Assembly (NCBI GenBank): GCA_947178215.1
Contig: CAMWXJ010000004.1
Coordinates: 62,001-126,000, forward strand
DNA from: an uncultured Porphyromonadaceae bacterium
GTDB taxonomy: Bacteria; Bacteroidota; Bacteroidia; Bacteroidales; Muribaculaceae
Length of the DNA stretch: 64,000 nucleotides
Reading direction: 5' to 3'
In this document: positions 1-64,000 of the stretch, piece after piece
Numbering within the stretch: position 1 is the first letter of the stretch
How the letters are laid out: each line of letters starts with the position of its first letter
Program-made: the position numbers and the translations under genes
Notes under the pieces: generated by a model
What the model was told of the DNA's origin: nothing
Seen by the model: the letters and a program-made list of their open reading frames with translations, nothing else
The model's database searches: none

Positions 1-138
1 GCGCATTTCAAGGTCGAGATAACGCAGGAAAAAGGTGGCACTTCGCTTATTGGGAAACACGAAGCATATCGAGGCCAGCTGATCGGGAGTGTGGCGCCGA
101 GCGTATTCCCTCGCCACGAGGCGGAGCATCGGGGTCAT
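1..138 (-). CDS. AddB-like helicase/PD-(D/E)XK nuclease family protein, N-terminal fragment
   Basis: Only the first 46 codons are inside the window; the gene continues past base 1. The translation begins MTPMLRLVAREYARR and contains SICFVFPNKRSATFFLRYLD. This matches the opening of the Bacteroidetes PD-(D/E)XK nuclease family related to AddB of the AddAB recombination complex, where a 'FVFPNKR' stretch starts the first helicase-like domain. The start ATG overlaps the stop of holB in an ATGA junction, so the two genes are probably translationally coupled. Assignment rests on a short N-terminus, so the family is likely but the exact product is uncertain. Confidence 0.6.
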   Translation of the reverse strand, partial: MTPMLRLVAREYARRHTPDQLASICFVFPNKRSATFFLRYLDLEMR

Positions 139-1298
139 TTCTTGGGCGGAAGGAGCAGCAATATCACTTTGAGGGCCAGGTCGAAGGCCACAATCTTTAC
201 ATTGGCGTTGCCGATAATGTCGCGCCTGGCATCGCCAAACTCACGTATCAGCGGCTCGGCGTTGGCTTCGGTGATGAAGCGGCAGAATTTTTTTGCAAAA
301 GCGCTTTCGTCGGGCGTCATGTAGACCAGCGGCGAGGTGAGGCCGGCAAGCCTGGCCATGAAGTTTTCACGCACCTGGGAGGCAGCGAAATCACAAAACG
401 CGGCGGCACGGTCGCGGCCGTCGCCGGCAAGGTCGTTGGCCCAGCGGCGCAGTTCGCCCACGTTGCGCTGATAGGCGAGTCGCATCAGCTCCATGAAGCG
501 CGGCAACATGGTGCGGGTCCACGTGTTGGCGCTCACCATTGTCATGGCGCGGCGCATGCTTCCGCGGGCGTTGTGGGCGGCCGCCTGTGCGGCTGCGTCG
601 TCGATGCCCATGCGCGCCACAAGATAGGCTGCGATTGCGCTGTCATCGTAGCGCGACACCTCCACACGTTGCAGGCGACTGTACACGGTGGGCAGGATGA
701 GGTCGGGACGGTCGGAGGCCATAATCAGACATGTACCCTCGTACGGCTCCTCTATCATTTTCAGCAACTTGTTGGCACACTCCTGGTTCATCCTCTCAGG
801 CAGCCACCACACTACGGTCTTGTAGGCCGACGTATGGCTCGTCATCGAGAGCTTGTGAATCAGGTCGCCGCTTTCTGCGGCGTAGGTTATGAGCGCCGAG
901 CCTTTTTTGCCGAAAGAATCAGTCCATGCATCAATATCCTGAAACACACGCTGGCGGTCGGTGTCTATGCCGAGATATTCGCGCCACTCCGGGGCGAACT
1001 CATCCGACACCGGTGCGTAATCCATCTTTTCGGTGCGCGTGACAGGGTAGACAAAGAAAGTGTCGATATGGTTGAGCGAGCGGCTCTGACGGCACGACGG
1101 GCAGACTCCGCAGCTGTCGGTGTCGCCGGGGCGGCGTCCGGTGCAGTGGATATACTGCGCCAAAGCGCGAGCCAAGGCAAGCTTGCCAATCCCGGCCTGG
1201 CCTTCGAGCAGCAGCGCATGGGGCAGACGGCCGCTGTCAACAAGGTTGCGCAGCCGATCCTTTACGTCGTCATGTCCCGGTATGTCGGCAAACTTCAT
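135..1298 (-). CDS. holB: DNA polymerase III delta prime subunit
   Basis: Clamp-loader subunit that helps load the sliding clamp at primer-template junctions. The 387-residue protein has a Walker A motif GQAGIGKL at residues 33-40. Cysteines at 52, 63, 66 and 69 form the zinc module (CGVCPSC at 63-69) typical of delta prime and gamma/tau subunits. A segment ERMNQECANKLLKMIEEP matches the conserved clamp-loader core, and SRLQRVEV fits sensor 1/2 surroundings. It is longer than E. coli HolB (334 aa), which is usual for Bacteroidetes. It lies 13 bases downstream of metF on the same strand and overlaps the following AddB-like gene by 4 bases. Confidence 0.9.
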   Translation of the reverse strand: MKFADIPGHDDVKDRLRNLVDSGRLPHALLLEGQAGIGKLALARALAQYIHCTGRRPGDTDSCGVCPSCRQSRSLNHIDTFFVYPVTRTEKMDYAPVSDEFAPEWREYLGIDTDRQRVFQDIDAWTDSFGKKGSALITYAAESGDLIHKLSMTSHTSAYKTVVWWLPERMNQECANKLLKMIEEPYEGTCLIMASDRPDLILPTVYSRLQRVEVSRYDDSAIAAYLVARMGIDDAAAQAAAHNARGSMRRAMTMVSANTWTRTMLPRFMELMRLAYQRNVGELRRWANDLAGDGRDRAAAFCDFAASQVRENFMARLAGLTSPLVYMTPDESAFAKKFCRFITEANAEPLIREFGDARRDIIGNANVKIVAFDLALKVILLLLPPKK

Positions 1299-1311
1299 GA
1301 CAGCCTCCCGT

Positions 1312-2277
1312 TTAGAAAATCGAGGCGAGCGCGCGCCTCACGCTTTCCGTAGCGTTGAGCGAATAGAGATGCACCGACGGCACTCCGGCGTCATACAGCT
1401 CTTTCATCTGGTGTACGAGCCACTCCACGCCCACGTCTTTCACGGCTTGGGCATTTGTGCCGCACGCCGACACCTCCCTCACGAGGTCGTCGGGCAGGTC
1501 GATATGAAACACTCGCGGCAACACAGTGAGCTGCCCCGACGTGCACACCGGTTTCAGGCCCGGAATCACGGGCACGTTGATGCCCGCGGCGCGGCAGCGC
1601 TCCACGAAGTCGAAGTACTTGGCATTGTCGAAAAACATCTGCGTCACGATATATGATGCTCCCCGGTCGACCTTGTGCTTGAGCCATTGGAGATCGAAGT
1701 CGGAGTTGGGGGCCTCCTCGTGCTTCTCGGGATAGCCTGCCACTCCATAGCTGAATTCGGGGCGTGCTCCGCCGCTCACAATCTCCATTTCGGTGCCGTC
1801 GATAAACAAGCCGCGGTTGAAATCGTTGACCTGCCCTTGGAGCTCCGACGCATGTGCATGGCCTGCGGGGTTGGGGACGAAGCGGCTCTCGTGGTGGGCT
1901 TTGTCGCCGCGGAGCAGCAACAAGTTTGTGATGCCGAGGAAGTTGAGGTCGATGAGCGCATACTCCGTTTCGAGCTTGGAGTAGCCCGAGCAGATGATAT
2001 GCGGCACGGACGGTATGCCGTAGCGCTGTTGTATGGCGGCGGCAACAGCCACAGTGCCCGGACGGGCTCGTTCGCTAACACGCTGATAGAGGCCGTCGGC
2101 CGAAGGGCGGAACACCAGCTCTGAACGGTGAGTTGTGATGTTGATATAGTGGGGGCCATAGTCGGCAAGACGGTCAATATTGTCGAATATCTGGCCTATG
2201 CCGCGCCCTTTGAGGGGAGGCAGCACCTCTATGGAAAATCCTTTTGACTTACTTGCGATGAGTTGGGGTACAGTCAT
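1312..2277 (-). CDS. metF: 5,10-methylenetetrahydrofolate reductase
   Basis: Flavoprotein that reduces 5,10-methylene-THF to 5-methyl-THF, the methyl donor for methionine synthesis. The 321-residue translation has the family N-terminus FSIEVLPPLKGRG (the usual F-S-x-E-x-x-P-P-K variant), then HIICSGYSKLETEYAL, LLLRGD, SDFDLQWLKHKVDRGASYIVTQMFFDN and the late PVIPGLKPV segment. The length is close to the 290-320 residues of bacterial MetF. The start is the first ATG after a stop and gives a full-length protein. It forms a tight run with holB downstream. I see no recognisable riboswitch in the 51 bases upstream. Confidence 0.95.
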   Translation of the reverse strand: MTVPQLIASKSKGFSIEVLPPLKGRGIGQIFDNIDRLADYGPHYINITTHRSELVFRPSADGLYQRVSERARPGTVAVAAAIQQRYGIPSVPHIICSGYSKLETEYALIDLNFLGITNLLLLRGDKAHHESRFVPNPAGHAHASELQGQVNDFNRGLFIDGTEMEIVSGGARPEFSYGVAGYPEKHEEAPNSDFDLQWLKHKVDRGASYIVTQMFFDNAKYFDFVERCRAAGINVPVIPGLKPVCTSGQLTVLPRVFHIDLPDDLVREVSACGTNAQAVKDVGVEWLVHQMKELYDAGVPSVHLYSLNATESVRRALASIF

Positions 2278-2328
2278 GGGAGTAGCGGCAATCTGTTGCT
2301 AATATTTCGTATGTGTAATGCGGAAAAG

Positions 2329-2805
2329 TCAGTCATGATGATACGGCTCGCCGCGCAGTATCGTCATGGCGCGGTAGACCTGCTCGGTAAACAGCAGCGG
2401 CACCATCTCGTGAGGAAAGGTCATGCGCGACAGCGATATGAGGGCGTCGGAGCGCTCCTTGACATCCGGTGAGAAGCCGTAGGGGCCCCCCACTACAAAG
2501 ACTATGCGCTTGGTGACGCCCGCCGCCATGCGGCGCTGAATCTCACGGGCGAACTCGCGCGAGGTGTACTCGGTGCCGTGCTCGTCGAGCAGCCACAGGA
2601 AGTCGCCGGGGCGGAGGGCCGAAAGGATGTTGCGGCCCTCCATCTCACGCTGCTTTTCCTCGGTGGTGGTGCGGGTGGTCTTGACATCCGGCACCGCCTC
2701 GACGGCATAGTCGATATAGCGGCCTACGCGCAGCGCGAAGTGGTCAACCAGCCGCGCGACGTGGGAGTTGGTCGACCGCCCTACCGTGAGCAGAGTTATT
2801 TTCAT
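2329..2805 (-). CDS. rlmH: 23S rRNA pseudouridine-1915 N3-methyltransferase RlmH
   Basis: SPOUT-class methyltransferase that methylates pseudouridine 1915 of 23S rRNA on the assembled ribosome. From the ATG at 2805 the product is 158 residues, beginning MKITLLTVGRST, which is the family length. The frame stays open 49 codons further upstream, but that extension crosses the promoter region and the nadC start and has no homology feel, so I rejected it. The C-terminal knot is visible as FVVGGPYGFSPDV and LSRMTFPHEMVPLLFTEQVYRA, which bind SAM. It is divergent from nadC. Confidence 0.95.
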   Translation of the reverse strand: MKITLLTVGRSTNSHVARLVDHFALRVGRYIDYAVEAVPDVKTTRTTTEEKQREMEGRNILSALRPGDFLWLLDEHGTEYTSREFAREIQRRMAAGVTKRIVFVVGGPYGFSPDVKERSDALISLSRMTFPHEMVPLLFTEQVYRAMTILRGEPYHHD

Positions 2806-2822
2806 AATTGGCTTTTTATTCC

Positions 2823-2840
2823 TAATTTTGCACAAAGATA
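2823..2840. promoter_or_regulatory. Divergent Bacteroidetes-type promoters for nadC (+) and rlmH (-)
   Basis: On the plus strand TAATTTTG (2823-2830) matches the Bacteroidetes -7 box TAnnTTTG, with TTTC 19 bases upstream as a weak -33 box; it points to nadC. On the minus strand TATCTTTG (2840-2833) is a perfect -7 box pointing to rlmH, but no clear -33 TTTG is seen. The two -7 elements lie side by side, so the two RNA polymerases should compete for the site. Confidence 0.55.
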
Positions 2841-2877
2841 CAAAAAATAATTCCAACCCCATCATCACATCCTCACG

Positions 2878-3726
2878 ATGAAAACCAACGAGCAGCTTAT
2901 CGACGACTTGCTGACCCTCGCGTTTGCCGAAGACATAGGCGACGGCGACCACACCACCCTCTCCACTATCCCCGCCGACGCACGCGGCTGTCAGCGCCTT
3001 ATTATCAAGGAAGAAGGCATCATTGCCGGCGTCGAGATTGCCAGGCGCGTTTTCGAGCGCCTCGACCCCGACCTGAAAATGACCGTTTATATCAACGACG
3101 GCTCACGGGTCAAGCCCGGCGACGTGGCCTTTGAGGTGGAAGGCGCCGTGCGTTCGCTGCTCATAGCCGAGCGCACCATGCTCAACATCATGCAGCGCAT
3201 GAGCGGTATAGCCACCACCACGGCACGCTATCAAGACCGCCTCGCGGGGCTCAAAACAAAGGTCCTCGACACTCGCAAGACCACTCCCGGCATGCGCCTG
3301 CTTGAAAAGGAGGCCGTAAAGATTGGCGGCGGCATGAACCACCGCATAGGTCTCTTCGACATGATACTTATAAAGGACAACCATGTCGACTTTGCCGGAG
3401 GCATACCACAGGCTGTCGCCTCTGCACGCGAATATCTCAAAGCCAAGGGCAAGGACCTCCGCATTGAGGTCGAAGTGCGCAACACACCCGAAATTATCCA
3501 GGCCATAGAAGCCAAGGCCGACCGCATCATGCTCGACAACTTCACACCCGAAGCCACAGCCGAAGCCGTGAAGCTCATCGCCGGACGCGCCGAGATAGAG
3601 AGCTCGGGCGGCATCACTCTCGACACCCTACGCGCCTACGGAGAGGCAGGCGTCGACTTCATCTCGGTGGGCGCCCTCACCCACTCGGTCAAGAGCCTCG
3701 ACATGAGCTTCAAAGCCGCCCGCTGA
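2878..3726 (+). CDS. nadC: Nicotinate-nucleotide pyrophosphorylase (carboxylating)
   Basis: Quinolinate phosphoribosyltransferase: converts quinolinate and PRPP to nicotinate mononucleotide and CO2 in de novo NAD synthesis. The 282-residue protein shows the family order: LAEDIGDGDHTT near the N-terminus, ERTMLNIMQRMSGIAT, LDTRKTTPGMRLLEKEAVKIGGG with phosphate-binding lysines, HRIGLFDMILIKDNH, IEVEVRNTPEI, IMLDNFTPE and the terminal ESSGGITLDTLRAYGEAGVDFISVGALTHS. The length and start match the family. No nadA or nadB is in the window, but nadK and nadD occur near 58-60 kb. Confidence 0.97.
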   Translation: MKTNEQLIDDLLTLAFAEDIGDGDHTTLSTIPADARGCQRLIIKEEGIIAGVEIARRVFERLDPDLKMTVYINDGSRVKPGDVAFEVEGAVRSLLIAERTMLNIMQRMSGIATTTARYQDRLAGLKTKVLDTRKTTPGMRLLEKEAVKIGGGMNHRIGLFDMILIKDNHVDFAGGIPQAVASAREYLKAKGKDLRIEVEVRNTPEIIQAIEAKADRIMLDNFTPEATAEAVKLIAGRAEIESSGGITLDTLRAYGEAGVDFISVGALTHSVKSLDMSFKAAR

Positions 3727-3752
3727 TTCCGCCACTGTAACCACAACTTTGA

Positions 3753-3790
3753 GCCTGCCGCTTGTCTCCCCCGGATGATAATCGGCAGGC
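3753..3790 (+). terminator. Weak hairpin downstream of nadC
   Basis: An 8-base perfect stem (GCCTGCCG at 3753-3760 with CGGCAGGC at 3783-3790) closes a 22-base loop 27 bases after the nadC stop. There is no clean U tract directly after it, so termination is only suggested. Confidence 0.3.
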
Positions 3791-3819
3791 TTCGTGTACG
3801 TGGTAGTGGCCTGACTTTT

Positions 3820-3853
3820 TTTGGCGGCGACAGCATTTTTCTTCATAGCTTTG
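3820..3853 (+). promoter_or_regulatory. Orphan Bacteroidetes-type promoter
   Basis: TTTG at 3820-3823 and TAGCTTTG at 3846-3853 match the -33 and -7 boxes with 22 bases between them. No ordinary gene follows; the next gene on this strand starts at 6794. Transcription would begin near 3860 and meet the strong hairpin at 4041-4092. Confidence 0.45.
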
Positions 3854-3893
3854 CATTTTATTTTGGCGGGAAAGAAAATCAGGATTACTGACT

Positions 3894-3968
3894 ATGGGAA
3901 GCCGCCTTCGCTGGCTGGCCGATGTCGTGACCCGCGACGCCGCCGAAATCTACAAGATTACGGCATAG
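3894..3968 (+). CDS. Candidate 24-residue small ORF
   Basis: An ATG at 3894 opens 24 codons ending in TAG at 3966-3968, translating to MGSRLRWLADVV then TRDAAEIYKITA. It lies about 35 bases after the start point predicted from the promoter at 3820-3853 and ahead of a strong terminator. The peptide is amphipathic and I recognise no family. It could be a micropeptide, a chance frame inside a small RNA, or the tail of a lost gene. The 434-base gap between nadC and the PepSY-like gene holds nothing else coding that I can support. Confidence 0.25.
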   Translation: MGSRLRWLADVVTRDAAEIYKITA

Positions 3969-4000
3969 ACAAACGGCGCAAAAGGGGCGCCCTTTAAAAA

Positions 4001-4032
4001 GTGAACCGCAGATATTAACATGTGAACCGCAG
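4001..4032. repeat. Two 11-base direct repeats, 21-base period
   Basis: GTGAACCGCAG occurs at 4001-4011 and again at 4022-4032, exactly 21 bases apart, or two helical turns. On the minus strand each reads CTGCGGTTCAC. Two direct repeats on a period of about 21 bases is the arrangement recognised by LytTR-type DNA-binding domains, and a LytTR regulator is encoded nearby at 4630-5346. The functional link is inference. Confidence 0.4.
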
Positions 4033-4040
4033 GTAAACAC

Positions 4041-4092
4041 AACCGCACCGCGAAAGTAGGATACATGACTTTCGCGGTGCGGTTCTTTTATT
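4041..4092. terminator. Strong, probably bidirectional terminator
   Basis: A perfect 17-base stem (4041-4057 pairing with 4068-4084) encloses a 10-base loop and is followed by CTTTTATT on the plus strand. It sits between the PepSY-like gene's 3' end on the minus strand and the orphan promoter region on the plus strand. Confidence 0.75.
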
Positions 4093-4165
4093 ACAGGCGG
4101 AGCGGGTTACGCCCCGCGATGATGCCTAAGACAATGTCTCAGACGTCGACAACCGGGACGACGAT

Positions 4166-4633
4166 TTACTGGCGGCGGTTGCCGCGCTGACCGCCGCGCG
4201 TTTCGGTAAAGGGCTTGGCGTCTTCCGTCAGTTTGAGTTCAGTGCCGTTTGACAGCTCTATCTCGTAGCCGCCACGCTTGCGCGAAATCTCTACGATGTT
4301 CTGACCGGAATGGTTGGCGTCGACATATTTGGTTATGGCGGCGGGTATTATGGCGGCGGGCACGGCCTTACCCTTTGCGGCCTTGACCTCTTTCCAGTCG
4401 CCGTTGTCGCGGAAATCGACTTCGGCGCCGCTTGTCAGGTCGACTTCGTATTCGGCGCCGCGGCGGCCCTGCTCCTTTTCGGCTTTTCTCACATTGTCGC
4501 CGGGGAAATATTTGCTGAGAAATGTCTGGGCGGCCTTGGGCAGTTCAGACTGGCTTACGGGCGTTCCGGCAAACATAAGTGCCGAGAATGATGCTGCGAC
4601 AGCCACAAGCATCATGGTGATGATTCTTTTCAT
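4166..4633 (-). CDS. PepSY-like (DUF2874) secreted protein
   Basis: A 155-residue exported protein with a signal peptide (MKRIITMMLVAVAASFSALMF, cleavage near the AGT at 22-24). Two related PepSY-like repeats follow, each ending in a xYEVDLxxGxEVDF type strand: residues about 30-80 (AEYEVDLTSGAEVDF) and 85-140 (GYEIELSNGTELKL). The C-terminus is arginine/glycine-rich (RGGQRGNRRQ). Members of this family are periplasmic and often sit beside two-component systems; the biochemical role is not known. Its ATG overlaps the stop of the LytTR regulator in ATGA, so it is the third gene of a coupled kinase-regulator-PepSY cassette. It may act as a periplasmic modulator of the kinase, which is inference. 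Confidence 0.85.
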   Translation of the reverse strand: MKRIITMMLVAVAASFSALMFAGTPVSQSELPKAAQTFLSKYFPGDNVRKAEKEQGRRGAEYEVDLTSGAEVDFRDNGDWKEVKAAKGKAVPAAIIPAAITKYVDANHSGQNIVEISRKRGGYEIELSNGTELKLTEDAKPFTETRGGQRGNRRQ

Positions 4634-5346
4634 TTGCTGATATTGTGTTGTTTGAAGTGTTTGTAGAAATTGTTGAAAGCATCGGAATATGTTCGGCCAA
4701 CGGGGATAAGCCTGTCATAGTTTTTAAGAAATATCTTCCTGCTGGAGAATTTCTCAATCGCATACAGAGCCACGATAAAAGAGCGGTGTACACGGATAAA
4801 GCGGTCGGTGGGAAGCATCGACTCCATTTCTTTCATGGTAATCTGAGATATTACCGTAGGCTGGCCATGCCTGAACACTTTGACGTAATTGTCCATGGCC
4901 TCGACGTATGAGATATCGTCCACGTCGACCACCACTGTCTTGTATTCCACTTTGAGGGTTATCGTGTCGCGTCGCCCGGTCAGGCCGTCCCGGGCGCAGA
5001 CAAGCACCATGGCTTTCTGCATCGCATGCTGAAAGCGGGGATAGAACACTGGCTTATGGAGGAAGTCGACCGCGTCGACATTGAAGCCGTCGAGCGCGTA
5101 TTGAGAATAAGCGGTAGTGAAGATTATGCAGGTGCCCTCGGGTATGCTCTTGGCAAGCTCCACACCGTTGTGCGAGTTCATCTCTATGTCGAGAAATACT
5201 ATGTCGGGCGATGTGACGTGGATACACGCCATACCCTCAACCGGAGAAGTGAAACACTGCAGCTCAATATCTCCGTAACGTTTGCAGTACTCCTCTATTA
5301 TGCTAAGTGCGATTGGTTCGTCGTCTATTGCAACACATTTAATCAT
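4630..5346 (-). CDS. LytTR-family response regulator
   Basis: A 238-residue regulator. The receiver domain is at residues 1-120, with the acidic pair DDE at 8-10, phosphoacceptor Asp53 in IVFLDIEMN, and Lys in FLHKPV. A LytTR DNA-binding domain fills about 137-235: YVEAMDNYVKVF, the 'MKEME..LPTDRFIRVHRSFIV' segment, and the terminal LKNYDRLIPVGRTYSDAF. It is encoded between its sensor kinase (4-base overlap upstream) and the PepSY-like protein (4-base overlap downstream). The divergent TonB/DUF4374/PepSY operon at 6794 is a plausible target, and direct repeats at 4001-4032 are a possible site. Confidence 0.93.
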   Translation of the reverse strand: MIKCVAIDDEPIALSIIEEYCKRYGDIELQCFTSPVEGMACIHVTSPDIVFLDIEMNSHNGVELAKSIPEGTCIIFTTAYSQYALDGFNVDAVDFLHKPVFYPRFQHAMQKAMVLVCARDGLTGRRDTITLKVEYKTVVVDVDDISYVEAMDNYVKVFRHGQPTVISQITMKEMESMLPTDRFIRVHRSFIVALYAIEKFSSRKIFLKNYDRLIPVGRTYSDAFNNFYKHFKQHNISK

Positions 5347-6356
5347 TGGTTCAGCTGTATTTGGAGCGATACATTGTACATGTCGCTATCACTATGGATT
5401 GTCAGTTCATATTTTCCCGGATAGAGCAGTTCAAGGCGCTTGCGGCAGTTTTGTACGCCTGTGTGTTCGCCTAATCTTTTTGCGGGGAATATCTTGTTTG
5501 AGGTTGTAAACAGGAGGTTGCCTCCCTTTTCCGAAAGGCCGATTCGGATAACGCTCTTCTGGACCGGCGACACTCCGTGCTTGAAACAGTTTTCGACAAA
5601 TGTCACCAGAAGCATTGGCGGAATCATGAAGGCGCCGTGGCTCACGTCGATGTCGAGAGCCACCGTCGTCATCCCGTTAAGCCGTAGCGACTGCACCTCC
5701 ACATACTTCCTGATATACTCAGCTTCATCCGGCAAGGGCACCAGGTCACGATTGGAAGAGGTGTGGATATATCTCATCATCGAAATGAATTTTTCGAGCG
5801 AGGGAAGCGCATGCTTACTCCCTGTCAGAAAAAGCCCATAGAGCGAATTGAGCGTATTGAACATGAAATGCGGCTTTATCTGAGCCTTATACAGCTCAAT
5901 CTCCGCCTTATCTCTTTCGGCCTCGGCGGCTCTCAGCCGGGCCTTCTGGATGTCGGTGTGAACAAGCAGACCAACCGCGAAGCTAAACGCCTCCACTATC
6001 ATGAACAGCGACCATAGCACCTGCTGATACTGCTGTATGTGGGGCAGCAACCTCACTATACCGGCATCGTGTACGTTTGGCTTGGGCTCATACAGCTCCA
6101 CGCCCGAAAGAATGAATGTCACTATTACCGACACCAGTATCATCATCGCTCCAGCCACCTTGCGGTTAGGGCTTCCGAACAGAAACGGGATAGTAAAGGC
6201 GCGGTTGACGACGTAGACTAAGTAGAGCCACGCTCCGGCAAGAACCACATAGGCCGTAAAATAGTGTACCCACCTCTCGACGGGCGACAACACCGCCATT
6301 ATCGGCAGAACGATAAGGCAGAACGTAAGGTCTATGTAGAGCGCGATATGTTTCAT
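5343..6356 (-). CDS. LytS-type sensor histidine kinase
   Basis: A 337-residue membrane kinase. Four hydrophobic segments at about 4-24, 33-51, 68-87 and 114-133 form the sensor. A short coiled coil (LRAAEAERDKAEIELYKAQ) leads to the His_kinase domain with phosphoacceptor His163 in KPHFMFNTLNSLY. The N box is FVENCFKHG near residue 250, and a late GVQNCRKRLELLYPG segment matches this family. There is no large periplasmic domain, so the signal is probably membrane-borne or from a partner such as the PepSY-like protein. The stop overlaps the regulator's start as ATGA. Confidence 0.92.
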   Translation of the reverse strand: MKHIALYIDLTFCLIVLPIMAVLSPVERWVHYFTAYVVLAGAWLYLVYVVNRAFTIPFLFGSPNRKVAGAMMILVSVIVTFILSGVELYEPKPNVHDAGIVRLLPHIQQYQQVLWSLFMIVEAFSFAVGLLVHTDIQKARLRAAEAERDKAEIELYKAQIKPHFMFNTLNSLYGLFLTGSKHALPSLEKFISMMRYIHTSSNRDLVPLPDEAEYIRKYVEVQSLRLNGMTTVALDIDVSHGAFMIPPMLLVTFVENCFKHGVSPVQKSVIRIGLSEKGGNLLFTTSNKIFPAKRLGEHTGVQNCRKRLELLYPGKYELTIHSDSDMYNVSLQIQLNQ

Positions 6357-6552
6357 TTACTACGGGCACTGCGAGGTCAACCTGTTCAGCATCAAGAAAG
6401 TTGCGGCGGCATTTCAGTCAATCTCCAACGCGTTGCTGTCGGTCACTCGAAATTATGACAGATATTATGCGTCAAGGTTTAATGCAATGAATCTGTCGTT
6501 TATCCACATCCCGCAGGAGAGTTTTGTCGACTTTCGCAAGGCAAAAGCCTGA
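6340..6552 (+). pseudogene. Open frame resembling the C-terminal remnant of a lost gene
   Basis: In the gap between the kinase and the TonB receptor, a plus-strand frame is open for 70 codons from 6340 to the TGA at 6550-6552. It has no plausible start near its beginning. The translation (for example YYGHCEVNLFSIKKVAAAF, then NALLSVTRNYDRYYASRF, then FIHIPQESFVDFRKAKA) has the residue mix of a real soluble protein, and it overlaps the kinase start only slightly. I do not recognise the family. It reads like the tail of a gene truncated when the kinase cassette arrived, but a chance frame cannot be excluded. Confidence 0.35.
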
Positions 6553-6666
6553 TATACAGTCTCGCTGTGATTTTGGCGTGCTTATGTGATTATTTAAAAT
6601 AAAGGAATGAAGCGCGAAAAGCTTTATCCATTCACCACCACAAATATGCGTTTCGCCAATTTGTTT

Positions 6667-6701
6667 ATGTCGCAATGTCGCCTAAATGCCAGATATATGC
6701 C
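6667..6701. repeat. Short repeated boxes upstream of the TonB receptor promoter
   Basis: ATGTCGC occurs at 6667-6673 and 6675-6681, and ATGCC at 6686-6690 and 6697-6701, spaced 8, 11 and 11 bases. The boxes lie about 55-90 bases upstream of the proposed -7 element of the TonB-receptor operon, where an activator would bind. No known operator is matched. The rest of the 437-base gap (6357-6793) contains the remnant frame, this array and the promoter. Confidence 0.3.
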
Positions 6702-6732
6702 GAGTTCCGACAACTATACTCAAATTTAGGTA

Positions 6733-6763
6733 TTTTAAGAAAATGGCAAAACGCCGACCTTTG
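6733..6763 (+). promoter_or_regulatory. Probable promoter of the TonB receptor operon
   Basis: GACCTTTG at 6756-6763 is one base off TAnnTTTG, with TTTT at 6733-6736, 19 bases upstream, as a degenerate -33 box. Transcription would start near 6770, giving a leader of about 24 bases. The imperfect boxes fit a regulated promoter. Confidence 0.4.
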
Positions 6764-6793
6764 CACGGAATTTAAGATTAATATTACAAAATA

Positions 6794-9172
6794 ATGGCCT
6801 CGTTCAAGCAATATATTCTGACAATAATGGTGATGTGCCTGATGTCGTCCAACATATCCGCAAGAGAACTTACCGGCATGATTTCCGGTAAAGTGCTTTC
6901 ATCGGAGGGCGAACCGATAGATTTCGCAAATGTATATCTGAAAGGCACCACTTATTCAGGTACAACAAACGACAAAGGGCTATACCACATCAACGCTCCG
7001 GCAGGCGACTATACGATTGTGTTCTCATCGGTAGGATTTGAGATGCTGGAATTGAAAACGACCATAAAGGCCGACGAGCGCGTGAAGCTCAATGTAAAGT
7101 TGAAGTCGGCCACGCAGCTGGCTGAGGTGATTGTGGTGGGCAATACGCTCAGTAAGGTCAAGAACTCCGCTTTCAACGCCACTGCTGTCGACACCAAAGA
7201 ACTGGTCAACACCACAAAGACCCTCAGCGAAGCACTGTCGAAGGCACCGGGCATGAAAATCCGCGAGAGCGGAGGTGTCGGCTCGGATATGGCCGTGACA
7301 ATGGACGGCTTCAGCGGTAAGCACGTAAAGGTGTTTATCGACGGCGTGCCCCAGGAGGGGGTAGGCAGCTCCTTCGGCATCAACAACATCCCGGTAAATT
7401 TCGCTGACCGCATCGAGGTGTATCGCGGAGTGGTACCGGTAGGATTCGGCTCCGACGCGATTGGCGGCGTGATTAATATAGTCACTCCTAAGCGGCAGCG
7501 CCGCTGGTTTCTCGACGCATCATACTCATACGGCTCTTTTAACACTCACAAGACTTACGTCAATTTCGGCCAGACACTCGCAAACGGCTTCAAGTATGAG
7601 ATAAACGCATTTCAGAACTATTCCGACAACGACTACTGGGTCGACTCGCCGGTCGAGGATTTCGCCACCGGCGGAATCAACCGTAAAAAGCTCGAACATG
7701 TGCGCCGCTTCAATGACACCTACCACAATGAAGCCGTTGTGGCCAAACTGGGCTTCGTGAACAAGCCTTGGGCCGACCGCCTTATCGGCGGATTCACCTA
7801 CTCGCACATGTATAAGGAGATGCAGACGGGTGTAAGACAGGAGATTGTCTACGGTCAGAAACACCGTCACGGCCACTCGCTTATCGGAGCATTGGAATAC
7901 GGCAAACGCAATCTGTTCACCCAAGGGCTCGACGTGGCGCTAACGGGCAACTACAACCGCAACATCACCATTAACGTCGACACAGCCACCGTGAAATACA
8001 ACTGGCGCGGCGAGACTGACCGCCTTAATTCGCCCGGCGAACAGTCGTATCAGAACTCGCGGGCCAACAACAACAACTGGTCCACTACATTCACGGCCAA
8101 TTACCGCCTCAGCGACAGCCATCATTTCACGGTCAACGACGTATTCAACTCGTTCAACCGTTCAAACGACGATCTGCTTGCCGCAACCGTGAGCAGCGAA
8201 GAGATAGGCAAGATTACAAGCAAGAACATCGTGGGCGTATCGTACCGCTATATACCCAACACCAAGTTCAATCTTACCGCGTTCGGCAAACAGTATCACC
8301 AGTATGTGTCGGGCCCGGCAGCAACGACTGCCGCTCAGGACACCTACGTTAAAAGCACACGCTCCGTCGACGCTTTCGGCTACGGAGCGGCCGGCACATG
8401 GTTCATGCCTCTCGGCCTCCAGATGAAAGCTTCGTACGAAAAGGCCTACCGTCTGCCCACAATCGAGGAGATGTTCGGCGATGAGGACCTTGAAGTAGGC
8501 GACATGTCTCTCAAGCCGGAATCGAGTCACAACATAAACCTCAACCTAAGCTACAACAATGCTTTCGGCAACAACATAATATACGTGGAGGCCGGATTCA
8601 TCTACCGCGATACGAGAGACTACATTCAGCGCAACATACTAGCCCTGAGCGGAGGCAAGTCGGCCGCCACATACGTCAACTACGGCAAGGTCGATACCAA
8701 GGGCATCAGCGTGTCGGCACGCTACAACTTCTCGAAGTGGCTGAGCGTGGGCGGCAACTTCACCCAGATGAACGTACGCGACAACATGAAGACCGCCATG
8801 GGAAGCACTGTGGCCAATGTGGCCTACCGCGAACGCATGCCCAACCAGCCCTATATGTTCGCTGACTCCGACATCAACTTCTACTGGCACGGCCTGGGAG
8901 AAAAACGCAATGTACTCACCGTGACCTACGACAACCAGTACACCCACAAGTTCTGCTATTACGCATCCAACATAGGCTCGAACAATGACGACTACATGGT
9001 GCCCGACCAGTTCTCGCACAACCTCACAATATCCTACGGCATCAAAAACGGCAGATACAACCTATCGTTGGAGTGCCGCAACTTCACCAACGAGCGGCTG
9101 TACGACAACTTCAGCCTCCAAAAGGCCGGACGCGCATTCTACGGCAAGGTAAGAATCAATTTCGGCAACTGA
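6794..9172 (+). CDS. xusA: TonB-dependent outer-membrane receptor (XusA-like)
   Basis: A 792-residue receptor with a signal peptide at residues 1-24. A carboxypeptidase-regulatory-like beta domain follows at about 26-110 (GKVLSSEGEPIDFANVYLKGT, then GTTNDKGLYHI). The plug domain is at about 130-230 (SEALSKAPGMKIRESGGVGSD, then RIEVYRGVVPVGFGSDAIGGVINIVT), and the beta barrel runs to the C-terminal ...YGKVRINFGN. The size fits siderophore/haem-type receptors and not the larger SusC transporters, and no SusD follows. The next two genes (DUF4374 lipoprotein and PepSY membrane protein) give the order of the XusABC xenosiderophore-uptake operon described in Bacteroides thetaiotaomicron. Energy would come from an ExbBD-TonB complex, one copy of which is at 54.4-56.3 kb. 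Confidence 0.85.
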   Translation: MASFKQYILTIMVMCLMSSNISARELTGMISGKVLSSEGEPIDFANVYLKGTTYSGTTNDKGLYHINAPAGDYTIVFSSVGFEMLELKTTIKADERVKLNVKLKSATQLAEVIVVGNTLSKVKNSAFNATAVDTKELVNTTKTLSEALSKAPGMKIRESGGVGSDMAVTMDGFSGKHVKVFIDGVPQEGVGSSFGINNIPVNFADRIEVYRGVVPVGFGSDAIGGVINIVTPKRQRRWFLDASYSYGSFNTHKTYVNFGQTLANGFKYEINAFQNYSDNDYWVDSPVEDFATGGINRKKLEHVRRFNDTYHNEAVVAKLGFVNKPWADRLIGGFTYSHMYKEMQTGVRQEIVYGQKHRHGHSLIGALEYGKRNLFTQGLDVALTGNYNRNITINVDTATVKYNWRGETDRLNSPGEQSYQNSRANNNNWSTTFTANYRLSDSHHFTVNDVFNSFNRSNDDLLAATVSSEEIGKITSKNIVGVSYRYIPNTKFNLTAFGKQYHQYVSGPAATTAAQDTYVKSTRSVDAFGYGAAGTWFMPLGLQMKASYEKAYRLPTIEEMFGDEDLEVGDMSLKPESSHNINLNLSYNNAFGNNIIYVEAGFIYRDTRDYIQRNILALSGGKSAATYVNYGKVDTKGISVSARYNFSKWLSVGGNFTQMNVRDNMKTAMGSTVANVAYRERMPNQPYMFADSDINFYWHGLGEKRNVLTVTYDNQYTHKFCYYASNIGSNNDDYMVPDQFSHNLTISYGIKNGRYNLSLECRNFTNERLYDNFSLQKAGRAFYGKVRINFGN

Positions 9173-9199
9173 CACAATAAAACAACTACAATAACAGCA

Positions 9200-10594
9200 A
9201 TGAAAAAAACATTTCTCTTTGGCGTAATGGCAGCCGCTCTGGCCGTTCCTGCGCTTACATCATGCTCCGACTCCGACGAGCCCAACAAAGGGGAAGAGCC
9301 CGAAGGCACCAACGGCAAATTCGTATTTGCCACGACTGTACAGGGTTCCAACGCGACATCTTACGTGCTGCTCACCGGCGATTCGCTTGACGAGGGCACA
9401 CTGTCGCCGGTCAACAACGGCCTGCTCAACGACGGCGCCACACAGTGGGTGTTTCACAAAAACTATCTCTATGCCCTCACCTACAATCAGGGCAACGCCG
9501 GCACCACACGCAGCTACATCCTCGGCGCTAACGGCGAAATGGAGGCCCGCGGCACGGAATACCGCATAAGCCGTTTCTCATCCTACGGCGCCTACGACAA
9601 TGACATTCTCACAATGGCGACTGGAGAGTCGGCCGACGTAATAGACGGCAACGGCTATCACGCCATGATGCTCAACGTTACCTACCTCGACGTGGTGAAC
9701 GAGACAGCCACGACCAACAACGTAACAGCCGAGCACCCCTATCTCCTGGAAAATTTCCTCGGCAACGGCGAATATGTCACCCTCGCCGGCGCCGAACAGA
9801 GCGGCTCGCATCTCTATTGCGGCGCGATACCAATGGGCCTGAGCCAGTATGGCGCAGCCTACGACAACGGCAAGTGGATCCGTGAGGGCTTCGAGCATCT
9901 TGTACACGACGAGGCCGGCGGCTCAGGTGCAGGCTCGTATAAAGCAGGCGAACTCGTGGGCACGCAATATCCCGACGAATGTTGGGTCGCTATTTACGAC
10001 AACGACGATTTCCTCAATCCTACTCTCGTGAAGACCGACCGCATCAGCAGCCCGACGGGCCGATTTAGGTCGCAGTATTATCAGACGATATGGGCTGCCG
10101 AGAACGGCGATATTTACGTGTTCTCACCCTCCTATGCCAAGACCATGACCGACCCGCTCCAAAAGACGAAGCTCAACGCCGGCGTGTGCCGCATTCCGGC
10201 CGGAAGCAAGCAGTTCGACGACTATTACTGCGACATCGAGTCGCAGGCCGGCGGCAAGTCGTTCATGCGTTGCTGGCCCGCAGGCGGCAACTATTTCCTC
10301 ATGGTGATGTACGACCGTCCGCTCACCGAAAGCGGCTTTGCCGGCACCGACCTCGCTATCTTCGACGCGGCATCAAAAAAGCTGACCTATGTCACCGGTC
10401 TGCCCTCCGACATTTCGTCAATCGGCAAAACCGCATATAATCAGAACGGCAACGTGTATATCCCCATCAATGTCGAAAACGGCTATCCGACAATCTACAG
10501 CATTGACACCGCAACGGCGCGCGCAACCAAAGGCGTAGTCATCGAAGGCGCTTCCGACATCACCGGCTTCGGATTCATGGAACCCGCAGAATAA
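9200..10594 (+). CDS. xusB: DUF4374 surface lipoprotein (XusB-like)
   Basis: A 464-residue lipoprotein: MKKTFLFGVMAAALAVPALT then Cys22 (lipobox ALTSC), followed by an acidic SDSDEPNKGEEPEG linker. That acidic start after the Cys fits export to the outer surface in Bacteroidetes. The body matches DUF4374 (beta-propeller-like: TSYVLLTGDSLDEG, GVCRIPAGSKQFDDYY, and the terminal ASDITGFGFMEPAE). In B. thetaiotaomicron a protein of this family, XusB, binds ferric siderophore at the cell surface and works with the TonB receptor. It lies 27 bases after the receptor and 9 bases before the PepSY membrane protein. Binding of a particular siderophore cannot be read from sequence. Confidence 0.82.
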   Translation: MKKTFLFGVMAAALAVPALTSCSDSDEPNKGEEPEGTNGKFVFATTVQGSNATSYVLLTGDSLDEGTLSPVNNGLLNDGATQWVFHKNYLYALTYNQGNAGTTRSYILGANGEMEARGTEYRISRFSSYGAYDNDILTMATGESADVIDGNGYHAMMLNVTYLDVVNETATTNNVTAEHPYLLENFLGNGEYVTLAGAEQSGSHLYCGAIPMGLSQYGAAYDNGKWIREGFEHLVHDEAGGSGAGSYKAGELVGTQYPDECWVAIYDNDDFLNPTLVKTDRISSPTGRFRSQYYQTIWAAENGDIYVFSPSYAKTMTDPLQKTKLNAGVCRIPAGSKQFDDYYCDIESQAGGKSFMRCWPAGGNYFLMVMYDRPLTESGFAGTDLAIFDAASKKLTYVTGLPSDISSIGKTAYNQNGNVYIPINVENGYPTIYSIDTATARATKGVVIEGASDITGFGFMEPAE

Positions 10595-10603
10595 TTACAC
10601 GTC

Positions 10604-11875
10604 ATGAAGATATTCCGCAAACTTCATCTCTGGCTTTCCGTACCTTTCGGAATAATCATCACACTGGTATGCTTCTCAGGCGCGATGCTCATCTTCGAGC
10701 CTGAAATAACCCGGAGCGCCAAAAGCGACGTCTACTATGTCAGCTCAGCCGACGGCGATCCTCTCCCGTTGGGAGAGCTTATGGAGACAGTTAAGGCCAC
10801 GCTGCCCGATTCAGTCTCAATCACCGGCGTGACGGTGTTTGCCGACAAAAACCGCACCTACCAGGTAAATCTCTCCAAGCCCCGCAGAGCATCGCTATTT
10901 ATCGACCAGTACACCGGCAAGATTACCGGCAGATATGAGCGCATTGGCTTCTTCTCGAAGATGTTCGGGCTTCACCGCTGGCTTCTCGACAGCGCCAACC
11001 CGCACGGAGACGGTGTAAAGGTAGGCAAACTTCTCGTGGGCATTTCAACCCTCATATTCGTAATTGCACTTATTACCGGTGTAGTAATATGGTGGCCCCG
11101 CGCAAAGGTGAATTTCCGTCACAGCATGGCCATAACATTCAAGGACGGCTGGCGCGGACTATGGAAAAGCCTGCACGTGGCCGGAGGCATGTATGCGCTG
11201 GTATTTGTACTTGCCATGTCGTTGACCGGCCTCACATGGTCGTTCAACTGGTACCGCACGGCATTCTACGCAGTATGCGGCGTAGAGCACACTCCTCGCA
11301 ACTTCGGCGCCCAGACAAATGCAAAAGCGTCTGAAAACGGTGGCGATCGGGGCGAAGGCCGTGGCAATCGCGGCGAAGGTCGTCGCGGAGAAGGTCGCGG
11401 AGAAGGACGCGGAGAAGGTCGTCGCGGAGAAGGACGCGGAGAAGGACGTGGCGAAGGTCGCGGAGAAGGACGCGGCGAGGGTCGCCGTAATCATTCCGAG
11501 TTCGGCCGCTGGCAGCAGGTATATGATGAGCTGAAGGCACAGAACCCCGACGCCCCGCAGATTACCATCGCCCCCGAAACCGCTTCTGTCACCTTAGGCA
11601 CCACCGGCAACGGACGCGCCACCGACAAATATGAGTTCAACCGCAGGTCGGGCGAAGTAACTCCCGCCACAAAATATGCCGACTCAGTGCCGGCCGACAA
11701 GCTCCGAGGCTGGATATATGCAGTACATACCGGCACCTGGGGCGGACTCCTGACAAGAATCCTGTGGCTACTCGGCGCACTGCTCGGCGCGTCGCTCCCG
11801 CTCACCGGCTACTACATCTGGATAAAGCACCTGCTGAGAAAGAAACACCGCGGCCACACAGCCGCCACGCATTAA
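10604..11875 (+). CDS. xusC: PepSY-associated transmembrane protein, putative ferric reductase (XusC-like)
   Basis: A 423-residue inner-membrane protein with hydrophobic segments near residues 11-32, 145-165, 197-218 and 388-410. PepSY-type regions lie between TM1 and TM2 and in the second large loop, with conserved LRKLHLWLS-like start (FRKLHLWLSVPFG) and MFGLHRWLL and SLHVAGGMYAL histidine motifs near the membrane. This architecture is shared with XusC and other PepSY membrane proteins thought to reduce siderophore iron. Residues about 246-296 are an unusual low-complexity run of RGEG units, in the loop after TM3. It is the last gene of the operon and is followed by two hairpins. Confidence 0.82.
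   Translation: MKIFRKLHLWLSVPFGIIITLVCFSGAMLIFEPEITRSAKSDVYYVSSADGDPLPLGELMETVKATLPDSVSITGVTVFADKNRTYQVNLSKPRRASLFIDQYTGKITGRYERIGFFSKMFGLHRWLLDSANPHGDGVKVGKLLVGISTLIFVIALITGVVIWWPRAKVNFRHSMAITFKDGWRGLWKSLHVAGGMYALVFVLAMSLTGLTWSFNWYRTAFYAVCGVEHTPRNFGAQTNAKASENGGDRGEGRGNRGEGRRGEGRGEGRGEGRRGEGRGEGRGEGRGEGRGEGRRNHSEFGRWQQVYDELKAQNPDAPQITIAPETASVTLGTTGNGRATDKYEFNRRSGEVTPATKYADSVPADKLRGWIYAVHTGTWGGLLTRILWLLGALLGASLPLTGYYIWIKHLLRKKHRGHTAATH
11340..11492 (+). repeat. Coding minisatellite encoding RGEG repeats
   Basis: About 150 bases made of near-identical 12-base units of the type CGCGGAGAAGGA (Arg-Gly-Glu-Gly), some separated by one extra arginine codon. All units are multiples of three bases, so gain or loss would keep the frame and change loop length in the XusC-like protein. 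Confidence 0.85.
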
Positions 11876-11894
11876 CCCTCAGCGTTCCCCGCAA

Positions 11895-11942
11895 AAAATA
11901 TTCAGCGCCCTCGCCTACCATAGCAAAGGCGCTGAATATTTT
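11895..11942. terminator. Terminator after the XusABC-like operon
   Basis: A perfect 15-base stem (AAAATATTCAGCGCC at 11895-11909 with its complement at 11928-11942) and an 18-base loop. The A- and T-rich ends of the stem allow termination in both directions. Confidence 0.65.
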
Positions 11943-11998
11943 ATATGAGGCTGACGCAGCCTCTCGATCGGCATACGACGTCAATAATATATATCATC

Positions 11999-12045
11999 AA
12001 AAAAAACTCAGCCCGCTCGATGGTGAGCAGGCTGAGTTTTTTTTT
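11999..12045. terminator. Bidirectional terminator between xusC and mdh
   Basis: A13-mer stem AAAAAACTCAGCC / GGCTGAGTTTTTT with a further inner GCTC/GAGC pairing; it has an A tract on the left and nine T on the right (12037-12045). It serves the plus-strand operon and the minus-strand mdh, whose stop is 25 bases away. A small GAGGCTG/CAGCCTC hairpin (11947-11963) lies between the two terminators. Confidence 0.8.
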
Positions 12046-12069
12046 GAGTTGTCTGTAAGTGGATAAGGC

Positions 12070-13083
12070 TTACTTGAGGTTGGGGTTGAGTTCGCTCCAC
12101 TTCTCTACGGGAGGAAGAACGCCCATTGCGATAACTTCGTCGCGCATCTTGCAGAGGTGCTCGTAGCTGGCTTGGAGAGCAGCCATTTCGTCGGGGGTAC
12201 CGGCGATAGCCTTGGTGTAAACGCCGTCGGCGTTGATAACGGAGGGCATAGCCATCATGACGTGGTTGAAGCGCTCTGTATCGGCGTAGGTGCCTGCGGG
12301 ATACTCAAACTGCTTGCCACCCATAGCAGCGGCTACCATCTCTACGGAGAGATAAGCGGGGCTCTGGAAAGAGCTGCGGCGACGGAGCTCGATAATCTTG
12401 GCACCACCCTGGGTAACCTCTTTCTGCATCTGCTCCCACTCGATCTGAGTGAGGCCACGGCCGTTGACAGTCTCCTTGGCAGCGATGATGTCGGTGAGCT
12501 TCACGCCGTCGATGGTGGTGGGAGATGCAAACACGGCCATCTTCTCGCCGTGACCGCCGTAGGTGTAGGCGTTCTTGACAGCGGTCTGGCTTACGCCGAA
12601 GTGCTGTGCGAGAGCCTCTTTGAGACGGGTCGAGTCGAGAGCGGCAAGGGTAGCCACCTGATTGGGTTTAAGACCGCTGTGGATAAGGGCTACAAGGCCG
12701 GTGATGTCGGCGGGGTTGAAGATGACAACGAGGAATTTTGCATCGGGGCAATACTTCTTGATGTTCTGACCGAGCTCTTCGGCTACCTTAGAGTTGCCGG
12801 CGAGGAGGTCTTCACGAGTCATGCCCTCTTTACGGGGTGCGCCGCCCGATGAGATGATATACTTGGCATCCTTGAATGCTTCGGCAGCATCGGTGGTGCT
12901 GGTGAAGTTGATGTCATCAAAACCGCACTGACGCATTTCCTTGGCTACGCCTTCGGCGCTGAATACGTCATAGAGGCAGATGTTGGGGGTAAGATGCATC
13001 ATGGCAGCGGTCTGAGCCATGTTTGAGCCAATCATGCCGGCGGCGCCGACAATGACGAGCTTCTCGTCGGTTAAAAATTCCAT
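12070..13083 (-). CDS. mdh: Malate dehydrogenase
   Basis: Lactate/malate dehydrogenase superfamily enzyme interconverting malate and oxaloacetate with NAD. The 337-residue product has the nucleotide-binding GAAGMIGS at 13-20, then SSGGAPRKEGMTREDLLAGN (substrate-loop arginine region), VIFNPADITGL, LDSTRLKEALA (catalytic Asp/Arg area) and YTYGGHGEKM with the catalytic His. It lacks some mitochondrial-type motifs and resembles the form common in Bacteroidales. It is a single gene between a bidirectional terminator and its own promoter, consistent with a strongly expressed central-carbon gene. Confidence 0.93.
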   Translation of the reverse strand: MEFLTDEKLVIVGAAGMIGSNMAQTAAMMHLTPNICLYDVFSAEGVAKEMRQCGFDDINFTSTTDAAEAFKDAKYIISSGGAPRKEGMTREDLLAGNSKVAEELGQNIKKYCPDAKFLVVIFNPADITGLVALIHSGLKPNQVATLAALDSTRLKEALAQHFGVSQTAVKNAYTYGGHGEKMAVFASPTTIDGVKLTDIIAAKETVNGRGLTQIEWEQMQKEVTQGGAKIIELRRRSSFQSPAYLSVEMVAAAMGGKQFEYPAGTYADTERFNHVMMAMPSVINADGVYTKAIAGTPDEMAALQASYEHLCKMRDEVIAMGVLPPVEKWSELNPNLK

Positions 13084-13204
13084 AGTAGTATTTGGTTATT
13101 TATAGTTTGTCAATTTGTGGCTTAAAGGAGCCGATAGCTATAACACACGAGGCGTGACTGATGTTCAGCTCCGGGCTCGGCTAACGGCGCTTGGTTATGT
13201 TCGG

Positions 13205-13234
13205 CAAATATACACAAATTCCTGCACCCGCAAA
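13205..13234 (-). promoter_or_regulatory. Promoter of mdh
   Basis: On the minus strand TTTG (13234-13231) and TATATTTG (13212-13205) match both Bacteroidetes boxes with 18 bases between them. The leader to the mdh ATG would be about 115 bases. This lies in a 316-base divergent gap (13084-13399) that otherwise holds a run of eight T and the plus-strand promoter. Confidence 0.6.
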
Positions 13235-13316
13235 AATATTTTACCCGCTATTTTTTTTCATACTCTGATAGAGATAGGCTTCCGATTAACTTTTGACAGC
13301 TACGGCAAACTAAAAG

Positions 13317-13347
13317 TTGGAGTTTGACGCAAATTTGATTAATTTTG
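13317..13347 (+). promoter_or_regulatory. Promoter of the symporter operon
   Basis: TAATTTTG at 13340-13347 is a perfect -7 box; TTGG at 13317-13320 lies 19 bases upstream as a three-of-four -33 match. A small GCCGCC/GGCGGC hairpin (13361-13378) sits in the leader just ahead of the ATG at 13400. Confidence 0.55.
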
Positions 13348-13399
13348 CAACATTTTCATAGCCGCCACAAAGGGCGGCTTCATATTTGTAAACCCAACA

Positions 13400-14755
13400 A
13401 TGGCCAAGACAACACAATTTGCCTCAAAACTGGGGCTCATAGCGGCGACAGTAGGCTCGGCGGTAGGGCTGGGAAACGTGTGGCGTTTTCCGGCCGAGAC
13501 GCAGGCCAATGGCGGCGCCGCGTTTCTCATCATCTATATCGCCTGTGTGTTTCTGCTCGGCGTTCCGGTAATGGTGGCCGAGTTTGCCCTCGGACGCGCC
13601 GGTCGCAGCGACGCTGTCGGCAGCTTCAAGAACCTCGGCGCCCGCAAGCCGTGGTGGGCCGTAGGCGCTCTGGCGATACTTGCGAGCTACATGATACTCT
13701 GCTTCTATATGGTAGTAGCGGGCTGGACATTCGAGTACCTGGCGGCATCGCTCAGCGGTTCGCTCTACGAGGGATGCTCTACTGCTTCCACCGGCTATTT
13801 CACGGCCAAGATGAACGAGATGACAGGTGAGCCGGGCGGCGTGCTCGTCAACACCTATATCGTGATAGTGCTCAACATAGCAGTGCTGATGCTCGGCGTG
13901 CAGAAGGGCATCGAGCGGCTGAGCAACATCATGATGCCGCTGCTTTTCATCATCCTGCTCATTCTATGCGGCGTGAGCCTCACTCTGCCAGGAGCGGGCG
14001 AGGGACTTGAATTTTTCCTGAAACCCGACTTCTCCAAGGTCACGTCGGACACTGTGCTCAACGCGCTCGGCCAGGCGTTTTTCTCGCTGAGCCTCGGTAT
14101 GGGCATCCTCATCACCTACGCAAGCTATTTTCCGCGCTCCACCAAGCTCACCCGCACGGCTGTAACAGTGTCGATGCTCGACCTGCTTGTAGCTATCCTC
14201 ATGGGCTTCATCATCTTCCCTGCCGTGACCTCGTTTGGTCTCACCGACGAGTCGCTCCGGGGCTCGACACTGGTGTTTGTCACCCTGCCGGAGGTGTTTG
14301 CGCTGATGCCCGCCACACAGGTGTGGTCGGTGCTCTTCTTCCTGCTGCTCTTTGTGGCGGCACTCACCTCCACCATATCCATCGCGGAGGTGTCGGTGGC
14401 TTTCGTGTCCGACCGCTTCTCGACATCGCGCGTCACCGCGACACTCATCGTGCTGCTGCCAATCTTCGGCCTGGCTTCACTATGCGCGATGTCGCAGGCT
14501 CCCGACACCACTCTCACCATAGGCTCGGTGACGGTGTTTGAATTCCTCGACGACACCGCCACCAACATACTGCTCCCCGTAGTGGCTTTCTTCACCTGCA
14601 TTTATGTGGGCTGGTTTGCGCCGCCAAAGCTGCTTTACAGAGAGGTGAGCAACCGTGGCTCAATGGCCGTGCATACCCATGGCCTCATACTATTCATCCT
14701 GCGCTTCATCGCTCCGCTGCTCACGGCGGTGATACTCATAAGCCGATTCATCTGA
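13400..14755 (+). CDS. Neurotransmitter:sodium symporter (SNF/NSS) family transporter, copy 1
   Basis: A 451-residue sodium-coupled transporter, probably for an amino acid or related amine. The N-terminus carries the NSS signature ATVGSAVGLGNVWRFPAETQANGG (TM1, sodium and substrate site). About 11-12 hydrophobic segments follow, including the ALGQAFFSLSLGMGILITYASY segment of TM6 and LLFVAALTSTISIAEV of TM8. The length is that of LeuT/TnaT-type bacterial members. Substrate cannot be assigned from sequence. It shares an operon with a small membrane protein (6 bases downstream) and a second NSS paralogue. Confidence 0.9.
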   Translation: MAKTTQFASKLGLIAATVGSAVGLGNVWRFPAETQANGGAAFLIIYIACVFLLGVPVMVAEFALGRAGRSDAVGSFKNLGARKPWWAVGALAILASYMILCFYMVVAGWTFEYLAASLSGSLYEGCSTASTGYFTAKMNEMTGEPGGVLVNTYIVIVLNIAVLMLGVQKGIERLSNIMMPLLFIILLILCGVSLTLPGAGEGLEFFLKPDFSKVTSDTVLNALGQAFFSLSLGMGILITYASYFPRSTKLTRTAVTVSMLDLLVAILMGFIIFPAVTSFGLTDESLRGSTLVFVTLPEVFALMPATQVWSVLFFLLLFVAALTSTISIAEVSVAFVSDRFSTSRVTATLIVLLPIFGLASLCAMSQAPDTTLTIGSVTVFEFLDDTATNILLPVVAFFTCIYVGWFAPPKLLYREVSNRGSMAVHTHGLILFILRFIAPLLTAVILISRFI

Positions 14756-14761
14756 CCTGAC

Positions 14762-15097
14762 ATGGGCCTACGACTGCCGCAAGGCGCACCGACAGCCATA
14801 GAGCGACGCGCCATCATTGCCGTATGCGCCACGGTGGTCATAGCCGTGGGTGCCATAGCGTGGTGGCGAGGCCACCTTGCCCCGCCGGCATCCACCGCCG
14901 CCTCACAGCGTGTAGTGGCCGAAGAGATACGGGCGATGCAGCAGGCCGACTCGCTCCGCGAAGCACAAAACGACTCTATTAAGCGCGAGCGGCGCACCCG
15001 CAAGCGCACAAAACGCGCCGCCGTACAGGCTGCACCCACAGCCACGCCACGCAACATTCTCGACGAATCAATTCCATCCAATACCGAAAGCAAATGA
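14762..15097 (+). CDS. Small single-pass membrane protein with basic coiled-coil tail
   Basis: A 111-residue protein I do not recognise. A short N-terminal tail leads to one hydrophobic segment at about 17-36 (AIIAVCATVVIAVGAIAWW). An alanine/proline linker and a charged helix (VVAEEIRAMQQADSLREAQ, then KRERRTRKRTKRA) rich in basic residues follow. It starts 6 bases after symporter 1 and its stop overlaps the start of symporter 2 in ATGA. This tight placement suggests production in step with both transporters, perhaps as an accessory subunit; that is inference. Confidence 0.6.
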   Translation: MGLRLPQGAPTAIERRAIIAVCATVVIAVGAIAWWRGHLAPPASTAASQRVVAEEIRAMQQADSLREAQNDSIKRERRTRKRTKRAAVQAAPTATPRNILDESIPSNTESK

Positions 15098-16449
15098 CAC
15101 CACAACCCGGTAAACGCGACCTGTTCACGACACGCTTCGGAGCCATAGCCACAACGGTAGGCTCGGCCGTGGGCCTCGGCAACATCTGGCGCTTCCCCTA
15201 CGAGGCCGGCACCAACGGCGGCGGAGCGTTCATGCTCTGCTATATCGTGTTTATATTTCTGCTCGGCGTACCCGTGATATGCGCCGAGTTCACCCTCGGA
15301 CGCAGTTCGCGCTCCAACTACTTCGGCGCCATGCGCCACCACTCCCGGAGCCGGTTCTGGCCGTTGGCCGGATATATCGGCATCCTCGCCTCACTCATGA
15401 TTCTCAGCTTCTACTCCGTGGTGGCCGGATGGACCGTGGAATACACCGTGCAGAGCGCCACCGGCGCGCTTGATTTCAGCGACACCGGCTCGTATCACGA
15501 CCATTTCGACACTTTCGTGACAGGCAACTGGCGACCCGCCATGTGGACGCTCATCTTCCTCGCCCTCAACTTCGGCATACTCATGCGTGGCGTAAGCAAG
15601 GGTATAGAGCGCTTTTCCAACATACTTATGCCGGTGCTCTTCCTGCTGCTGATAGTGTTCTGCATCAACTCCCTCACCATGGATGGTGCCCGTGAGGGCC
15701 TGACTTTCCTTTTCCGCCCCGACTTCGCGGCTCTCACCCCCGCTACGATGCTGTCGGCGCTCGGTCAGGCGTTTTTCTCGCTTAGCCTCGGCCTCGGCTG
15801 CATGCTCACCTATTCCAGCTACTTCTCCACGGGCACACGCCTCGGGCGCTCGGCCCTCACCACCGCCATGCTCGATACAGTAGTTGCCCTACTCGCCGGC
15901 GTAATCATATTCCCCGCGGTGTTTACCTACGGCATGTCGCCGTCGGCAGGCCCAACGCTCGTGTTTGAGGTGCTTCCGTCTATCTTCCACCACCTCCCCG
16001 GCGGAGTGGTATGGTCGACATTCTTCTTCTTCCTTCTGTTCCTGGCATCGCTCACCTCCACCATATCCATGAGCGAAATATCAATAGCGTTCTTCACCGA
16101 GCAGCTAAAAATACGGCGCAAATCGGCGGTTATACTCAACACGGCCATAGCCGCAGTGTTCGGCACTCTGTGCGCCCTCTCGTTCGGCTGCCTCGACGAC
16201 CTCAGACTGTTCGGTATGACGATATTCAACCTCTTCGACTACACCACGAGCAACATAATGCTTCCGTTTGGCGGCATGATAATATCGCTGTTTGTGGGCT
16301 GGCGATTGAAGCGCAGCGTCCTTGTCGAAGAGATGACCTGCTACGGCACCACCCCTTTCCGCGTCATGGGGCTGCTGATATTTCTCCTTCGCTGGGTATG
16401 CCCCCTTGGCATCGCCCTCATATTCCTCAATTCAATAGGCATCATCTGA
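15094..16449 (+). CDS. Neurotransmitter:sodium symporter (SNF/NSS) family transporter, copy 2
   Basis: A 451-residue paralogue of the gene at 13400, of the same length. TM1 carries TTVGSAVGLGNIWRFPYEAGTNGG; ALGQAFFSLSLGLGCMLTYSSY and LLFLASLTSTISMSEISIAF mirror copy 1. The two differ in the extracellular loop after TM3 and in TM10-11, where a shift in substrate would show. The start is fixed by the ATGA overlap with the small membrane protein. It is the last gene of the operon and is followed by hairpins. Confidence 0.9.
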   Translation: MTPQPGKRDLFTTRFGAIATTVGSAVGLGNIWRFPYEAGTNGGGAFMLCYIVFIFLLGVPVICAEFTLGRSSRSNYFGAMRHHSRSRFWPLAGYIGILASLMILSFYSVVAGWTVEYTVQSATGALDFSDTGSYHDHFDTFVTGNWRPAMWTLIFLALNFGILMRGVSKGIERFSNILMPVLFLLLIVFCINSLTMDGAREGLTFLFRPDFAALTPATMLSALGQAFFSLSLGLGCMLTYSSYFSTGTRLGRSALTTAMLDTVVALLAGVIIFPAVFTYGMSPSAGPTLVFEVLPSIFHHLPGGVVWSTFFFFLLFLASLTSTISMSEISIAFFTEQLKIRRKSAVILNTAIAAVFGTLCALSFGCLDDLRLFGMTIFNLFDYTTSNIMLPFGGMIISLFVGWRLKRSVLVEEMTCYGTTPFRVMGLLIFLLRWVCPLGIALIFLNSIGII

Positions 16450-16473
16450 ACTTCTACGCCTAATACTGACACC

Positions 16474-16569
16474 GGGGGCAGCCGTTGGAAAAGCGGCTGA
16501 CCCCGCCGCATATACGGCGCCCTATACAGCGAAGTGAGTCCGGCTTCTGCGAGGCAGAGGCCGGACTCA
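16474..16569. terminator. Cluster of hairpins between convergent genes
   Basis: Two good stems: GGGGGCAGCCG (16474-16484) with CGGCTGaCCCC (to 16504), and a 16-base stem with a 3-base loop (16535-16550 with 16554-16569, one G-T wobble). A smaller GCCG/CGGC hairpin lies between them. They separate the symporter operon (+) from the thioredoxin-like gene (-) and probably stop transcription both ways, although U tracts are poor. Confidence 0.55.
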
Positions 16570-16613
16570 TCGTGTTATCGTTTAGCGGACTATGAGCCGC
16601 CGGATGGGATTAC

Positions 16614-17705
16614 TTACTGCGCTGCGACGGCAGTCTTGGGAGCGAGGGCTTCGTTGACGTTGGCAACGAGCTCTTCGCCGCGAAGGTCGCGCGACACAAT
16701 CATGCCTTCGGGATCGAAGAAGATAATGCAGGGAATCGAGGGGATGCCGTAGGCATCGGTTGCAATACGCTGTGTGTTGATAATCTGGGCCCAGGGGAGC
16801 TGATGATCTTCGATAGCTTTGAGAGTATTTTCGGGCTCGTCCCACACAGCCACGCCGAGAATCTCGAAGTTGGGGTCATCCTTGTGGGCATTGTAGATGC
16901 GTTTGAGGACTTCGGTCTCGCGGATACAGGGGCCGCACCATGAGGCCCAGAAATCGACGAGGGTGTAGTGACCCTTGCCTACATGGTCGCTGAGACGCAC
17001 TGTGTCGGCACCGTTGACAACCTCGAAATCCACAAACTTATGGCCGGGCGAGGTAGCCTCTTTGGTTACGAGACTCTGACGGAGCTTCTGCAGACGTGCG
17101 CTGGAAGCATACGACGGATTGGCAGTAAGAGTAGAGTCGAGCTTGGCGAGAGGGAGCTCGTAGGCATCGGAGATGAAGAGATAGAGGCCGAAAGGATTGC
17201 CGGCGTTCTCGGCCTGGGTCTTGGCGTTGAGATTGTTGACCTCAGCCTCAATAGCGGCAAGCTGCTGCTCGCGTGTGGTGTCGGCAAGCTCCTTATCGGC
17301 GCGCACGGCGGCATAGCGGTTCATCAGGGTGTCCTGTGCGGCGCTGTAAGCGGCCATGTTGTCGTTGACGGGAGTACCGGTGGCCTGACGTGTGGCGGAG
17401 TCGACAGCGATAGTGCCGGGTTCGATTACGGCCATACCGATGCGGCGGCCGTCGAGAATGAAACGGGCCATGTAGGCGGTGTCGACGTGAGAGTTGAAAG
17501 TGGCGACGCCGCCGGTCACGATTGCAGAGTCGACGCGGGCGTCTGTGTCATAGTTGGTGAGATAGACCACGTGGCCCTCAGCTTCGGAGCTTACGGGTAC
17601 GGTGAGGGTGAAATCACCGCCGGCAGCGGTCGATTCCTTGGAGCCGGAGCAGGCCGCCATCGAGGCGAGCGAAAGAGCTGCGGCTGCATAAGCGAGTTTA
17701 CGCAT
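16614..17705 (-). CDS. TlpA-family thioredoxin-fold lipoprotein with DUF4369-like N-terminus
   Basis: From the ATG at 17705 the protein is 363 residues. The lipobox MAAC gives Cys19. An N-terminal DUF4369-like beta domain occupies about 30-120, and a helical linker (TREQQLAAIEAEVNNLNAKTQ) leads to a C-terminal TlpA/AhpC-TSA thioredoxin domain with active site WCGPC at 256-260 and cis-Pro in YGIPSIPCIIFFDPEG. Members are envelope disulfide oxidoreductases. The frame runs 97 codons further upstream, but that part overlaps the next gene's end and lacks a signal peptide, so the lipoprotein start is preferred. Confidence 0.88.
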   Translation of the reverse strand: MRKLAYAAAALSLASMAACSGSKESTAAGGDFTLTVPVSSEAEGHVVYLTNYDTDARVDSAIVTGGVATFNSHVDTAYMARFILDGRRIGMAVIEPGTIAVDSATRQATGTPVNDNMAAYSAAQDTLMNRYAAVRADKELADTTREQQLAAIEAEVNNLNAKTQAENAGNPFGLYLFISDAYELPLAKLDSTLTANPSYASSARLQKLRQSLVTKEATSPGHKFVDFEVVNGADTVRLSDHVGKGHYTLVDFWASWCGPCIRETEVLKRIYNAHKDDPNFEILGVAVWDEPENTLKAIEDHQLPWAQIINTQRIATDAYGIPSIPCIIFFDPEGMIVSRDLRGEELVANVNEALAPKTAVAAQ

Positions 17706-17787
17706 GGTGAGATGGAGTGGGAGGTTATAGAAATGATAAGATTTAAGCCGGTGGATATGCGGCGTCAGTAGTGGGCGGCGACGCGCG

Positions 17788-18276
17788 TCAGTCGTCAATG
17801 TCGGAGTCGAAGAAGTCGCCCGTGTCGATGTTTTCCTCGTACTCGTCATCGTCGTCAAACAGGTCGGAGTCGAAGTCCCAGCCGTCGGCCGAGCCGAAAT
17901 AAGCCTCTTCGGTAAACTTCGACAGCTCGCGGCCCTCGCGTTTGGTTGGGCGTCCGAGGCCCTTGCGGCGGTCGATGAAGCCCGACACCTTGACAACTTC
18001 GAGCAGATCGAGCTCGCTGCGAGGAGTAATGTTTTCGAGATAGTCGGGCACGAGGCGGGCGCCGAGACGGTTTTGCGTCAGCGCTTTCACGCGAAACGAG
18101 TATGTCACCGGCGGCTTGCGCACCTGCACTACGTCGCCCGTCTTGATTACACGCGACGGCTTGACAGCTACGCCGTCAATCATCACACGCCCTTTCTTGC
18201 AGGCTTCGGTAGCTATGGTGCGCGTCTTGAACACGCGCATGGCCCAGAGCCATTTGTCGACACGTACTTCTGTCAT
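17788..18276 (-). CDS. S4-domain RNA-binding protein (Hsp15-like)
   Basis: A 162-residue protein. The S4 fold is at residues 2-60 (VRVDKWLWAMRVFKTRTIATEACKKG is split across the start; then MIDGVAVKPSRVIKTGDVVQV), the signature of heat-shock protein 15 (HslR), which binds 50S subunits carrying stalled nascent chains. The last 35 residues are strikingly acidic (FDDDDEYEENIDTGD, then SDIDD), a tail seen in Bacteroidetes members but not in E. coli. It is 23 bases downstream of pth on the same strand, a common pairing. Confidence 0.85.
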   Translation of the reverse strand: MTEVRVDKWLWAMRVFKTRTIATEACKKGRVMIDGVAVKPSRVIKTGDVVQVRKPPVTYSFRVKALTQNRLGARLVPDYLENITPRSELDLLEVVKVSGFIDRRKGLGRPTKREGRELSKFTEEAYFGSADGWDFDSDLFDDDDEYEENIDTGDFFDSDIDD

Positions 18277-18299
18277 AAAAAATATGGAGAGGGAGGGAG

Positions 18300-18863
18300 T
18301 TACTTGTTGTTGAACTTACACATTGCCGACCCGAGGCCTTCGAGACAGAAAGTGCGAATGGCGTCACACGCCACATCGATGCGGGCGGGCAGTTCGGCCA
18401 TCTGCTCGGGCGGGAACTTGCCGAGAACATAGTCTACCTGGCAGCCGCGGGGAAAGTCGCCGCCGATGCCGAAACGCAGACGTGGATAGGCGTCGGTGCC
18501 GAGCATCGCCGCTATGTTTTTGAGCCCGTTGTGGCCGGCGTCGCTGCCGCGCGCTTTCATGCGTATGGCTCCGAAAGGAAGCGCTATATCGTCGACCACA
18601 ATCAGTATATGGTCTGTGTCAACACCCTCTTTCTCCTTCCAGTAACGCACGGCGTTGCCTGAAAGATTCATGTAGGTCGACGGCTTCAACACCACAAGCT
18701 GGCGGTTCTTGACACGCATACGGGCCACATCGCCATAACGCTCCGTCGCGAATGTGGCATCGGCAGCGCCGACGAGGGCGTCGGCCACCATGAAGCCTAT
18801 GTTGTGACGGGTGCCCCGGTATTCGTCGCCGATATTGCCGAGGCCGACTATGAGATATTTCAT
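18300..18863 (-). CDS. pth: Peptidyl-tRNA hydrolase
   Basis: Cleaves the ester bond of peptidyl-tRNA released from stalled ribosomes. The 187-residue protein starts MKYLIVGLGNIGDEYRGTRHNIGF with the catalytic His, then PSTYMNLSG, VVDDIALPFG and GSDAGHNGLKNI, all diagnostic of Pth. The normal length is about 190 residues. It sits between rplY (upstream, separated by a hairpin) and the S4 protein, a gene order common in bacteria. Confidence 0.96.
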   Translation of the reverse strand: MKYLIVGLGNIGDEYRGTRHNIGFMVADALVGAADATFATERYGDVARMRVKNRQLVVLKPSTYMNLSGNAVRYWKEKEGVDTDHILIVVDDIALPFGAIRMKARGSDAGHNGLKNIAAMLGTDAYPRLRFGIGGDFPRGCQVDYVLGKFPPEQMAELPARIDVACDAIRTFCLEGLGSAMCKFNNK

Positions 18864-18877
18864 GCCTGATTATGAGA

Positions 18878-18918
18878 GAAAGCGGAGACACACCGCCTTG
18901 GAGGGCGTCTCCGCTTTC
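18878..18918 (-). terminator. Hairpin between rplY and pth
   Basis: A perfect 12-base stem (18878-18889 with 18907-18918), with a further short GCC/GGC pairing in the loop, lies 28 bases after the rplY stop. In the minus direction it is followed by CTCTCAT and not a strict U run, so it may attenuate and not fully stop transcription into pth. Confidence 0.5.
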
Positions 18919-18946
18919 AAAATAAGTTGGGTTATCCGGTCGTCGA

Positions 18947-19597
18947 TTACTTGCTGGCGGCAGCCTGGGCGCCACGGGCAGCACGGGTGAGCTGTACGGC
19001 GCATACAACGGCGTTCTTGGCGTTGACGAGTTCGAGGCCCTCGAAGTGGAGTTCGCCTACCTGAAGAGTCTTGCCGAGGCCGAGGTTGTCGACGTTGATG
19101 ACGAGACGCTCGGGGATTTCGGTGTACGGAGCGCGAACTTTGAGCTTCTTCATCGAGAGGGTGAGCTTACCACCGGCCTTTACACCTTCGGCGTGGCCTT
19201 CGAGCTTCACGGGAACGGTGATGGTGACGGGCTTCTCGGGGGTAACTTCGAGGAGGTCGAGGTGAAGCACGTTGTCCTTTACAGGGTGGAACTGCACGTC
19301 TTTGAGGACGGCCATACGTTTCTCGCCGTTAACTTCGAGCTCGATAGCGAAGATTTCGGGGGTGTAGATGAGCTTGCGGATAGCTTCGTTGGTGACAGCG
19401 AGGTCGGTGGTGATGAGGCCTTCGCCGTTGCCTACCTCTACAATCTTTTCACCGGGCTTGAGGGTGCCGGTATAAGGGAGCTTGAAAGCTTTGCCGCCGT
19501 TGAGAACAACGGGAATCTTCGACTCTGCGCGGAGGGCCTTGGCGGCCTTCTTGCCGAGGTCGGTACGGGGCTCGGCTGAAAGCTGGAATGTCTTCAT
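18947..19597 (-). CDS. rplY: 50S ribosomal protein L25/general stress protein Ctc
   Basis: A 216-residue L25 protein of the long (Ctc) form. The N-terminal 5S rRNA-binding domain is at 1-90 (FQLSAEPRTDLGKKAAKALRAES is the opening, then LNGG, then VQFHPVKDNVLHLDLLEV). The C-terminal beta-barrel at 95-185 reads PVKLEGHAEGVKAGGKL and then NVDNLGLGKTLQVGEL. An alanine-rich tail follows. It is monocistronic or leads weakly into pth. Confidence 0.96.
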   Translation of the reverse strand: MKTFQLSAEPRTDLGKKAAKALRAESKIPVVLNGGKAFKLPYTGTLKPGEKIVEVGNGEGLITTDLAVTNEAIRKLIYTPEIFAIELEVNGEKRMAVLKDVQFHPVKDNVLHLDLLEVTPEKPVTITVPVKLEGHAEGVKAGGKLTLSMKKLKVRAPYTEIPERLVINVDNLGLGKTLQVGELHFEGLELVNAKNAVVCAVQLTRAARGAQAAASK

Positions 19598-19694
19598 TGT
19601 TGAGTAATGTAATTGTTTGTGTTACTAAAAATTAAGGAAGTAATTCGCTTCTTAATTTCCCATCACACGGGGCTGGGATGCCTAAAAAGCGGTG

Positions 19695-19702
19695 CAAAGT
19701 TA
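19695..19702 (-). promoter_or_regulatory. -7 element of rplY
   Basis: On the minus strand TAACTTTG (19702-19695) is a perfect TAnnTTTG box about 100 bases ahead of the rplY ATG. No convincing TTTG is at the expected -33 distance. Confidence 0.4.
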
Positions 19703-19807
19703 GCATTTTTCCACCACATAATGCCCCTCATTGCGTCAAAAAATGAGTTATTTTCAGATAACTAATCGCTTTTGACAATAACCTGTGCAGCCCGCAGCGG
19801 GGAGTGG

Positions 19808-20275
19808 TTAGCGGCGCAGGGAGCGGAAAAAGGAGGTGACGAGGGCTGAGCAGTCGTCGGCAAGCACGCCGGTGACCACCGAGGCGCGCGGATGAAACGG
19901 CGACTTCGTATAGGCCGTGTAGCCGCGCTTGGGGTCGGGCGCACCGATGACTATGCGGCTCACCTGGGCCCACGCTATCGCTCCGGCACACATAAGGCAC
20001 GGCTCCACGGTGACATAGAGCGTACAGCCGGTGAGATATTTGCCGCCAAGGGTCTGCGCAGCAGCCGTTATGGCCTGCATCTCGGCGTGGGCCGTGACAT
20101 CGGCAAGGGTCTCGGTGAGGTTATGTCCGCGCCCCACAACACTGCCACGCGGCCCGACGACTACTGCGCCTATCGGCACTTCGCCAAGCTCGGCCGCCTG
20201 ACGGGCTTCGTTGAGGGCCGCAAGCATAAAGCGCTCATCATCGGCCGGAGTGGCCTTGAAAGTGGTGTCATTCAT
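19808..20275 (-). CDS. tadA: tRNA(Arg) adenosine-34 deaminase
   Basis: Converts A34 to inosine in the tRNA-Arg(ACG) anticodon. The 155-residue protein has the cytidine/deoxycytidylate-deaminase zinc site: HAEMQAI with catalytic Glu, and PCLMCAGAI with both zinc cysteines. The following [19 protein letters not shown] is typical of TadA. The start overlaps the end of mutS by 8 bases. Confidence 0.93.
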
Positions 20276-22979
20276 CGCGGCCGGTTATTATAGCTTTGAT
20301 TTCGTGGAGCTTGGTAAGGGCACCCATGGGGGTGAGATTGTTGATGTCGACGCTGAGAATCTCGTCGCGCACCTGTTCGAGCACAGGGTCATCGAGCTGA
20401 AACAGCGTCATCTGCACACCACCGCCCGTTGCCGGCGACTCAATGACCGACATGTCTACGCGGCTGCGACCCTTGATACCCGGATATTTCGCCGGCTTAA
20501 CGCCACGTTTTCCTGCGGGCGCGTTGCCGTCGCCCGGAGCGCCTATTGCGCTCTCTTCGAGTCGCGCAAGAATCTCGTCGGCACGCTCCACGATAGAGCG
20601 CGGCATGCCGGCGAGGCGCGCCACGTGGATGCCGAAGCTGTGCTCTGAGCCGCCTTTGGCAAGCCGGCGCAGAAACACCACCTTGTCGTTCATCTCCTTG
20701 ACCGACACGTTGAAGTTGACCACACGCTCGTAGCTGCGTTCCATTTCGTTGAGCTCATGGTAGTGTGTGGCGAAGAGAGTCTTGGGATGCGGCGCGTCGG
20801 GCGAGCCGTCTCCGTTGTGCAGATATTCCACTATGGCCCAGGCTATGGAGATGCCATCGTAGGTCGATGTGCCGCGGCCAAGCTCGTCAAACAGTATGAG
20901 CGAACGGTTGCTCAGGCCGTTGAGTATCGAAGCCGCCTCGGTCATCTCGACCATGAATGTCGACTCGCCGAGCGAGATATTGTCGGAAGCGCCAACACGT
21001 GTGAATATTTTGTCGACCACGCCCACATGCGCGCTCTCAGCCGCCACAAAGCAGCCGGTCTGCGCCAACAGCACGTTGATTGCCGTCTGTCGCAGCAAGG
21101 CGCTTTTGCCTGACATATTCGGGCCCGTTATCATCATTATCTGGGTGTGGTCGGGATCGAGCTCCACCGAATTGGCGATATACGGCTCGCCCGGCGGCAG
21201 ACGGCGCTCTATCACGGGGTGACGCGCCTCACGCAGAGTCAGGGTGAGCGAGTCGTCGACCACCGGACGCACATATTTGTACTCCATGGCGACGACGGTA
21301 AAGGCCGAGAGGCAGTCAAGACACGCGAGGATATGCGCATCAAGACCTATGGCCGGCACATAGTCAGCGATAGCGGCCACCAGATTGCCAAACAGCTCAG
21401 CTTCGAGCGGAGCGATGCGTTCCTGCGCGGTAAGTATCTTTTCCTCGTATTCTTTCAGCTCCTGTGTGATGTAGCGCTCGGCATTGACGAGCGTCTGCTT
21501 GCGCACCCACTCCTGCGGCACCTTGGACTTGTGTGTGTTGGTTACCTCGATGTAGTAACCAAACACGTTGTTAAATCCTATCTTCAACGAAGGGATGCCT
21601 GTGGCAGCTATCTCGCGGGCCTGAATCTCCATGAGATAATCTTTGCCGGAGAATGCTATTCGGCGCAGCTCGTCGAGCTCGGCCGACACACCCTGTGCTA
21701 TCACCTCGCCGCGCCCGAGAGCGGCGGGAGGATCGGCTGCGAGCTCGCGGCTTATGCGCTCCACAAGTGCCTCGCAGCCGTTGAGCTGGTCGGCCATGGC
21801 CCGCAGAGGTTCGAGCGACGCTCCGGCGCAGATATCTCTTACAGCGCTCACGAGTTTAAGGCTCTCACACAGCTGCCCGACCTCACGCGGCGAGATGCGG
21901 CGCGTGGCGGCCTTGGCCGAGAGGCGTTCGAGGTCGCCCACCGCCTGCAACCTGGCGCGAAGCTCGTCGCGCCCGTCGGGGTCACGGAAAAAGTGGTCGA
22001 CCACGTCAAGGCGCCTGTTTATCTCGGCTACATCGCGCAACGGAAACAGCAGCCACCGCCGCAGCAGTCTCGCTCCCATGGGACACACCGTGCGATCGAT
22101 GACGTCGAGCACACTTTTACCCCCCTCGGCAATCGGCTCTATAAGCTCGAGATTGCGTATCGTGAATTTGTCGAGGCGCACAAACCGGTCCTCCTCGATA
22201 CGCTTCAACGCCACGATATGGCCGGTAAAATTGTGCTGAGTGAGGTCGAGATAATGCAGTATGGCTCCGGAGGCTATGACGGCGTCGCGCATATGGTCGA
22301 CGCCGAAGCCTTTGAGCGACGATGTCTCAAACTGTTTCAGCAGACGGTCGCGGGCCGACTGCTCGGTAAACACCCAGTCGTCGAGTTCAAACATGAGATA
22401 CGACACGGTGAGCATCGCCTCCACCTCCTTACGACGGCCACGCTCCACAAGTACCTCTTTCGGGGCGAAGCTTGAAAGGAGCTTATCTATATAGTCGGGC
22501 TTCCCCTCGGCGGTAAGGAACTCGCCGGTGGAAAGGTCGAGAAAAGCCACGCCGAGCGATGCGCCCTTGTCGCCTACATGCAGTGCACCGAGAAAATTGT
22601 TCTCGCGGTGCGACAGCAGATTGTCGCTCATCGAGGTGCCCGGCGTCACAAGCTCTATGATGCCGCGCTTCACCAGCTTCTTGGTGAGCTTGGGGTCTTC
22701 GAGCTGTTCGCATATAGCCACACGCTTGCCCGCGCGCACCAGGCGCGGCAGGTATGTGTCGAGGGCGTGGTGCGGAAAGCCGGCCAGCTCGACACTCGCC
22801 GCATAACCGTTGGCACGCTTGGTGAGCGTGATGCCGAGTATGTCGGCGGTTATTATGGCGTCGTCGCTGAATGTCTCGTAAAAATCGCCCACGCGGAAGA
22901 GAAGCACAGCATCGGGATGCTTTGCCTTCATCTCCTGATACTGCTTCATCAGGGGCGTCTCTACTATCTTCTTTGCCAT
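20268..22979 (-). CDS. mutS: DNA mismatch repair protein MutS
   Basis: A 903-residue mismatch-recognition ATPase. Mismatch-binding domain I begins [20 protein letters not shown] with the FxE wedge in GDFYETF. The lever/clamp domains follow, with [15 protein letters not shown] as the conserved core. The ATPase domain has Walker [17 protein letters not shown] near residues 616-631, [21 protein letters not shown], Walker [14 protein letters not shown] and the signature [11 protein letters not shown]. It lies 12 bases downstream of a secreted EEP-family gene and overlaps tadA. Confidence 0.98.
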
Positions 22980-22991
22980 GTCGGTGTCTTG

Positions 22992-24050
22992 TCAGCGCAC
23001 TTGCTGCACAAGAAATATTTCGGTGGGGAAATGGTCGGAATAGCCGTCGAGCCACGCTCCGCCGGCATAAGTGCGGTGGGGAGTGCCCTTATATGGGCCT
23101 TCACCGTTTTTGAGGAAGTCGAAGTCGTTGATGCGGTGACTCCAGAAACGCAGCCTCTCGGGCGAGCTCACGTTGTCGCCGAGCAGGTTGCCGCTGACGA
23201 TAATCTGGTCGAAAAGATTCCAGTTGCCACGGTAGCTCAGGGTGCCAGCGCCGTTGTCGAGCGTTTCCCACCATGGGTTGAAAAATCCGTGGGGCTTCAC
23301 GCCGTCGGGCGAGCGGCGCGCGCCGAGCACTTCGGCGCACGATTTGTCAAACGGGTCGTCATTGAGGTCACCCATTATGATTACGCCTATGTTGGGGTTG
23401 ACCTGCCAGAGTGAGTCGGCTATCTGCTTGCAGAGCGCGGCGGCAGCCTCACGGTGGACCGACGAACGCTGCTGACCGCCCAGACGCGACGGCCAGTGGT
23501 TGACGATGACAGCCACGGTGTCGCCCCCCATTGTGCCGGTGACACACATCTGGTCGCGGGTGGGAAAGCCTACGTCGAGACGGTGGTTGGTGACGTTGAT
23601 TAGGGTGAAAAAGGCGGGGTTGTAAAGCAGTCCCACGTCGATGCCACGGCGGTCGGGCGAGTCGTGATGCACCACGCGGTAGCCGCGCGCGGCAATGGGG
23701 TCGGCATTGACGAGGTCCTGCATCACGCTCTCGTTCTCTACCTCCGCCACTCCCACAACGGCTGGTCCGTAGGGTGTGGCGGGGTTGGTCATGGCAGCAA
23801 TAGTAGTGGCAATGCGGTTGATTTTCGACCAATATTTACGGCTGTCCCACTCTCGCGCGCCCTCGGGCGAGAATTCCAGGTCATAGGTACCGTTGGCGTT
23901 GATTGTATCGAAGAGATTTTCAAGGTTGTAGAATGCGACGCCGTAGACACGATACTGCGCTTCGGCGACATCCTGCTTGTCAGGCAACTGCGCACATGCT
24001 CCGGCGGCAAAGGCCATTACGAGCACTGCAAGCAGAAATAGATTTTTCAT
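22992..24050 (-). CDS. Secreted endonuclease/exonuclease/phosphatase-family protein
   Basis: A 352-residue exported protein with a signal peptide (MKNLFLLAVLVMAFAAGACA). The EEP fold motifs are in order: VAFYNLENLFDT, GVAEVENESVM (catalytic Glu), VVHHDSPDRRGIDVGLLYN, IVNHWPSR, IMGDLNDDPFD (catalytic Asp-Asn-Asp) and YSDHFPTE (catalytic Asp-His). It could be a secreted nuclease or a phosphodiesterase/lipid phosphatase; many Bacteroidales copies are of unknown substrate. It precedes mutS by 12 bases. Confidence 0.85.
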   Translation of the reverse strand: MKNLFLLAVLVMAFAAGACAQLPDKQDVAEAQYRVYGVAFYNLENLFDTINANGTYDLEFSPEGAREWDSRKYWSKINRIATTIAAMTNPATPYGPAVVGVAEVENESVMQDLVNADPIAARGYRVVHHDSPDRRGIDVGLLYNPAFFTLINVTNHRLDVGFPTRDQMCVTGTMGGDTVAVIVNHWPSRLGGQQRSSVHREAAAALCKQIADSLWQVNPNIGVIIMGDLNDDPFDKSCAEVLGARRSPDGVKPHGFFNPWWETLDNGAGTLSYRGNWNLFDQIIVSGNLLGDNVSSPERLRFWSHRINDFDFLKNGEGPYKGTPHRTYAGGAWLDGYSDHFPTEIFLVQQVR

Positions 24051-24100
24051 GAATGACTGTAAGTATTTTATGATAGGAAAGAGATGTGTTGGCAGGGGGG

Positions 24101-25588
<1,488 letters not shown>

Positions 25589-25670
25589 ATATGAACTACG
25601 GAGAAATCAATGTAGTAGAGCGATAGCGGCGACAATGCCACTCCCGCCCGGGGCACACCATGTGCCGCTG

Positions 25671-25678
25671 CAAAGATA
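25671..25678 (-). promoter_or_regulatory. -7 element of the DEAD-box gene
   Basis: TATCTTTG on the minus strand (25678-25671) is a perfect -7 box about 83 bases upstream of the helicase ATG. A GGCACA/TGTGCC hairpin (about 25652-25667) lies at the start of the leader. Confidence 0.4.
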
Positions 25679-25702
25679 CAAAAATTCCCCCAAACCACGA
25701 AA

Positions 25703-25723
25703 CCGCCCTGTCGCGACGGGCGG
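25703..25723 (-). terminator. Hairpin at the end of the esterase gene
   Basis: CCGCCC (25703-25708) pairs with GGGCGG (25718-25723) with a GTCGCGAC palindrome in the loop; on the minus strand TTTCG follows. It directly abuts the esterase stop codon. Confidence 0.45.
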
Positions 25724-26767
25724 TCACCGCTCGCCGCGGAGGAAGCTGACTGTCAGCTCCGCCGATTTGCGGAAAGCGCGCTCCTGCCCCGGCACTGTGA
25801 TGAAGAGATGCACGGCTTCGGGAAATTCGACACGCGTGGCCCGCGAGCCGAGCCGGGCGGCAAACTCCCGTCCCTGGTCGCAGAGGATGTCGCGCCCGGC
25901 GGCGACGAGCAGCGTGCGCGGCAAGGCGGCAAGCTCAACGTCGCTGCCGAGTGCCACGCTTACAGCAGGATTGGCTGCGTCGGAGCCGGCGAGATAGGCG
26001 CGGTTGAATTCCTCCATAATTTCGGCGTCAAGGCCATATCCGGAGCCGAAGTCGGCCCACGAGCGGGAGCCGTCGGCGTAAGCCTTTGTCACGGGATAAA
26101 ACAGTACAAGAGCCTCGGCCATCCCGCGACACTCGGGCGCGAGAGCCGTGGCGACGGCAAGATTACCGCCCGAGCTGTCGCCCCCTATCGCTATGCGACG
26201 CGGGTCGATGCCAAGCGCCGCGGCATTGCGCGACACATATCGCAGAGCCTCGACGCAATCGTCGAGCCCAGCCGGATAAGGATTCTCGGGAGCGAGACGA
26301 TAGTCCACCGCGATGACCTTGACGTCGCCCGAAGCCGCCACGGCATCGCAGAAGCGGGCACAGCTGTTAAGGCTGCCAAACGTCCAGCCGCCACCGTGGA
26401 GATAGACAAGCGCCGGCAGCGGAGTGTCGGTGCCGCCGGCCGCCTCGTAGATCCGGAGCCTGTCGGTGAGCATACGCGCAGTGACATTGCCCGACATTTC
26501 CGGCTCACCGTTTCTCGACGCCCTCACTGCATGCAGAGCCTCTGTGTCGCCCTCGATTGCCTTGCGGACAGCGTCGGCCTGGCGGCGCTGCAAGTCTGCC
26601 GGCATCCCGGCAAGAAACGAATCGGCCTCCTGACGCATGAGGCGGTTGTCGACGCGTGAGAGATGCCTTGTTCCTTGGCACGACGACAATGCGGCAGCGG
26701 CTACCGCCGCTACAATCAGCAGCCCGACAAAAACAGCGCTCACACCGCGCCCACAGCCATATCTCAT
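25724..26767 (-). CDS. Alpha/beta-hydrolase (HSL/BAH-type esterase) lipoprotein
   Basis: From the ATG at 26767 the product is 347 residues with a signal segment (AVFVGLLIVAAVAAAALSSC), giving a lipobox Cys. The hydrolase core has the oxyanion-hole motif YLHGGGWTFG, nucleophile elbow GGDSSGGNLA, a late Asp in AAGRDILCDQG and His in EAVHLFITVPG, the pattern of hormone-sensitive-lipase-type esterases. The frame is open 20 codons further upstream with another ATG, but the lipoprotein signal favours this start. Substrate is unknown; acetyl or feruloyl esters on polysaccharides are possible. Confidence 0.85.
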   Translation of the reverse strand: MRYGCGRGVSAVFVGLLIVAAVAAAALSSCQGTRHLSRVDNRLMRQEADSFLAGMPADLQRRQADAVRKAIEGDTEALHAVRASRNGEPEMSGNVTARMLTDRLRIYEAAGGTDTPLPALVYLHGGGWTFGSLNSCARFCDAVAASGDVKVIAVDYRLAPENPYPAGLDDCVEALRYVSRNAAALGIDPRRIAIGGDSSGGNLAVATALAPECRGMAEALVLFYPVTKAYADGSRSWADFGSGYGLDAEIMEEFNRAYLAGSDAANPAVSVALGSDVELAALPRTLLVAAGRDILCDQGREFAARLGSRATRVEFPEAVHLFITVPGQERAFRKSAELTVSFLRGER

Positions 26768-26824
26768 ACAAATCATAATTAACTTCGTGAATAAAATCCG
26801 CAACAACGATTGCGTTTCAGCCCA

Positions 26825-26832
26825 CAAAGATA
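26825..26832 (-). promoter_or_regulatory. -7 element of the esterase gene
   Basis: TATCTTTG on the minus strand (26832-26825) is about 58 bases upstream of the chosen ATG. A -33 match is not seen. Confidence 0.4.
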
Positions 26833-26894
26833 GTCATAATCCCCCTAAGCTCCCCTCCACCGGCCCTGTTCACAAAGCTGTTCACCATATTTCT

Positions 26895-26926
26895 TTTGCA
26901 TCATAAGCGATAATTGATTAATTTTG
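26895..26926 (+). promoter_or_regulatory. Promoter of the surface-sugar operon
   Basis: TTTG (26895-26898), 20 bases, then TAATTTTG (26919-26926): both Bacteroidetes boxes are perfect. The leader to the first gene is about 135 bases, long enough for an antitermination or regulatory element, but I see no strong hairpin or flanking inverted repeats that would make it an invertible promoter. The 302-base gap (26768-27069) holds this, the esterase -7 box and a short TGTTCAC direct repeat. Confidence 0.65.
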
Positions 26927-27069
26927 CGGCTGCCTGCGGGAGTTTCATGCTCTTATAAAAGCGCGTCACGACGCCCTGCTATAAAGCCTCTGATTTCAAG
27001 GGATTTCCCAAATAGGCGTTATATCAAAAAATCAACAACATACCAATACAACTCTTTGCATTTACGAAA

Positions 27070-27672
27070 GTGATTGAACAACTTTCTTCATCTGATACTT
27101 ACATAGACCGGACCTCAATAATAGACGAGAACGCAACTATCGGTACCGGTTGCCGTATATGGCATTTCTGCCATATAATGAGCGGTGCCACAATAGGTGA
27201 GCGATGCAGTCTGGGGCAGAATGTCATGATAGGGCAAGGAGTGAATCTTGGGCGCAACGTCAAAGTTCAGAACAATGTATCAATTTTCGCAGGAGTCACG
27301 ATAGAAGACAACGTGTTTCTGGGGCCAAGCTGTGTATTTACCAACGTGCGCAATCCGCGAAGCGAGATATGTCGCCACGGCCATTTTGAAAAGACGCTTG
27401 TAAAAGAGGGCGCTACAATAGGAGCAAACGCGACCATTCGCTGCGGCGTGACAATAGGACGTTACGGATTTGTAGGAGCAGGGAGCGTAGTCACAACCGA
27501 TGTCCCCGACTACTGTATCGTAACAGGTATTCCCGCAAGACCCACAGGGTGGATGAGCCGTAACGGTTGCCGTCTGGAATTTGACGAAACAGGACTTGCC
27601 GTATGCCCCGAATCCGGAGCAAAATACAGAAATGTCAACGGAGTAGTGTATGAAGAACATGAAGCATATTAA
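27070..27672 (+). CDS. wbpD: UDP-2-acetamido-3-amino-2,3-dideoxyuronate N-acetyltransferase
   Basis: A 200-residue left-handed beta-helix acetyltransferase. Hexapeptide repeats run from about 22 to 155 ([98 protein letters not shown]). The tail [16 protein letters not shown] with VCPESGAKY is diagnostic of the WbpD/WlbB group. It acetylates the 3-amino group made by WbpE, giving a UDP-2,3-diacetamido-2,3-dideoxyuronic acid. The start is GTG at 27070, preceded by GAAA. It is the first gene of the cassette and overlaps the next by 23 bases. Confidence 0.88.
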
Positions 27673-28969
27673 TATATACGAGTTTCTTAAATCCCATAGA
27701 GCATCTGTGGCGGTGGTTGGTCTTGGATACGTCGGGCTGCCACTGGCATTGGAGTTGTCAAAACATTTCAATGTCGTGGGATACGACTCCTGCTCTGATA
27801 CAATTGACTCTATCTCAGACATTTTACCCCCCCCCGATCACATCGGGGAGTCTGGACACATAAATGAAGGCAACCTTGCCGTAGTCAAGACGACAGAGGG
27901 TATTGCCGACGCATCGTTCTATATCATAGCGGTCGGCACTCCAGTAGACAGCAATCACAATCCCGATATCAACCATCTGCTGTCAGCCACTGCGACGGTA
28001 GGGCGGCTGCTAAAACCGGGCGACTATGTAGTCTATGAGTCAACGGTATTTCCCGGTTGCACCGAAGAAGAGTGTGTGCCGCTGCTCGAAAAAATCTCAG
28101 GGCTGAAATGCGGTCACGATTTCAAGGTAGGCTACTCGCCGGAGCGGATAAACCCCGGAGATGCATCACATGTTTTCGCTAACACCCCAAAAATAATTTC
28201 AGGATGCGACGATGAGGCCGCTGCAGAAATAGCCCGTGTTTACGGTAGTGCGATTAGCGCCCGACTCCACGTGGCACACAGCATACGCTCGGCCGAAGCG
28301 GCAAAACTTCTGGAAAACATTCAGCGGTGTGTCAACATAGCTCTGATAAACGAGATGTCGAAGACATTCGCAAAAATGGGCATTGACACAAACGAAGTAA
28401 TAAAACTTGCCGCGTCAAAATGGAATTTCACGGAATATTCGCCTGGACTGGTAGGCGGTCATTGCATACCTGTCGACCCCTATTATCTGATTGCGGAAGC
28501 CTCGCGTGCCGGAATTGATATGCCGCTGACCCGTATGGGATGTGCGGTCAACGAAAGTATGCCTGATTATGTGGCCGATTCAGTAGCGACACGCATACGA
28601 CAGACAGGCCATGACGGACGACGACCTCGTGTGTTAGTGCTTGGAATAGCATACAAACGTAATTCCGACGACATCCGCAACAGCGGCGTCGTGGAGATGA
28701 TCGCGCGGCTGTTGTCGCACGGCATTGAATGTGATGTCGTCGACGAAATGGCCGACAGTGAAGCGGTGAAGCGTATGTATGGGATAGAGCTGTTGCCTGA
28801 GCCGTCGGGTGTATATGACGCCGTAATTGTCGCTGTCGACCACGACTGTTACGCCAATCTTGATGAGAAGTGGTTTGAGAGCGTTTCAGTGGGAGCCGAC
28901 ACTCTGCTTGCTGACCTCTGCGGGACTTTCCGCGGAAAAGTGTCAAATCTCAAATACTGGACTTTGTAA
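27650..28969 (+). CDS. UDP-N-acetylhexosamine 6-dehydrogenase (WbpO/TviB/WbpA class)
   Basis: A 439-residue NAD-dependent nucleotide-sugar dehydrogenase, oxidising C6 of a UDP-HexNAc to the uronic acid. The N-terminal Rossmann motif is [17 protein letters not shown] at about 20-36; then [35 protein letters not shown], the [22 protein letters not shown] helix and catalytic Cys272 in [15 protein letters not shown]. The last third ([19 protein letters not shown]) is the UDP-binding domain. It is most like WbpO/TviB members; whether it takes UDP-GlcNAc or UDP-GalNAc is open. Residues 60-62 (PPP) are encoded within a run of nine C. Confidence 0.9.
27827..27835 (+). repeat. Homopolymeric C9 tract inside the dehydrogenase gene
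   Basis: Nine consecutive C encode Pro60-Pro62 of the dehydrogenase early in its coding region. The frame is intact as read. Change by one C would truncate the protein shortly after. Confidence 0.9.
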
Positions 28970-30468
28970 TGCGGCTTCCCACCGGGTCTATTATCGACGC
29001 ATTGCGCGGAAGCCGTACTGCCGGTGCCGCGTGGGTCGGGCTTGCGAGGAGCGTATCGCTGTGCATGTCACTTTGCATCGCGGTATTTCTTAGTCGCATC
29101 ATGGAGCCTGAGAGTTACGGCACATATCTACAAATACTGTATATTTACTCGACCCTGCTGGTGCTGTTTTCTCTCGGTTTGCCCGGATGTTACTCTTATT
29201 TTCTTGGCCGGGTCAGTGCCGAGGAGGGACGTGCGATAGTGACAAAGCTTACCGGAGTATGCACCGCGGCGGGAGCCTTGTTTTCGCTGTCACTGTTTTT
29301 GTTTGCCGATGATATTGCTCTGTTTATGAGTAACGCATCACTTGCATCGGGACTGAGGGTTTTCGCTGTCGTGCCTGTCACGCTGATGCCTGTGGCAGGA
29401 GTTGAGGGCATAATGATTACTTACAGACGCAGCCGGTTGCTGGCGTGCTATGTGTGTACGAGCCGGCTATTGACATTGCTGTGTGTCGTCACGGCCGCCT
29501 GGCACTACAAGGGCGACGTAACATATGTTACCGCCGCCTTTGCTGCGGCTTCGGTACTGTCGGCCGCCGCGGGTATAAGGCTTTCGTATCTTCCGTTCAA
29601 GGGCATTCTTTCCGTGCCATGCCACATCACATATCGTGATTTCTTCCGCTTTGCATTGCCGGTGTTCTATTCGGGCATCTACGGTTTCATCATCACCTCA
29701 TCAAGTCGATTTTTTGTGAGCCGTTATTTTGGAGCCGAGGACTTTGCAGTATTCTCAAATGGATTCCGTGAAGTGCCGTTGGCTGTCATCGTCGCATCGT
29801 CGGTCGGGTCGGTATTATTACCCGAGTTGTCAAGATTGTCGGTAGGCGAACGGGCGTCATGTATTGATGTATGGCGTCGGTCCGTAAGCAAGTCAGCCTC
29901 CATTATATGGCCTGTATCGGTATTCTGCATAGTTTTCGCGCCGGAAATCATGGTCACTTTTTTCGGCGAGAGCTACCGCGCCGGGGCCGACCTGTTCAGG
30001 CTCGCATCCCTGGTGTGTTTTGTAAGAGTTGTGCCTTTCTACCCTCTTATGGCTGCCTTGGGACGTATGCGCGACTTTGCCAGAGCACATCTTTACACGG
30101 CATTGCTTCTTGTGACAACCGATTATATCACGTCTGTGTATTACCCCTCTCTCACGGCGCTGGCTGCCGTGTCAGTGGCTACCACATTGTTTTGTATGCT
30201 GCTTCTGTTTCGGTCGGTTGCGACGGCCACAGGCACAGGTTTGGTCACGCTCATCCCTTTATCGCGGCTGTGGCGACTGATTGTCGTGTCGGGAGCGGCT
30301 TGTATGGCTGCAAAAGCAGCAGTCGCATGGTCAGAAATCACAAATATGCCTGTCGCACTTCTGGTTGCTGCGGCTGTTGCCATACCCGTTTATCTTATAA
30401 TCGCAGGAGCGTCAGGGATAGATTACTTACCTATACTGCGCAAATCTGTTTCAGACGTCAACCGATAA
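28969..30468 (+). CDS. Polysaccharide flippase (Wzx/MATE-like, MOP superfamily)
   Basis: A 499-residue polytopic membrane protein with about 12-14 hydrophobic segments from residue 20 to 490. It has the start typical of O-unit flippases (SVSLCMSLCIAVFLSRIMEPESYGTY split over TM1-2; later FALPVFYSGIYGFIITSSSRFFVSRYFG). It would move undecaprenyl-linked oligosaccharide across the inner membrane. Its ATG overlaps the dehydrogenase stop (TAATG). No Wzy polymerase or initiating glycosyl transferase is found in the window. Confidence 0.85.
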   Translation: MRLPTGSIIDALRGSRTAGAAWVGLARSVSLCMSLCIAVFLSRIMEPESYGTYLQILYIYSTLLVLFSLGLPGCYSYFLGRVSAEEGRAIVTKLTGVCTAAGALFSLSLFLFADDIALFMSNASLASGLRVFAVVPVTLMPVAGVEGIMITYRRSRLLACYVCTSRLLTLLCVVTAAWHYKGDVTYVTAAFAAASVLSAAAGIRLSYLPFKGILSVPCHITYRDFFRFALPVFYSGIYGFIITSSSRFFVSRYFGAEDFAVFSNGFREVPLAVIVASSVGSVLLPELSRLSVGERASCIDVWRRSVSKSASIIWPVSVFCIVFAPEIMVTFFGESYRAGADLFRLASLVCFVRVVPFYPLMAALGRMRDFARAHLYTALLLVTTDYITSVYYPSLTALAAVSVATTLFCMLLLFRSVATATGTGLVTLIPLSRLWRLIVVSGAACMAAKAAVAWSEITNMPVALLVAAAVAIPVYLIIAGASGIDYLPILRKSVSDVNR

Positions 30469-30484
30469 TATCAACCTCCCGCTT

Positions 30485-31744
30485 ATGAACATACTTATAA
30501 TAACAAACTATTTTCATCCTCTCCCCATTATCGCTGCGTTCAGACTCGATGCCTTTGCTAAATATTTCCGTAGCGCAGGCCATGATGTGACAGTAATTAC
30601 CTACGGCGTGGAAAATACGACCTCTAATGCATTTGATTGCGACATAAGGTATGTCACAGACCCGACAGCACGCCTATATCCGCAAAAATGTCATTTCCGT
30701 GATACAAGTCGTTATATTGTGCCACGAATTCTAAAAGCTCTGGAAACACGACTGACGCTCAACCAATTGCACCTATGGTGCGCCAAGGCAACAAAAATGG
30801 CGCGTCAAATTATCTCCGAGAAACGAATTGACCTCTTACTTACGACAGTAGGCTTTGATATGGCCTGTCACATTTGCGGTCTACGGCTCAAAACCGAATT
30901 TCCGGAAATATTCTGGATTGCAGATATGCGTGACGAATTGCGCGACCCCATGATGAGATTCAAGTTGCCGCTTCTACACCAAATACTCCTGAAATCGTAT
31001 AGACGGAAGATGCAGGATACGCTGGATAAGTCGGACTTACTACTCAGTGTATCAGCACCAATAGTGGATGGCCTCAGACGCTCATCTTCTCACCATAGGG
31101 CGCTTGAAATACGAAACGGATACGATTATCCCGAAATGTATGACACTTGCTTCCAGAAGAGGTTTACAATGATGTATCTTGGAAACTTCTACTTGAATAT
31201 ACATCCCGACAGCTGGTTTCAGGCATACACTGAGCTGCTGGACGAAGGACGCCTGCCCAAGGACAGCCTGATTAAGATTGTGGGCAACCGTGTTCCCATA
31301 AAAATTCCTGACGCTATAAGTCAGAATGTCATCGAAATGCCTGTTGTGACACATGATGAGGCCGTACGAATGTCGATAGAGGAGACAGACGTGCTTGTTA
31401 TGGTATATAGTCCGCGTAAGGGCAGAAGGGGCGTTTACTCAGGCAAACTGCTTGATTACCTGGCAACCAACAAGCCTATTATATCAATATATGACCACAG
31501 TGACGTGGTAGGCGAACTTATGCGCGATACCCGCGCAGGCTTTGCCGTGGACGAGGACGACATACCGGCAATAAAGGATGCTTTGATGGACTGCTACAGA
31601 TTGTGGCTTGAAAAACGCACCATGCCACGCGACTGGGAGAAAATCAAGGAATTCCGCCGCAGTCATCAGGTAGGCCTGCTACTTGACTATCTCGAAAAGG
31701 AGATGCGCGACAGAGACACTGCCGGAAAATCGGATATGCAATAA
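30485..31744 (+). CDS. Glycosyltransferase, GT4-like
   Basis: A 419-residue GT-B-fold enzyme. It starts MNILIITNYFHPLPI with an FRLDAFAKYFRSAGHDVTVIT acceptor-side Rossmann region, and has DLLLTTVGFDMACH and ADMRDEL in the first half. The C-terminal donor domain holds MYLGNFYLNIHPDSWF, IKIVGNRVPI, YSGKLLDYLATNKPII (the conserved region in place of EX7E) and TRAGFAVDEDDI. Donor and acceptor are not predictable, but the neighbours suggest a diacetamido uronic acid donor. Base composition is clearly more AT-rich than that of flanking housekeeping genes. Confidence 0.85.
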   Translation: MNILIITNYFHPLPIIAAFRLDAFAKYFRSAGHDVTVITYGVENTTSNAFDCDIRYVTDPTARLYPQKCHFRDTSRYIVPRILKALETRLTLNQLHLWCAKATKMARQIISEKRIDLLLTTVGFDMACHICGLRLKTEFPEIFWIADMRDELRDPMMRFKLPLLHQILLKSYRRKMQDTLDKSDLLLSVSAPIVDGLRRSSSHHRALEIRNGYDYPEMYDTCFQKRFTMMYLGNFYLNIHPDSWFQAYTELLDEGRLPKDSLIKIVGNRVPIKIPDAISQNVIEMPVVTHDEAVRMSIEETDVLVMVYSPRKGRRGVYSGKLLDYLATNKPIISIYDHSDVVGELMRDTRAGFAVDEDDIPAIKDALMDCYRLWLEKRTMPRDWEKIKEFRRSHQVGLLLDYLEKEMRDRDTAGKSDMQ

Positions 31745-31782
31745 ATGAAATACGGAGCAAAATCATATAAAGCCAACAAGTC

Positions 31783-32745
31783 ATGGAACAAGACCAACAA
31801 AGGTTTGCCATAATAGGTGTGGGCGGTTACATAGCGCCGCGCCACCTCGGAGCTATCGAAAGTATCGGCGGTAAGGTTGTAGCAGCGTGCGATGTGTCAG
31901 ACAGCGTTGGAATCATCGACTCATATTTTCCGCAAGCTGACTTCACTACCGACCACAGGGCTTTTCTTGACGGCCTAAACGGGCACCGCGCTGATTATCT
32001 CACCGTGTGTACGCCCAATTTCCTGCACTGCAAACATTCTGCCATTGCGATGAACGCCGGCCTGGATGTAATCTGCGAGAAGCCAGTCGTCTTGACATGC
32101 GAAGAGCACCACCTACTGTCAGGTATACAAGCGGAGTCGGGGCAACGGGTGTTTCCTATTCTCCAAATGCGACTTCATCCTGAGGCTGCAAGAATCAAAG
32201 ACAAGATAAAAAATGACACAAGCGATGTGTACCATGATGTGGAACTGGTCTATGTGGCACCGAGAGGAAAATGGTATGCCGCGTCATGGAAAGGCGACAC
32301 CGATAAAAGCGGTGGTGTGCTGACTAACATAGGAATTCATTTTATTGACCTGCTGCACTGGATATTCGGCAAGCGGCGAGGTATGATAATCCACCATTCG
32401 GCACCCGACTGTATTTCAGGCATTATCGAACTTGACAAAGCGCGCGTGTGCTTTTTTCTAAGTGTCAATCCTTCGCATGTACCCGCCAATCACACCGGGG
32501 CATGGCGGCGCCTGACGATAGACGGTGAGGATTTTGATTTTTCCGCCGGCTTTGCTAATCTCCATAACCTCAGCTACCATGAAATTATTGCCGGCAGAGG
32601 TTTCTCTCTCGACGACACATTTGACGCCATAGAAACGGCAGAAGAGGCCCGCCGACTCGTTGTATCACCTGCGACAGACACTTGCCATCCTATGCTGAGA
32701 AAAGTTGTAGGATATAGACACACTTCCATAAATCCTATGTCATGA
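31783..32745 (+). CDS. wbpB: UDP-2-acetamido-2-deoxyuronate C3-dehydrogenase (Gfo/Idh/MocA)
   Basis: A 320-residue oxidoreductase that matches WbpB/WlbA along its length: FAIIGVGGYIAPRHLGAIES with the Rossmann glycines, ACDVSDSVGIIDSYFPQA, CTPNFLHCKHSAIAMNAG, DVICEKPVVLT (catalytic Lys), and KWYAASWKGDTDKSGGVLTNIGIHFIDLLHW with the conserved Lys/Gly/His set. It oxidises C3 of the UDP-HexNAc uronic acid before transamination. The stop overlaps the aminotransferase start in ATGA, which agrees with their coupled reaction. Confidence 0.9.
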   Translation: MEQDQQRFAIIGVGGYIAPRHLGAIESIGGKVVAACDVSDSVGIIDSYFPQADFTTDHRAFLDGLNGHRADYLTVCTPNFLHCKHSAIAMNAGLDVICEKPVVLTCEEHHLLSGIQAESGQRVFPILQMRLHPEAARIKDKIKNDTSDVYHDVELVYVAPRGKWYAASWKGDTDKSGGVLTNIGIHFIDLLHWIFGKRRGMIIHHSAPDCISGIIELDKARVCFFLSVNPSHVPANHTGAWRRLTIDGEDFDFSAGFANLHNLSYHEIIAGRGFSLDDTFDAIETAEEARRLVVSPATDTCHPMLRKVVGYRHTSINPMS

Positions 32746-33875
32746 TACGGATGGTAAATCTTTACGCACAGTACCTGTCGGTCAAGGATGAAATGGATAC
32801 CGCGATTGATGAGGTGATGAGAAGCGCGTCGTTTATTCGCGGACCGCAGGTAGGACTGCTCGAACAGGAGCTCGCGCAATTTGCGGGCGTGAGTCACTGC
32901 GTTACTTGCGGAAGCGGCACCGACGCACTGCTTCTGTCGATGGCAGCCTTAGGAATAGGTCGTGGAGACGACGTGATAATGCCTTCGTTCACCTTCGGGG
33001 CTGTCGCGGAGTGTGTTGCACTGATGGGAGCGACACCGGTTTTCGCCGACGTAAATCCGCTGACATTCAACATTGAGCCTGAAAGCGTCGAGAGGCTTAT
33101 CAGTCCGCGCACGCGGGCCATTGTGCCGGTACACTTGTTCGGACAGCCGTGCGACATGTCACACTTATGTGATATTGCCGAAGCTCACGGTATTGCGATA
33201 GTCGAGGATAATGCACAATCGTTCGGCGCCGGATGCCGCATGAACTCCGGAGCCATGTTGCCGGCCGGCAGTATCGGCAAAGTAGGCTGCACCTCTTTCT
33301 TCCCGACAAAAGTACTCGGAGGTTACGGAGATGGTGGAGCGGTGTTCACCAACGACGCCGACCTCGCGACAAAAATCCGTATGCTTGCCAATCATGGCCA
33401 GAAACCCAAGTACCATTACCGCACTCCCGGATTCAATTCACGTCTTGACACATTGCAGGCGGCCGTACTACGTGTCAAGCTAAGGCATATAGCCGACTGG
33501 ACCGATTCAAGAGTCATAGCCTCCCGGCGATATGATGACGCACTCCGTGGAGTGGCGGGAATTTCGCTACCCGTCACCGCACCCGGAGTCACACATGTGT
33601 ATCACCAGTACACACTGAGAGTCAGACCGGATTTGCGCGACGGCCTTAAAGATTATCTTGGCAATCACGGAATAGAGTCGATGGTGTACTATCCCACATT
33701 GCTGTGCGGACAGGACGCCTACAAAGATATATCCCGCACTGACACTTGTATGGACGGGGCACAATCATTGCCGCAGAGCGTGCTGTCACTTCCTGTATGC
33801 AGTCATCTCGACGAATCTGACCAAAACCGCGTCGTGGCTGTCATTAAGGAATATATGTCACTGCACGCCGGCTGA
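32742..33875 (+). CDS. wbpE: UDP-2-acetamido-2-deoxy-3-oxouronate aminotransferase (DegT/DnrJ/EryC1/StrS)
   Basis: A 377-residue PLP enzyme of the sugar aminotransferase family; its start VNLYAQYLSVKDEMDTAID resembles WbpE/WlbC. Landmarks are GSGTDALLLSMAALGIGRGD (phosphate pocket), PSFTFGAVAECVALMGATPVFADV, VPVHLFGQPCDM, IVEDNAQSFGA (Asp contacting PLP nitrogen) and the Schiff-base Lys190 in CTSFFPTKVLGGYGDGGAV. The C-terminal HVYHQYTLRV and MVYYPTLLCGQ are family signatures. It aminates C3 using glutamate, feeding WbpD. It is the last gene of the operon. Confidence 0.9.
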   Translation: MIRMVNLYAQYLSVKDEMDTAIDEVMRSASFIRGPQVGLLEQELAQFAGVSHCVTCGSGTDALLLSMAALGIGRGDDVIMPSFTFGAVAECVALMGATPVFADVNPLTFNIEPESVERLISPRTRAIVPVHLFGQPCDMSHLCDIAEAHGIAIVEDNAQSFGAGCRMNSGAMLPAGSIGKVGCTSFFPTKVLGGYGDGGAVFTNDADLATKIRMLANHGQKPKYHYRTPGFNSRLDTLQAAVLRVKLRHIADWTDSRVIASRRYDDALRGVAGISLPVTAPGVTHVYHQYTLRVRPDLRDGLKDYLGNHGIESMVYYPTLLCGQDAYKDISRTDTCMDGAQSLPQSVLSLPVCSHLDESDQNRVVAVIKEYMSLHAG

Positions 33876-33891
33876 GGCCCACCCGGCACGG

Positions 33892-34347
33892 TCAGCGGGC
33901 GGAACGCTTGTCGCGGTTGATGGTGTAGACAGTGTCGCCGAAGATACGGATTGTGCGGGTGACGTCGATTTTGTGGCCGCGGCGGCAGCGTAGATAGGTA
34001 TCCGGGGTGCCGGCGTCTACGTAGCCGCGAGTGCCGTCGTCGGCGCGAAACCACACGTTGTAGTGCTTGAAGGTACGGCGCTGATAGGCTTTGCGTCCGG
34101 TGGTGGTGCGGGTTGTAATCTCTTTAGCAGTGACGGTGACACGCATGTCGTCGGTGCTACGCGGGGGCGCGGTGATGTCAACGACACATATCGTCAGCAG
34201 GATTGCGCCTACGCCGCCAACAATCCACGCCATGCGCCTCAGGGCGGGCCAGTGACGGCTCTCTTTAAGGTGTTTGCGGATTGAAAAGAACACCACCATG
34301 GCCACGCAACACACTGAGGCCGCCATCCACATATATCTGAATATCAT
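33892..34347 (-). CDS. Two-pass membrane protein of unknown function
   Basis: A 151-residue protein I do not recognise. Hydrophobic segments are at about 5-22 (YMWMAASVCCVAMVVFFSI) and 40-58 (MAWIVGGVGAILLTICVVD). A soluble 90-residue C-terminal part is rich in Thr/Arg (TVTAKEITTRTTTGRKAYQRR) with a GYVDAGTPDTYLRCRRG stretch and may be a small beta domain. It is convergent with wbpE (16-base gap). Confidence 0.5.
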   Translation of the reverse strand: MIFRYMWMAASVCCVAMVVFFSIRKHLKESRHWPALRRMAWIVGGVGAILLTICVVDITAPPRSTDDMRVTVTAKEITTRTTTGRKAYQRRTFKHYNVWFRADDGTRGYVDAGTPDTYLRCRRGHKIDVTRTIRIFGDTVYTINRDKRSAR

Positions 34348-34395
34348 AATGAATTGAGTTGTAGGGTGACTTGTGTATGCTGCTATATCGACAGA

Positions 34396-34439
34396 TGCGC
34401 CACGTTCACGGCCTCAATGGGTACCGTGGCGTCGGCGCA
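34396..34439. other. Imperfect hairpin between two minus-strand genes
   Basis: TGCGCCACGTTCACGG (34396-34411) pairs with CCGTGGCGTCGGCGCA (34424-34439), with a short interruption. It lies downstream of the M48 peptidase gene and upstream of the membrane-protein gene; it may be a terminator, but lacks a U tract. Confidence 0.35.
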
Positions 34440-34478
34440 CCTGTCATAACTTTTTACTATTACAGCGGGGGGCGTGGA

Positions 34479-35294
34479 TTATTCGGCGGCTGCTTCCTCA
34501 GTCTTGGCCTCGGGACGCTGATAGCCGTCTTTCTTGGCGCGTTTCGTGATGTTTTCGATGCGGGCCTTTGTGTCGGGGTGCGACGAGAACATGCGCTGCA
34601 CATAGCCAGGCTGCGCGCCTTCCTCGGCGCCCATGAGCTTCTCAAAGGCCATAGCCATGCCGTAGGGGTTGATTTTGTTGGCGACAAGGAAGTCGTAGCC
34701 GCAGTCGTCGGCTTCCTTCTCCTGCTTCTGCGAGTACTTCGCGTTGACCAGGGCACTGCCGAGCGCGCCGAGCTGCGAATCGGTGAGCGCGGCGGCCTTG
34801 CCGCTTGTCGAGGCCACGGCGTCCTTGGCAGCGCCGGTGAGGAGCTCGGTGCGGAAAGCGTTTTTCGAGTGGCGCTTGAGCACATGGCCTATCTCATGAC
34901 CTATCACGCCCATGAGCTCTTCGTCGCTCATGATATCCATAAGCGAAGAGAACACGCGCACACTGCCGTCGGGGCAGGCAAACGCATTGACGTCAATCAC
35001 ATGGTAGACCTTGAAATTGAGAGGTATGCCGTCGGCATCCGTAATACCGTCGGTGAGGCGGCGCAGACGCTGGGTATAGGGATCATCCTCGGGCAAAACG
35101 GGATTGTTTTTGTCCATCCAGTCTACCGACTCCTTGACATACGCGGCCATATCGGCATCGCTGAGAGTGACGGCCTGAGCCACTTTGGTGGCGGAATTGA
35201 CAGCACGCTTCAGATTGAACTGCGCCGAAGCCTCGCCGGCGACGAGGATACACGCGCCAACGGCAATCGCCTTGATAACAGATAATTTCTTCAT
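34479..35294 (-). CDS. M48-family zinc metallopeptidase, exported
   Basis: From the ATG at 35294 the product is 271 residues with a signal peptide (VIKAIAVGACILVAGEASAQ). The peptidase domain holds AFACPDGSVRVFSSLMD, the zinc site HEIGH at 133-137 in VIGHEIGHVLKRHSK, the third-ligand region KYSQKQEKEADDCGYDFL, and FEKLMGAEEG. This is the BepA/LoiP-like periplasmic M48 group involved in envelope protein quality control. An 11-codon upstream extension lacks a better start. The C-terminus is Lys/Ala/Glu-rich. Confidence 0.88.
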   Translation of the reverse strand: MKKLSVIKAIAVGACILVAGEASAQFNLKRAVNSATKVAQAVTLSDADMAAYVKESVDWMDKNNPVLPEDDPYTQRLRRLTDGITDADGIPLNFKVYHVIDVNAFACPDGSVRVFSSLMDIMSDEELMGVIGHEIGHVLKRHSKNAFRTELLTGAAKDAVASTSGKAAALTDSQLGALGSALVNAKYSQKQEKEADDCGYDFLVANKINPYGMAMAFEKLMGAEEGAQPGYVQRMFSSHPDTKARIENITKRAKKDGYQRPEAKTEEAAAE

Positions 35295-35324
35295 AGCATA
35301 TGATGTTGATGGTATGTAACTGTG

Positions 35325-35332
35325 CAAAATTA
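35325..35332 (-). promoter_or_regulatory. -7 element of the M48 peptidase gene
   Basis: TAATTTTG on the minus strand (35332-35325), about 31 bases ahead of the ATG at 35294. The -33 box is degenerate. Confidence 0.45.
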
Positions 35333-35385
35333 CAAATATTTCGGCTGATACGCGGCAACGTGCGTCATATTATCGCACAACCGCG

Positions 35386-35618
35386 TCAGTCCGACCCCTT
35401 GGCGGCCTGAGCAACTATATCGCCCTCGTCCCCTTTCCAAGGCGAATTCTTGATACTGTAATCTGCATAGCGGCGGGCCACAGACTGAATCCGCTGCAAT
35501 GCTTTGCAACCAGCACATCGTAGCGTGCTCCGAGTTTCGAGGCTGCCTCGAGCCATTGGTCGGTATCAAGCTGTGTGGGGTTGAAGTTGCTCGCATCGGA
35601 TGGCGGTTGGCTGAACAA
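35386..35618 (-). pseudogene. Frameshifted fragment of a GH29 alpha-L-fucosidase
   Basis: In the 403-base gap between the M48 gene and the sensor kinase, the minus strand encodes NFNPTQLDTDQWLEAASKLG then ARYDVLVAKHCSGFSLWP. In the frame shifted by one base this continues as RYADYSIKNSPWKGDEGDIV then AQAAKGSD and a stop at 35388-35386. The pieces match GH29 fucosidases around the conserved 'FNP..LDTDQW..AAK..GAKY..LTAKHHDGF.LWPS...DYSVKN.PWK' block. Restoring the frame needs one extra base after the WP codons. Only about 75 of roughly 450-600 residues remain, with neither the N-terminal half nor the nucleophile region, so it is a decayed relic. Confidence 0.75.
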
Positions 35619-35639
35619 TCCGGCTTTTCCGCTGATTAA

Positions 35640-35672
35640 TTTGGCAAGTCAGCCGCATAATGGCTATCTTCG
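35640..35672 (+). promoter_or_regulatory. Probable promoter of the second two-component operon
   Basis: TTTG at 35640-35643, 21 bases, then TATCTTCG at 35665-35672 (one mismatch to TAnnTTTG). Transcription would start about 20 bases ahead of the kinase ATG at 35698. Confidence 0.45.
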
Positions 35673-35697
35673 CCATATAAATAACCACTCCCGCACA

Positions 35698-36765
35698 ATG
35701 ACAATCAACCGCAAAGGCGAAGCCATAACCTACACCGCCATGTGGCTCACAGTAGTCGCGCTGTATCTTGTGGACCGAATCAACTTCCGCACCCAGAACA
35801 ACGAGACAGCTGTCGACCTGCACCTGTTTGCACGAATGGCGCTGACACTGCTCCCCTATCTGTGTCTCTTCCTTGTCAACAACTGCCTGCTCATCCCACG
35901 CCTGCTGCTGCGCAACCGTCTGCGTACCTACTTCGTCGCCACGGCCGCCACACTGCTGCTTCTGTGGGCCTACCAGTTCATCGACTTCATATCGCAAATG
36001 GCAAGCATGATGACCGAGCAGCCCCCGGTGAGGCACCGTCATCACCCGCTCTTTCCGTTTCCCCTGCTGGTCGAGGCCCTCTACGGCCTGCTCGTAGTGG
36101 GCGGCAACATCGCCGTGGCTCTCATGTTTCAGCGCCACCGCGACCAGCTCGAACATGAACGTCTGCTCAAAGCGAGCGCGCAGAGCCAGCTCACATATCT
36201 CAGGGCACAAATCAATCCCCACTTCTACATGAACATGCTCAACAACATCCACGGCATGATAGAGATAGACCCCGAGAAAGCCCAGAGCATGGTCATCGAC
36301 ATGTCAAACCTCATGCGCTATATGCTCTACGAGAGTCCGCTCGATCGTCTGCCGCTCGCCAAAGAGGCGGAGTTCATACGCAACTATCTCCGCCTAATGC
36401 GTCTCCGCTACCCGGCCGACAAGGTATCAATCTCCGCGACATATCCGTCGGAAGAGTCAATGGCCGGTGTCGAGGCGCCGCCGCTTATCTTCCTGGTGTT
36501 TATCGAGAACGCTTTCAAGCACGGCATAAGCTACTCCGCGCCGTCGGCCGTCGACATTGCCCTCGCTGTAAGTCGCGGCGAGATAACGTTTAACTGCCGC
36601 AACACTATCCACCGTCAAAGCGGCGAAAAGCAAAAAGAGGGTATAGGGTTGCAGAATGTGACCCAGCGCCTCGAACTTATCTACGGCCACCGCTTCCGCC
36701 TCGACGCCGGACGGGAGGGAGACCGCTATAACGTAACACTCACCATACCCGCAGATGAAGCTTAG
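35698..36765 (+). CDS. LytS-type sensor histidine kinase
   Basis: From the ATG at 35698 the product is 355 residues; the frame is open 41 codons further upstream but that part overlaps the promoter and fucosidase relic. Four hydrophobic segments (about 12-28, 44-66, 76-98 and 121-143) are followed by a basic helix and the His_kinase domain with His175 in INPHFYMNMLNNIH. The N box is FIENAFKHG, and GIGLQNVTQRLELIYG is the ATP-lid region. It is unlike the kinase at 5343 in sequence but of the same class. Its 3' end overlaps the regulator by 11 bases. Confidence 0.92.
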   Translation: MTINRKGEAITYTAMWLTVVALYLVDRINFRTQNNETAVDLHLFARMALTLLPYLCLFLVNNCLLIPRLLLRNRLRTYFVATAATLLLLWAYQFIDFISQMASMMTEQPPVRHRHHPLFPFPLLVEALYGLLVVGGNIAVALMFQRHRDQLEHERLLKASAQSQLTYLRAQINPHFYMNMLNNIHGMIEIDPEKAQSMVIDMSNLMRYMLYESPLDRLPLAKEAEFIRNYLRLMRLRYPADKVSISATYPSEESMAGVEAPPLIFLVFIENAFKHGISYSAPSAVDIALAVSRGEITFNCRNTIHRQSGEKQKEGIGLQNVTQRLELIYGHRFRLDAGREGDRYNVTLTIPADEA

Positions 36766-37498
36766 CACAATTATTATAGACGACGAGCCGATAGCTCTTG
36801 AAAAGATGAAGAGCTACGTGGCAAAGACACCCTTTCTGACCCTCGCCGGCGAGTTCAGCAACGCCGGCGACGCCCTCGACTTCCTCGCCTCAGAGCATGT
36901 CGACCTGGTGTTTACCGACATCAACATGCCCGACCTCAGCGGCATGGATATGGCGTCGGCCATGCCGGGACGACCCATGACGGTGTTTGTCACCGCCTAT
37001 TCCGACTATGCCGTAGACAGCTACCGAGTGGGCGCCGTCGACTACCTGCTCAAACCGTACACATTCGCCGACTTCACCCGCGCGGCGACACGCGCCCTCG
37101 ACCAGGCCACCGCACACCGCTCCGGCACAACCGCCGACACCTCGGCCTCGTCGCCGGCCCCGCTCTTTATCAAGACCGACTACCGGCACGTGCGCGTCGA
37201 CCCCGACACTATCGACTACATCAAGGGCTACGGCGAATACTTGCAGATTTATATCGCCGGCGCCCGACAGCCGCTCGTGACGCTGAGCTCCTTTGCCCGC
37301 ATCCGCGACAGCCTCCCGGCGAGCTTCATGCAGGTACACCGGTCATACCTCGTCAACATGCACCGCGTGACACACGTGGAGCGTGGCCGTATCATCACCG
37401 GCGACGGCGCCGAAATACCCGTCGGCGACAGCTACAAGGCCCCGCTTGCCGATTATCTCGACAATCACACGCCATCCCGACCCCGCAAATTGACCTGA
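36755..37498 (+). CDS. LytTR-family response regulator
   Basis: A 247-residue regulator: receiver domain with DDE at 9-11, phosphoacceptor Asp55 in VFTDINMPD and Lys in YLLKPYTF. An Ala/Thr/Ser-rich linker leads to a LytTR domain at about 150-240 (YIKGYGEYLQIYI, SFMQVHRSYLVNM, VGDSYKAPLADYL). It is coupled to the upstream kinase. The next gene, uxuA, has its own promoter 20-odd bases downstream, so control of uxuA is possible but not shown. Confidence 0.92.
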   Translation: MKLSTIIIDDEPIALEKMKSYVAKTPFLTLAGEFSNAGDALDFLASEHVDLVFTDINMPDLSGMDMASAMPGRPMTVFVTAYSDYAVDSYRVGAVDYLLKPYTFADFTRAATRALDQATAHRSGTTADTSASSPAPLFIKTDYRHVRVDPDTIDYIKGYGEYLQIYIAGARQPLVTLSSFARIRDSLPASFMQVHRSYLVNMHRVTHVERGRIITGDGAEIPVGDSYKAPLADYLDNHTPSRPRKLT

Positions 37499-37522
37499 TG
37501 CCGGGAATTATTGCTATCTTTG
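37489..37522 (+). promoter_or_regulatory. Promoter of the uxu operon
   Basis: TATCTTTG at 37515-37522 is a perfect -7 box; ATTG at 37489-37492, 22 bases upstream, is a partial -33 match and overlaps the end of the regulator gene. The leader to uxuA is about 28 bases. Confidence 0.55.
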
Positions 37523-37556
37523 CAGCAAGTCAACTTAACCAATCAAACATTATTCC

Positions 37557-38720
37557 ATGGAAAAAACCTGGCGCTGGTTTGGTCCCAAAGACCCAATCAC
37601 CCTTGATATGCTCCGCCAGATAGGCGTAGAAGGCATCGTAACGGCCCTCCACCATATCCCCAACGGCGAAGTGTGGAGCTACCACGAGGTAATGAAGATG
37701 AAAACCTTCATCGAGGACCACGGCCTGCGATGGTCGGTCGTAGAAAGCCTCCCGGTGAGCGAATCTATAAAGTATGGCGGCGCCGACCGCGACGAGCTTA
37801 TCGAGAAATACAAAGTGAGCCTCACCAATCTCGGCAAGGCGGGAGTGAAGACTATATGCTACAACTTCATGCCCGTGCTTGATTGGGCGCGTACCGACCT
37901 CACCTACCCAAATCCCGACGGTACGAGCAACCTGTATTTCAGCCGTGCCGAGTTTGCTTACTTTGACATACACATACTCAACCGCAAAGGCGCCGAAAAG
38001 GATTACGACGCCGACACTCTCGCCCGCGTTGAGGAGCTCGGAAAACAGATGGACGAAGAGGGACGACGTCGTCTCGTCGACAACATCATCGTCAAGACCC
38101 AGGGATTCGTCAACGGCAACATATCCGAGGACGACCTTCAACCGGTGGAGAAATTCCGCGAATTGCTGGCGCTCTACGACGGCATCGACGCCGCACAGCT
38201 CCGCGCCAACATGGCCTATTTTCTCAGCGCCATAATGCCGGTGTGTGACGAGTACGACATCAACATGTGCGTTCACCCCGACGACCCGCCGCTCCAAATT
38301 CTCGGCCTACCGCGCATCGTGACATGCGACGCCGACATACAGGCGTTTCTCGACGCTGTACCCAATCCACACAACGGCCTCACGTTCTGCGCCGGCTCGC
38401 TCAGTGCCGGAGCGCACAACGACGTGCAGCAGCTCGCCCGCAAGTATGCCTCGCGCACTCATTTCGTGCATGCCCGCATCTGCCGCGTGATGCCCGGCGG
38501 CGATTTCAAGGAATCGACCCACCTCGACCCACGTCTTATCGACGTGATAGCCACATTCGAGCGCGAACGGCCCGGAGTGCCGATGCGCGTAGACCACGCA
38601 CCGCTCATGCTCGGCGATGAAAAGATGGGCTACAACGCCGGCTACTCTTTCCACGGCCGCATGCTCGCTCTCGGCGAAGTGAGCGGCATCATGGCCGCCG
38701 TCAACGCCCTAAACAAGTAA
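37557..38720 (+). CDS. uxuA: Mannonate dehydratase
   Basis: Dehydrates D-mannonate to 2-keto-3-deoxygluconate in hexuronate catabolism. The 387-residue TIM-barrel protein shows TWRWFGPKDPITLDMLRQIG at the start, ALHHIPNGEVW, ICYNFMPVLDWARTDL, MCVHPDDPPLQILGLPRIV and FVHARICRVMPGGDFKESTH, which carry the metal ligands and His of UxuA. The length is that of E. coli UxuA (394). It is followed 55 bases later by the fructuronate reductase, so the pair forms the glucuronate branch; uxaC is not in the window. Confidence 0.95.
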   Translation: MEKTWRWFGPKDPITLDMLRQIGVEGIVTALHHIPNGEVWSYHEVMKMKTFIEDHGLRWSVVESLPVSESIKYGGADRDELIEKYKVSLTNLGKAGVKTICYNFMPVLDWARTDLTYPNPDGTSNLYFSRAEFAYFDIHILNRKGAEKDYDADTLARVEELGKQMDEEGRRRLVDNIIVKTQGFVNGNISEDDLQPVEKFRELLALYDGIDAAQLRANMAYFLSAIMPVCDEYDINMCVHPDDPPLQILGLPRIVTCDADIQAFLDAVPNPHNGLTFCAGSLSAGAHNDVQQLARKYASRTHFVHARICRVMPGGDFKESTHLDPRLIDVIATFERERPGVPMRVDHAPLMLGDEKMGYNAGYSFHGRMLALGEVSGIMAAVNALNK

Positions 38721-38775
38721 ACGGCGCAACACGTCTCAATTACAGTCATCACTCCCCCACCACCATCATCACCCT

Positions 38776-39588
38776 ATGAGCAATCTCTTTTCAGTCAAAG
38801 ACAAAGTAGTGGTTATCACCGGCGGCACAGGCGTGCTCGGCTCGTGCATAGCCCGTCATCTCGCCGCAGAAGGCGCCCGTGTAATCATCCTCGGCCGACG
38901 CCGCGAAGAGGGCGACGCAATTATCCACGACATCAAGGAGTGCGGCGGCGAAGCCATGTTTCTTGTCACCGACGTGATGGATCAGGCCAAAGTAGAGGAA
39001 AACCGCGACGAAATACTTGCCCGATACGGCCGCATCGACGCACTTCTCAACGCAGCCGGCGGCAACATGCCGGGCGCCACAATAGGCCCGAGCGGCACCT
39101 TCTTCGACGTCGACATCAAGCAGTTCCGCACAGTGCTCGACCTCAACCTCGCCGGCACGGTAATCCCCACCCAAGTGTTCCTCAAGCCTATGGTCGAAGC
39201 AGGACGAGGCGCGATTGTCAACTTCTCGTCGGAGGCAGCTTTCCGCCCTCTTACCCGCGTCATGGGCTATGCCGCCGCCAAAGCCGGCATAAGCAACTTC
39301 ACAGCCTTCCTCGCCAACGAGGTAGCCACCAAGTTCACCCCCGACATACGTGTCAACGCAATAGCTCCCGGCTTTTTCCTGACCAATCAGAACCGGGCCC
39401 TGCTCACAAACCCCGATGGAAGCCTCACCGAACGCGGCGCCGACGTAATACGCCAGACACCGTTCAAACGTTTCGGTCGCCCCGAAGAGCTTTGCGGCAC
39501 TATCCAGTATCTCATAAGCGACGCGTCGTCGTTTGTCACCGGCACGGTTGCCGTGGTCGACGGCGGTTTCAACGTGTTTGCAATGTAA
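38776..39588 (+). CDS. D-fructuronate (D-mannonate) oxidoreductase, SDR type
   Basis: A 270-residue short-chain dehydrogenase. NAD-binding glycines are in VVITGGTGVLGSCIARHL, then NAAGGNMPGATI, Ser in VNFSSEAAF and catalytic Tyr-Lys in MGYAAAKAGISNFT. The C-terminus FVTGTVAVVDGGFNVFAM is typical of SDRs. Many Bacteroidetes use this SDR in place of the UxuB family to reduce D-fructuronate to D-mannonate next to UxuA, so the reaction is assigned from context. Confidence 0.85.
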   Translation: MSNLFSVKDKVVVITGGTGVLGSCIARHLAAEGARVIILGRRREEGDAIIHDIKECGGEAMFLVTDVMDQAKVEENRDEILARYGRIDALLNAAGGNMPGATIGPSGTFFDVDIKQFRTVLDLNLAGTVIPTQVFLKPMVEAGRGAIVNFSSEAAFRPLTRVMGYAAAKAGISNFTAFLANEVATKFTPDIRVNAIAPGFFLTNQNRALLTNPDGSLTERGADVIRQTPFKRFGRPEELCGTIQYLISDASSFVTGTVAVVDGGFNVFAM

Positions 39589-39607
39589 ATATGCGTATAT
39601 CCTGACA

Positions 39608-39652
39608 GCGAACCCGGGGCGTATCTTCGCGCTCCGGGTTCGCCGTTTTTTT
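39608..39652. terminator. Terminator after the uxu operon
   Basis: GCGAACCCGG (39608-39617) pairs with CCGGGTTCGC (39634-39643), with partly paired inner bases, then CGTTTTTTTA. A strong plus-strand terminator; a minus-strand gene ends 20 bases later. Confidence 0.8.
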
Positions 39653-39671
39653 ACTGTGATGCTTGCGTTGA

Positions 39672-40775
39672 CTATTCCGCTCCCGCGAAATTGTAGTCGG
39701 TAGTCACATTGACGTATGTGTCGACGGTGGGGCTGCCGAACTCGATTTCCGACAGGTCTTTGTGGCCGTCAATCGACACATTGTAAATATAATGGCAGTC
39801 AGGGAGCCACGACTTGATGGTTGAGGTCGAGAGCTGGAACTTAATCAGCCCGTCCTTGTTGGTACTTCCCGGCACGAGATTTTCGGAGGGCGTATTATCA
39901 TTGGGCCATACCTTTACGCCGGTAGTCGCGTCGTACATTGAAAGATTCACTTGCAGATAATCGCTGTTCTGATGGTTTGTATCGCTGTCGGTCCAGGTAA
40001 GCTCCTGCGGAATCATGTATTGCGGCAGGTAGCCCTCGGGGTTGACGTCGGTAAGCGTAGAGGTGAGGGTAAGCAGGTCGTCGGGCGACTGTGCCATATA
40101 GAGCACATAGGCGTGCGGGGTCGAATAGTCGCTCCATGTGCCGAGCGATGCGGGGGTGATAGTGGTACCGGTGACATCGGTCGAGGCTGTCGGGAACGCA
40201 AACGAGGCCTCCTGACTGATGCCTACGAGCGACACGCTCGACACCTTGACGGTAATGGCCGGATTGGCACACGCAAGAAACACGCTTACTTTCGACAATG
40301 CGTGACGGAAATTTAGCCTTACTTGGGCGTCGGTCTGTGAGGTGGGCTGCGTGCGATCCATTGATACGGCGTAAATCACGTCTTCCATGCCGTAGTTGGA
40401 ATAGACAAACTTCGACCTGGATTTGAGCGCGGTAGCAGGCACCCAGTCACTCGGGGCGAAAGCATAGAAATCCAGGGGAGTCGTGGGCCAGTATTTGACC
40501 GGCGAATATACCCACTGGTTGCCTGCGCCCTTTGTCACCTGTACATTATCCATGAACACCTCGTTGGAACTGTCGACAAAGGCATACACCTGAAACGACG
40601 AGAGATTTAGAGTGGTGATATCGGAGCTGCGCGACGAAGCGTTTGCTGTGGCTGCAAAACGTATCTCCGTAGTGTTCGAGTTGAAGTTGTCGGGAGCCAC
40701 CGGCTCGTTTTCGCTGCACGATGTCATTAACACCATCCCCGAAACGACAACACTCAGTAAAAGTTGAGTTCTCAT
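39672..40775 (-). CDS. Fimbrillin-family lipoprotein (Mfa1/FimA-like)
   Basis: A 367-residue lipoprotein with lipobox VLMTSC (Cys20). The N-terminal part (EIRFAATANASSRSSDIT, FQVYAFVDSSNEVFMDNV, YSPVKYWPTTPLDFYAFAPSD) is the fimbrillin/Mfa2-like Greek-key domain of Bacteroidales fimbrial and fimbrillin-like proteins, and the C-terminal half is a second beta domain (WLPDCHYIYNVSIDGHKDL). It may be a pilus subunit or tip. It is the third gene of an operon with a DUF5119 and a DUF3575 protein. Confidence 0.8.
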   Translation of the reverse strand: MRTQLLLSVVVSGMVLMTSCSENEPVAPDNFNSNTTEIRFAATANASSRSSDITTLNLSSFQVYAFVDSSNEVFMDNVQVTKGAGNQWVYSPVKYWPTTPLDFYAFAPSDWVPATALKSRSKFVYSNYGMEDVIYAVSMDRTQPTSQTDAQVRLNFRHALSKVSVFLACANPAITVKVSSVSLVGISQEASFAFPTASTDVTGTTITPASLGTWSDYSTPHAYVLYMAQSPDDLLTLTSTLTDVNPEGYLPQYMIPQELTWTDSDTNHQNSDYLQVNLSMYDATTGVKVWPNDNTPSENLVPGSTNKDGLIKFQLSTSTIKSWLPDCHYIYNVSIDGHKDLSEIEFGSPTVDTYVNVTTDYNFAGAE

Positions 40776-40790
40776 AGCTGATAAGATAAT

Positions 40791-41789
40791 TTAGTTAGTA
40801 ATATTGATGATGACCTCCTGCCATGTGGAGACAGTAGGATCGAAAGTACCCGGCTCTTCCGGCCCCGAGGGGTCAGACTGCGACAGGTCGGGACCGTCAA
40901 GACGTATGGTTATGTCCATAGGATCGGCGGCGGCATCCATTAGTGCCGTCACATCGGCCTTGAACATCCTGGTCTCGCCGTTTTTCATTGTCAGATAGAG
41001 GTACAGCATATTGGGCTCTCCATTCACACGCCCGAATATGTTGAAAGTTCCGGTCACGGAGCTGCTGTCGGCCACACCGAGTCCAAACGTCATTTCGACC
41101 TCATTGCCCGTAGGCTCTCCGTAGGCTACGAGTATGCTGTCGTAAACGCCTCCTATCATACCTTGCGCCGCTCCGATTCCCGCCGTTTCGCCAAGCTTTT
41201 CTATTATGCATGTCACGCGCGGGGTGATAAGCCGCAACCGGCCCCTCACCACGCGGTAGACGCAGTCCTTGCGCTTTAAAGGCTTTCCGCCGCTCCACGC
41301 CACATAGTCCACGCAGCAGGGAGTGAGGTTTATTTCCGTGGCAATGGCCGAATATATCGGGTCGGGGGCCTCGTGGGTGTCATTGCCGCTACCGGTACGT
41401 GCCGGCGACGATACCTGCCGCGTGGTCGCCGTATAGGTGTCAAAACGGTCGGTGCTTCCAAAGAATATGTTGCCGGGGTTGTTGTCATAGGCCAGCATGT
41501 CGTAATCGCCGCATGGCACCGCTACGTCGCCGCCGGTGGCACCCGCCAGCTCGTAGACCCAGCGGTTGAGGTCGCTTTCGCGCGGAAACAGCGTAACCGT
41601 CAGGCCGTCGATGCTGTCGCGGCGCTCGCTGTCGTCCTCAAACACGAGATGCATCTCAGTCATGTCACGCGACGGATAGCCTATCTCGTGGTGACGGCAG
41701 CCGGTGCCGGCTGTCAGCACTGTCGCGCATGCCAGCCATAGCTTTATTGTGTGGAATATACTCTTCATCATGTTGTGTAGCGCTGTCAT
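40791..41789 (-). CDS. DUF5119/FimB-like lipoprotein
   Basis: A 332-residue lipoprotein from the ATG at 41789, which overlaps the upstream stop as ATGA; the alternative starts at 41771 and 41768 keep the signal (KSIFHTIKLWLACATVLTAGTGC is its core, with Cys29 in the lipobox). The body has the DUF5119-like pattern LTVTLFPRESDLNRWVYELA, VPCGDYDMLAYDNNPG and YLYLTMKNGETRMFKADVT. Proteins of this type lie beside fimbrillins and are thought to be anchors or assembly factors; this one precedes the fimbrillin by 15 bases. Confidence 0.75.
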   Translation of the reverse strand: MTALHNMMKSIFHTIKLWLACATVLTAGTGCRHHEIGYPSRDMTEMHLVFEDDSERRDSIDGLTVTLFPRESDLNRWVYELAGATGGDVAVPCGDYDMLAYDNNPGNIFFGSTDRFDTYTATTRQVSSPARTGSGNDTHEAPDPIYSAIATEINLTPCCVDYVAWSGGKPLKRKDCVYRVVRGRLRLITPRVTCIIEKLGETAGIGAAQGMIGGVYDSILVAYGEPTGNEVEMTFGLGVADSSSVTGTFNIFGRVNGEPNMLYLYLTMKNGETRMFKADVTALMDAAADPMDITIRLDGPDLSQSDPSGPEEPGTFDPTVSTWQEVIINITN

Positions 41790-42421
41790 GACTTCGTTGA
41801 GCCTATTATCCACACTAATCCCACTTCGACTTTAAGCGGGCCGAAATAGCGTATCCTGCGACGGTCGGCATACACCCATCGCCCGCACTCGTCTTCGTAC
41901 TTGTCGCGCCGGCCTGTCATGTAGCCTATACCGACCGACAAATCAAGACGGAGGCGCTTGCCGATACTAAGCCCATAGCCGTACGACATTCCGGCCACCC
42001 ATGTGACTCCGGGCGACTGATAGCCGTAGCGGCCTGTCTTGAAATCGTAGGTCACGGCTGCGCAAAAGAGCCCTGCATGATGCCCCGTAAAGGGACGCTG
42101 CACACCTTCATTGCGGCCACCGAACCAATACGAGCCTTCGACTTCGCCGCCATACAGTCGCCACACTTTGGAGCGACTGCCCCACCATGCTCCTGACCAT
42201 GAAGCGGCCACGCTCCACCGGTCGCCAAGCGCAGCCTCAACCGCGATGTTGGGGATAAGCGCAGCGTCTGCCAACATATTGGTACCTAATGCCCAGACCG
42301 TATGCCCTGACACACCTGAGGGGGTGGCCGAGGCATCGTTTACGGATTGTGCGCTGATTCCTGGCGTCAAAACGACGTAGAGAATCAACATAACTATGAT
42401 ATTGGTCAGGGTCCGGGGCAT
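41786..42421 (-). CDS. DUF3575-family outer-membrane-type protein
   Basis: From the ATG at 42421 the product is 211 residues with a signal peptide (TNIIVMLILYVVLTPGISAQ). The rest is a small beta-barrel-like protein: VWALGTNMLADAALIPNIAV, AALGDRWSVAASWSGAWWGS, EGSYWFGGRN, GRYGYQSPGVTWVAGMSYGYG and LRLDLSVGIGYMTGRRDKYE, all features of DUF3575. These genes commonly open Bacteroidales fimbrillin clusters, as here. The frame is open 62 codons further upstream without a plausible signal. Some Gly/Trp/Tyr-rich strands suggest an outer-membrane barrel. Confidence 0.8.
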   Translation of the reverse strand: MPRTLTNIIVMLILYVVLTPGISAQSVNDASATPSGVSGHTVWALGTNMLADAALIPNIAVEAALGDRWSVAASWSGAWWGSRSKVWRLYGGEVEGSYWFGGRNEGVQRPFTGHHAGLFCAAVTYDFKTGRYGYQSPGVTWVAGMSYGYGLSIGKRLRLDLSVGIGYMTGRRDKYEDECGRWVYADRRRIRYFGPLKVEVGLVWIIGSTKS

Positions 42422-42594
42422 TATACAAGTCTTGGAATATATCTCCATAACGTATCCGTCAGCCATATAGTTCTTATACTGCGGTGCGTCGGGTAAAGGC
42501 TCCCTATAAGCCCTCTCACCCGCCCATGAACCGAAACTTGATTCGCGCCGAGGGTATATTCCATGAAAGAGAGGGATATTCGCTAAAAACTGAG

Positions 42595-42602
42595 TAACTT
42601 TG
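42595..42602 (+). promoter_or_regulatory. -7 element of metY
   Basis: TAACTTTG (42595-42602) is a perfect -7 box with a weak -33. The leader to metY is about 80 bases and holds only a small GCGAC/GTCGC hairpin near 42640; no SAM riboswitch core is apparent. No clear minus-strand promoter for the DUF3575 gene is seen in this 270-base gap. Confidence 0.45.
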
Positions 42603-42691
42603 CACATTATATTTTACCACGGCCCGATTCCTGACGCGACACGGGTCGCTATTACAATCCCCGCAATACGTCACCCCCACCAACAGAAGAT

Positions 42692-43966
42692 ATGAGATTC
42701 GAGACACTTCAACTCCATGTCGGTCAAGAGAAGCCCGACTCGGCCACAGGCGCACGCGCCGTACCTATATATCAGACATCAAGCTACGTTTTCGACAACT
42801 GCGCCCAGGCCTCGGCACGCTTTGACCTCTCGGAAGCCGGACACATATACAGCCGTCTGGGCAATCCTACCGAAGAAGTGCTCGAACAGCGTATAGCCGC
42901 GCTCGAAGGGGGCGTTGGTGCGCTCGCCGTAGCAAGCGGAGCCGCCGCCGTGACCTACACCTTCCTCAACATCCTCCGTCAGGGCGACCATATAGTGTCG
43001 GCCAACAATATCTACGGCGGCTCCTACAATCTGCTCTGCAACACCCTGCCCGCTTTCGGAATCACCACCACTTTTGTCGACCCCTCCGACATCGACAACT
43101 TCGAGCAGGCTATCACCCCCACCACCAAAGCAATATTTATCGAGACCCTCGGCAACCCCAACTCATCGGTAATCGACATTGAAGTCGTGGCGGAGATAGC
43201 CCATCGTCACGGTATGCCGCTGATAATCGACAACACCTTCGGCACTCCCGTGCTTATTCGTCCTATCGAACACGGCGCCGACATCGTAATCCACTCGGCC
43301 ACTAAATTTCTCGGAGGACACGGTTCAAGCCTCGGCGGAATAATTGTCGACGGCGGCAACTTCGACTGGGACGCACATGCCGACCGCTACCCCACCCTCG
43401 CCAAGCCCGACCCCAACTATCATGGCGGCATATTCACACAGATGGCGGGACGCGCCGCTTTCGTGACACGCGCACGCGCCGTTGTGCTCCGCGACATGGG
43501 AGCCTGCATCTCTCCGTTCAACGCCTGGATTATCCTCCAAGGCGTCGAGACTCTGTCGCTCCGCGTCGAGCGCCATGTCGCCAACGCCGTCAAGATAGCC
43601 GCATGGCTCGCCGGACACCCCAAAATCGAGCGTGTCAACCACCCGTCGCTCCCCGACCATCCCGACCACGCCCTCTACAACCGCCTCTACCCCTCAGGCG
43701 CAGGCTCCATATTCACTGTCGAACTCAAAGGAGGGCAGGAAGAGGCACGCCGCTTCTGCGACAGCCTTAACATATTCTCGCTGCTCGCCAACGTTGCCGA
43801 CGTGAAAAGCCTCGTGATACACCCTGCCTCGACAACCCACTCGCAGCTCACCGACGAGGAAAAGGCCGAGCAGAAAATCTATCCCTCGACAGTGCGCCTC
43901 AGCATAGGATGCGAGCATGTCGACGACCTTATCGACGACCTCGCGCAGGCCCTCGACAAGGTATGA
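42692..43966 (+). CDS. metY: O-acetylhomoserine aminocarboxypropyltransferase/sulfhydrylase
   Basis: PLP enzyme that joins sulfide (or methanethiol) to O-acetylhomoserine for methionine synthesis. The 424-residue protein has QLHVGQEKPDSATGARAVPIYQTSSY at its N-terminus (split over the first strand), YSRLGNPTEEVLEQRIAALEGG, SGAAAVTYTFLNIL, the PLP-binding IIDNTFGTP and Schiff-base Lys205 in HSATKFLGGHG. The long insertion FDWDAHADRYPTLAKPDPNYH separates MetY from shorter MetB/MetC. It ends with an ATGA overlap into the U32 gene. Confidence 0.94.
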   Translation: MRFETLQLHVGQEKPDSATGARAVPIYQTSSYVFDNCAQASARFDLSEAGHIYSRLGNPTEEVLEQRIAALEGGVGALAVASGAAAVTYTFLNILRQGDHIVSANNIYGGSYNLLCNTLPAFGITTTFVDPSDIDNFEQAITPTTKAIFIETLGNPNSSVIDIEVVAEIAHRHGMPLIIDNTFGTPVLIRPIEHGADIVIHSATKFLGGHGSSLGGIIVDGGNFDWDAHADRYPTLAKPDPNYHGGIFTQMAGRAAFVTRARAVVLRDMGACISPFNAWIILQGVETLSLRVERHVANAVKIAAWLAGHPKIERVNHPSLPDHPDHALYNRLYPSGAGSIFTVELKGGQEEARRFCDSLNIFSLLANVADVKSLVIHPASTTHSQLTDEEKAEQKIYPSTVRLSIGCEHVDDLIDDLAQALDKV

Positions 43967-45837
43967 TGCAGAATATGAAGCAGCATCAGCCCCGCACGCT
44001 CGAGCTACTCGCTCCCGCCCGCGACAAAGCCACCGCCCTCGCCGCACTGACCCACGGCGCCGACGCCGTGTATATGGGGGCGCCAAGTCACGGCGCACGT
44101 GCCGCAGCGGCATGTACAGTAGGCGACATAGCCGAAGTGGCCGCCGCGGCACATCGCTACCGAGCCCGCGTCTATGTGGCGCTCAACACTCTTGTCTACG
44201 ATTCGGAAACATCGGAGGTGGAGCGCATGATACGCGACCTCTACCGCGCGGGAGCCGACGCGCTGATTATCCAGGATATGGGTATCACGGCCATGGATTT
44301 GCCCCCGATTGCCCTCCACGCCAGCACACAGGCCGACATACGTACCCCGGAGCGCGCCCGCGAAATGGCGGCCATGGGCATGACGCGCATAGTCGTGGCC
44401 CGCGAGCTGTCGATTGCCGAGACAACCGAGATTCACCGCGCGCTGCCGGATATGGAGATTGAGGCATTTGTCCACGGCGCACTGTGCGTAAGTTACAGCG
44501 GCGACTGCCGCGCCAGCTTTGCGGCGACAGGACGCAGCGCCAACCGCGGCGAGTGTAGCCAGATGTGCCGCCATGCATACACCCTGACCGACGGCGAGGG
44601 TCACATCCTCGTTGACAACGCTCATCTCCTGTCGCTACGCGACCTCAACCGTTCGTCACGCCTGGCCGAGATGGCCGACGCGGGCGTGTGCTCGTTCAAA
44701 ATCGAGGGGCGGCTGAAAGACGAGAGCTACGTCAAAGAGACCGTGGCCTACTACTCGCAGCTGCTTGACCGGCTCGTGGCCGACTCGGGCGGACGTTACC
44801 GACGTGCGTCAGTAGGGCGCTCAGTAGCCGCATTCACTCCCGACCCCTCGCTCGCTTTCAACCGCGGCTTCACGCAGTACTTCACCACCGGCACGCCGCC
44901 AAAAGGTATGGCGCTCCGCATGGCCTGCCTTGACTCTCCCGGAGCCGTAGGCAAAGAGATAGGCCGCGTGGTCGCTCCACTCGCCAAAGGGGCCGTGAAG
45001 CTCTCACTGCTTCCAGGCGTGACACTCGCCGCCGGCGACGGCCTGAGTTATACCGCCCCCGACGGCTCAGTGCAAGGATTCCGAGTCAACCGCGCCGAGG
45101 GTGTGCTCATCTACCTGCCACCGGGCGTTGCTGCGCCGCCCAAAGGCGCCGTGTTGAGCCGCACGCTCGACGCCGGACGTCAGCGCCTGCTCTCGCGCCC
45201 CGACACAGCGACACGCACATTGCCGCTCGACATCACCCTGCGCCTCACGGACGACGGACGTGTAGTGGCCGAAGCCGTTGACAGCGAGCGCGGCCTCAAT
45301 GTCACCGTAGCCACCTCGGCTACCTTTGCCGACACCGCCTCCACGACGCAGACCGGACGCCGTAAGGCTCCGTTCGAAAAACTTGGCGCGACACTCTACA
45401 CCCTCCGCGATTTCACCGACAACATCGACGCCGATAAGTTCATACCGGCTTCCGCGCTCACTACATTGCGCCGCGACCTCATCGCCGTGGTCGACGCTAC
45501 TGCTGCGTCGACCTACGCTTTTCCGAAGCCTGGCCAACGTGCGCCCGGGGCACGGATAGCCGGCGCCAATATAGCCAACCGCCTGGCGCGAAGCCTGTCG
45601 CCCGACGGCACTGAATCAGCCGAGACGCTTCACCCCGACGGCCATGGCATGGAGGGGGAGCGAGTGATGACGACACGCTACTGCCTGCGCCGCGAACTCG
45701 GCCACTGCCTCGCCACTCCGGCAGGCCGCCGGTGGCAAGGCCCGCTTAGCATAGCCGACGCTGCCGGCAACCGCTTCCGCGTCGACTTCGACTGCGCCCG
45801 CTGCCAGATGCACCTCATCTGGCTCGGCAAAAAATAA
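43963..45837 (+). CDS. Peptidase U32-family protein, RlhA-like (23S rRNA hydroxylation)
   Basis: From the ATG at 43963 (ATGATG, overlapping the metY stop) the product is 624 residues. The U32 core is ELLAPARDKATALAALTHGADAVYMG, then ADALIIQDMGI, LHASTQADIRTPERAREMAAMG, RIVVARELSI, and the iron-sulfur cysteines in HGALCVSYSGDCRASFA and NRGECSQMCRHAY. Then comes SLRDLNRSS, FKIEGRLKDESYVKETVAYY, a DUF3656-like insert and a C-terminal CLRRELGHCLA/DCARCQMHL. The size fits RlhA (YdcP), which hydroxylates C2501 of 23S rRNA, more than the shorter TrhP/YegQ tRNA enzymes. Annotation as a peptidase is probably misleading. Confidence 0.85.
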   Translation: MMQNMKQHQPRTLELLAPARDKATALAALTHGADAVYMGAPSHGARAAAACTVGDIAEVAAAAHRYRARVYVALNTLVYDSETSEVERMIRDLYRAGADALIIQDMGITAMDLPPIALHASTQADIRTPERAREMAAMGMTRIVVARELSIAETTEIHRALPDMEIEAFVHGALCVSYSGDCRASFAATGRSANRGECSQMCRHAYTLTDGEGHILVDNAHLLSLRDLNRSSRLAEMADAGVCSFKIEGRLKDESYVKETVAYYSQLLDRLVADSGGRYRRASVGRSVAAFTPDPSLAFNRGFTQYFTTGTPPKGMALRMACLDSPGAVGKEIGRVVAPLAKGAVKLSLLPGVTLAAGDGLSYTAPDGSVQGFRVNRAEGVLIYLPPGVAAPPKGAVLSRTLDAGRQRLLSRPDTATRTLPLDITLRLTDDGRVVAEAVDSERGLNVTVATSATFADTASTTQTGRRKAPFEKLGATLYTLRDFTDNIDADKFIPASALTTLRRDLIAVVDATAASTYAFPKPGQRAPGARIAGANIANRLARSLSPDGTESAETLHPDGHGMEGERVMTTRYCLRRELGHCLATPAGRRWQGPLSIADAAGNRFRVDFDCARCQMHLIWLGKK

Positions 45838-45860
45838 CCGCCGCCACGGTCATGTCGGCA

Positions 45861-45910
45861 CCCTACAAATAGAGAGGCTCCCCGCGCGGGGAGCCTCTCT
45901 ATTTGTAGGG
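45861..45910. terminator. 50-base perfect palindrome (bidirectional terminator)
   Basis: Bases 45861-45885 are the exact reverse complement of 45886-45910, with no spacer, so a 25-base-pair arm can form on either strand. The stem has a GC-rich core (GGCTCCCCGC) and AT-rich outer part, then TATTTTG. It separates the convergent U32 (+) and DPP4-like (-) genes. Confidence 0.8.
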
Positions 45911-45930
45911 TATTTTGCGGCCGCCTGAGG

Positions 45931-48408
45931 TCAGCGTGCCGGTATGTCGACTATTGTCTGACGGTTGTTGAGCAGATAGTCGGTGAAGTAATCGACCATG
46001 CGCCAGTAGAAGTACTCGTCCATGTCGCCGAAGCTGTGACGCTGCTGCGGAAGCAGCAGGAAGTCAAAGCGCTTGTTGGCGCGGATAAGGGCGTTGGCAA
46101 CGCGTATAGAGTTGCCGGGATGCACGTTGTTGTCGATGTCGCCGTGAACCAGCATGAGATGACCTTTGAGGTTGCGGGCAATCTCCGGGTTGGTACGGAT
46201 GTGGTAATCGAAAGTGGTGTCGCCTTTCTCGCTCACCTTTTCCTTGACACCGTGGTGGGTCTCGCTCCACCAGCGGTTGTAGATGCGGTTGTCGTGGTTA
46301 CCGGCACACGACACAGCTACCTTGAAGAAGTCGGGATATTGGAGGATAGCCGCGGTCGACATGAAGCCGCCACCCGAGTGTCCGTGGATGCCGACACGGT
46401 TGATGTCGATGAACTTGTGACGCTGAGCAAGCTGTTCGATAGCAGCTTTCTGGTCGGCGAGACCGTAGTCGCGCAGGTTGCCGTAGCCGTAGTTGTGATA
46501 CCACTTGGAGCGGTCGGGGTGACCTCCGCGGTTACCCACGGTGATGACGATGAAACCGGCCTGGGCAAGACGGTCGGTACGCACGGTCATGCGGGTGAAA
46601 GGATAGTTGGTAGCCTCTACCTGCGGACCGGGATATACGTAGTCGATAATGGGATATACCTTGGTGGAGTCGAAATCAAAAGGCTTGTACATGTTGCCCC
46701 AGAGGTCGGTCACACCGTCGGCTGCCTTGACCTTGAATATTGTGGGGAACTGGTAGCCGGCTTCGAGCAGGCGCGAGAAGTCGGAGCGTTCAAGACTCAT
46801 CACCTTATTGCCGTTGGCATCGTAGAGAGCCGTTTCGGGGATAGTGTCGACACGCGAGTAGTTGTCGACGAAATAGTGACAGGCGTCGTCGATTATCGGT
46901 GAGTGGAAATAATCGCCTTTGTCGAGAAGCTTGACGGGGCCGCCGTCGAGACTCACGCTGTAAAGATGCTGATAGTAGGGGTTCTCGCCCTTTTCACGGC
47001 CCATGCCGGTGAAGTAGACGCGGCGTGTGGCGGGGTCGACATTGAGAATCTCATGCACGTGCCAGGGGCCCTCGGTGAGGCGGCGTTTGAGGTTGCCTTT
47101 GTCGTCATAGAGATAGAGGTGGGCCCAACCGTCGCGCTCGCTCCACTGCACGAGTTCCTTGCCGTCGTTGACGGCGGCCAGTGGGCGCACCTCCTGGTAG
47201 GTGTTCATGCGCTCCTCGATAATAGGCACGATAGTGTCCTGACCTATGGTATAGGAGCAGATGTCGATGCGGTGAAGGTCGCGGCTCGAACGGGTGATGA
47301 AGAAGCGGTTGTTGTCGCCGAGCCAAACCCATGGCAAGTCGTGCATCGAGCGTTGCTTCTGCTGACGCGGACGGTAAGCGATGGAGAGAGTCTGATTCTT
47401 GAACTTCGAGGTCTGAATCTCCTTGCGCGAGTTGTCGGTCATGTCAAAGAGATAGATATGCTCCACGGGAGCCTCCATTTCGCCCGGCATCTGATACTTG
47501 TAGGTTTCGAGAGTGGGGCGCGGCTCTGCTATGGCGTTGATTACCCAGAGGGGCTTCACTTCGCGGTTATCGTCGATTGAGGTGACGAAGTGACGCGAGT
47601 CGGGACTCCACAGGCCAAACACACCCTTGCGCTTTCCGTTACAGATAGTGTCGGTGTTAAGGTAGCTGTAACTCAACCCGTAACCGAAGTCCATAACGCC
47701 GTCGGTAGTGAGCTGGATTTCAGTCACAGTTGTGTCGTTTTCGTCTTTTTTGAGCTTCTCGTAGTCGGCGCGGCTCATGCGGTAGAGGTTGAGGTCCTTG
47801 GCATAGACCACGGTCTGACCATCGGGCGACACAGAAGCCCAGCGAAGCTCCTTGACCTCCTTCTCCTTGTCTTTGAGGTGAGTGAGCTTGCCGGTATTGA
47901 AGTCGTAGCTGAAATAAAACACCTCTTTTTCACCGGGCTTGGGCTGCTTTACCTTCGATGCGGCAACAGAATCCATACCTTCGGTGCTCTTCTTTTTCGC
48001 GTCGGCAGTCGAAGTCACCTCGAAAGTGAATGTGTGGCCGTCGGGCTCGACATCGAGATTATAAATAGGGAGCTGTGAGGCAACGAACGGGTCCTTGACT
48101 ATCTCCGTGAGCTGTGCGGCAAGCTTGTCGTGGTCAAACAGGGGTTTGCGACTGCGTGCAGCCGGGTCAACGACATACCAGCGGGTACCCTCGCCGGTCT
48201 TGTAGCTATACCAAAATTTATCGCCACTCTTGAACCAGTGAGGGTCGACGGTGGTTGAGAACAGCATGTTGCGCAGCTTGGGCGCGGTGAAGCGCTCAGC
48301 AAGCGCGAAAGGATTGGTCCCCTCCTGACCGGGAGCCACATCGGGTGCGGCATAAGCGCCCATCGCAGCTATACAGGCACACGCTATGACGGTAACCAGT
48401 TTTTTCAT
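45931..48408 (-). CDS. S9-family prolyl oligopeptidase/dipeptidyl-peptidase IV-like protein
   Basis: An 825-residue exported serine peptidase with a signal peptide (MKKLVTVIACACIAAMGAYA). The N-terminal beta-propeller (DPP4_N-like, about 50-520) contains FGLWSPDSRHFVTS, WSERDGWAHLYLYDDKG and similar blades. The C-terminal hydrolase holds DYVYPGPQVEATNYPF, VITVGNRGG, the nucleophile in GIHGHSGGGFMSTAAIL, Asp in LVHGDIDNNVHPGNSIRVANAL and His in LLPQQRHSFGDMDEYF. Such enzymes remove N-terminal X-Pro dipeptides from peptides in the periplasm. It has its own promoter. Confidence 0.93.
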   Translation of the reverse strand: MKKLVTVIACACIAAMGAYAAPDVAPGQEGTNPFALAERFTAPKLRNMLFSTTVDPHWFKSGDKFWYSYKTGEGTRWYVVDPAARSRKPLFDHDKLAAQLTEIVKDPFVASQLPIYNLDVEPDGHTFTFEVTSTADAKKKSTEGMDSVAASKVKQPKPGEKEVFYFSYDFNTGKLTHLKDKEKEVKELRWASVSPDGQTVVYAKDLNLYRMSRADYEKLKKDENDTTVTEIQLTTDGVMDFGYGLSYSYLNTDTICNGKRKGVFGLWSPDSRHFVTSIDDNREVKPLWVINAIAEPRPTLETYKYQMPGEMEAPVEHIYLFDMTDNSRKEIQTSKFKNQTLSIAYRPRQQKQRSMHDLPWVWLGDNNRFFITRSSRDLHRIDICSYTIGQDTIVPIIEERMNTYQEVRPLAAVNDGKELVQWSERDGWAHLYLYDDKGNLKRRLTEGPWHVHEILNVDPATRRVYFTGMGREKGENPYYQHLYSVSLDGGPVKLLDKGDYFHSPIIDDACHYFVDNYSRVDTIPETALYDANGNKVMSLERSDFSRLLEAGYQFPTIFKVKAADGVTDLWGNMYKPFDFDSTKVYPIIDYVYPGPQVEATNYPFTRMTVRTDRLAQAGFIVITVGNRGGHPDRSKWYHNYGYGNLRDYGLADQKAAIEQLAQRHKFIDINRVGIHGHSGGGFMSTAAILQYPDFFKVAVSCAGNHDNRIYNRWWSETHHGVKEKVSEKGDTTFDYHIRTNPEIARNLKGHLMLVHGDIDNNVHPGNSIRVANALIRANKRFDFLLLPQQRHSFGDMDEYFYWRMVDYFTDYLLNNRQTIVDIPAR

Positions 48409-48471
48409 GTCAAACGATGATATTTTGTGATGATTGATATTTTTACGGAAAGCTTACTTGCTAATGTGCTA

Positions 48472-48479
48472 CAAAATTA
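48472..48479 (-). promoter_or_regulatory. -7 element of the S9 peptidase gene
   Basis: TAATTTTG on the minus strand (48479-48472), about 63 bases upstream of the ATG at 48408. It overlaps the end of fdtB by nothing and lies in the 75-base gap after it. Confidence 0.5.
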
Positions 48480-48483
48480 GTCA

Positions 48484-49635
48484 TTATTCCTGAAAAGGTA
48501 AAGGCTTTCCGTCATATCGGTTGACAATCCGAGCTATCGCGGCGGCATCCTCGGCTGAGGTGCAGCGGCTCACAGGCAGGCTCACCACTTCGGAGGCAAG
48601 CCGCTCGGCCACAGGCAACGATACGGAGCGATAAGCCTCGTAGCAGGGCTGACAATGCGGAGCCACGGGATAGTGTACAGCGGTCTCGACACCGTTGTCG
48701 GCCATATACCGCCGGAAGCTGTCGCGGTCGGCCACACGCACCACATACTGGTGCCACACGCAGTCGCCCGCCTCGGAATAGAGTGGCTTGATTACAGCGG
48801 GATTGTGTATAGTAGCCTCGTACACTCGCGCGTTAGCGGCACGTAGAGCGTTCTCGGCCGCGAGATGCGGCAGCTTGACACCGAGCACCGCGGCCTGCAT
48901 CGGGTCGAGGCGACAGTTGAGCCCTGTATAAATGTTCTCGTACCGGTGCAAGGAGCCGTAGTTGCGCAACGCCCTCACTACGGCAGCGAGGCCGCTGTCG
49001 CGCGTCATCACGGCTCCGGCGTCGCCCATGGCGCCGATATTTTTGGTGGGATAGAAACTGAATGCCGCCGCATGGCCGAGGGTGCCGGTCATACGCGAGC
49101 CGTACATCCCGTCGCACACCGCTTTTGCACCGATAGCCTGTGCGTTGTCCTCGATTACGATAAGCCCTCTGTCGCGCGCCATCTCGTCCAGGCGCAGCTC
49201 CCAGCACACTCGACCATAGAGATGCACCGGCATCACCGCCTTTACGTCGGGGCCGCACGCCTCCATGGCCCGTGCCGTGTCGAGATTGTGCGTCGCTGAA
49301 TCGGGGTCGACAAACACGGGCCGCAGGCCGCTGTCGGTGATTGCGAGAACGGAAGCAACGTATGTGTTGGCCGGGACGATTACCCCGTCGCCGGGGTTCA
49401 GACGCCCGAGCTCGATATATCCGCGCAGAATCAGGCGCAATGCGTCGAGACCGTTGCTCACTCCGATTACCGCTTCCGCCTCCACGCCGTGAATCTCGGC
49501 AAGCCGGGCCTCGAAGCCACTCACTTCGTCGCCCCCTATGTAGCGGCCGCTGTCGACCACGCGGACAAGCGCCTCTTTGATTGCGTCGGCAAACGGTGCG
49601 TTTGCCTCGCCGAGCTCGAGAAACTTATAGCGCAT
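48484..49635 (-). CDS. fdtB: dTDP-3-oxo-6-deoxyhexose aminotransferase (FdtB-like)
   Basis: A 383-residue DegT/DnrJ/EryC1/StrS aminotransferase. Landmarks are YIGGDEVSGFEARLAEIHG, VIGVSNGLDALRLILRGY, VPANTYVASVLAITDSGLRPVFVD, PVHLYGRVCWELRLDEMA, IEDNAQAIGA and Schiff-base Lys198 in FSFYPTKNIGAMGDAGAV. The AAAFSFYPTKN form and the pairing with FdtA identify the dTDP-sugar branch, giving dTDP-3-amino-3,6-dideoxyhexose. It overlaps fdtA by 11 bases. It is clearly different from wbpE at 32.7 kb, so the window holds two distinct sugar aminotransferases. Confidence 0.8.
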   Translation of the reverse strand: MRYKFLELGEANAPFADAIKEALVRVVDSGRYIGGDEVSGFEARLAEIHGVEAEAVIGVSNGLDALRLILRGYIELGRLNPGDGVIVPANTYVASVLAITDSGLRPVFVDPDSATHNLDTARAMEACGPDVKAVMPVHLYGRVCWELRLDEMARDRGLIVIEDNAQAIGAKAVCDGMYGSRMTGTLGHAAAFSFYPTKNIGAMGDAGAVMTRDSGLAAVVRALRNYGSLHRYENIYTGLNCRLDPMQAAVLGVKLPHLAAENALRAANARVYEATIHNPAVIKPLYSEAGDCVWHQYVVRVADRDSFRRYMADNGVETAVHYPVAPHCQPCYEAYRSVSLPVAERLASEVVSLPVSRCTSAEDAAAIARIVNRYDGKPLPFQE

Positions 49636-50050
49636 GGTCGGCTTTCATCTTTAAGAACAGGTCGTAGTCGCGCACATAGTCGGCTTCGCTGAAATCGGTC
49701 GAGGTAAGCACCATGCACACCGAGCCCGACGAAAAATTGTCGAGCGTGCGCCAGTAGCCCGGCGGCACATAGAGGCCCTTGTACGACCGGTTGAGGCTGA
49801 AACGGGACACCTGTTGTCCGTCGTCAAGTTCCACGTCAAAGCTGCCGCTTGCCGCCACTATGAGCGAGTGGCTCGATATATGGGCGTGGCTGCCGCGCGA
49901 CTCGCCCCCCGGCACGTCGTAAATCCAGTAGGCGCGCCGTATCTCAAACGGCACCTGCGCGCCACCCTCCACGAAAGTGAGATTGCCGCGGGGGTCACAT
50001 ATTTTGGGCAAGTCGATTATGATCGGGCGGTTCAGACGCGAGTCATTCAT
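49625..50050 (-). CDS. fdtA: dTDP-4-oxo-6-deoxyhexose 3,4-ketoisomerase (FdtA-like, WxcM-type cupin)
   Basis: A 141-residue cupin: IIDLPKICDPRGNLTFVEGG at the start, RRAYWIYDVPGGESRGSHAH with the catalytic histidines, SHSLIVAASGSFDVELDDG, YKGLYVPPGYWRTLDNFSSG and VCMVLTSTDFSEADYVRDYD. These are signatures of FdtA/TylX-type isomerases that move the keto group from C4 to C3 before FdtB transamination. The pair therefore makes a 3-amino-3,6-dideoxy sugar; rmlA/rmlB and the N-acyltransferase are not in the window. It lies 51 bases downstream of the AsmA-like gene. Confidence 0.85.
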   Translation of the reverse strand: MNDSRLNRPIIIDLPKICDPRGNLTFVEGGAQVPFEIRRAYWIYDVPGGESRGSHAHISSHSLIVAASGSFDVELDDGQQVSRFSLNRSYKGLYVPPGYWRTLDNFSSGSVCMVLTSTDFSEADYVRDYDLFLKMKADHAL

Positions 50051-50101
50051 ATATGCCTTTGTTGCGGGTTTGACATTGGGATAGGTGCCGGGCGCGGCGT
50101 G

Positions 50102-53100
50102 TCAGTCGGCTGCCGGCGGGGTGGCCACGCTGTCGGGTAGCTCGATAATTCCCTCGCGGATAAACAGCAGGGAATCGGCATGGGTGAGAGTGTCGGCTAC
50201 GGCAAACTCTGCCGCGTCGGGGCGCTGCATACGTGCAAGGCGGGCATTCTGCTTGCCCGACGACACACCGTAGCGGAAGGCGCGCGATATTTCGTCGAGG
50301 AGGTTGACACGCACGGTATCGGTGAGTTGCCGCTGTTCGGCCACACGGTTTTCATTGAAGTTAGCCCGGCCTAGCGAGAACCGCAGATGCCCCGGCTGAC
50401 CCTTGATGTTGATACCAAACTTGAACGGCAACGGCGATTTAAGCACGGCTATATGGTAATCGAGGTTGAGACCCATGTCGTTGTGGCCGCTCACGCCTAT
50501 GCGGTAGCGGTCAAACTCAAAGACAAACGGGAACAGGTCGAGACGCGAGTCGCGCACCATCAGCTCGGCGGCCATGTGGTTGATTATCGGATGTTCGCGG
50601 TCCTTGAAGCGCAGCCACTTCGCCATGGTGCGGAAGGTCTTTTCATCGACAAGTTGCAGGCTGTCGCCCGACAGCTTGAGCAGTGCATCGAGGGTGTGGA
50701 ACTTGATGTCAAGCAACGAATCGAGATCGGTGGTCATGGCGAGCTCTGCGGTCACGATGCCATTGATGTCCCGCAGAATAGGCATGATAGAATCGATGTC
50801 GGGCATGAGGTTGAGGAAGCGTTTGAGCTGCAACCGACGTATCACCGCGCCCGCCGCAAAACGCAGATTGTCGTAATCGGGAGCCTGATAGAGCGCGGTG
50901 AGGCCAATCGACCCGATAGGGGTGTAGCCCCCCAGACGGTCGAGATGCAGCGCGCCTTCGCGCACGGCTATGCGGCCGTTGATGCGCTGGAACCAAATAT
51001 CGGAGTAGAGTACATTGCCTGCATGGAGTTTAAGCTCGGCTTCGAGGTTCGACGGGATAATCACCGCCACTTTGGCGGTAGTATCGGTCTGACGCACAAG
51101 CGCGGTCTCGATGTCGCCGTCCGACTCGCCGTCGGTAAGTCTCTGGCGTGTAGCGAGATGCTGCGAGAAGTCGGAGCCGGCAAACACCGCCTGGGCTATC
51201 TCGTTGATATTGATTGTGTCGGCGTTGATGTCAAACTTCACGCGCATGGGCTGCCGCACGCTTGCCACGGCTCGAGCTATATTACTGATATGCCCCGAAA
51301 TGTTCATATCCGACTCGCCGAGCCTTACACGGGCCGAGTCGACAGCAACACTGTCGGTAGAGAAACGCAGCCTCACGGAGCTTATGCTCGTACGCAACGG
51401 AAAGAACCGGGTCATGAGCCGGCCGGTGTCGACATACAGCGAGCCGCGGACGTCGAGCCGACGCAACAGCCGCGCGAACGTACGGTCTATATCAAAGTCA
51501 AACGCCCGGCCATCGGTTATCGCCAGAGAGTCGGCGACGAGTCTGTTGTGGAGCGAGGCGCGAATCACGCTGCGGATTGAGTCGTCGCTAAGTCCGGGAT
51601 ATGCGGCGCGGAGCGAATCGAGGCGGGCGGCCCGGCGACGTGCCGCCAGGGTGTCGGCCTCACGGAGGTGCATGTCGATGTCGAAGCGGCTGCCTCTCAG
51701 CGATGCGCGGTTAAACGGATTTGTGAACCTCAATCGGTCGGCGTCGAGCTTCATATGCATCTGCGGCACACGGGCATTGCCTTTATAGCGACGGATTGAC
51801 GCCGACGCCATAACGTTGGTCATCCTCACTGTCATGGTGTCGATGGCCGAGCGCAACATCACCCGCCCCGCTTTAAGCTGCGCCCCGAGAGGATTAATCT
51901 GTGTGGTGTCGAAGCTCGAATGTACATTCTTGGCGGCCAGGCCAAGATGAACGCCCGACGCGCCTATCATCATGCCGTCGTTGAAGCCGGCGGCGAGGGT
52001 GTCGGCAAAGAAGCCCACTGTAAGCATCGAATCGGCGCTGTTGGTAGCCAGCCGCACATTTGATGAGGTGCCGAAACGGAGTGTCGCGCCGGTAGCGTAG
52101 ATGTTCATCGAGCTGTCGAGCATATGTGCGGTGAAATGTTTTAGGCGCATGTCGCCGTCAATCCTCACGCGGTGAAAATCGCGGGGAGTGAGATGTGAGA
52201 GGCGGAAATTGAAACGCGCGTCGCCGGTAAGAAGTCCCGTCATCTCTACGCCCAGACGCTCGCACAGCTTCCTCGGAAGGGCGTTGAAATTGATTCCACC
52301 CTTGAAGTTGCCCTTTACACGGGGGTCGGAAAACGGCATTGTCACCTCACCATCGAGCTCAAACCCCACAGCCTTGCCTATCACGCGCAAGCGCCGCAGA
52401 GTGAGGGTCGACCTGTCGGGGTCGGCTCCGTCGATGCAAGCCGTGAGGTCGGCGTCAATATCCTGAATTTTCAGCCGGTCATAATCGAGCGTGCCCGAAG
52501 CTTTCATGTCGATTACAGCCGACGGAATCGAATCCACCGCCGGAACATACGGCTTCGTGAGCGCCACCGCGAGGTCGACTTCAAGGTCGGTCGACAAGCG
52601 GTCGAGCTCGCCGCGCCACTTCTCCGGCACGCGCCCTATCAGCTCACCGAGATTAATGTCCTCGGCGGTAAGCCTGAATGACTGAAATTTGAATGTGTCG
52701 GAGAAATCCATTGCCGCCTCTATGCCGAAGGTGAAGCGGTCGAGCGTGACAATGAAATTATCGAGTGCGACATGCCACGGATTGTCGGCTCGCCAGTTGA
52801 TACGGCCGTCGACACCGAATGTCATCTCGTCCAGGCGCAACCCGTCGCCCATGTCGCCGCTGCCGCTGCCGGAGCTCTTGATTGTATATACCGGCACCCC
52901 CGAGGCGTCATGCGTGAGCGAAGCCACTATTCTGGCGTCAACGTTGGTGGAGTCGGAGAGCATGAAATATCTTATAGGAGCATCGCCCGTCACGGCAAAA
53001 CGATCAATCGTGATTTCGGGAACCACGGCTATCGACCCGTCATCGTCAGACGGAGGCACTATCAGATAGTTGGCCACGGAGTCGTTGACTGCCACCAGAT

Positions 53101-53569
53101 TAATCTTCGGATTATGTATCACGACGTCGTGAAGCCTCACCTGCCCATTCAGTATGGCAGGGACATTGACGGCGCCATGAAATTGCTCCACTTCAAGTAG
53201 GCGCGCAGCATCAACTGGCAGTTCGGCGAGCCGGCTGTCGGCGAGTCCGTCGAGAGCTCGACTGTCAATCCTCAGCGTGTCGACACGGATTTCAAGGCGC
53301 GGAAATGTGCTCCACAGCGATAGCTCCACGCGGGCAGCTTCGACATCGGCGATAAGATACTCGCTCGCATACTTGTTGACCATGGGGGTAAGGCGGTCGG
53401 GGCTAAGATAAGCCACGGCCACACCAATCACTGCTATGACAAGCAGCAATATCGCCGCGACCGACAGCAGCAGCCATTTGGCCGCACGAAACAGAAGCCT
53501 TCTCCGACGGGGAGGCGTGGTCCCGTCGGCTCCGCCGGAGTCGTTGCGGGGAGGTGTGTCATCGCTCAT
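50102..53569 (-). CDS. AsmA-family protein
   Basis: A 1,155-residue protein from the ATG at 53569 (ATGA overlap with the DUF5715 gene); 16 upstream codons are rejected. A cytoplasmic basic tail (PPRRRRLLFRAAKW) and one TM helix (about 32-53: LLLSVAAILLLVIAVIGVAVAYL) lead into a long, repetitive beta-rich periplasmic part, with family-like segments such as SLWSTFPRLEIRVDTLRID near the start and FKGGINFNALPRKLCERLGV and YHIAVLKSPLPFKFGINIKG near the end. AsmA-like proteins form bridge-like grooves for lipid transport between the membranes. Its place in a TonB/ExbBD operon is unusual. Confidence 0.85.
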   Translation of the reverse strand: MSDDTPPRNDSGGADGTTPPRRRRLLFRAAKWLLLSVAAILLLVIAVIGVAVAYLSPDRLTPMVNKYASEYLIADVEAARVELSLWSTFPRLEIRVDTLRIDSRALDGLADSRLAELPVDAARLLEVEQFHGAVNVPAILNGQVRLHDVVIHNPKINLVAVNDSVANYLIVPPSDDDGSIAVVPEITIDRFAVTGDAPIRYFMLSDSTNVDARIVASLTHDASGVPVYTIKSSGSGSGDMGDGLRLDEMTFGVDGRINWRADNPWHVALDNFIVTLDRFTFGIEAAMDFSDTFKFQSFRLTAEDINLGELIGRVPEKWRGELDRLSTDLEVDLAVALTKPYVPAVDSIPSAVIDMKASGTLDYDRLKIQDIDADLTACIDGADPDRSTLTLRRLRVIGKAVGFELDGEVTMPFSDPRVKGNFKGGINFNALPRKLCERLGVEMTGLLTGDARFNFRLSHLTPRDFHRVRIDGDMRLKHFTAHMLDSSMNIYATGATLRFGTSSNVRLATNSADSMLTVGFFADTLAAGFNDGMMIGASGVHLGLAAKNVHSSFDTTQINPLGAQLKAGRVMLRSAIDTMTVRMTNVMASASIRRYKGNARVPQMHMKLDADRLRFTNPFNRASLRGSRFDIDMHLREADTLAARRRAARLDSLRAAYPGLSDDSIRSVIRASLHNRLVADSLAITDGRAFDFDIDRTFARLLRRLDVRGSLYVDTGRLMTRFFPLRTSISSVRLRFSTDSVAVDSARVRLGESDMNISGHISNIARAVASVRQPMRVKFDINADTININEIAQAVFAGSDFSQHLATRQRLTDGESDGDIETALVRQTDTTAKVAVIIPSNLEAELKLHAGNVLYSDIWFQRINGRIAVREGALHLDRLGGYTPIGSIGLTALYQAPDYDNLRFAAGAVIRRLQLKRFLNLMPDIDSIMPILRDINGIVTAELAMTTDLDSLLDIKFHTLDALLKLSGDSLQLVDEKTFRTMAKWLRFKDREHPIINHMAAELMVRDSRLDLFPFVFEFDRYRIGVSGHNDMGLNLDYHIAVLKSPLPFKFGINIKGQPGHLRFSLGRANFNENRVAEQRQLTDTVRVNLLDEISRAFRYGVSSGKQNARLARMQRPDAAEFAVADTLTHADSLLFIREGIIELPDSVATPPAAD

Positions 53570-54348
53570 AATGATACCTGATAGGAGTCGCGGGGCCTTA
53601 CAGTGACATGAAAGCAAGGCTGCTGGCGTTCAAACTTCACATACAGCTTGCCCTCGCGGCGCATGGCCGCAAGGACCTCGGCGAGCACTCCTTTGAGGTC
53701 GTCGACCGAACGGTCGACTGGGTTATCCTCATCGGGGATAAACCGAGCGTAGGATATGTCGACGGTAGTGCCGAGCTGATGCACCGACGAGTCTACGGCA
53801 TTGACATTGCGTCGCAACAGGCGACGCACCGTCTCGGGCGTGCGTGTCACGCTGGTGATGCGCATACGGTAGCGCGAGCCACCGCGGGCGGCCACGCTGT
53901 CGGTAAACCTGCGCCCTATCTCATGTACCATGGCGGCAGCCTCGGGCACCAGATACGGCACTGAGTAGGTAAGCGGCTCGATAAAAAAATCCCGGCAGGA
54001 GGTAATCTTCACGATCGGGCGCCGTATGTGCCAGTGAGAAGCGAGATTGCCGAGCGGACTTATGCCGGTCGAATCAGCCGCCGCCCAATGGACATAGTTA
54101 CTGTCGTTGAACAGATTGCGCAGATTGCCGAGATAGTTGACTTTCATGCGCACGGTAGCGTTGTTCATCGTCGGCGCCGACTCCCACCGCGACACGGTGT
54201 CCATTGATTCGAGGTCGCGCGCCGACAAGGAGTCGTGACGGCCGTCAGTACGCCTGTGGCTCGTTGTGCCGTCGCTACACGACATCACCGCAACCGCAAT
54301 GAATGCAGCCGCAAGTGTACGCGTTATGATATGACGGGGGTGTCTCAC
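53566..54348 (-). CDS. DUF5715-family lipoprotein, likely LAS-type zinc peptidase
   Basis: A 260-residue lipoprotein (lipobox VMSC, Cys24). After a spacer, the domain contains SRYRMRITSVTRTPETVRRL, then SSVHQLGTTVDISYARF and, near the C-terminus, QQPCFHVTVRP. The H-x(3)-G-x(3)-D pattern plus a later H is the zinc ligand set of LAS peptidases (VanX/VanY/M15-like), which cut D-Ala-containing peptidoglycan peptides. So a periplasmic D-Ala-D-Ala carboxypeptidase-like function is possible. It overlaps the AsmA-like gene and follows tonB by 20 bases. Confidence 0.75.
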   Translation of the reverse strand: MRHPRHIITRTLAAAFIAVAVMSCSDGTTSHRRTDGRHDSLSARDLESMDTVSRWESAPTMNNATVRMKVNYLGNLRNLFNDSNYVHWAAADSTGISPLGNLASHWHIRRPIVKITSCRDFFIEPLTYSVPYLVPEAAAMVHEIGRRFTDSVAARGGSRYRMRITSVTRTPETVRRLLRRNVNAVDSSVHQLGTTVDISYARFIPDEDNPVDRSVDDLKGVLAEVLAAMRREGKLYVKFERQQPCFHVTVRPRDSYQVSL

Positions 54349-54368
54349 TGACTGACGTTGGCGTAGGA

Positions 54369-55166
54369 TTATTCGAAGCGGTAGGTGATGGTGCCCATCT
54401 GCTCTGCGCGGGCATTGGCATCTACACTAAAACGCGAAGCGGCGGCGGCTTGTTCGCAACTGCGGCGCGCGGCCGCATCGGTGGATATGGCGCCGCTTCC
54501 CGACTTGTATTTAGCTTCAATCACGCGGCCCTCGCGGTCGACGCGTACCGACACGATTATAGTGCCTGTCTCGCGTCCGCGCGGAGCGCTCCAACTTTCG
54601 AGTGTTCGTCCGGCGAGATTGAATCCTGGCTTGCCCGACAGTGCGCCTGTGGCTGAGTTGCCGTCGGCCTGCCCCGGGTTACCCGAAGCGTTGCTCTTAT
54701 TGCTACTGCCGAAGCTCACGCGCTGATTGATGCGCTGCTGGGTCTCGGCCTCGCGCTTTGCCTTGGCTTGAGCTTCAAGCTCGGCTTTCGACGGGCCGGT
54801 CTTTTCTTTGGGCGCCTCCGGCTTCACCTTCATCGGCGATTCCGTGACCGAGGTCTGTACCGGCGGGGTCGACTCTGCGGGCTCGCCGGCGTCGACCATA
54901 TCGTCGGCCTCGGCGGCTGCCGCGGGATTTGAGTCATCGGCGGCTTTCTCGACCCTGGTCGTCGGTTTCGGCTGCGGCACCGGCACATCGCCGAGTTTCA
55001 CATACTCTCCTTCGAGGAGAAGTTCCGACGTGTCGACAGGCGGCCATTCGCGCGCCGGCTCACCGGTGTACGACAAGCCGAGCCACAGCAACAGCACGGC
55101 GATGACGGCGTGAAACACCACCGTCGCCACAAGGCCGGCCGCTTTGCTTTTACTGTCGTCGCTCAT
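54369..55166 (-). CDS. TonB-family energy transducer
   Basis: A 265-residue protein with one N-terminal TM helix (AGLVATVVFHAVIAVLLLWLGL). A periplasmic Pro/Ala/Glu/Lys-rich linker follows (AEADDMVDAGEPAESTPPVQT, then KAELEAQAKAKREAETQQ), with a C-terminal TonB_C domain from about residue 185 (LAGRTLESWSAPRGRETGT, IIVSVRVDREGRVIEAKY, AAAASRFSVDANARAEQMGT). The linker residues 130-150 can form a helix. Next to exbB and exbD it completes a TonB complex that can power outer-membrane receptors such as the XusA-like one. Confidence 0.85.
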   Translation of the reverse strand: MSDDSKSKAAGLVATVVFHAVIAVLLLWLGLSYTGEPAREWPPVDTSELLLEGEYVKLGDVPVPQPKPTTRVEKAADDSNPAAAAEADDMVDAGEPAESTPPVQTSVTESPMKVKPEAPKEKTGPSKAELEAQAKAKREAETQQRINQRVSFGSSNKSNASGNPGQADGNSATGALSGKPGFNLAGRTLESWSAPRGRETGTIIVSVRVDREGRVIEAKYKSGSGAISTDAAARRSCEQAAAASRFSVDANARAEQMGTITYRFE

Positions 55167-55171
55167 AGGTG

Positions 55172-55624
55172 TCAGTTGGCGTTAGGGAGTGCCGACGTTG
55201 GAGCCGGCTTGGTGGCGAGCACCATTTTCAGATTATTCACTGCTCCGGCGTTGAGCACCTCGACCAGGCGGCCGTAGGTTACGCCCTCATCGGCATAGAT
55301 TGCTATAAACCGGTCTTCGCCCGACTCGGCGGCCTGCTGGTCCATCAGACGCAGAAAGCCGATGAGTTGGTCGAGGTCGGCCACAGGCTGCGGCTCGCGC
55401 ATGTCGGGCGACGACACATACATAGCCATCTCCGCGTCGATATACACTCGCACAGAGGGTTTGAGGGCGGTCTGCTCGGAGCTTTGCGGCAGATTAATTT
55501 CCAGGGCGGTGGGAAACACGAATGTCGACGTCACCATGAAAAATATCAGCAGCAGGAATATGACGTCGGTCATCGAGGCCATCGAGAAAATCGACGTCAT
55601 GTCGAATTGACGTTTCAGTGCCAT
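55172..55624 (-). CDS. exbD: ExbD/TolR family proton-channel subunit
   Basis: A 150-residue protein with one TM helix (about 10-35: TSIFSMASMTDVIFLLLIFFMVTS), carrying the conserved Asp of SMTDVIF. A periplasmic ExbD domain follows (ALEINLPQSSEQTALKP, VYIDAEMAMYVSSPDM, EDRFIAIYADEGVTYGRLV). It lies between exbB (5 bases) and tonB (5 bases). Confidence 0.92.
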   Translation of the reverse strand: MALKRQFDMTSIFSMASMTDVIFLLLIFFMVTSTFVFPTALEINLPQSSEQTALKPSVRVYIDAEMAMYVSSPDMREPQPVADLDQLIGFLRLMDQQAAESGEDRFIAIYADEGVTYGRLVEVLNAGAVNNLKMVLATKPAPTSALPNAN

Positions 55625-55629
55625 GACTG

Positions 55630-56346
55630 TCAGGCGGGCTCGTTAAGGAGGTCCATAAATTCCATGGTCTCGCCTTCGAGGCGCGTCATGACGCTGTTGA
55701 TGCGGGCCACGAGATAGTTGTAGGCGAAGAGAGCGATGACGCCCACCACGAGGCCGGCCACTGTGGTGACAAGAGCCTCGTAGATGCCGCCTGCAAGGAT
55801 GTCGATGTTGGCCGACGTGCCGGCCGATGCGAGGTTGTAGAACGCCTCGACCATGCCGACCACGGTGCCAAGGAAGCCGAGCATGGGAGCGCCGGCGGCT
55901 GTAGTGGCGAGCCAGGGCAGACCCTTGCCGAGAGTGGCGACTTCGAGGTTGCCGGTGTTCTCGATTGCCACGAGCACGTCGTTCATGGGGCGGCCTATAC
56001 GGCTTATGCCCTTGGCGATAAGACGTCCCGAGGGAGTGTTGTTGCGCTCACAGAGGCGAGTGGCGCTGTCAAGCTCCCCCTGGTGGATATAGTCGCGGAT
56101 GCGGTCCATAAAGGTGCGGTCCTGCTGACCGGCGCGACGAAGTGCTATGAAACGCTCCACGAATATGTAGATGCTTATTATGCTCAGAAGCGCCAGGGGT
56201 ATCATGATGAAACCGCCTTGAAGGCAGAGGTCCCAGAGCGAAAGCTCCTTTACGGGGACAGCCTCGGCTGCGGGAAGCATGGTGGCGGCGGAGGTTACGG
56301 TGTCGGTAAGGAAAGTCTCTACGGCAGCGGTTGATTCTTGTATCAC
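55630..56346 (-). CDS. exbB: ExbB/TolQ family proton-channel subunit
   Basis: A 238-residue protein with three TM helices (about 40-62, 120-150 and 175-205). The first helix leads ELSLWDLCLQGGFIMIPLALLSIISIYIFVERF (broken here into ordinary MotA/TolQ/ExbB features). The late GLPWLATTAAGAPMLGFLGTVVGMVEAF and IYEALVTTVAGLVVGVIALFAYN are the conserved MotA_ExbB core. It pairs with ExbD to form the proton channel; it follows pdxJ by 52 bases. Confidence 0.92.
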   Translation of the reverse strand: MIQESTAAVETFLTDTVTSAATMLPAAEAVPVKELSLWDLCLQGGFIMIPLALLSIISIYIFVERFIALRRAGQQDRTFMDRIRDYIHQGELDSATRLCERNNTPSGRLIAKGISRIGRPMNDVLVAIENTGNLEVATLGKGLPWLATTAAGAPMLGFLGTVVGMVEAFYNLASAGTSANIDILAGGIYEALVTTVAGLVVGVIALFAYNYLVARINSVMTRLEGETMEFMDLLNEPA

Positions 56347-56398
56347 AGCGTTGAGATTAGTGGGGTTATGTAATGATAATAGGATAATTCGGGCTGAT

Positions 56399-57115
56399 TC
56401 AGTGTTTCAGGCACTCGCGGTAACGGCGTATGGTCTCGTCGATGCCGAGATAGAGCGCATCGGAGATTATGGCATGGCCTATCGACACCTCATTGAGATA
56501 GGGCACGCGTTCGGCGAAGAACGCAAGATTGTCGAGATTGAGGTCGTGACCGGCATTGACGCCGAGCCCGGCGTTGTGGGCCGCCTTCGACGCCTCGGCA
56601 AAGGGAGCGACAGCGCCCTCGGGATCTGTGGGATAGCGGTCGGCGTAAGGCTTGGTGTAAAGCTCCACGCGGTCGGCGCCCACCCGCGCGGCAGCCTTGA
56701 CGACGTCCTTGTCGGCAGGTACGAAAATGGAGCTGCGGATGCCGGCCTCGTGCAGACGGTCGACTATCGAGGCAAGAAAGTCGGCATTGGCCTCGACATC
56801 CCATCCGGCGCTTGAAGTCAGTGCGTCGGGGGCGTCGGGGACGAGCGTAACCTGCGCCGGCTTAATCTTGGTGACAAGATCCATGAACTCCGGCGACGGG
56901 TAGCCCTCGATGTTAAACTCGGTGCGCAGCACCGGTTTGAGTGCGAACACGTCGTCGCGCTTGATATGACGCTCGTCGGGACGGGGATGCACGGTGATTC
57001 CTTGTGCTCCGACACTCTCGCAATGCAGGGCAAAGTCGACCACATTGGGGCGATCCTCCCCGCGCGCGTTGCGCAGGGTGGCCACCTTATTGATATTTAC
57101 ACTTAGATTGGTCAT
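56399..57115 (-). CDS. pdxJ: Pyridoxine 5'-phosphate synthase
   Basis: Condenses 3-amino-2-oxopropyl phosphate with 1-deoxyxylulose 5-phosphate to pyridoxine 5'-phosphate. The 238-residue TIM barrel shows the opening [89 protein letters not shown] and the terminal [16 protein letters not shown], all PdxJ signatures. Its length is close to the normal 240. It may be the first gene of the envelope operon, which is odd for a vitamin gene. The divergent nadK-side gene starts 160 bases away. Confidence 0.96.
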
Positions 57116-57182
57116 CGGATGAATGGTTCAATACAGGCTGAAAGGGGCGGCTCCTTAAAAAACCTTGTGCGGCATCAGGACG

Positions 57183-57213
57183 TTGTACACATAAAAAATA
57201 ATGTGTAATTTTG
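57183..57213 (+). promoter_or_regulatory. Promoter of the ACT-like stub/nadK operon
   Basis: TAATTTTG at 57206-57213 is a perfect -7 box; TTGT at 57183-57186, 19 bases upstream, is a weak -33 box. Transcription would start near 57220, so an ATG at 57201 cannot be the real start of the following gene. Confidence 0.5.
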
Positions 57214-57275
57214 CAGTCGCCTTCTTAATCGGCTACAAAAATAGTCAGAATTTCTTATTCCGGCAAATAATTAAC

Positions 57276-57686
57276 ATGACACCGCGCACCCTCTCCGCAC
57301 CCTCCCTCCCTGCTTCCGCAAGCCGCCGCAGATGCGACATGCGGCGCTCGCCCGCGCGCCTGTTTCCGGCCGACGACGACAGCAGCGAACTCACCCTCGT
57401 GTGCCGCCGCTCCGACTACTCCGCCTCGATGATAGCCCGTGCGACCGAAGACTGTGACACACATATCCTCAACCTTAACGTGACAGCCGACCCGGCGCCC
57501 GACGGTTCAAGCCCCGACTCCATAGTAGTGGAGCTCCGCATAGGCCGTCGCGACCCCTCGGCAGTAGTACGCTCGCTCACACGTTACGGCTACGACGTAG
57601 TCTCCACCGGCTCGTCGCGCCCCACCGAACTCGAAGAGCGCGCCGCCGACCGCCTGCGCGAGCTCATGCGTCGCCTCGAAGTGTGA
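57276..57686 (+). CDS. ACT-like domain protein, apparently lacking the CBS domains of its family
   Basis: A 136-residue protein from the ATG at 57276. Its C-terminal 100 residues (SSELTLVCRRSDYSASMIAR, ATEDCDTHILNLNV, SIVVELRIGRRDPSAVVRSL, TRYGYDVVST) align in pattern with the C-terminal ACT-like region of the CBS-pair protein that precedes nadK in other Bacteroidales (opening as 'LEL...DYSLSQIAQIVESN...', then 'TLKINR.DLS.I...FNRYNY'). The two CBS motifs are absent; instead the N-terminus is a short Ser/Arg/Pro-rich stretch (RTLSAPSLPASASRRRCDMR). It precedes nadK by 73 bases, the conserved neighbour. A regulatory role linked to nadK is inference. Confidence 0.65.
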   Translation: MTPRTLSAPSLPASASRRRCDMRRSPARLFPADDDSSELTLVCRRSDYSASMIARATEDCDTHILNLNVTADPAPDGSSPDSIVVELRIGRRDPSAVVRSLTRYGYDVVSTGSSRPTELEERAADRLRELMRRLEV

Positions 57687-57759
57687 GGCCCGCAACAACG
57701 CGTCGCCACGTCGCCGCAGCCCCTATCATGTCAATCCACATCACTCCTATCTCCATAGT

Positions 57760-58635
57760 ATGCGCATAGCCGTCTACGGCAACGAATTTCAGGAAGCCCA
57801 CATAGAAGCCATAAGCGATTTGCTCGACCGCCTGTCGTCGACACCCGGAGTCACCCTCGCTTTCGAGGCAGGATTCGGCGCATATCTCATGCGCCATTTC
57901 ACGTTGCCCCCTCACGTGATTCTCCCCTCCCCCATCCCGGCCGGCATCGACCTCGCCCTCAGTTTCGGCGGCGATGGCACTGTGCTGCGCACCGCCCGCG
58001 ACGTCGCCCCGGCCGGAATCCCCGTAATGGGCATCAACACCGGCCACATGGGCTACCTCGCCGCAACCCACCTCGACGATGCCGCCACCCTCGCCTCCAT
58101 TATAATAGCGCGCCGCTACACTATCGAGGAGCGCGCAATGCTTGAAGTAGTGGCCGAGAATCCCTGTACCATACGCCTCTTCGCCCTCAACGAAGTCGCC
58201 GTGCTGAAAAAGGACACCGCTTCGATGATAACCGCATCCACCACCGTCGACGGCCACTTCATGGCCAACTATCAGGCCGACGGAGTGCTGGTGGCCACCC
58301 CCACCGGTTCCACCGGCTACAACCTGTCCACAGGAGGGCCAATCCTTGCTCCCGGCTCGCACGTGATAGTGGTGACACCGGTAGCACCCCACACCCTCAC
58401 CATGCGCCCGATAGTGATGCCCGACTGCGTCAAGATAGGCATCGTGGCCCGCTCGCGTGCCGAATCGTTCCTGCTCAGCGTCGACGGCACTTCGGTGTCG
58501 CTCCCCGCCGGTACGCCCGTAACCATATCGCGGGCGCCGTTCAGCTGCCGCCTCATAAGGCTTTCCGACCGACTCTTTATCGACACCCTGCGCGAAAAAC
58601 TGCTATGGGGCTACGACCCCCACGCCAAGGCATGA
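57760..58635 (+). CDS. nadK: NAD kinase
   Basis: Phosphorylates NAD to NADP. The 291-residue protein holds the diagnostic FGGDGTVLRTAR, MGINTGHMGYLA, ALNEVAVLKKD, and DGVLVATPTGSTGYNLSTGG then PILAPGSH. The length is normal. Its stop overlaps the start of the next gene in ATGA. Flanking pdxJ (divergent) and the ACT-like gene are the common Bacteroidales arrangement. Confidence 0.96.
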   Translation: MRIAVYGNEFQEAHIEAISDLLDRLSSTPGVTLAFEAGFGAYLMRHFTLPPHVILPSPIPAGIDLALSFGGDGTVLRTARDVAPAGIPVMGINTGHMGYLAATHLDDAATLASIIIARRYTIEERAMLEVVAENPCTIRLFALNEVAVLKKDTASMITASTTVDGHFMANYQADGVLVATPTGSTGYNLSTGGPILAPGSHVIVVTPVAPHTLTMRPIVMPDCVKIGIVARSRAESFLLSVDGTSVSLPAGTPVTISRAPFSCRLIRLSDRLFIDTLREKLLWGYDPHAKA

Positions 58636-59360
58636 CATCGGCAAAAGGTTATATGGACCATGCCCTGCTCGGACGCGTGCAGGTCACGGTCAACCGGCGC
58701 GCACGGCGCTATACTGCCCGCTGGAAAGGCACTCAGCTCAACCTCACGGCACCGCCGATGTGCACGACACGTGAAATAAGGGAAGTGCTCGACCACCTCG
58801 CGCCCCGCCTGCTCGCATCGCGCCCCGGCCCGTTGCGGTTCATCCCGGGCCATCATATCGGCTTCGACGGCTTCACTCTCTACGTCGAGAGCCTGCGCGA
58901 GCCGGGAAAGATAGGATTCAGATATATACGCGACAGCGCCGGGGATTTTCATCCGGTGCTCGGGCTCAGTGCCGACGTCGACACCTCACGCCCCGAGATT
59001 CAGCGGCAGCTCGCGTCGTACATGCCGCGTATCGCTCGCCCTATCGCCATACGGATTCTGCTCCCGCTCGCCGAATCAATCTCCGGGCGTCTCGGCGCAA
59101 ATCCGGCCAGATGGGAGATTGGCCGCGGGGCACACCGACTCGGCACATGCGGTTCCGACCGCGTCATCTCGCTGTCGTCGATGTGCATCTATCTGCCTCA
59201 AAGGCTACGCGAATATATCATCTGCCACGAGCTGGCCCACCTCACCCACTTCGACCACTCGGCCGCATTCCATGAGCTGTGTTCACGCTATTGCGGGGGC
59301 GACGGCGACGCACGCCGAGCCGAGCTGAAAGCCTATTCGTGGCCGGTGCCGCGCCCGTGA
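58632..59360 (+). CDS. YgjP/DUF45-type zinc metallopeptidase
   Basis: A 242-residue protein from the ATG at 58632. It has the DUF45 pattern: VNRRARRYTARWKGTQLNLT near the start, RLGTCGSDRVISLSSMCIYLPQRLREY (the 'W.S.....I..N..L......I..Y...HELAH' block), and the zinc site HELAH near residue 198 in ICHELAHLTHFDHSAAFHELC, with the third ligand His in the last motif. It is a SprT/WrbA-neighbour type metalloprotease of unknown substrate. It is coupled to nadK. Confidence 0.85.
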   Translation: MTSAKGYMDHALLGRVQVTVNRRARRYTARWKGTQLNLTAPPMCTTREIREVLDHLAPRLLASRPGPLRFIPGHHIGFDGFTLYVESLREPGKIGFRYIRDSAGDFHPVLGLSADVDTSRPEIQRQLASYMPRIARPIAIRILLPLAESISGRLGANPARWEIGRGAHRLGTCGSDRVISLSSMCIYLPQRLREYIICHELAHLTHFDHSAAFHELCSRYCGGDGDARRAELKAYSWPVPRP

Positions 59361-59379
59361 AGGGAGAGGCGCGCGACGG

Positions 59380-59946
59380 TCAACCCTCGGCCTCGTCGTC
59401 GTGAGGGAAAAGCTTGTCGTCCTCGTCGAGATGAAAGTCCTTTGCCAGCGTCGCTATGAAGCGCGATATTGCTACTATGGCGCGCTGTGTGTCAGGAGTT
59501 ATCTCTTTCGATTGCAGACGCAGCAGCAACATGCCGTAGAGAGCGTTGAAGCAGGTCTCAATCTCGCCTGCCGGGGCCACGCCGCTCTTGGCGCGAAGCT
59601 CCACGATAAAGGGAAGCGTCTGATAAAACAGAGCCGAGTAATCGGGAAAACGTGCATCGGCAAGCAGCTTCTGATGCAGGTCGACCAGCGAGGAGAGTAT
59701 ATTGCGGTTAATCTGCAAATGCCCTTTTTCGACCACATCCTCGCGGCGCATCATGTCGATAAGGCTCTCGTACCACTCCGTGAGCTCGCGGCGCTGCGCG
59801 TCGGAAAGGCCGGGATAGCGGTCGATGATTGTCTGACGGATGCGGTCGATGTCAAGTCCGTTGGCACGGATAATATCCTCCACCTGCCACATATACAGCA
59901 GGTACTCGGCTATGTTCTCTTTACGTTTCTGCGAAGCTATGTACAT
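59380..59946 (-). CDS. DUF4924 family protein
   Basis: A 188-residue cytosolic, mostly helical protein typical of Bacteroidetes: MYIASQKRKENIAEYLLYMW, then QVEDIIRANGLDIDRIRQ, ELTEWYESLIDMMRREDVVEKGHLQ and an acidic C-terminus (FHLDEDDKLFPHDDEAEG). The function is unknown. It lies downstream of nadD (16 bases) in an operon with gmk and yicC, a neighbourhood conserved in Bacteroidales. Confidence 0.8.
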   Translation of the reverse strand: MYIASQKRKENIAEYLLYMWQVEDIIRANGLDIDRIRQTIIDRYPGLSDAQRRELTEWYESLIDMMRREDVVEKGHLQINRNILSSLVDLHQKLLADARFPDYSALFYQTLPFIVELRAKSGVAPAGEIETCFNALYGMLLLRLQSKEITPDTQRAIVAISRFIATLAKDFHLDEDDKLFPHDDEAEG

Positions 59947-59962
59947 AATGTCGTAATTGAAG

Positions 59963-60505
59963 TCATGGAAGGAAGGGGCGCATGTCGTGGCCGGCGGCTA
60001 AGCCCTCGCGTATAAAGGTCGACGAAATCTGCATCTCGGGCGCGCCCTCTACAAGAGTGGCCCCGGGCGGCAACATTCCGGACGCGACGGGATAGCCCGG
60101 ACGCGGATACACAAGCACTCCGAACTCATTCAATATAACGTCGGGCTCGCGCCAGCGGTTGAAAGAGGCTATGTTGTCGGAGCCGACAAGCAGCCGGAAA
60201 CGGCAGTCGGGGCAGTCGGCGGCCAGACGTCGCAGGGTGTCAACGGTATAGCTCGGGCGCGGCATTCGCAGCTCCAGGTCACACGCTTTCATGAACGGAT
60301 AGGGCGCCACAGCGGCACGCAGACGCGCCATGCGCTCGGAATCGGTGAGGTCATAGCCATCCTTGAACGGGTTGCGGGCCGACAGCATATACCACACCTC
60401 GTCGACTCCCTCGACAAACTGGCCTACGTAGCCTCCAACCATGATGTGGCCTATATGGACCGGGCAGAACGACCCGCCATAAACCACGACCTGCCTGCGG
60501 CTCAC
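59963..60505 (-). CDS. nadD: Nicotinate-nucleotide adenylyltransferase
   Basis: Makes nicotinate adenine dinucleotide from NaMN and ATP. The 180-residue protein has the nucleotidyltransferase motif GGSFCPVHIGHIMVGGYV (HIGH-type), WYMLSARNPFKDG, RLLVGSDNIASFNRW and the C-terminal ISSTFIREGLAAG (ISST signature). It is shorter than some NadD but complete. The start is GTG at 60505, overlapping the stop of gmk in GTGA; this pair is therefore translationally coupled with a non-ATG start. Confidence 0.93.
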   Translation of the reverse strand: MSRRQVVVYGGSFCPVHIGHIMVGGYVGQFVEGVDEVWYMLSARNPFKDGYDLTDSERMARLRAAVAPYPFMKACDLELRMPRPSYTVDTLRRLAADCPDCRFRLLVGSDNIASFNRWREPDVILNEFGVLVYPRPGYPVASGMLPPGATLVEGAPEMQISSTFIREGLAAGHDMRPFLP

Positions 60506-61077
60506 TTCCCGGAGCCGATGAAATCGAGGATTACTTTCTCGGTGTCGGCGACAGCCTTGTCGAGATTGTCGTTGACCACCACATGGTCAAACTTCGGGGC
60601 AAAAGTCATCTCATACTCAGCCTTGCCCACACGCTCGCCTATTGATTCAGGCGAATCGACGGCACGCGCTTCGAGGCGGCGGCGGAGCTCGTCGACACTC
60701 GGAGGCATGATAAAGATGCTCACGGCGCGGTCGCCGAAAATGCGCTTGACGCGCTCGCCGCCCTTGACGTCGATGTCGAGCACCACGTTGCGGCCGGCGG
60801 CGCAACGGGCGTTGACCTCGCTGCGCAGGGTGCCGTAGAAGCGGCCCGGGTACACCTCCTCGTATTCGATGAAGTCGCCGCGCTCAATGCCGCGCATGAA
60901 ATCCTCGGTGGTGAGGAAATGATAGTCCTTGCCGTCGACTTCCTGACCACGCGGCTCGCGGTTGGTCGCCGACACTGAAAACTCCATGTCGACGTTGCCG
61001 CTTTCCATGATGCGGTGTATGATAGTGGATTTGCCGCTCCCGCTCGGAGCCGACACTATGATGATTTTGCCTTCCAT
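60502..61077 (-). CDS. gmk: Guanylate kinase
   Basis: Phosphorylates GMP to GDP. The 191-residue protein has P-loop SAPSGSGKSTIIHR, SVSATNREPRGQEVDGKDYHFL (GMP-binding), FIEYEEVYPGRFYGTLRSEV, and VVLDIDVKGGERVKRIFGDRAVSIF (truncated here), then MPPSVDELRRRLEAR. The normal length. It lies between yicC (upstream) and nadD (overlapping). Confidence 0.97.
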   Translation of the reverse strand: MEGKIIIVSAPSGSGKSTIIHRIMESGNVDMEFSVSATNREPRGQEVDGKDYHFLTTEDFMRGIERGDFIEYEEVYPGRFYGTLRSEVNARCAAGRNVVLDIDVKGGERVKRIFGDRAVSIFIMPPSVDELRRRLEARAVDSPESIGERVGKAEYEMTFAPKFDHVVVNDNLDKAVADTEKVILDFIGSGK

Positions 61078-61129
61078 GGTTATCGGAATCTGTTGTTTTC
61101 GGTACTGTTTTAAGATATATTGCCGGCGC

Positions 61130-62005
61130 TCACATCACGTTGAGCACCTGTTCCTTGATTTGCTCGAGCTCGTCTTTCATCTTCACCACTATGCGCTGCA
61201 TCTCGGCGTGGTTGCTCTTTGAGCCGAGAGTGTTAATCTCGCGACCCATTTCCTGGGCGATGAAGCCGAGTTTTTTACCCTGGCCCGGCTTACCCGCCAT
61301 AGTTTCCATGAAGTAGCGGAGATGCTGGGCGAGGCGCTGGCGCTCCTCGTTGATGTCGAGCTTCTCGATATAGAAAATCATCTCCTGTTCGAGACGGCCG
61401 CGGTCGTACTCGGCGACGGAGATTTTCGACAATCCGTCGACAATGCGGGCACGTATGCGTTCCACACGCTCCACCTCATAGGGCTCCACGGTGTCGAGCA
61501 GGTTCGAGATGTGTTCGATGCGCGTGGCGAAGAACTCTTCCAGGCGCTCGCCCTCGACGCGGCGATAGGCGGTAAGGGCCTCGCAGGCCTCGCCAACGCA
61601 TTTGAGCAGCGCCGCACATTCGGCCTCGTCGACCTCGACGGCGGTGTCGTTATGTATCACGTCGGGAAAACGCACCAGGATGCTTAACCAGTCGTCGGGG
61701 CAAGGTATGCCGAGGGTGGCGGCCGCATTTTCAATCTGCGCCTTATAGCCGGCGAGAGCAGTGAGATTGAGCGAAGCGCCGTCGTTGGCATCACGGCTTT
61801 CGCGACTCACGCTGATGTCGACCTTGCCGCGTTCGAGACGCGAGGCGGTCAGATTGCGCACATCAAGCTCTTTCTCCCTGTAAATCGAAGGGATACGGGC
61901 TGAGATGTCCATCTGTTTACTGTTGAGGCTCTTTATCTCAACACTTATCTTGCGGCCGGCAAGCTCTACGGTAGCTTTGCCAAACCCGGTCATTGATAAT
62001 AGCAT
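61130..62005 (-). CDS. yicC: YicC/YloC-family endoribonuclease
   Basis: A 291-residue protein from the ATG at 62005 (MLLSMTGFGKATVELAGRKI), the usual start of this family; 13 codons upstream in the same frame are rejected. It has the conserved VEIKSLNSKQMDISARIP, RLEEFFATRIEHISN and the strongly conserved C-terminus FIAQEMGREINTLGSKSNHAE. YicC and YloC are RNases linked to small-RNA turnover. It is followed 52 bases later by gmk, the pairing seen in many bacteria. Confidence 0.93.
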   Translation of the reverse strand: MLLSMTGFGKATVELAGRKISVEIKSLNSKQMDISARIPSIYREKELDVRNLTASRLERGKVDISVSRESRDANDGASLNLTALAGYKAQIENAAATLGIPCPDDWLSILVRFPDVIHNDTAVEVDEAECAALLKCVGEACEALTAYRRVEGERLEEFFATRIEHISNLLDTVEPYEVERVERIRARIVDGLSKISVAEYDRGRLEQEMIFYIEKLDINEERQRLAQHLRYFMETMAGKPGQGKKLGFIAQEMGREINTLGSKSNHAEMQRIVVKMKDELEQIKEQVLNVM

Positions 62006-62025
62006 ACGATACCAAATATTTTCCA

Positions 62026-62063
62026 CAAAGTTACAACTCTCCACGGGAAAAAGCGTATTTTTG
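62026..62063. promoter_or_regulatory. Divergent promoters of yicC (-) and tsaB (+)
   Basis: On the minus strand TAACTTTG (62033-62026) points at yicC, with the -7 box 21 bases from the ATG. On the plus strand TATTTTTG (62056-62063) points at tsaB. The -33 boxes are weak on both. The elements lie within 38 bases of each other. Confidence 0.5.
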
Positions 62064-62084
62064 TAGAGTTTTTTTCACGACTAT

Positions 62085-62789
62085 ATGGCAACCATTCTCA
62101 ACATAGACACGTCCACCACCGCGTGTTCCGCCGCCCTCACCGCCGAGGGAATGATACTCATCCACCGCGAAACTTTTGAGCCTCAGCAACATGCCGCTCT
62201 TATCTCGGATTTCATCAAAGATTGTCTCGACCATGCAGCCGACCACGAGATGAAACTCGATGCCGTGGCTGTGACACTCGGCCCCGGAAGCTACACCGGC
62301 CTGCGCATAGGACTATCGGAAGCCAAAGGACTGGCCTACTCACTCGGCATACCCCTGATAGGACTATCGACCCTCGAAGTCATGGCTACCGGCGTGATGT
62401 TTGAGCACCCTGAGATATTCGACGGCGACGACCCCCGCGAGCCGCTTCTCGTACCTATGATTGACGCACGCCGCATGGAGGTGTTTACCGCCGTCTACAA
62501 CATGGCCCTTGAATCCGTCATGGCGCCTCAGCCCCTTATCCTCACGCCGGAGAGCTATGCCGCCGAGCGAGCCGCAGGCCGCCTCGTGATTTTCGGCGAC
62601 GGCAGCGACAAGGCCCGCGAACTGCTCCCCGACGCCACGTGGATAGAGGGTGTGGTGCCTCTCGCCACCGACATGATGGCCCTTGCCGACCGCGCATGGG
62701 CGCGCCGCGACTTTGTCGACACCGCCTACGCCACTCCGCTTTACCTCAAAGAATTTCAGGCGTCGAAGCCCCGCAATCCGCTGGCCTGA
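62085..62789 (+). CDS. tsaB: tRNA threonylcarbamoyladenosine biosynthesis protein TsaB
   Basis: Scaffold partner of TsaD in t6A37 tRNA modification. The 234-residue ASKHA-fold protein shows ILNIDTSTTACSAALTAEG at the start, AVTLGPGSYTGLRIGLSEAKG with the TsaB signature GPGSYTGLRIG, LIGLSTLEVMA and LVPMIDARRMEVFTAVY. The length is normal for TsaB. The gene has its own promoter and precedes a GH20 gene by 60 bases. Confidence 0.95.
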   Translation: MATILNIDTSTTACSAALTAEGMILIHRETFEPQQHAALISDFIKDCLDHAADHEMKLDAVAVTLGPGSYTGLRIGLSEAKGLAYSLGIPLIGLSTLEVMATGVMFEHPEIFDGDDPREPLLVPMIDARRMEVFTAVYNMALESVMAPQPLILTPESYAAERAAGRLVIFGDGSDKARELLPDATWIEGVVPLATDMMALADRAWARRDFVDTAYATPLYLKEFQASKPRNPLA

Positions 62790-62849
62790 GTGCCACGGCC
62801 GCCAGGCACGTCACCGCCGTAACTCATAACCCCATAACCTATCCTCACC

Positions 62850-64000
62850 ATGAAAATCAGCAGACAATTCCTTGTTGCCGCTGTTGCCGCCACCGGACTG
62901 TTTTTCACCTCGTGCGGCAGTAGCGACAAGGCCCTCATGACCCGCGCCGAGTCGATATTGCCCGTGCCGGTGAACCTCGAAAGCCGCTCCGGCTCGTTCA
63001 CTCTCGCCGACGGAGCCACGATAGGCGCCGCCGACACGTCGCTCATGCCGGCAGCCCGCTATCTGGCCGGCCTGCTCTCGCCCGCCACAGGCTACGACAT
63101 CAAAGCCGTAGACGGCGAGGGTACCATAACGCTCCGCCTGGCCGACACGGCAGAGAGTGCCGAAGACGCCTACACCCTGCGCTCATCGTCGTCGGGCGTA
63201 GAGATTACCGGCTCATGCTACGACGGCGTAATCGCCGGCATACAGTCGCTGCGCCAGATGTTTCCTGCTGCCATAGAGTCGAAGACCAGAGTCGACGGCA
63301 CGGCATGGACCATTCCCGCCGTCGAAATCACCGACCACGCCACATTCGGCTGGCGAGGCATAGAGCTCGACGTGTCGCGCCACTTCTACACCACCGCCGA
63401 AGTCAAGGAGCTTCTCGACCTCATGGCGCTCTACAAGCTCAACAAATTCCACTGGCACCTCACCGACGACCAGGGCTGGCGCGTAGAGATAAAACGCTAT
63501 CCGCTCCTGACCGAAAAGGGTGCATGGCGCAAGTTCAACAACCAGGACCTCGGATGCCTCAGCACAGCCGCCAAGACCGGCAACACCGATTTCGAGCTGC
63601 CTGCCGACCGCCTGCGCGTCACAGAAGAAGGCGACACCCTCTACGGCGGCTTCTACACTCAGGACGAGATACGCGACATCGTGGCTTACGCCCGCGTCCG
63701 CGGCATCGACATCGTGCCGGAGATTGACATGCCCGGCCACATGCTCGCCGCCGTCAGCAACTACAAGGGCGTCAGCTGCTTCGACAAGACCGGCTGGGGC
63801 GCTACATTCTCGTCGCCCGTATGCCCCGGCAAGGATTCGGCAATGGAGTTCTGCAAGAACGTGTACGACGAGCTAATCGACCTCTTCCCCTACGAGTATG
63901 TACACATAGGTGGCGACGAGGTCGAGAAAACCAACTGGAAGAAGTGCCCCGACTGCCTCAAACGCATAGCCGACAACAACCTCAAAGACGTGAACGAGCT
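62850..64000 (+). CDS. GH20 beta-N-acetylhexosaminidase lipoprotein, 3' end cut by the window
   Basis: The first 383 codons are present with no stop before the window end. A signal peptide ends in lipobox FTSC (Cys21-22 region). A GH20b-type N-terminal domain (about 35-145: PVPVNLESRSGSFTLADGA, DGVIAGIQSLRQMFPA) precedes the GH20 barrel: FGWRGIELDVSRHFYTTAEV, LYKLNKFHWHLTDDQGWRVE, DIVPEIDMPGHM and the catalytic pair Asp356-Glu357 in VHIGGDEVEKTNW. It removes terminal GlcNAc or GalNAc from glycans, for example host mucin or N-glycans, at the cell surface. Confidence 0.93.
   Translation, partial: MKISRQFLVAAVAATGLFFTSCGSSDKALMTRAESILPVPVNLESRSGSFTLADGATIGAADTSLMPAARYLAGLLSPATGYDIKAVDGEGTITLRLADTAESAEDAYTLRSSSSGVEITGSCYDGVIAGIQSLRQMFPAAIESKTRVDGTAWTIPAVEITDHATFGWRGIELDVSRHFYTTAEVKELLDLMALYKLNKFHWHLTDDQGWRVEIKRYPLLTEKGAWRKFNNQDLGCLSTAAKTGNTDFELPADRLRVTEEGDTLYGGFYTQDEIRDIVAYARVRGIDIVPEIDMPGHMLAAVSNYKGVSCFDKTGWGATFSSPVCPGKDSAMEFCKNVYDELIDLFPYEYVHIGGDEVEKTNWKKCPDCLKRIADNNLKDVNE

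Follow-up and report, generated by a model that had tools for sequence, protein, structure and literature searches.

A two-component system encoded opposite a XusABC-type operon in an uncultured member of the Muribaculaceae is probably a dedicated local regulator of that operon, and sequence comparison suggests that it was derived from an efflux-pump regulator. Xus is a means by which gut commensals steal siderophores from pathogens. No regulator of Xus was found described in the open-licence literature, and the available part of PMC13142918 names none for XusABC. What is new here is a candidate Xus regulator with a base-exact predicted operator, together with its likely evolutionary origin; the family concerned is a large one among gut bacteria.

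Organization of the locus

Within the window (the whole 64,000-nucleotide stretch of DNA that was analysed), a kinase-regulator-PepSY-like cassette on the minus strand is divergent from a XusABC-type operon on the plus strand, across a gap of 437 bp (6357-6793; Table 1). Two ATGA overlaps, read directly from the sequence, join the PepSY-like gene to the regulator and the regulator to the kinase. The open reading frames, the gap and the Pfam matches agree with the initial annotation, which had described the three-gene cassette, its two overlaps and its XusABC-like neighbour.

Table 1. Features of the cassette, the intergenic gap and the Xus operon
Feature	Position	Strand	Evidence
Exported PepSY-like protein, PF11396/DUF2874, 155 aa	4166-4633	-	Pfam 90.2 bits (cut-off 28.3)
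LytTR response regulator	4630-5346	-	Pfam LytTR 72.4 bits, Response_reg 54.3 bits
LytS-type histidine kinase, PF06580	5343-6356	-	Pfam His_kinase 69.6 bits
Probable relic of kinase/RND promoter region of relatives	6452-6499	.	Local alignment
Predicted LytTR operator, ATTCACCA-N13-TTTCGCCA, repeats 21 bp apart	6630-6658	+	Conserved repeats (footprinting)
Second conserved promoter element, ATACT-N8-GGTATT palindrome	6716-6734	+	Conserved at linked Xus promoters
Probable -7 promoter box of Xus operon, gaccTTTGC	6756-6764	+	Spacing conserved in linked loci
XusA-like TonB-dependent receptor	6794-9172	+	Pfam CarbopepD_reg_2, Plug, TonB_dep_Rec_b-barrel
XusB-like DUF4374 lipoprotein, 464 aa, long form	9200-10594	+	Pfam DUF4374 548.7 bits
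XusC-like PepSY_TM membrane protein	10604-11875	+	Pfam PF03929 PepSY_TM 211.6 bits

The receptor is placed in the XusA type by its match to 9gbc_A, a TonB-linked outer membrane receptor (1035.7 bits, residues 24-791). The DUF4374 protein is co-linear with 9gar over residues 35-460 (341.3 bits) and matches the B. theta chains in two blocks whose order is swapped; it has a lipobox LTSC followed by SDSDE, judged by eye, and is a XusB-like lipoprotein of putative surface location. The XusC-like PepSY membrane protein starts 9 bp after the DUF4374 gene on the same strand and carries a Gly/Glu/Arg repeat insert.

The kinase and regulator hold the phospho-accepting residues of a two-component system, a His in the PF06580 kinase and an Asp in the LytTR regulator, whose receiver residues D8, D9, D53 and K98 are invariant in nine aligned rows. 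The kinase has about four membrane helices and, near residues 85-112, a short periplasmic loop; H163 and an N-box ENCFKHG are present. Its AlphaFold model is weak (mean pLDDT 69.6, below 50 in the loop) and gives four helices with a loop of about 25 residues, so that both sequence and model fit the earlier suggestion that the periplasmic part is minimal. The name LytS suits the catalytic domain, which is LytS-like, but not the sensor: the 5TMR-LYT domain typical of LytS proper was not found by Pfam (E 0.01), which reported PF06580 as the sole domain. A dN/dS of 0.05-0.10 against close relatives, obtained with saturated dS, shows that the kinase is under purifying selection.

Linkage of the cassette and Xus

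Among 297 genomes of Muribaculaceae, DUF4374 is present in 21 of the 24 that carry a kinase orthologue, against 3.3 expected, a linkage far beyond chance (hypergeometric P = 5e-18, with genomes treated as independent despite their relatedness). Xus is directly faced by 20 of 25 kinase loci, and the linkage is seen in eight genus labels. The initial annotation would have given up its proposal if the cassette occurred mostly without a DUF4374/PepSY operon; these counts show the opposite. Kinase and receptor (HK-TBDR) distances are weakly correlated (r 0.25). The kinase orthologue is missing from 19 of 41 DUF4374 genomes, thus Xus does not need the kinase. Kinase and regulator are in turn kept at L112 and L113 with neither Xus, RND nor PepSY-like gene nearby, and at L114 with RND only. 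At L092, which is the same locus as L049, Xus lies 8 kb away from the kinase. The pair was not found in the stretches around 17 Xus loci outside Muribaculaceae. One genome (G155) was set aside, its Xus and PepSY-like genes lying on separate contig ends and no kinase being found; at L036 the sequence ends inside RND.

A predicted operator at the receptor promoter

Tandem repeats in the kinase-receptor gap are conserved at linked loci and are predicted to form a LytTR operator. The leave-one-out score is 34.6, against 3.6 and 6.2 for the best of 60 shuffles in the two regions tested; the pattern TTYRCCA-N14-TTYRCCA has a single match in the 2.55-Mb draft genome, as does the reversed control pattern. 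Before the receptor, a score of at least 14.6 was reached in 19 of 21 cassette-linked loci, the exceptions being L048, without a receptor operator, and L089, with a weak one (9.0); L074, L093, L094 and L095, which have no receptor start, were left out of the scan. The operator was found at none of 17 unlinked Xus loci scanned in Muribaculaceae (best 9.5), 13 of them firm and four doubtful owing to an uncertain start or truncation (L082, L083, L091, L096), and at none of 17 Xus loci outside the family (best 7.1). Both operators are retained at L092, one still at the receptor, despite the distance of Xus from the kinase. Given the linkage, the restriction of the operator to linked promoters among those scanned and its retention at L092 and at loci without RND, control of Xus by this pair, as had first been proposed, is well supported, though indirectly. 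A periplasmic or membrane signal sensed by the kinase would lead to phosphorylation of the LytTR regulator, which would bind the repeats and probably activate the xusA promoter.

A wider regulon was sought by a pattern scan of 24 genomes. Of its 32 matches, 17 fall at the kinase or the receptor and the remaining 15 are scattered, against six for the reversed pattern; a second target is not proposed.

The palindrome downstream of the operator points to another regulator. As a general iron box it was rejected: the strict pattern occurs once in the source genome, at the Xus promoter, and in six genomes all six matches lie at Xus promoters (one counted on both strands), with none in G183 and one match for the control. 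We take the motif gaccTTTGC to be a probable -7 type promoter box; in 18 of 21 linked loci TTTGC follows GGTATT at a distance of 31 bp. About 100 bp separate this box from the operator upstream, a long way for a simple activator.

Nearer the kinase, the probable promoter relic aligns with a score of 42 to L044 and 35 to L034, values that none of 300 shuffles reached in either case; four further comparisons gave weaker alignments (1, 6, 16 and 21 of 300 shuffles scoring as high). In the source genome the promoter region of the kinase itself looks decayed. A 64-aa frame at 6358-6552 (+) was rejected as a gene remnant, as it has neither a Pfam match nor another genomic copy and partly resembles the kinase/RND promoter of relatives.

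The PepSY-like protein

The exported protein has the profile of PF11396 (DUF2874) and the fold of its solved members: the AlphaFold model has a pLDDT of 83.5, with the signal peptide judged by eye, and the nearest solved structure is 3db7, BT0923 (38% identity, TM 0.85 by target). PepSY modules had been noted on both sides of the promoter region. PepSY-named proteins do stand on both sides, but they belong to different families, PF11396 against PF03929/PF03413; because no PF03413 match was found in the exported protein (Pfam, E 0.01, PF11396 alone listed), the symmetry is partly one of a shared name.

The protein is a usual but dispensable partner of the cassette. Its gene is present in 19 of 21 linked loci and in none of three Xus-less kinase loci; it is missing at L088 and L090, where kinase, regulator and Xus are intact, and it occurs by itself in five genomes that have neither a kinase orthologue nor DUF4374 (L040, L046, L050, L051, L056). 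Of the 27 PepSY-like matches, two (L052, L057) sit at contig ends and are uninformative about neighbours. Most likely the protein would modulate the kinase in the periplasm without being essential to the circuit.

It is quite possible that it acts as the true sensor or brake, a role proposed in the initial annotation, binding the kinase loop and being titrated away by a periplasmic ligand. Such a role is consistent with the translational coupling of its gene behind the regulator, with its distribution over linked and Xus-less loci, and with the 5.04-fold value of BT0923 in the iron-limitation table in the available part of PMC10434189. Five kinases without a PepSY-like partner deviate more at conserved loop (P = 0.03) and TM2-3 (P = 0.004) positions, with relatives and several regions treated as independent tests; their kinase domain deviates as well (P = 0.05), which counts against this role, and kinase/PepSY-like coevolution is suggestive only. 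The intact loci L088 and L090 also argue against this role, as does the lack of a PepSY-like gene near the efflux-linked relatives in other families. Instead of regulating the kinase, the protein may itself be under regulation as a client, such as an envelope factor that acts alongside the Xus proteins, which we consider possible but doubtful. The five solo copies would fit a client, as would the proposal, in the portion of PMC2954215 available, that DUF2874 proteins inhibit other periplasmic proteins. The solo copies, however, fall among linked ones in a midpoint-rooted tree with no outgroup, several on long branches, which suggests relaxed constraint once uncoupled. All trees were built with FastTree, midpoint-rooted and read without support values.

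Kinship with efflux regulators

Ten kinase relatives in other Bacteroidales families (L098, L099, L101, L102, L104-L109) face divergent MFP-RND-OMF operons, and five relatives in Muribaculaceae face an RND operon. Identity to the efflux-linked pairs in other families is 36-42% for the kinase and 43-49% for the regulator. With a matrix built from Muribaculaceae sites only, eight of the ten have an upstream score of at least 14; in 1.4 million positions of selected loci the matrix has 11 matches, 10 of them upstream of such kinases (eight at efflux loci, two on contigs that end too early to reveal a pump). Among the five efflux-type relatives inside Muribaculaceae, only L119 reaches 14, L118 scores 12.8 and L120 7.0, and L115 and L125 have no match. 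Because similar sites precede distant, efflux-facing kinase relatives, the system appears to be an efflux regulator redirected to Xus. The kinase tree and the periplasmic loop of the kinase also speak for this reading.

The ancestor would have regulated an MFP-RND-OMF efflux pump, with kinase, regulator and operator type common to both; on the way, the system would have changed its periplasmic loop, gained a second operator, at the xusA promoter, and taken up the PepSY-like gene, and the RND gene would then have been lost in the source lineage. Of the 20 loci, 13 have an RND gene between kinase and receptor and seven have none. The gene was not found elsewhere in the source genome (48 contigs, 96% complete), where the best RND matches reach at most 53% identity, thus it was probably lost and not displaced. 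A further, rather unlikely reading is a module that steals, strips and expels: Xus would import a ferric siderophore of foreign origin, iron would be freed by the PepSY membrane protein and the empty siderophore expelled by the RND permease between kinase and receptor. The kinase would read siderophore traffic, not iron, using the PepSY-like protein as its periplasmic gauge, and the source genome would have dropped the pump and kept the gauge.

The same kinship could mean that the system has remained a regulator of envelope stress or of bile/drug efflux, with Xus a passenger downstream of its old RND target, and the persistence of RND at those 13 loci and the bile response of B. theta RND pumps (PMC11078008 and PMC10994844, as far as available) fit that view. 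We regard it as improbable. At loci of the RND type the receptor carries a predicted operator of its own besides that of RND (at least 14.6 in 11 of 13, plus L089), all seven loci without RND keep the operator before the receptor, the periplasmic loop of Xus-linked kinases differs from that of efflux-linked ones, and Xus is absent in only three of the 24 kinase-bearing genomes. That another LytTR regulator or protein binds the repeats, with the linkage due to hitchhiking on a mobile or clustered locus, is very improbable: the operator is predicted from footprinting only and has the scattered matches given above, but the motif accompanies the kinase and regulator of this clade in other families too, no match was found upstream of seven further kinase paralogues (L110, L111, L121-L124, L126), and the source draft genome has just two PF06580 kinases.

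A dedicated Xus regulator of efflux origin would make a clear candidate for the transfer of a two-component system from pump control to uptake control through operator gain and sensor-loop change. Natural comparisons are at hand in loci with or without RND, with or without the PepSY-like gene, and in one with Xus moved off from the regulator.

Comparison with known systems

BtsSR and YpdAB combine a PF06580 kinase with a short membrane sensor, a LytTR regulator, a direct-repeat operator and a local target. The architecture is alike, with operator and local target predicted in the present case, whereas the system described here has a distinct signal loop, a PepSY-like third gene and a putative iron-piracy target; the regulator scores 97.5 bits against NCBIfam BtsR, far under the cut-off of 246. 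PfeRS of Pseudomonas aeruginosa, a two-component system beside the enterobactin receptor gene pfeA, works alike but is of the OmpR-type family and is not known to have a DUF4374 or PepSY-like gene. The regulator of HaeSR in Porphyromonas gingivalis is likewise OmpR-like. HaeSR (50-kDa kinase, 25-kDa regulator) exerts two-component control of haem/iron uptake and resembles the present system in lying near a DUF2874 protein, the lipoprotein PG0717 with four DUF2874 domains; it differs in that Xus is not involved and, in the available part of the source, the regulator is not described as LytTR nor the DUF2874 gene as a modulator (PMC3764172). With the xenosiderophore system XusABC of Bacteroides thetaiotaomicron and its homologues, the operon has in common the TonB receptor, the DUF4374 lipoprotein and the PepSY membrane protein, the receptor matching 9gbc_A over most of its length and the lipoprotein matching 9gar of B. 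viscericola. The efflux loci of other Bacteroidales families have a different kinase loop and neither Xus nor a PepSY-like gene nearby, but they share with this locus the divergent layout, the LytS/LytTR pair and the predicted operator type.

Organization of the Locus

The six-gene layout proposed in the initial annotation was borne out by ORF positions in the window, including the 437-bp divergent gap between kinase and receptor and the ATGA overlaps at 4630-4633 and 5343-5346. The iron operon facing the cassette, previously likened to XusABC, is confirmed as XusABC-type with a long-form DUF4374 protein by Pfam and solved-chain matches. Receptor residues 24-791 match chain 9gbc_A, and residues 35-460 of the lipoprotein match 9gar, the XusB of B. 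viscericola (PMC13142918); with the B. theta chains the lipoprotein aligns in two blocks of swapped order. Hook-bearing forms are associated with catecholate siderophores in PMC13142918.

Features of the cassette and the facing Xus operon (window coordinates)
Feature	Family or motif	Position	Strand	Source
PepSY-like exported protein	PF11396	4166-4633	-	Pfam
Regulator	LytTR + receiver	4630-5346	-	Pfam
Kinase	PF06580	5343-6356	-	Pfam
Predicted LytTR operator		6630-6658
Second element	ATACT-N8-GGTATT	6716-6734
Receptor (XusA-like)	CarbopepD_reg_2/Plug/TonB barrel	6794-9172	+	Pfam
Lipoprotein (XusB-like)	DUF4374	9200-10594	+	Pfam
Membrane protein (XusC-like)	PepSY_TM	10604-11875	+	Pfam

A tandem Gly/Glu/Arg repeat is inserted in the XusC-like protein (11340-11485), and the eight relatives compared have a Gly/Arg-rich insert of varying length in the same region. 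Further along, at 13400-16449, two neighbouring ORFs, both 451 aa long and alike, encode multi-helix transporter-like proteins and have a short ORF between them; by eye they look like sodium-symporter paralogues.

Association of the Kinase with Xus Operons

Among 297 Muribaculaceae genomes, the kinase profile found 25 loci in 24 genomes (at least 512 bits; next best 348), the PepSY-like profile gave 27 matches (at least 181 bits; next best 137.3), and DUF4374 was present in 41 genomes (E 1e-20). DUF4374 occurs in 21 of the 24 kinase-bearing genomes against 3.3 expected (P = 5×10−18, hypergeometric, relatedness ignored), and these 21 cover eight genus labels. The co-occurrence that the initial annotation proposed to survey was found, with 20 of the 25 kinase loci directly opposite a Xus operon. 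At L092 the operon lies ~8 kb from the kinase, L036 reaches its contig edge inside the gene for an RND efflux permease, and three loci (L112, L113, L114) are in genomes without DUF4374. The kinase orthologue is present in 21 of the 41 DUF4374 genomes and missing from 19; the remaining one, G155, is placed in neither group. The interval between cassette and Xus operon in L092 (7099-14828) is occupied by a SusCD-like pair, one more gene for an exported protein, and another kinase-regulator pair belonging to the same superfamily.

A Predicted Operator and a Second Element

Footprinting yielded a predicted operator of two tandem repeats 21 bp apart, gTTnGCCA-N13-gTTnGcCA. Under leave-one-locus-out scoring, 19 of the 21 linked loci, i.e., those with kinase and Xus operon, have it in front of the receptor (score at least 14.6), the exceptions being L089 (9.0) and L048 (none). 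None of the 17 unlinked Xus loci scanned in the family exceeds 9.5 (13 firm), and none of 17 outside it exceeds 7.1, including those of three genomes with an efflux-linked system elsewhere (G404, G503, G585). The kinase/RND gap carries the operator in all 15 loci with RND there (at least 17.2), and L092 keeps both copies, one at the kinase (19.9) and one at the distant receptor (33.5). The strict form occurs once in the window's genome, as does a reversed control pattern. Judged from sequence, the kinase-regulator pair very probably controls Xus, with activation the likelier mode. The kinase has intact catalytic motifs and a dN/dS of 0.05-0.10 (dS saturated), and is predicted as four helices with one poorly modelled loop of ~25 residues.

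Where operator and a second element, ATACY-N8-GGTATT, are both present (16 loci), the latter begins 84-89 bp past the start of the former. In 18 of 21 linked promoters GGTATT stands exactly 31 bp before TTTGC, which we take to be the probable -7 promoter box of the Xus operon; the spacing recurs in 5 of 17 promoters of unlinked loci and, beyond the family, at L148 alone among 17. This element does not depend on the two-component system and likely represents a second regulatory input at the Xus promoter.

Relation to Efflux Regulators

An order-wide search of 393 genomes recovered 14 further full-length kinase matches, well separated at 248-303 bits (next below 180). Ten of these (L098, L099, L101, L102, L104-L109) lie opposite an operon of MFP-RND-OMF type (MFP and OMF called by eye; L107 cut at a contig edge), and no PepSY-like gene was found near them. 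L100 and L103 are on short contigs, and the kinases of L110 and L111 face other genes. Scored with a matrix trained on Muribaculaceae sites alone, 8 of the 10 efflux-linked loci, all in other families, reach at least 14; L106 (9.7) and L108 (13.0) fall below, yet repeats are visible. Across selected loci totalling 1.4 million positions, the matrix gives 11 matches of at least 14, and 10 of these precede a kinase of this type (eight efflux-linked, plus L100 and L103). Inside the family, one of five efflux-type relatives reaches 14 (L119, 24.5), with 12.8 at L118, 7.0 at L120 and none at L115 and L125; orphan-type L117 carries the operator (20.7) and L116 does not. The matrix scan found none before the kinase paralogues L110, L111, L121-L124 and L126.

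The Xus-linked kinases, together with Xus-less L112-L114, form one clade in the tree with its own loop (LYxPKPNxHDxGIVRxxPxxxQYQQ), differing from the efflux-linked loops. Thirteen of the 20 directly linked loci have an RND permease gene that separates kinase from receptor and shares the strand of the latter; the other seven, which lack RND, all keep the predicted operator before the receptor. No close RND orthologue was found in the window's draft genome (best identity 53%), and two of six relatives have a kinase/RND promoter that window 6452-6499 matches well. Loss of the RND gene seems to have followed at least two routes. Of 15 RND-type loci, all but L047 (217 bp) have the operator 54-75 bp from the start of the kinase gene. 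It is 74-77 bp away in L053 and L054; given this shared placement, the RND promoter there seems to have passed to the receptor. The RND-less locus of the window, along with L032, L042, L088 and L090, retains the receptor's own promoter and operator. Bile-responsive RND pumps are the subject of PMC11078008 and PMC10994844.

RND genes in two frames (L114:6521-9634) or matched as two overlapping pieces (L041:12169-15274) suggest decay or sequencing error. Downstream of, and co-oriented with, the PepSY-like gene, L044:4290-8237 and L045:5219-9173 contain what look by eye like genes for an OMF, an HlyD-type adaptor and an MFS pump.

Distance correlations are strong for kinase-regulator (0.72) and receptor-DUF4374 (0.83), weaker for regulator-PepSY-like (0.46) and weak for kinase-receptor (0.25). 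The strong correlations within pairs, compared with that across them, suggest that the cargo may be swapped more often than the controller.

The PepSY-like Gene and Known Systems

Of the 21 linked loci, 19 have the PepSY-like gene after the regulator, truncated in L089 where the contig ends; L088 and L090 lack it, and so do all three Xus-less kinase loci. Five solo copies (L040, L046, L050, L051, L056) come from genomes lacking both the kinase orthologue and DUF4374, and at L055 the gene lies beside a decayed kinase and regulator. Thus, the gene is a partner of the circuit, but a dispensable one. A midpoint-rooted tree intersperses solo with linked copies and gives several of the former long branches, which suggests that the solo copies were orphaned rather than ancestral. 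The structure model (mean pLDDT 83.5) best matches BT0923 (3db7), listed at 5.04-fold in an iron-limitation table (PMC10434189); the DUF2874 fold is described in PMC2954215. Whether the protein modulates the kinase appears evenly balanced.

Neither a Xus regulator nor a role for such a kinase-regulator-PepSY-like cassette was found in the open-licence literature, a negative that is not conclusive. At L142:3198-8286, outside the family, a PepSY-like gene (38% identity) and a gene for another exported protein adjoin a kinase-regulator pair that is apparently a different one; a Xus receptor lies ~2 kb downstream, in an arrangement resembling the P. gingivalis DUF2874 and HaeSR neighbourhood. HaeSR with PG0717 (PMC3764172), a two-component system near a DUF2874 protein gene, is the nearest precedent for such a combination in haem control.
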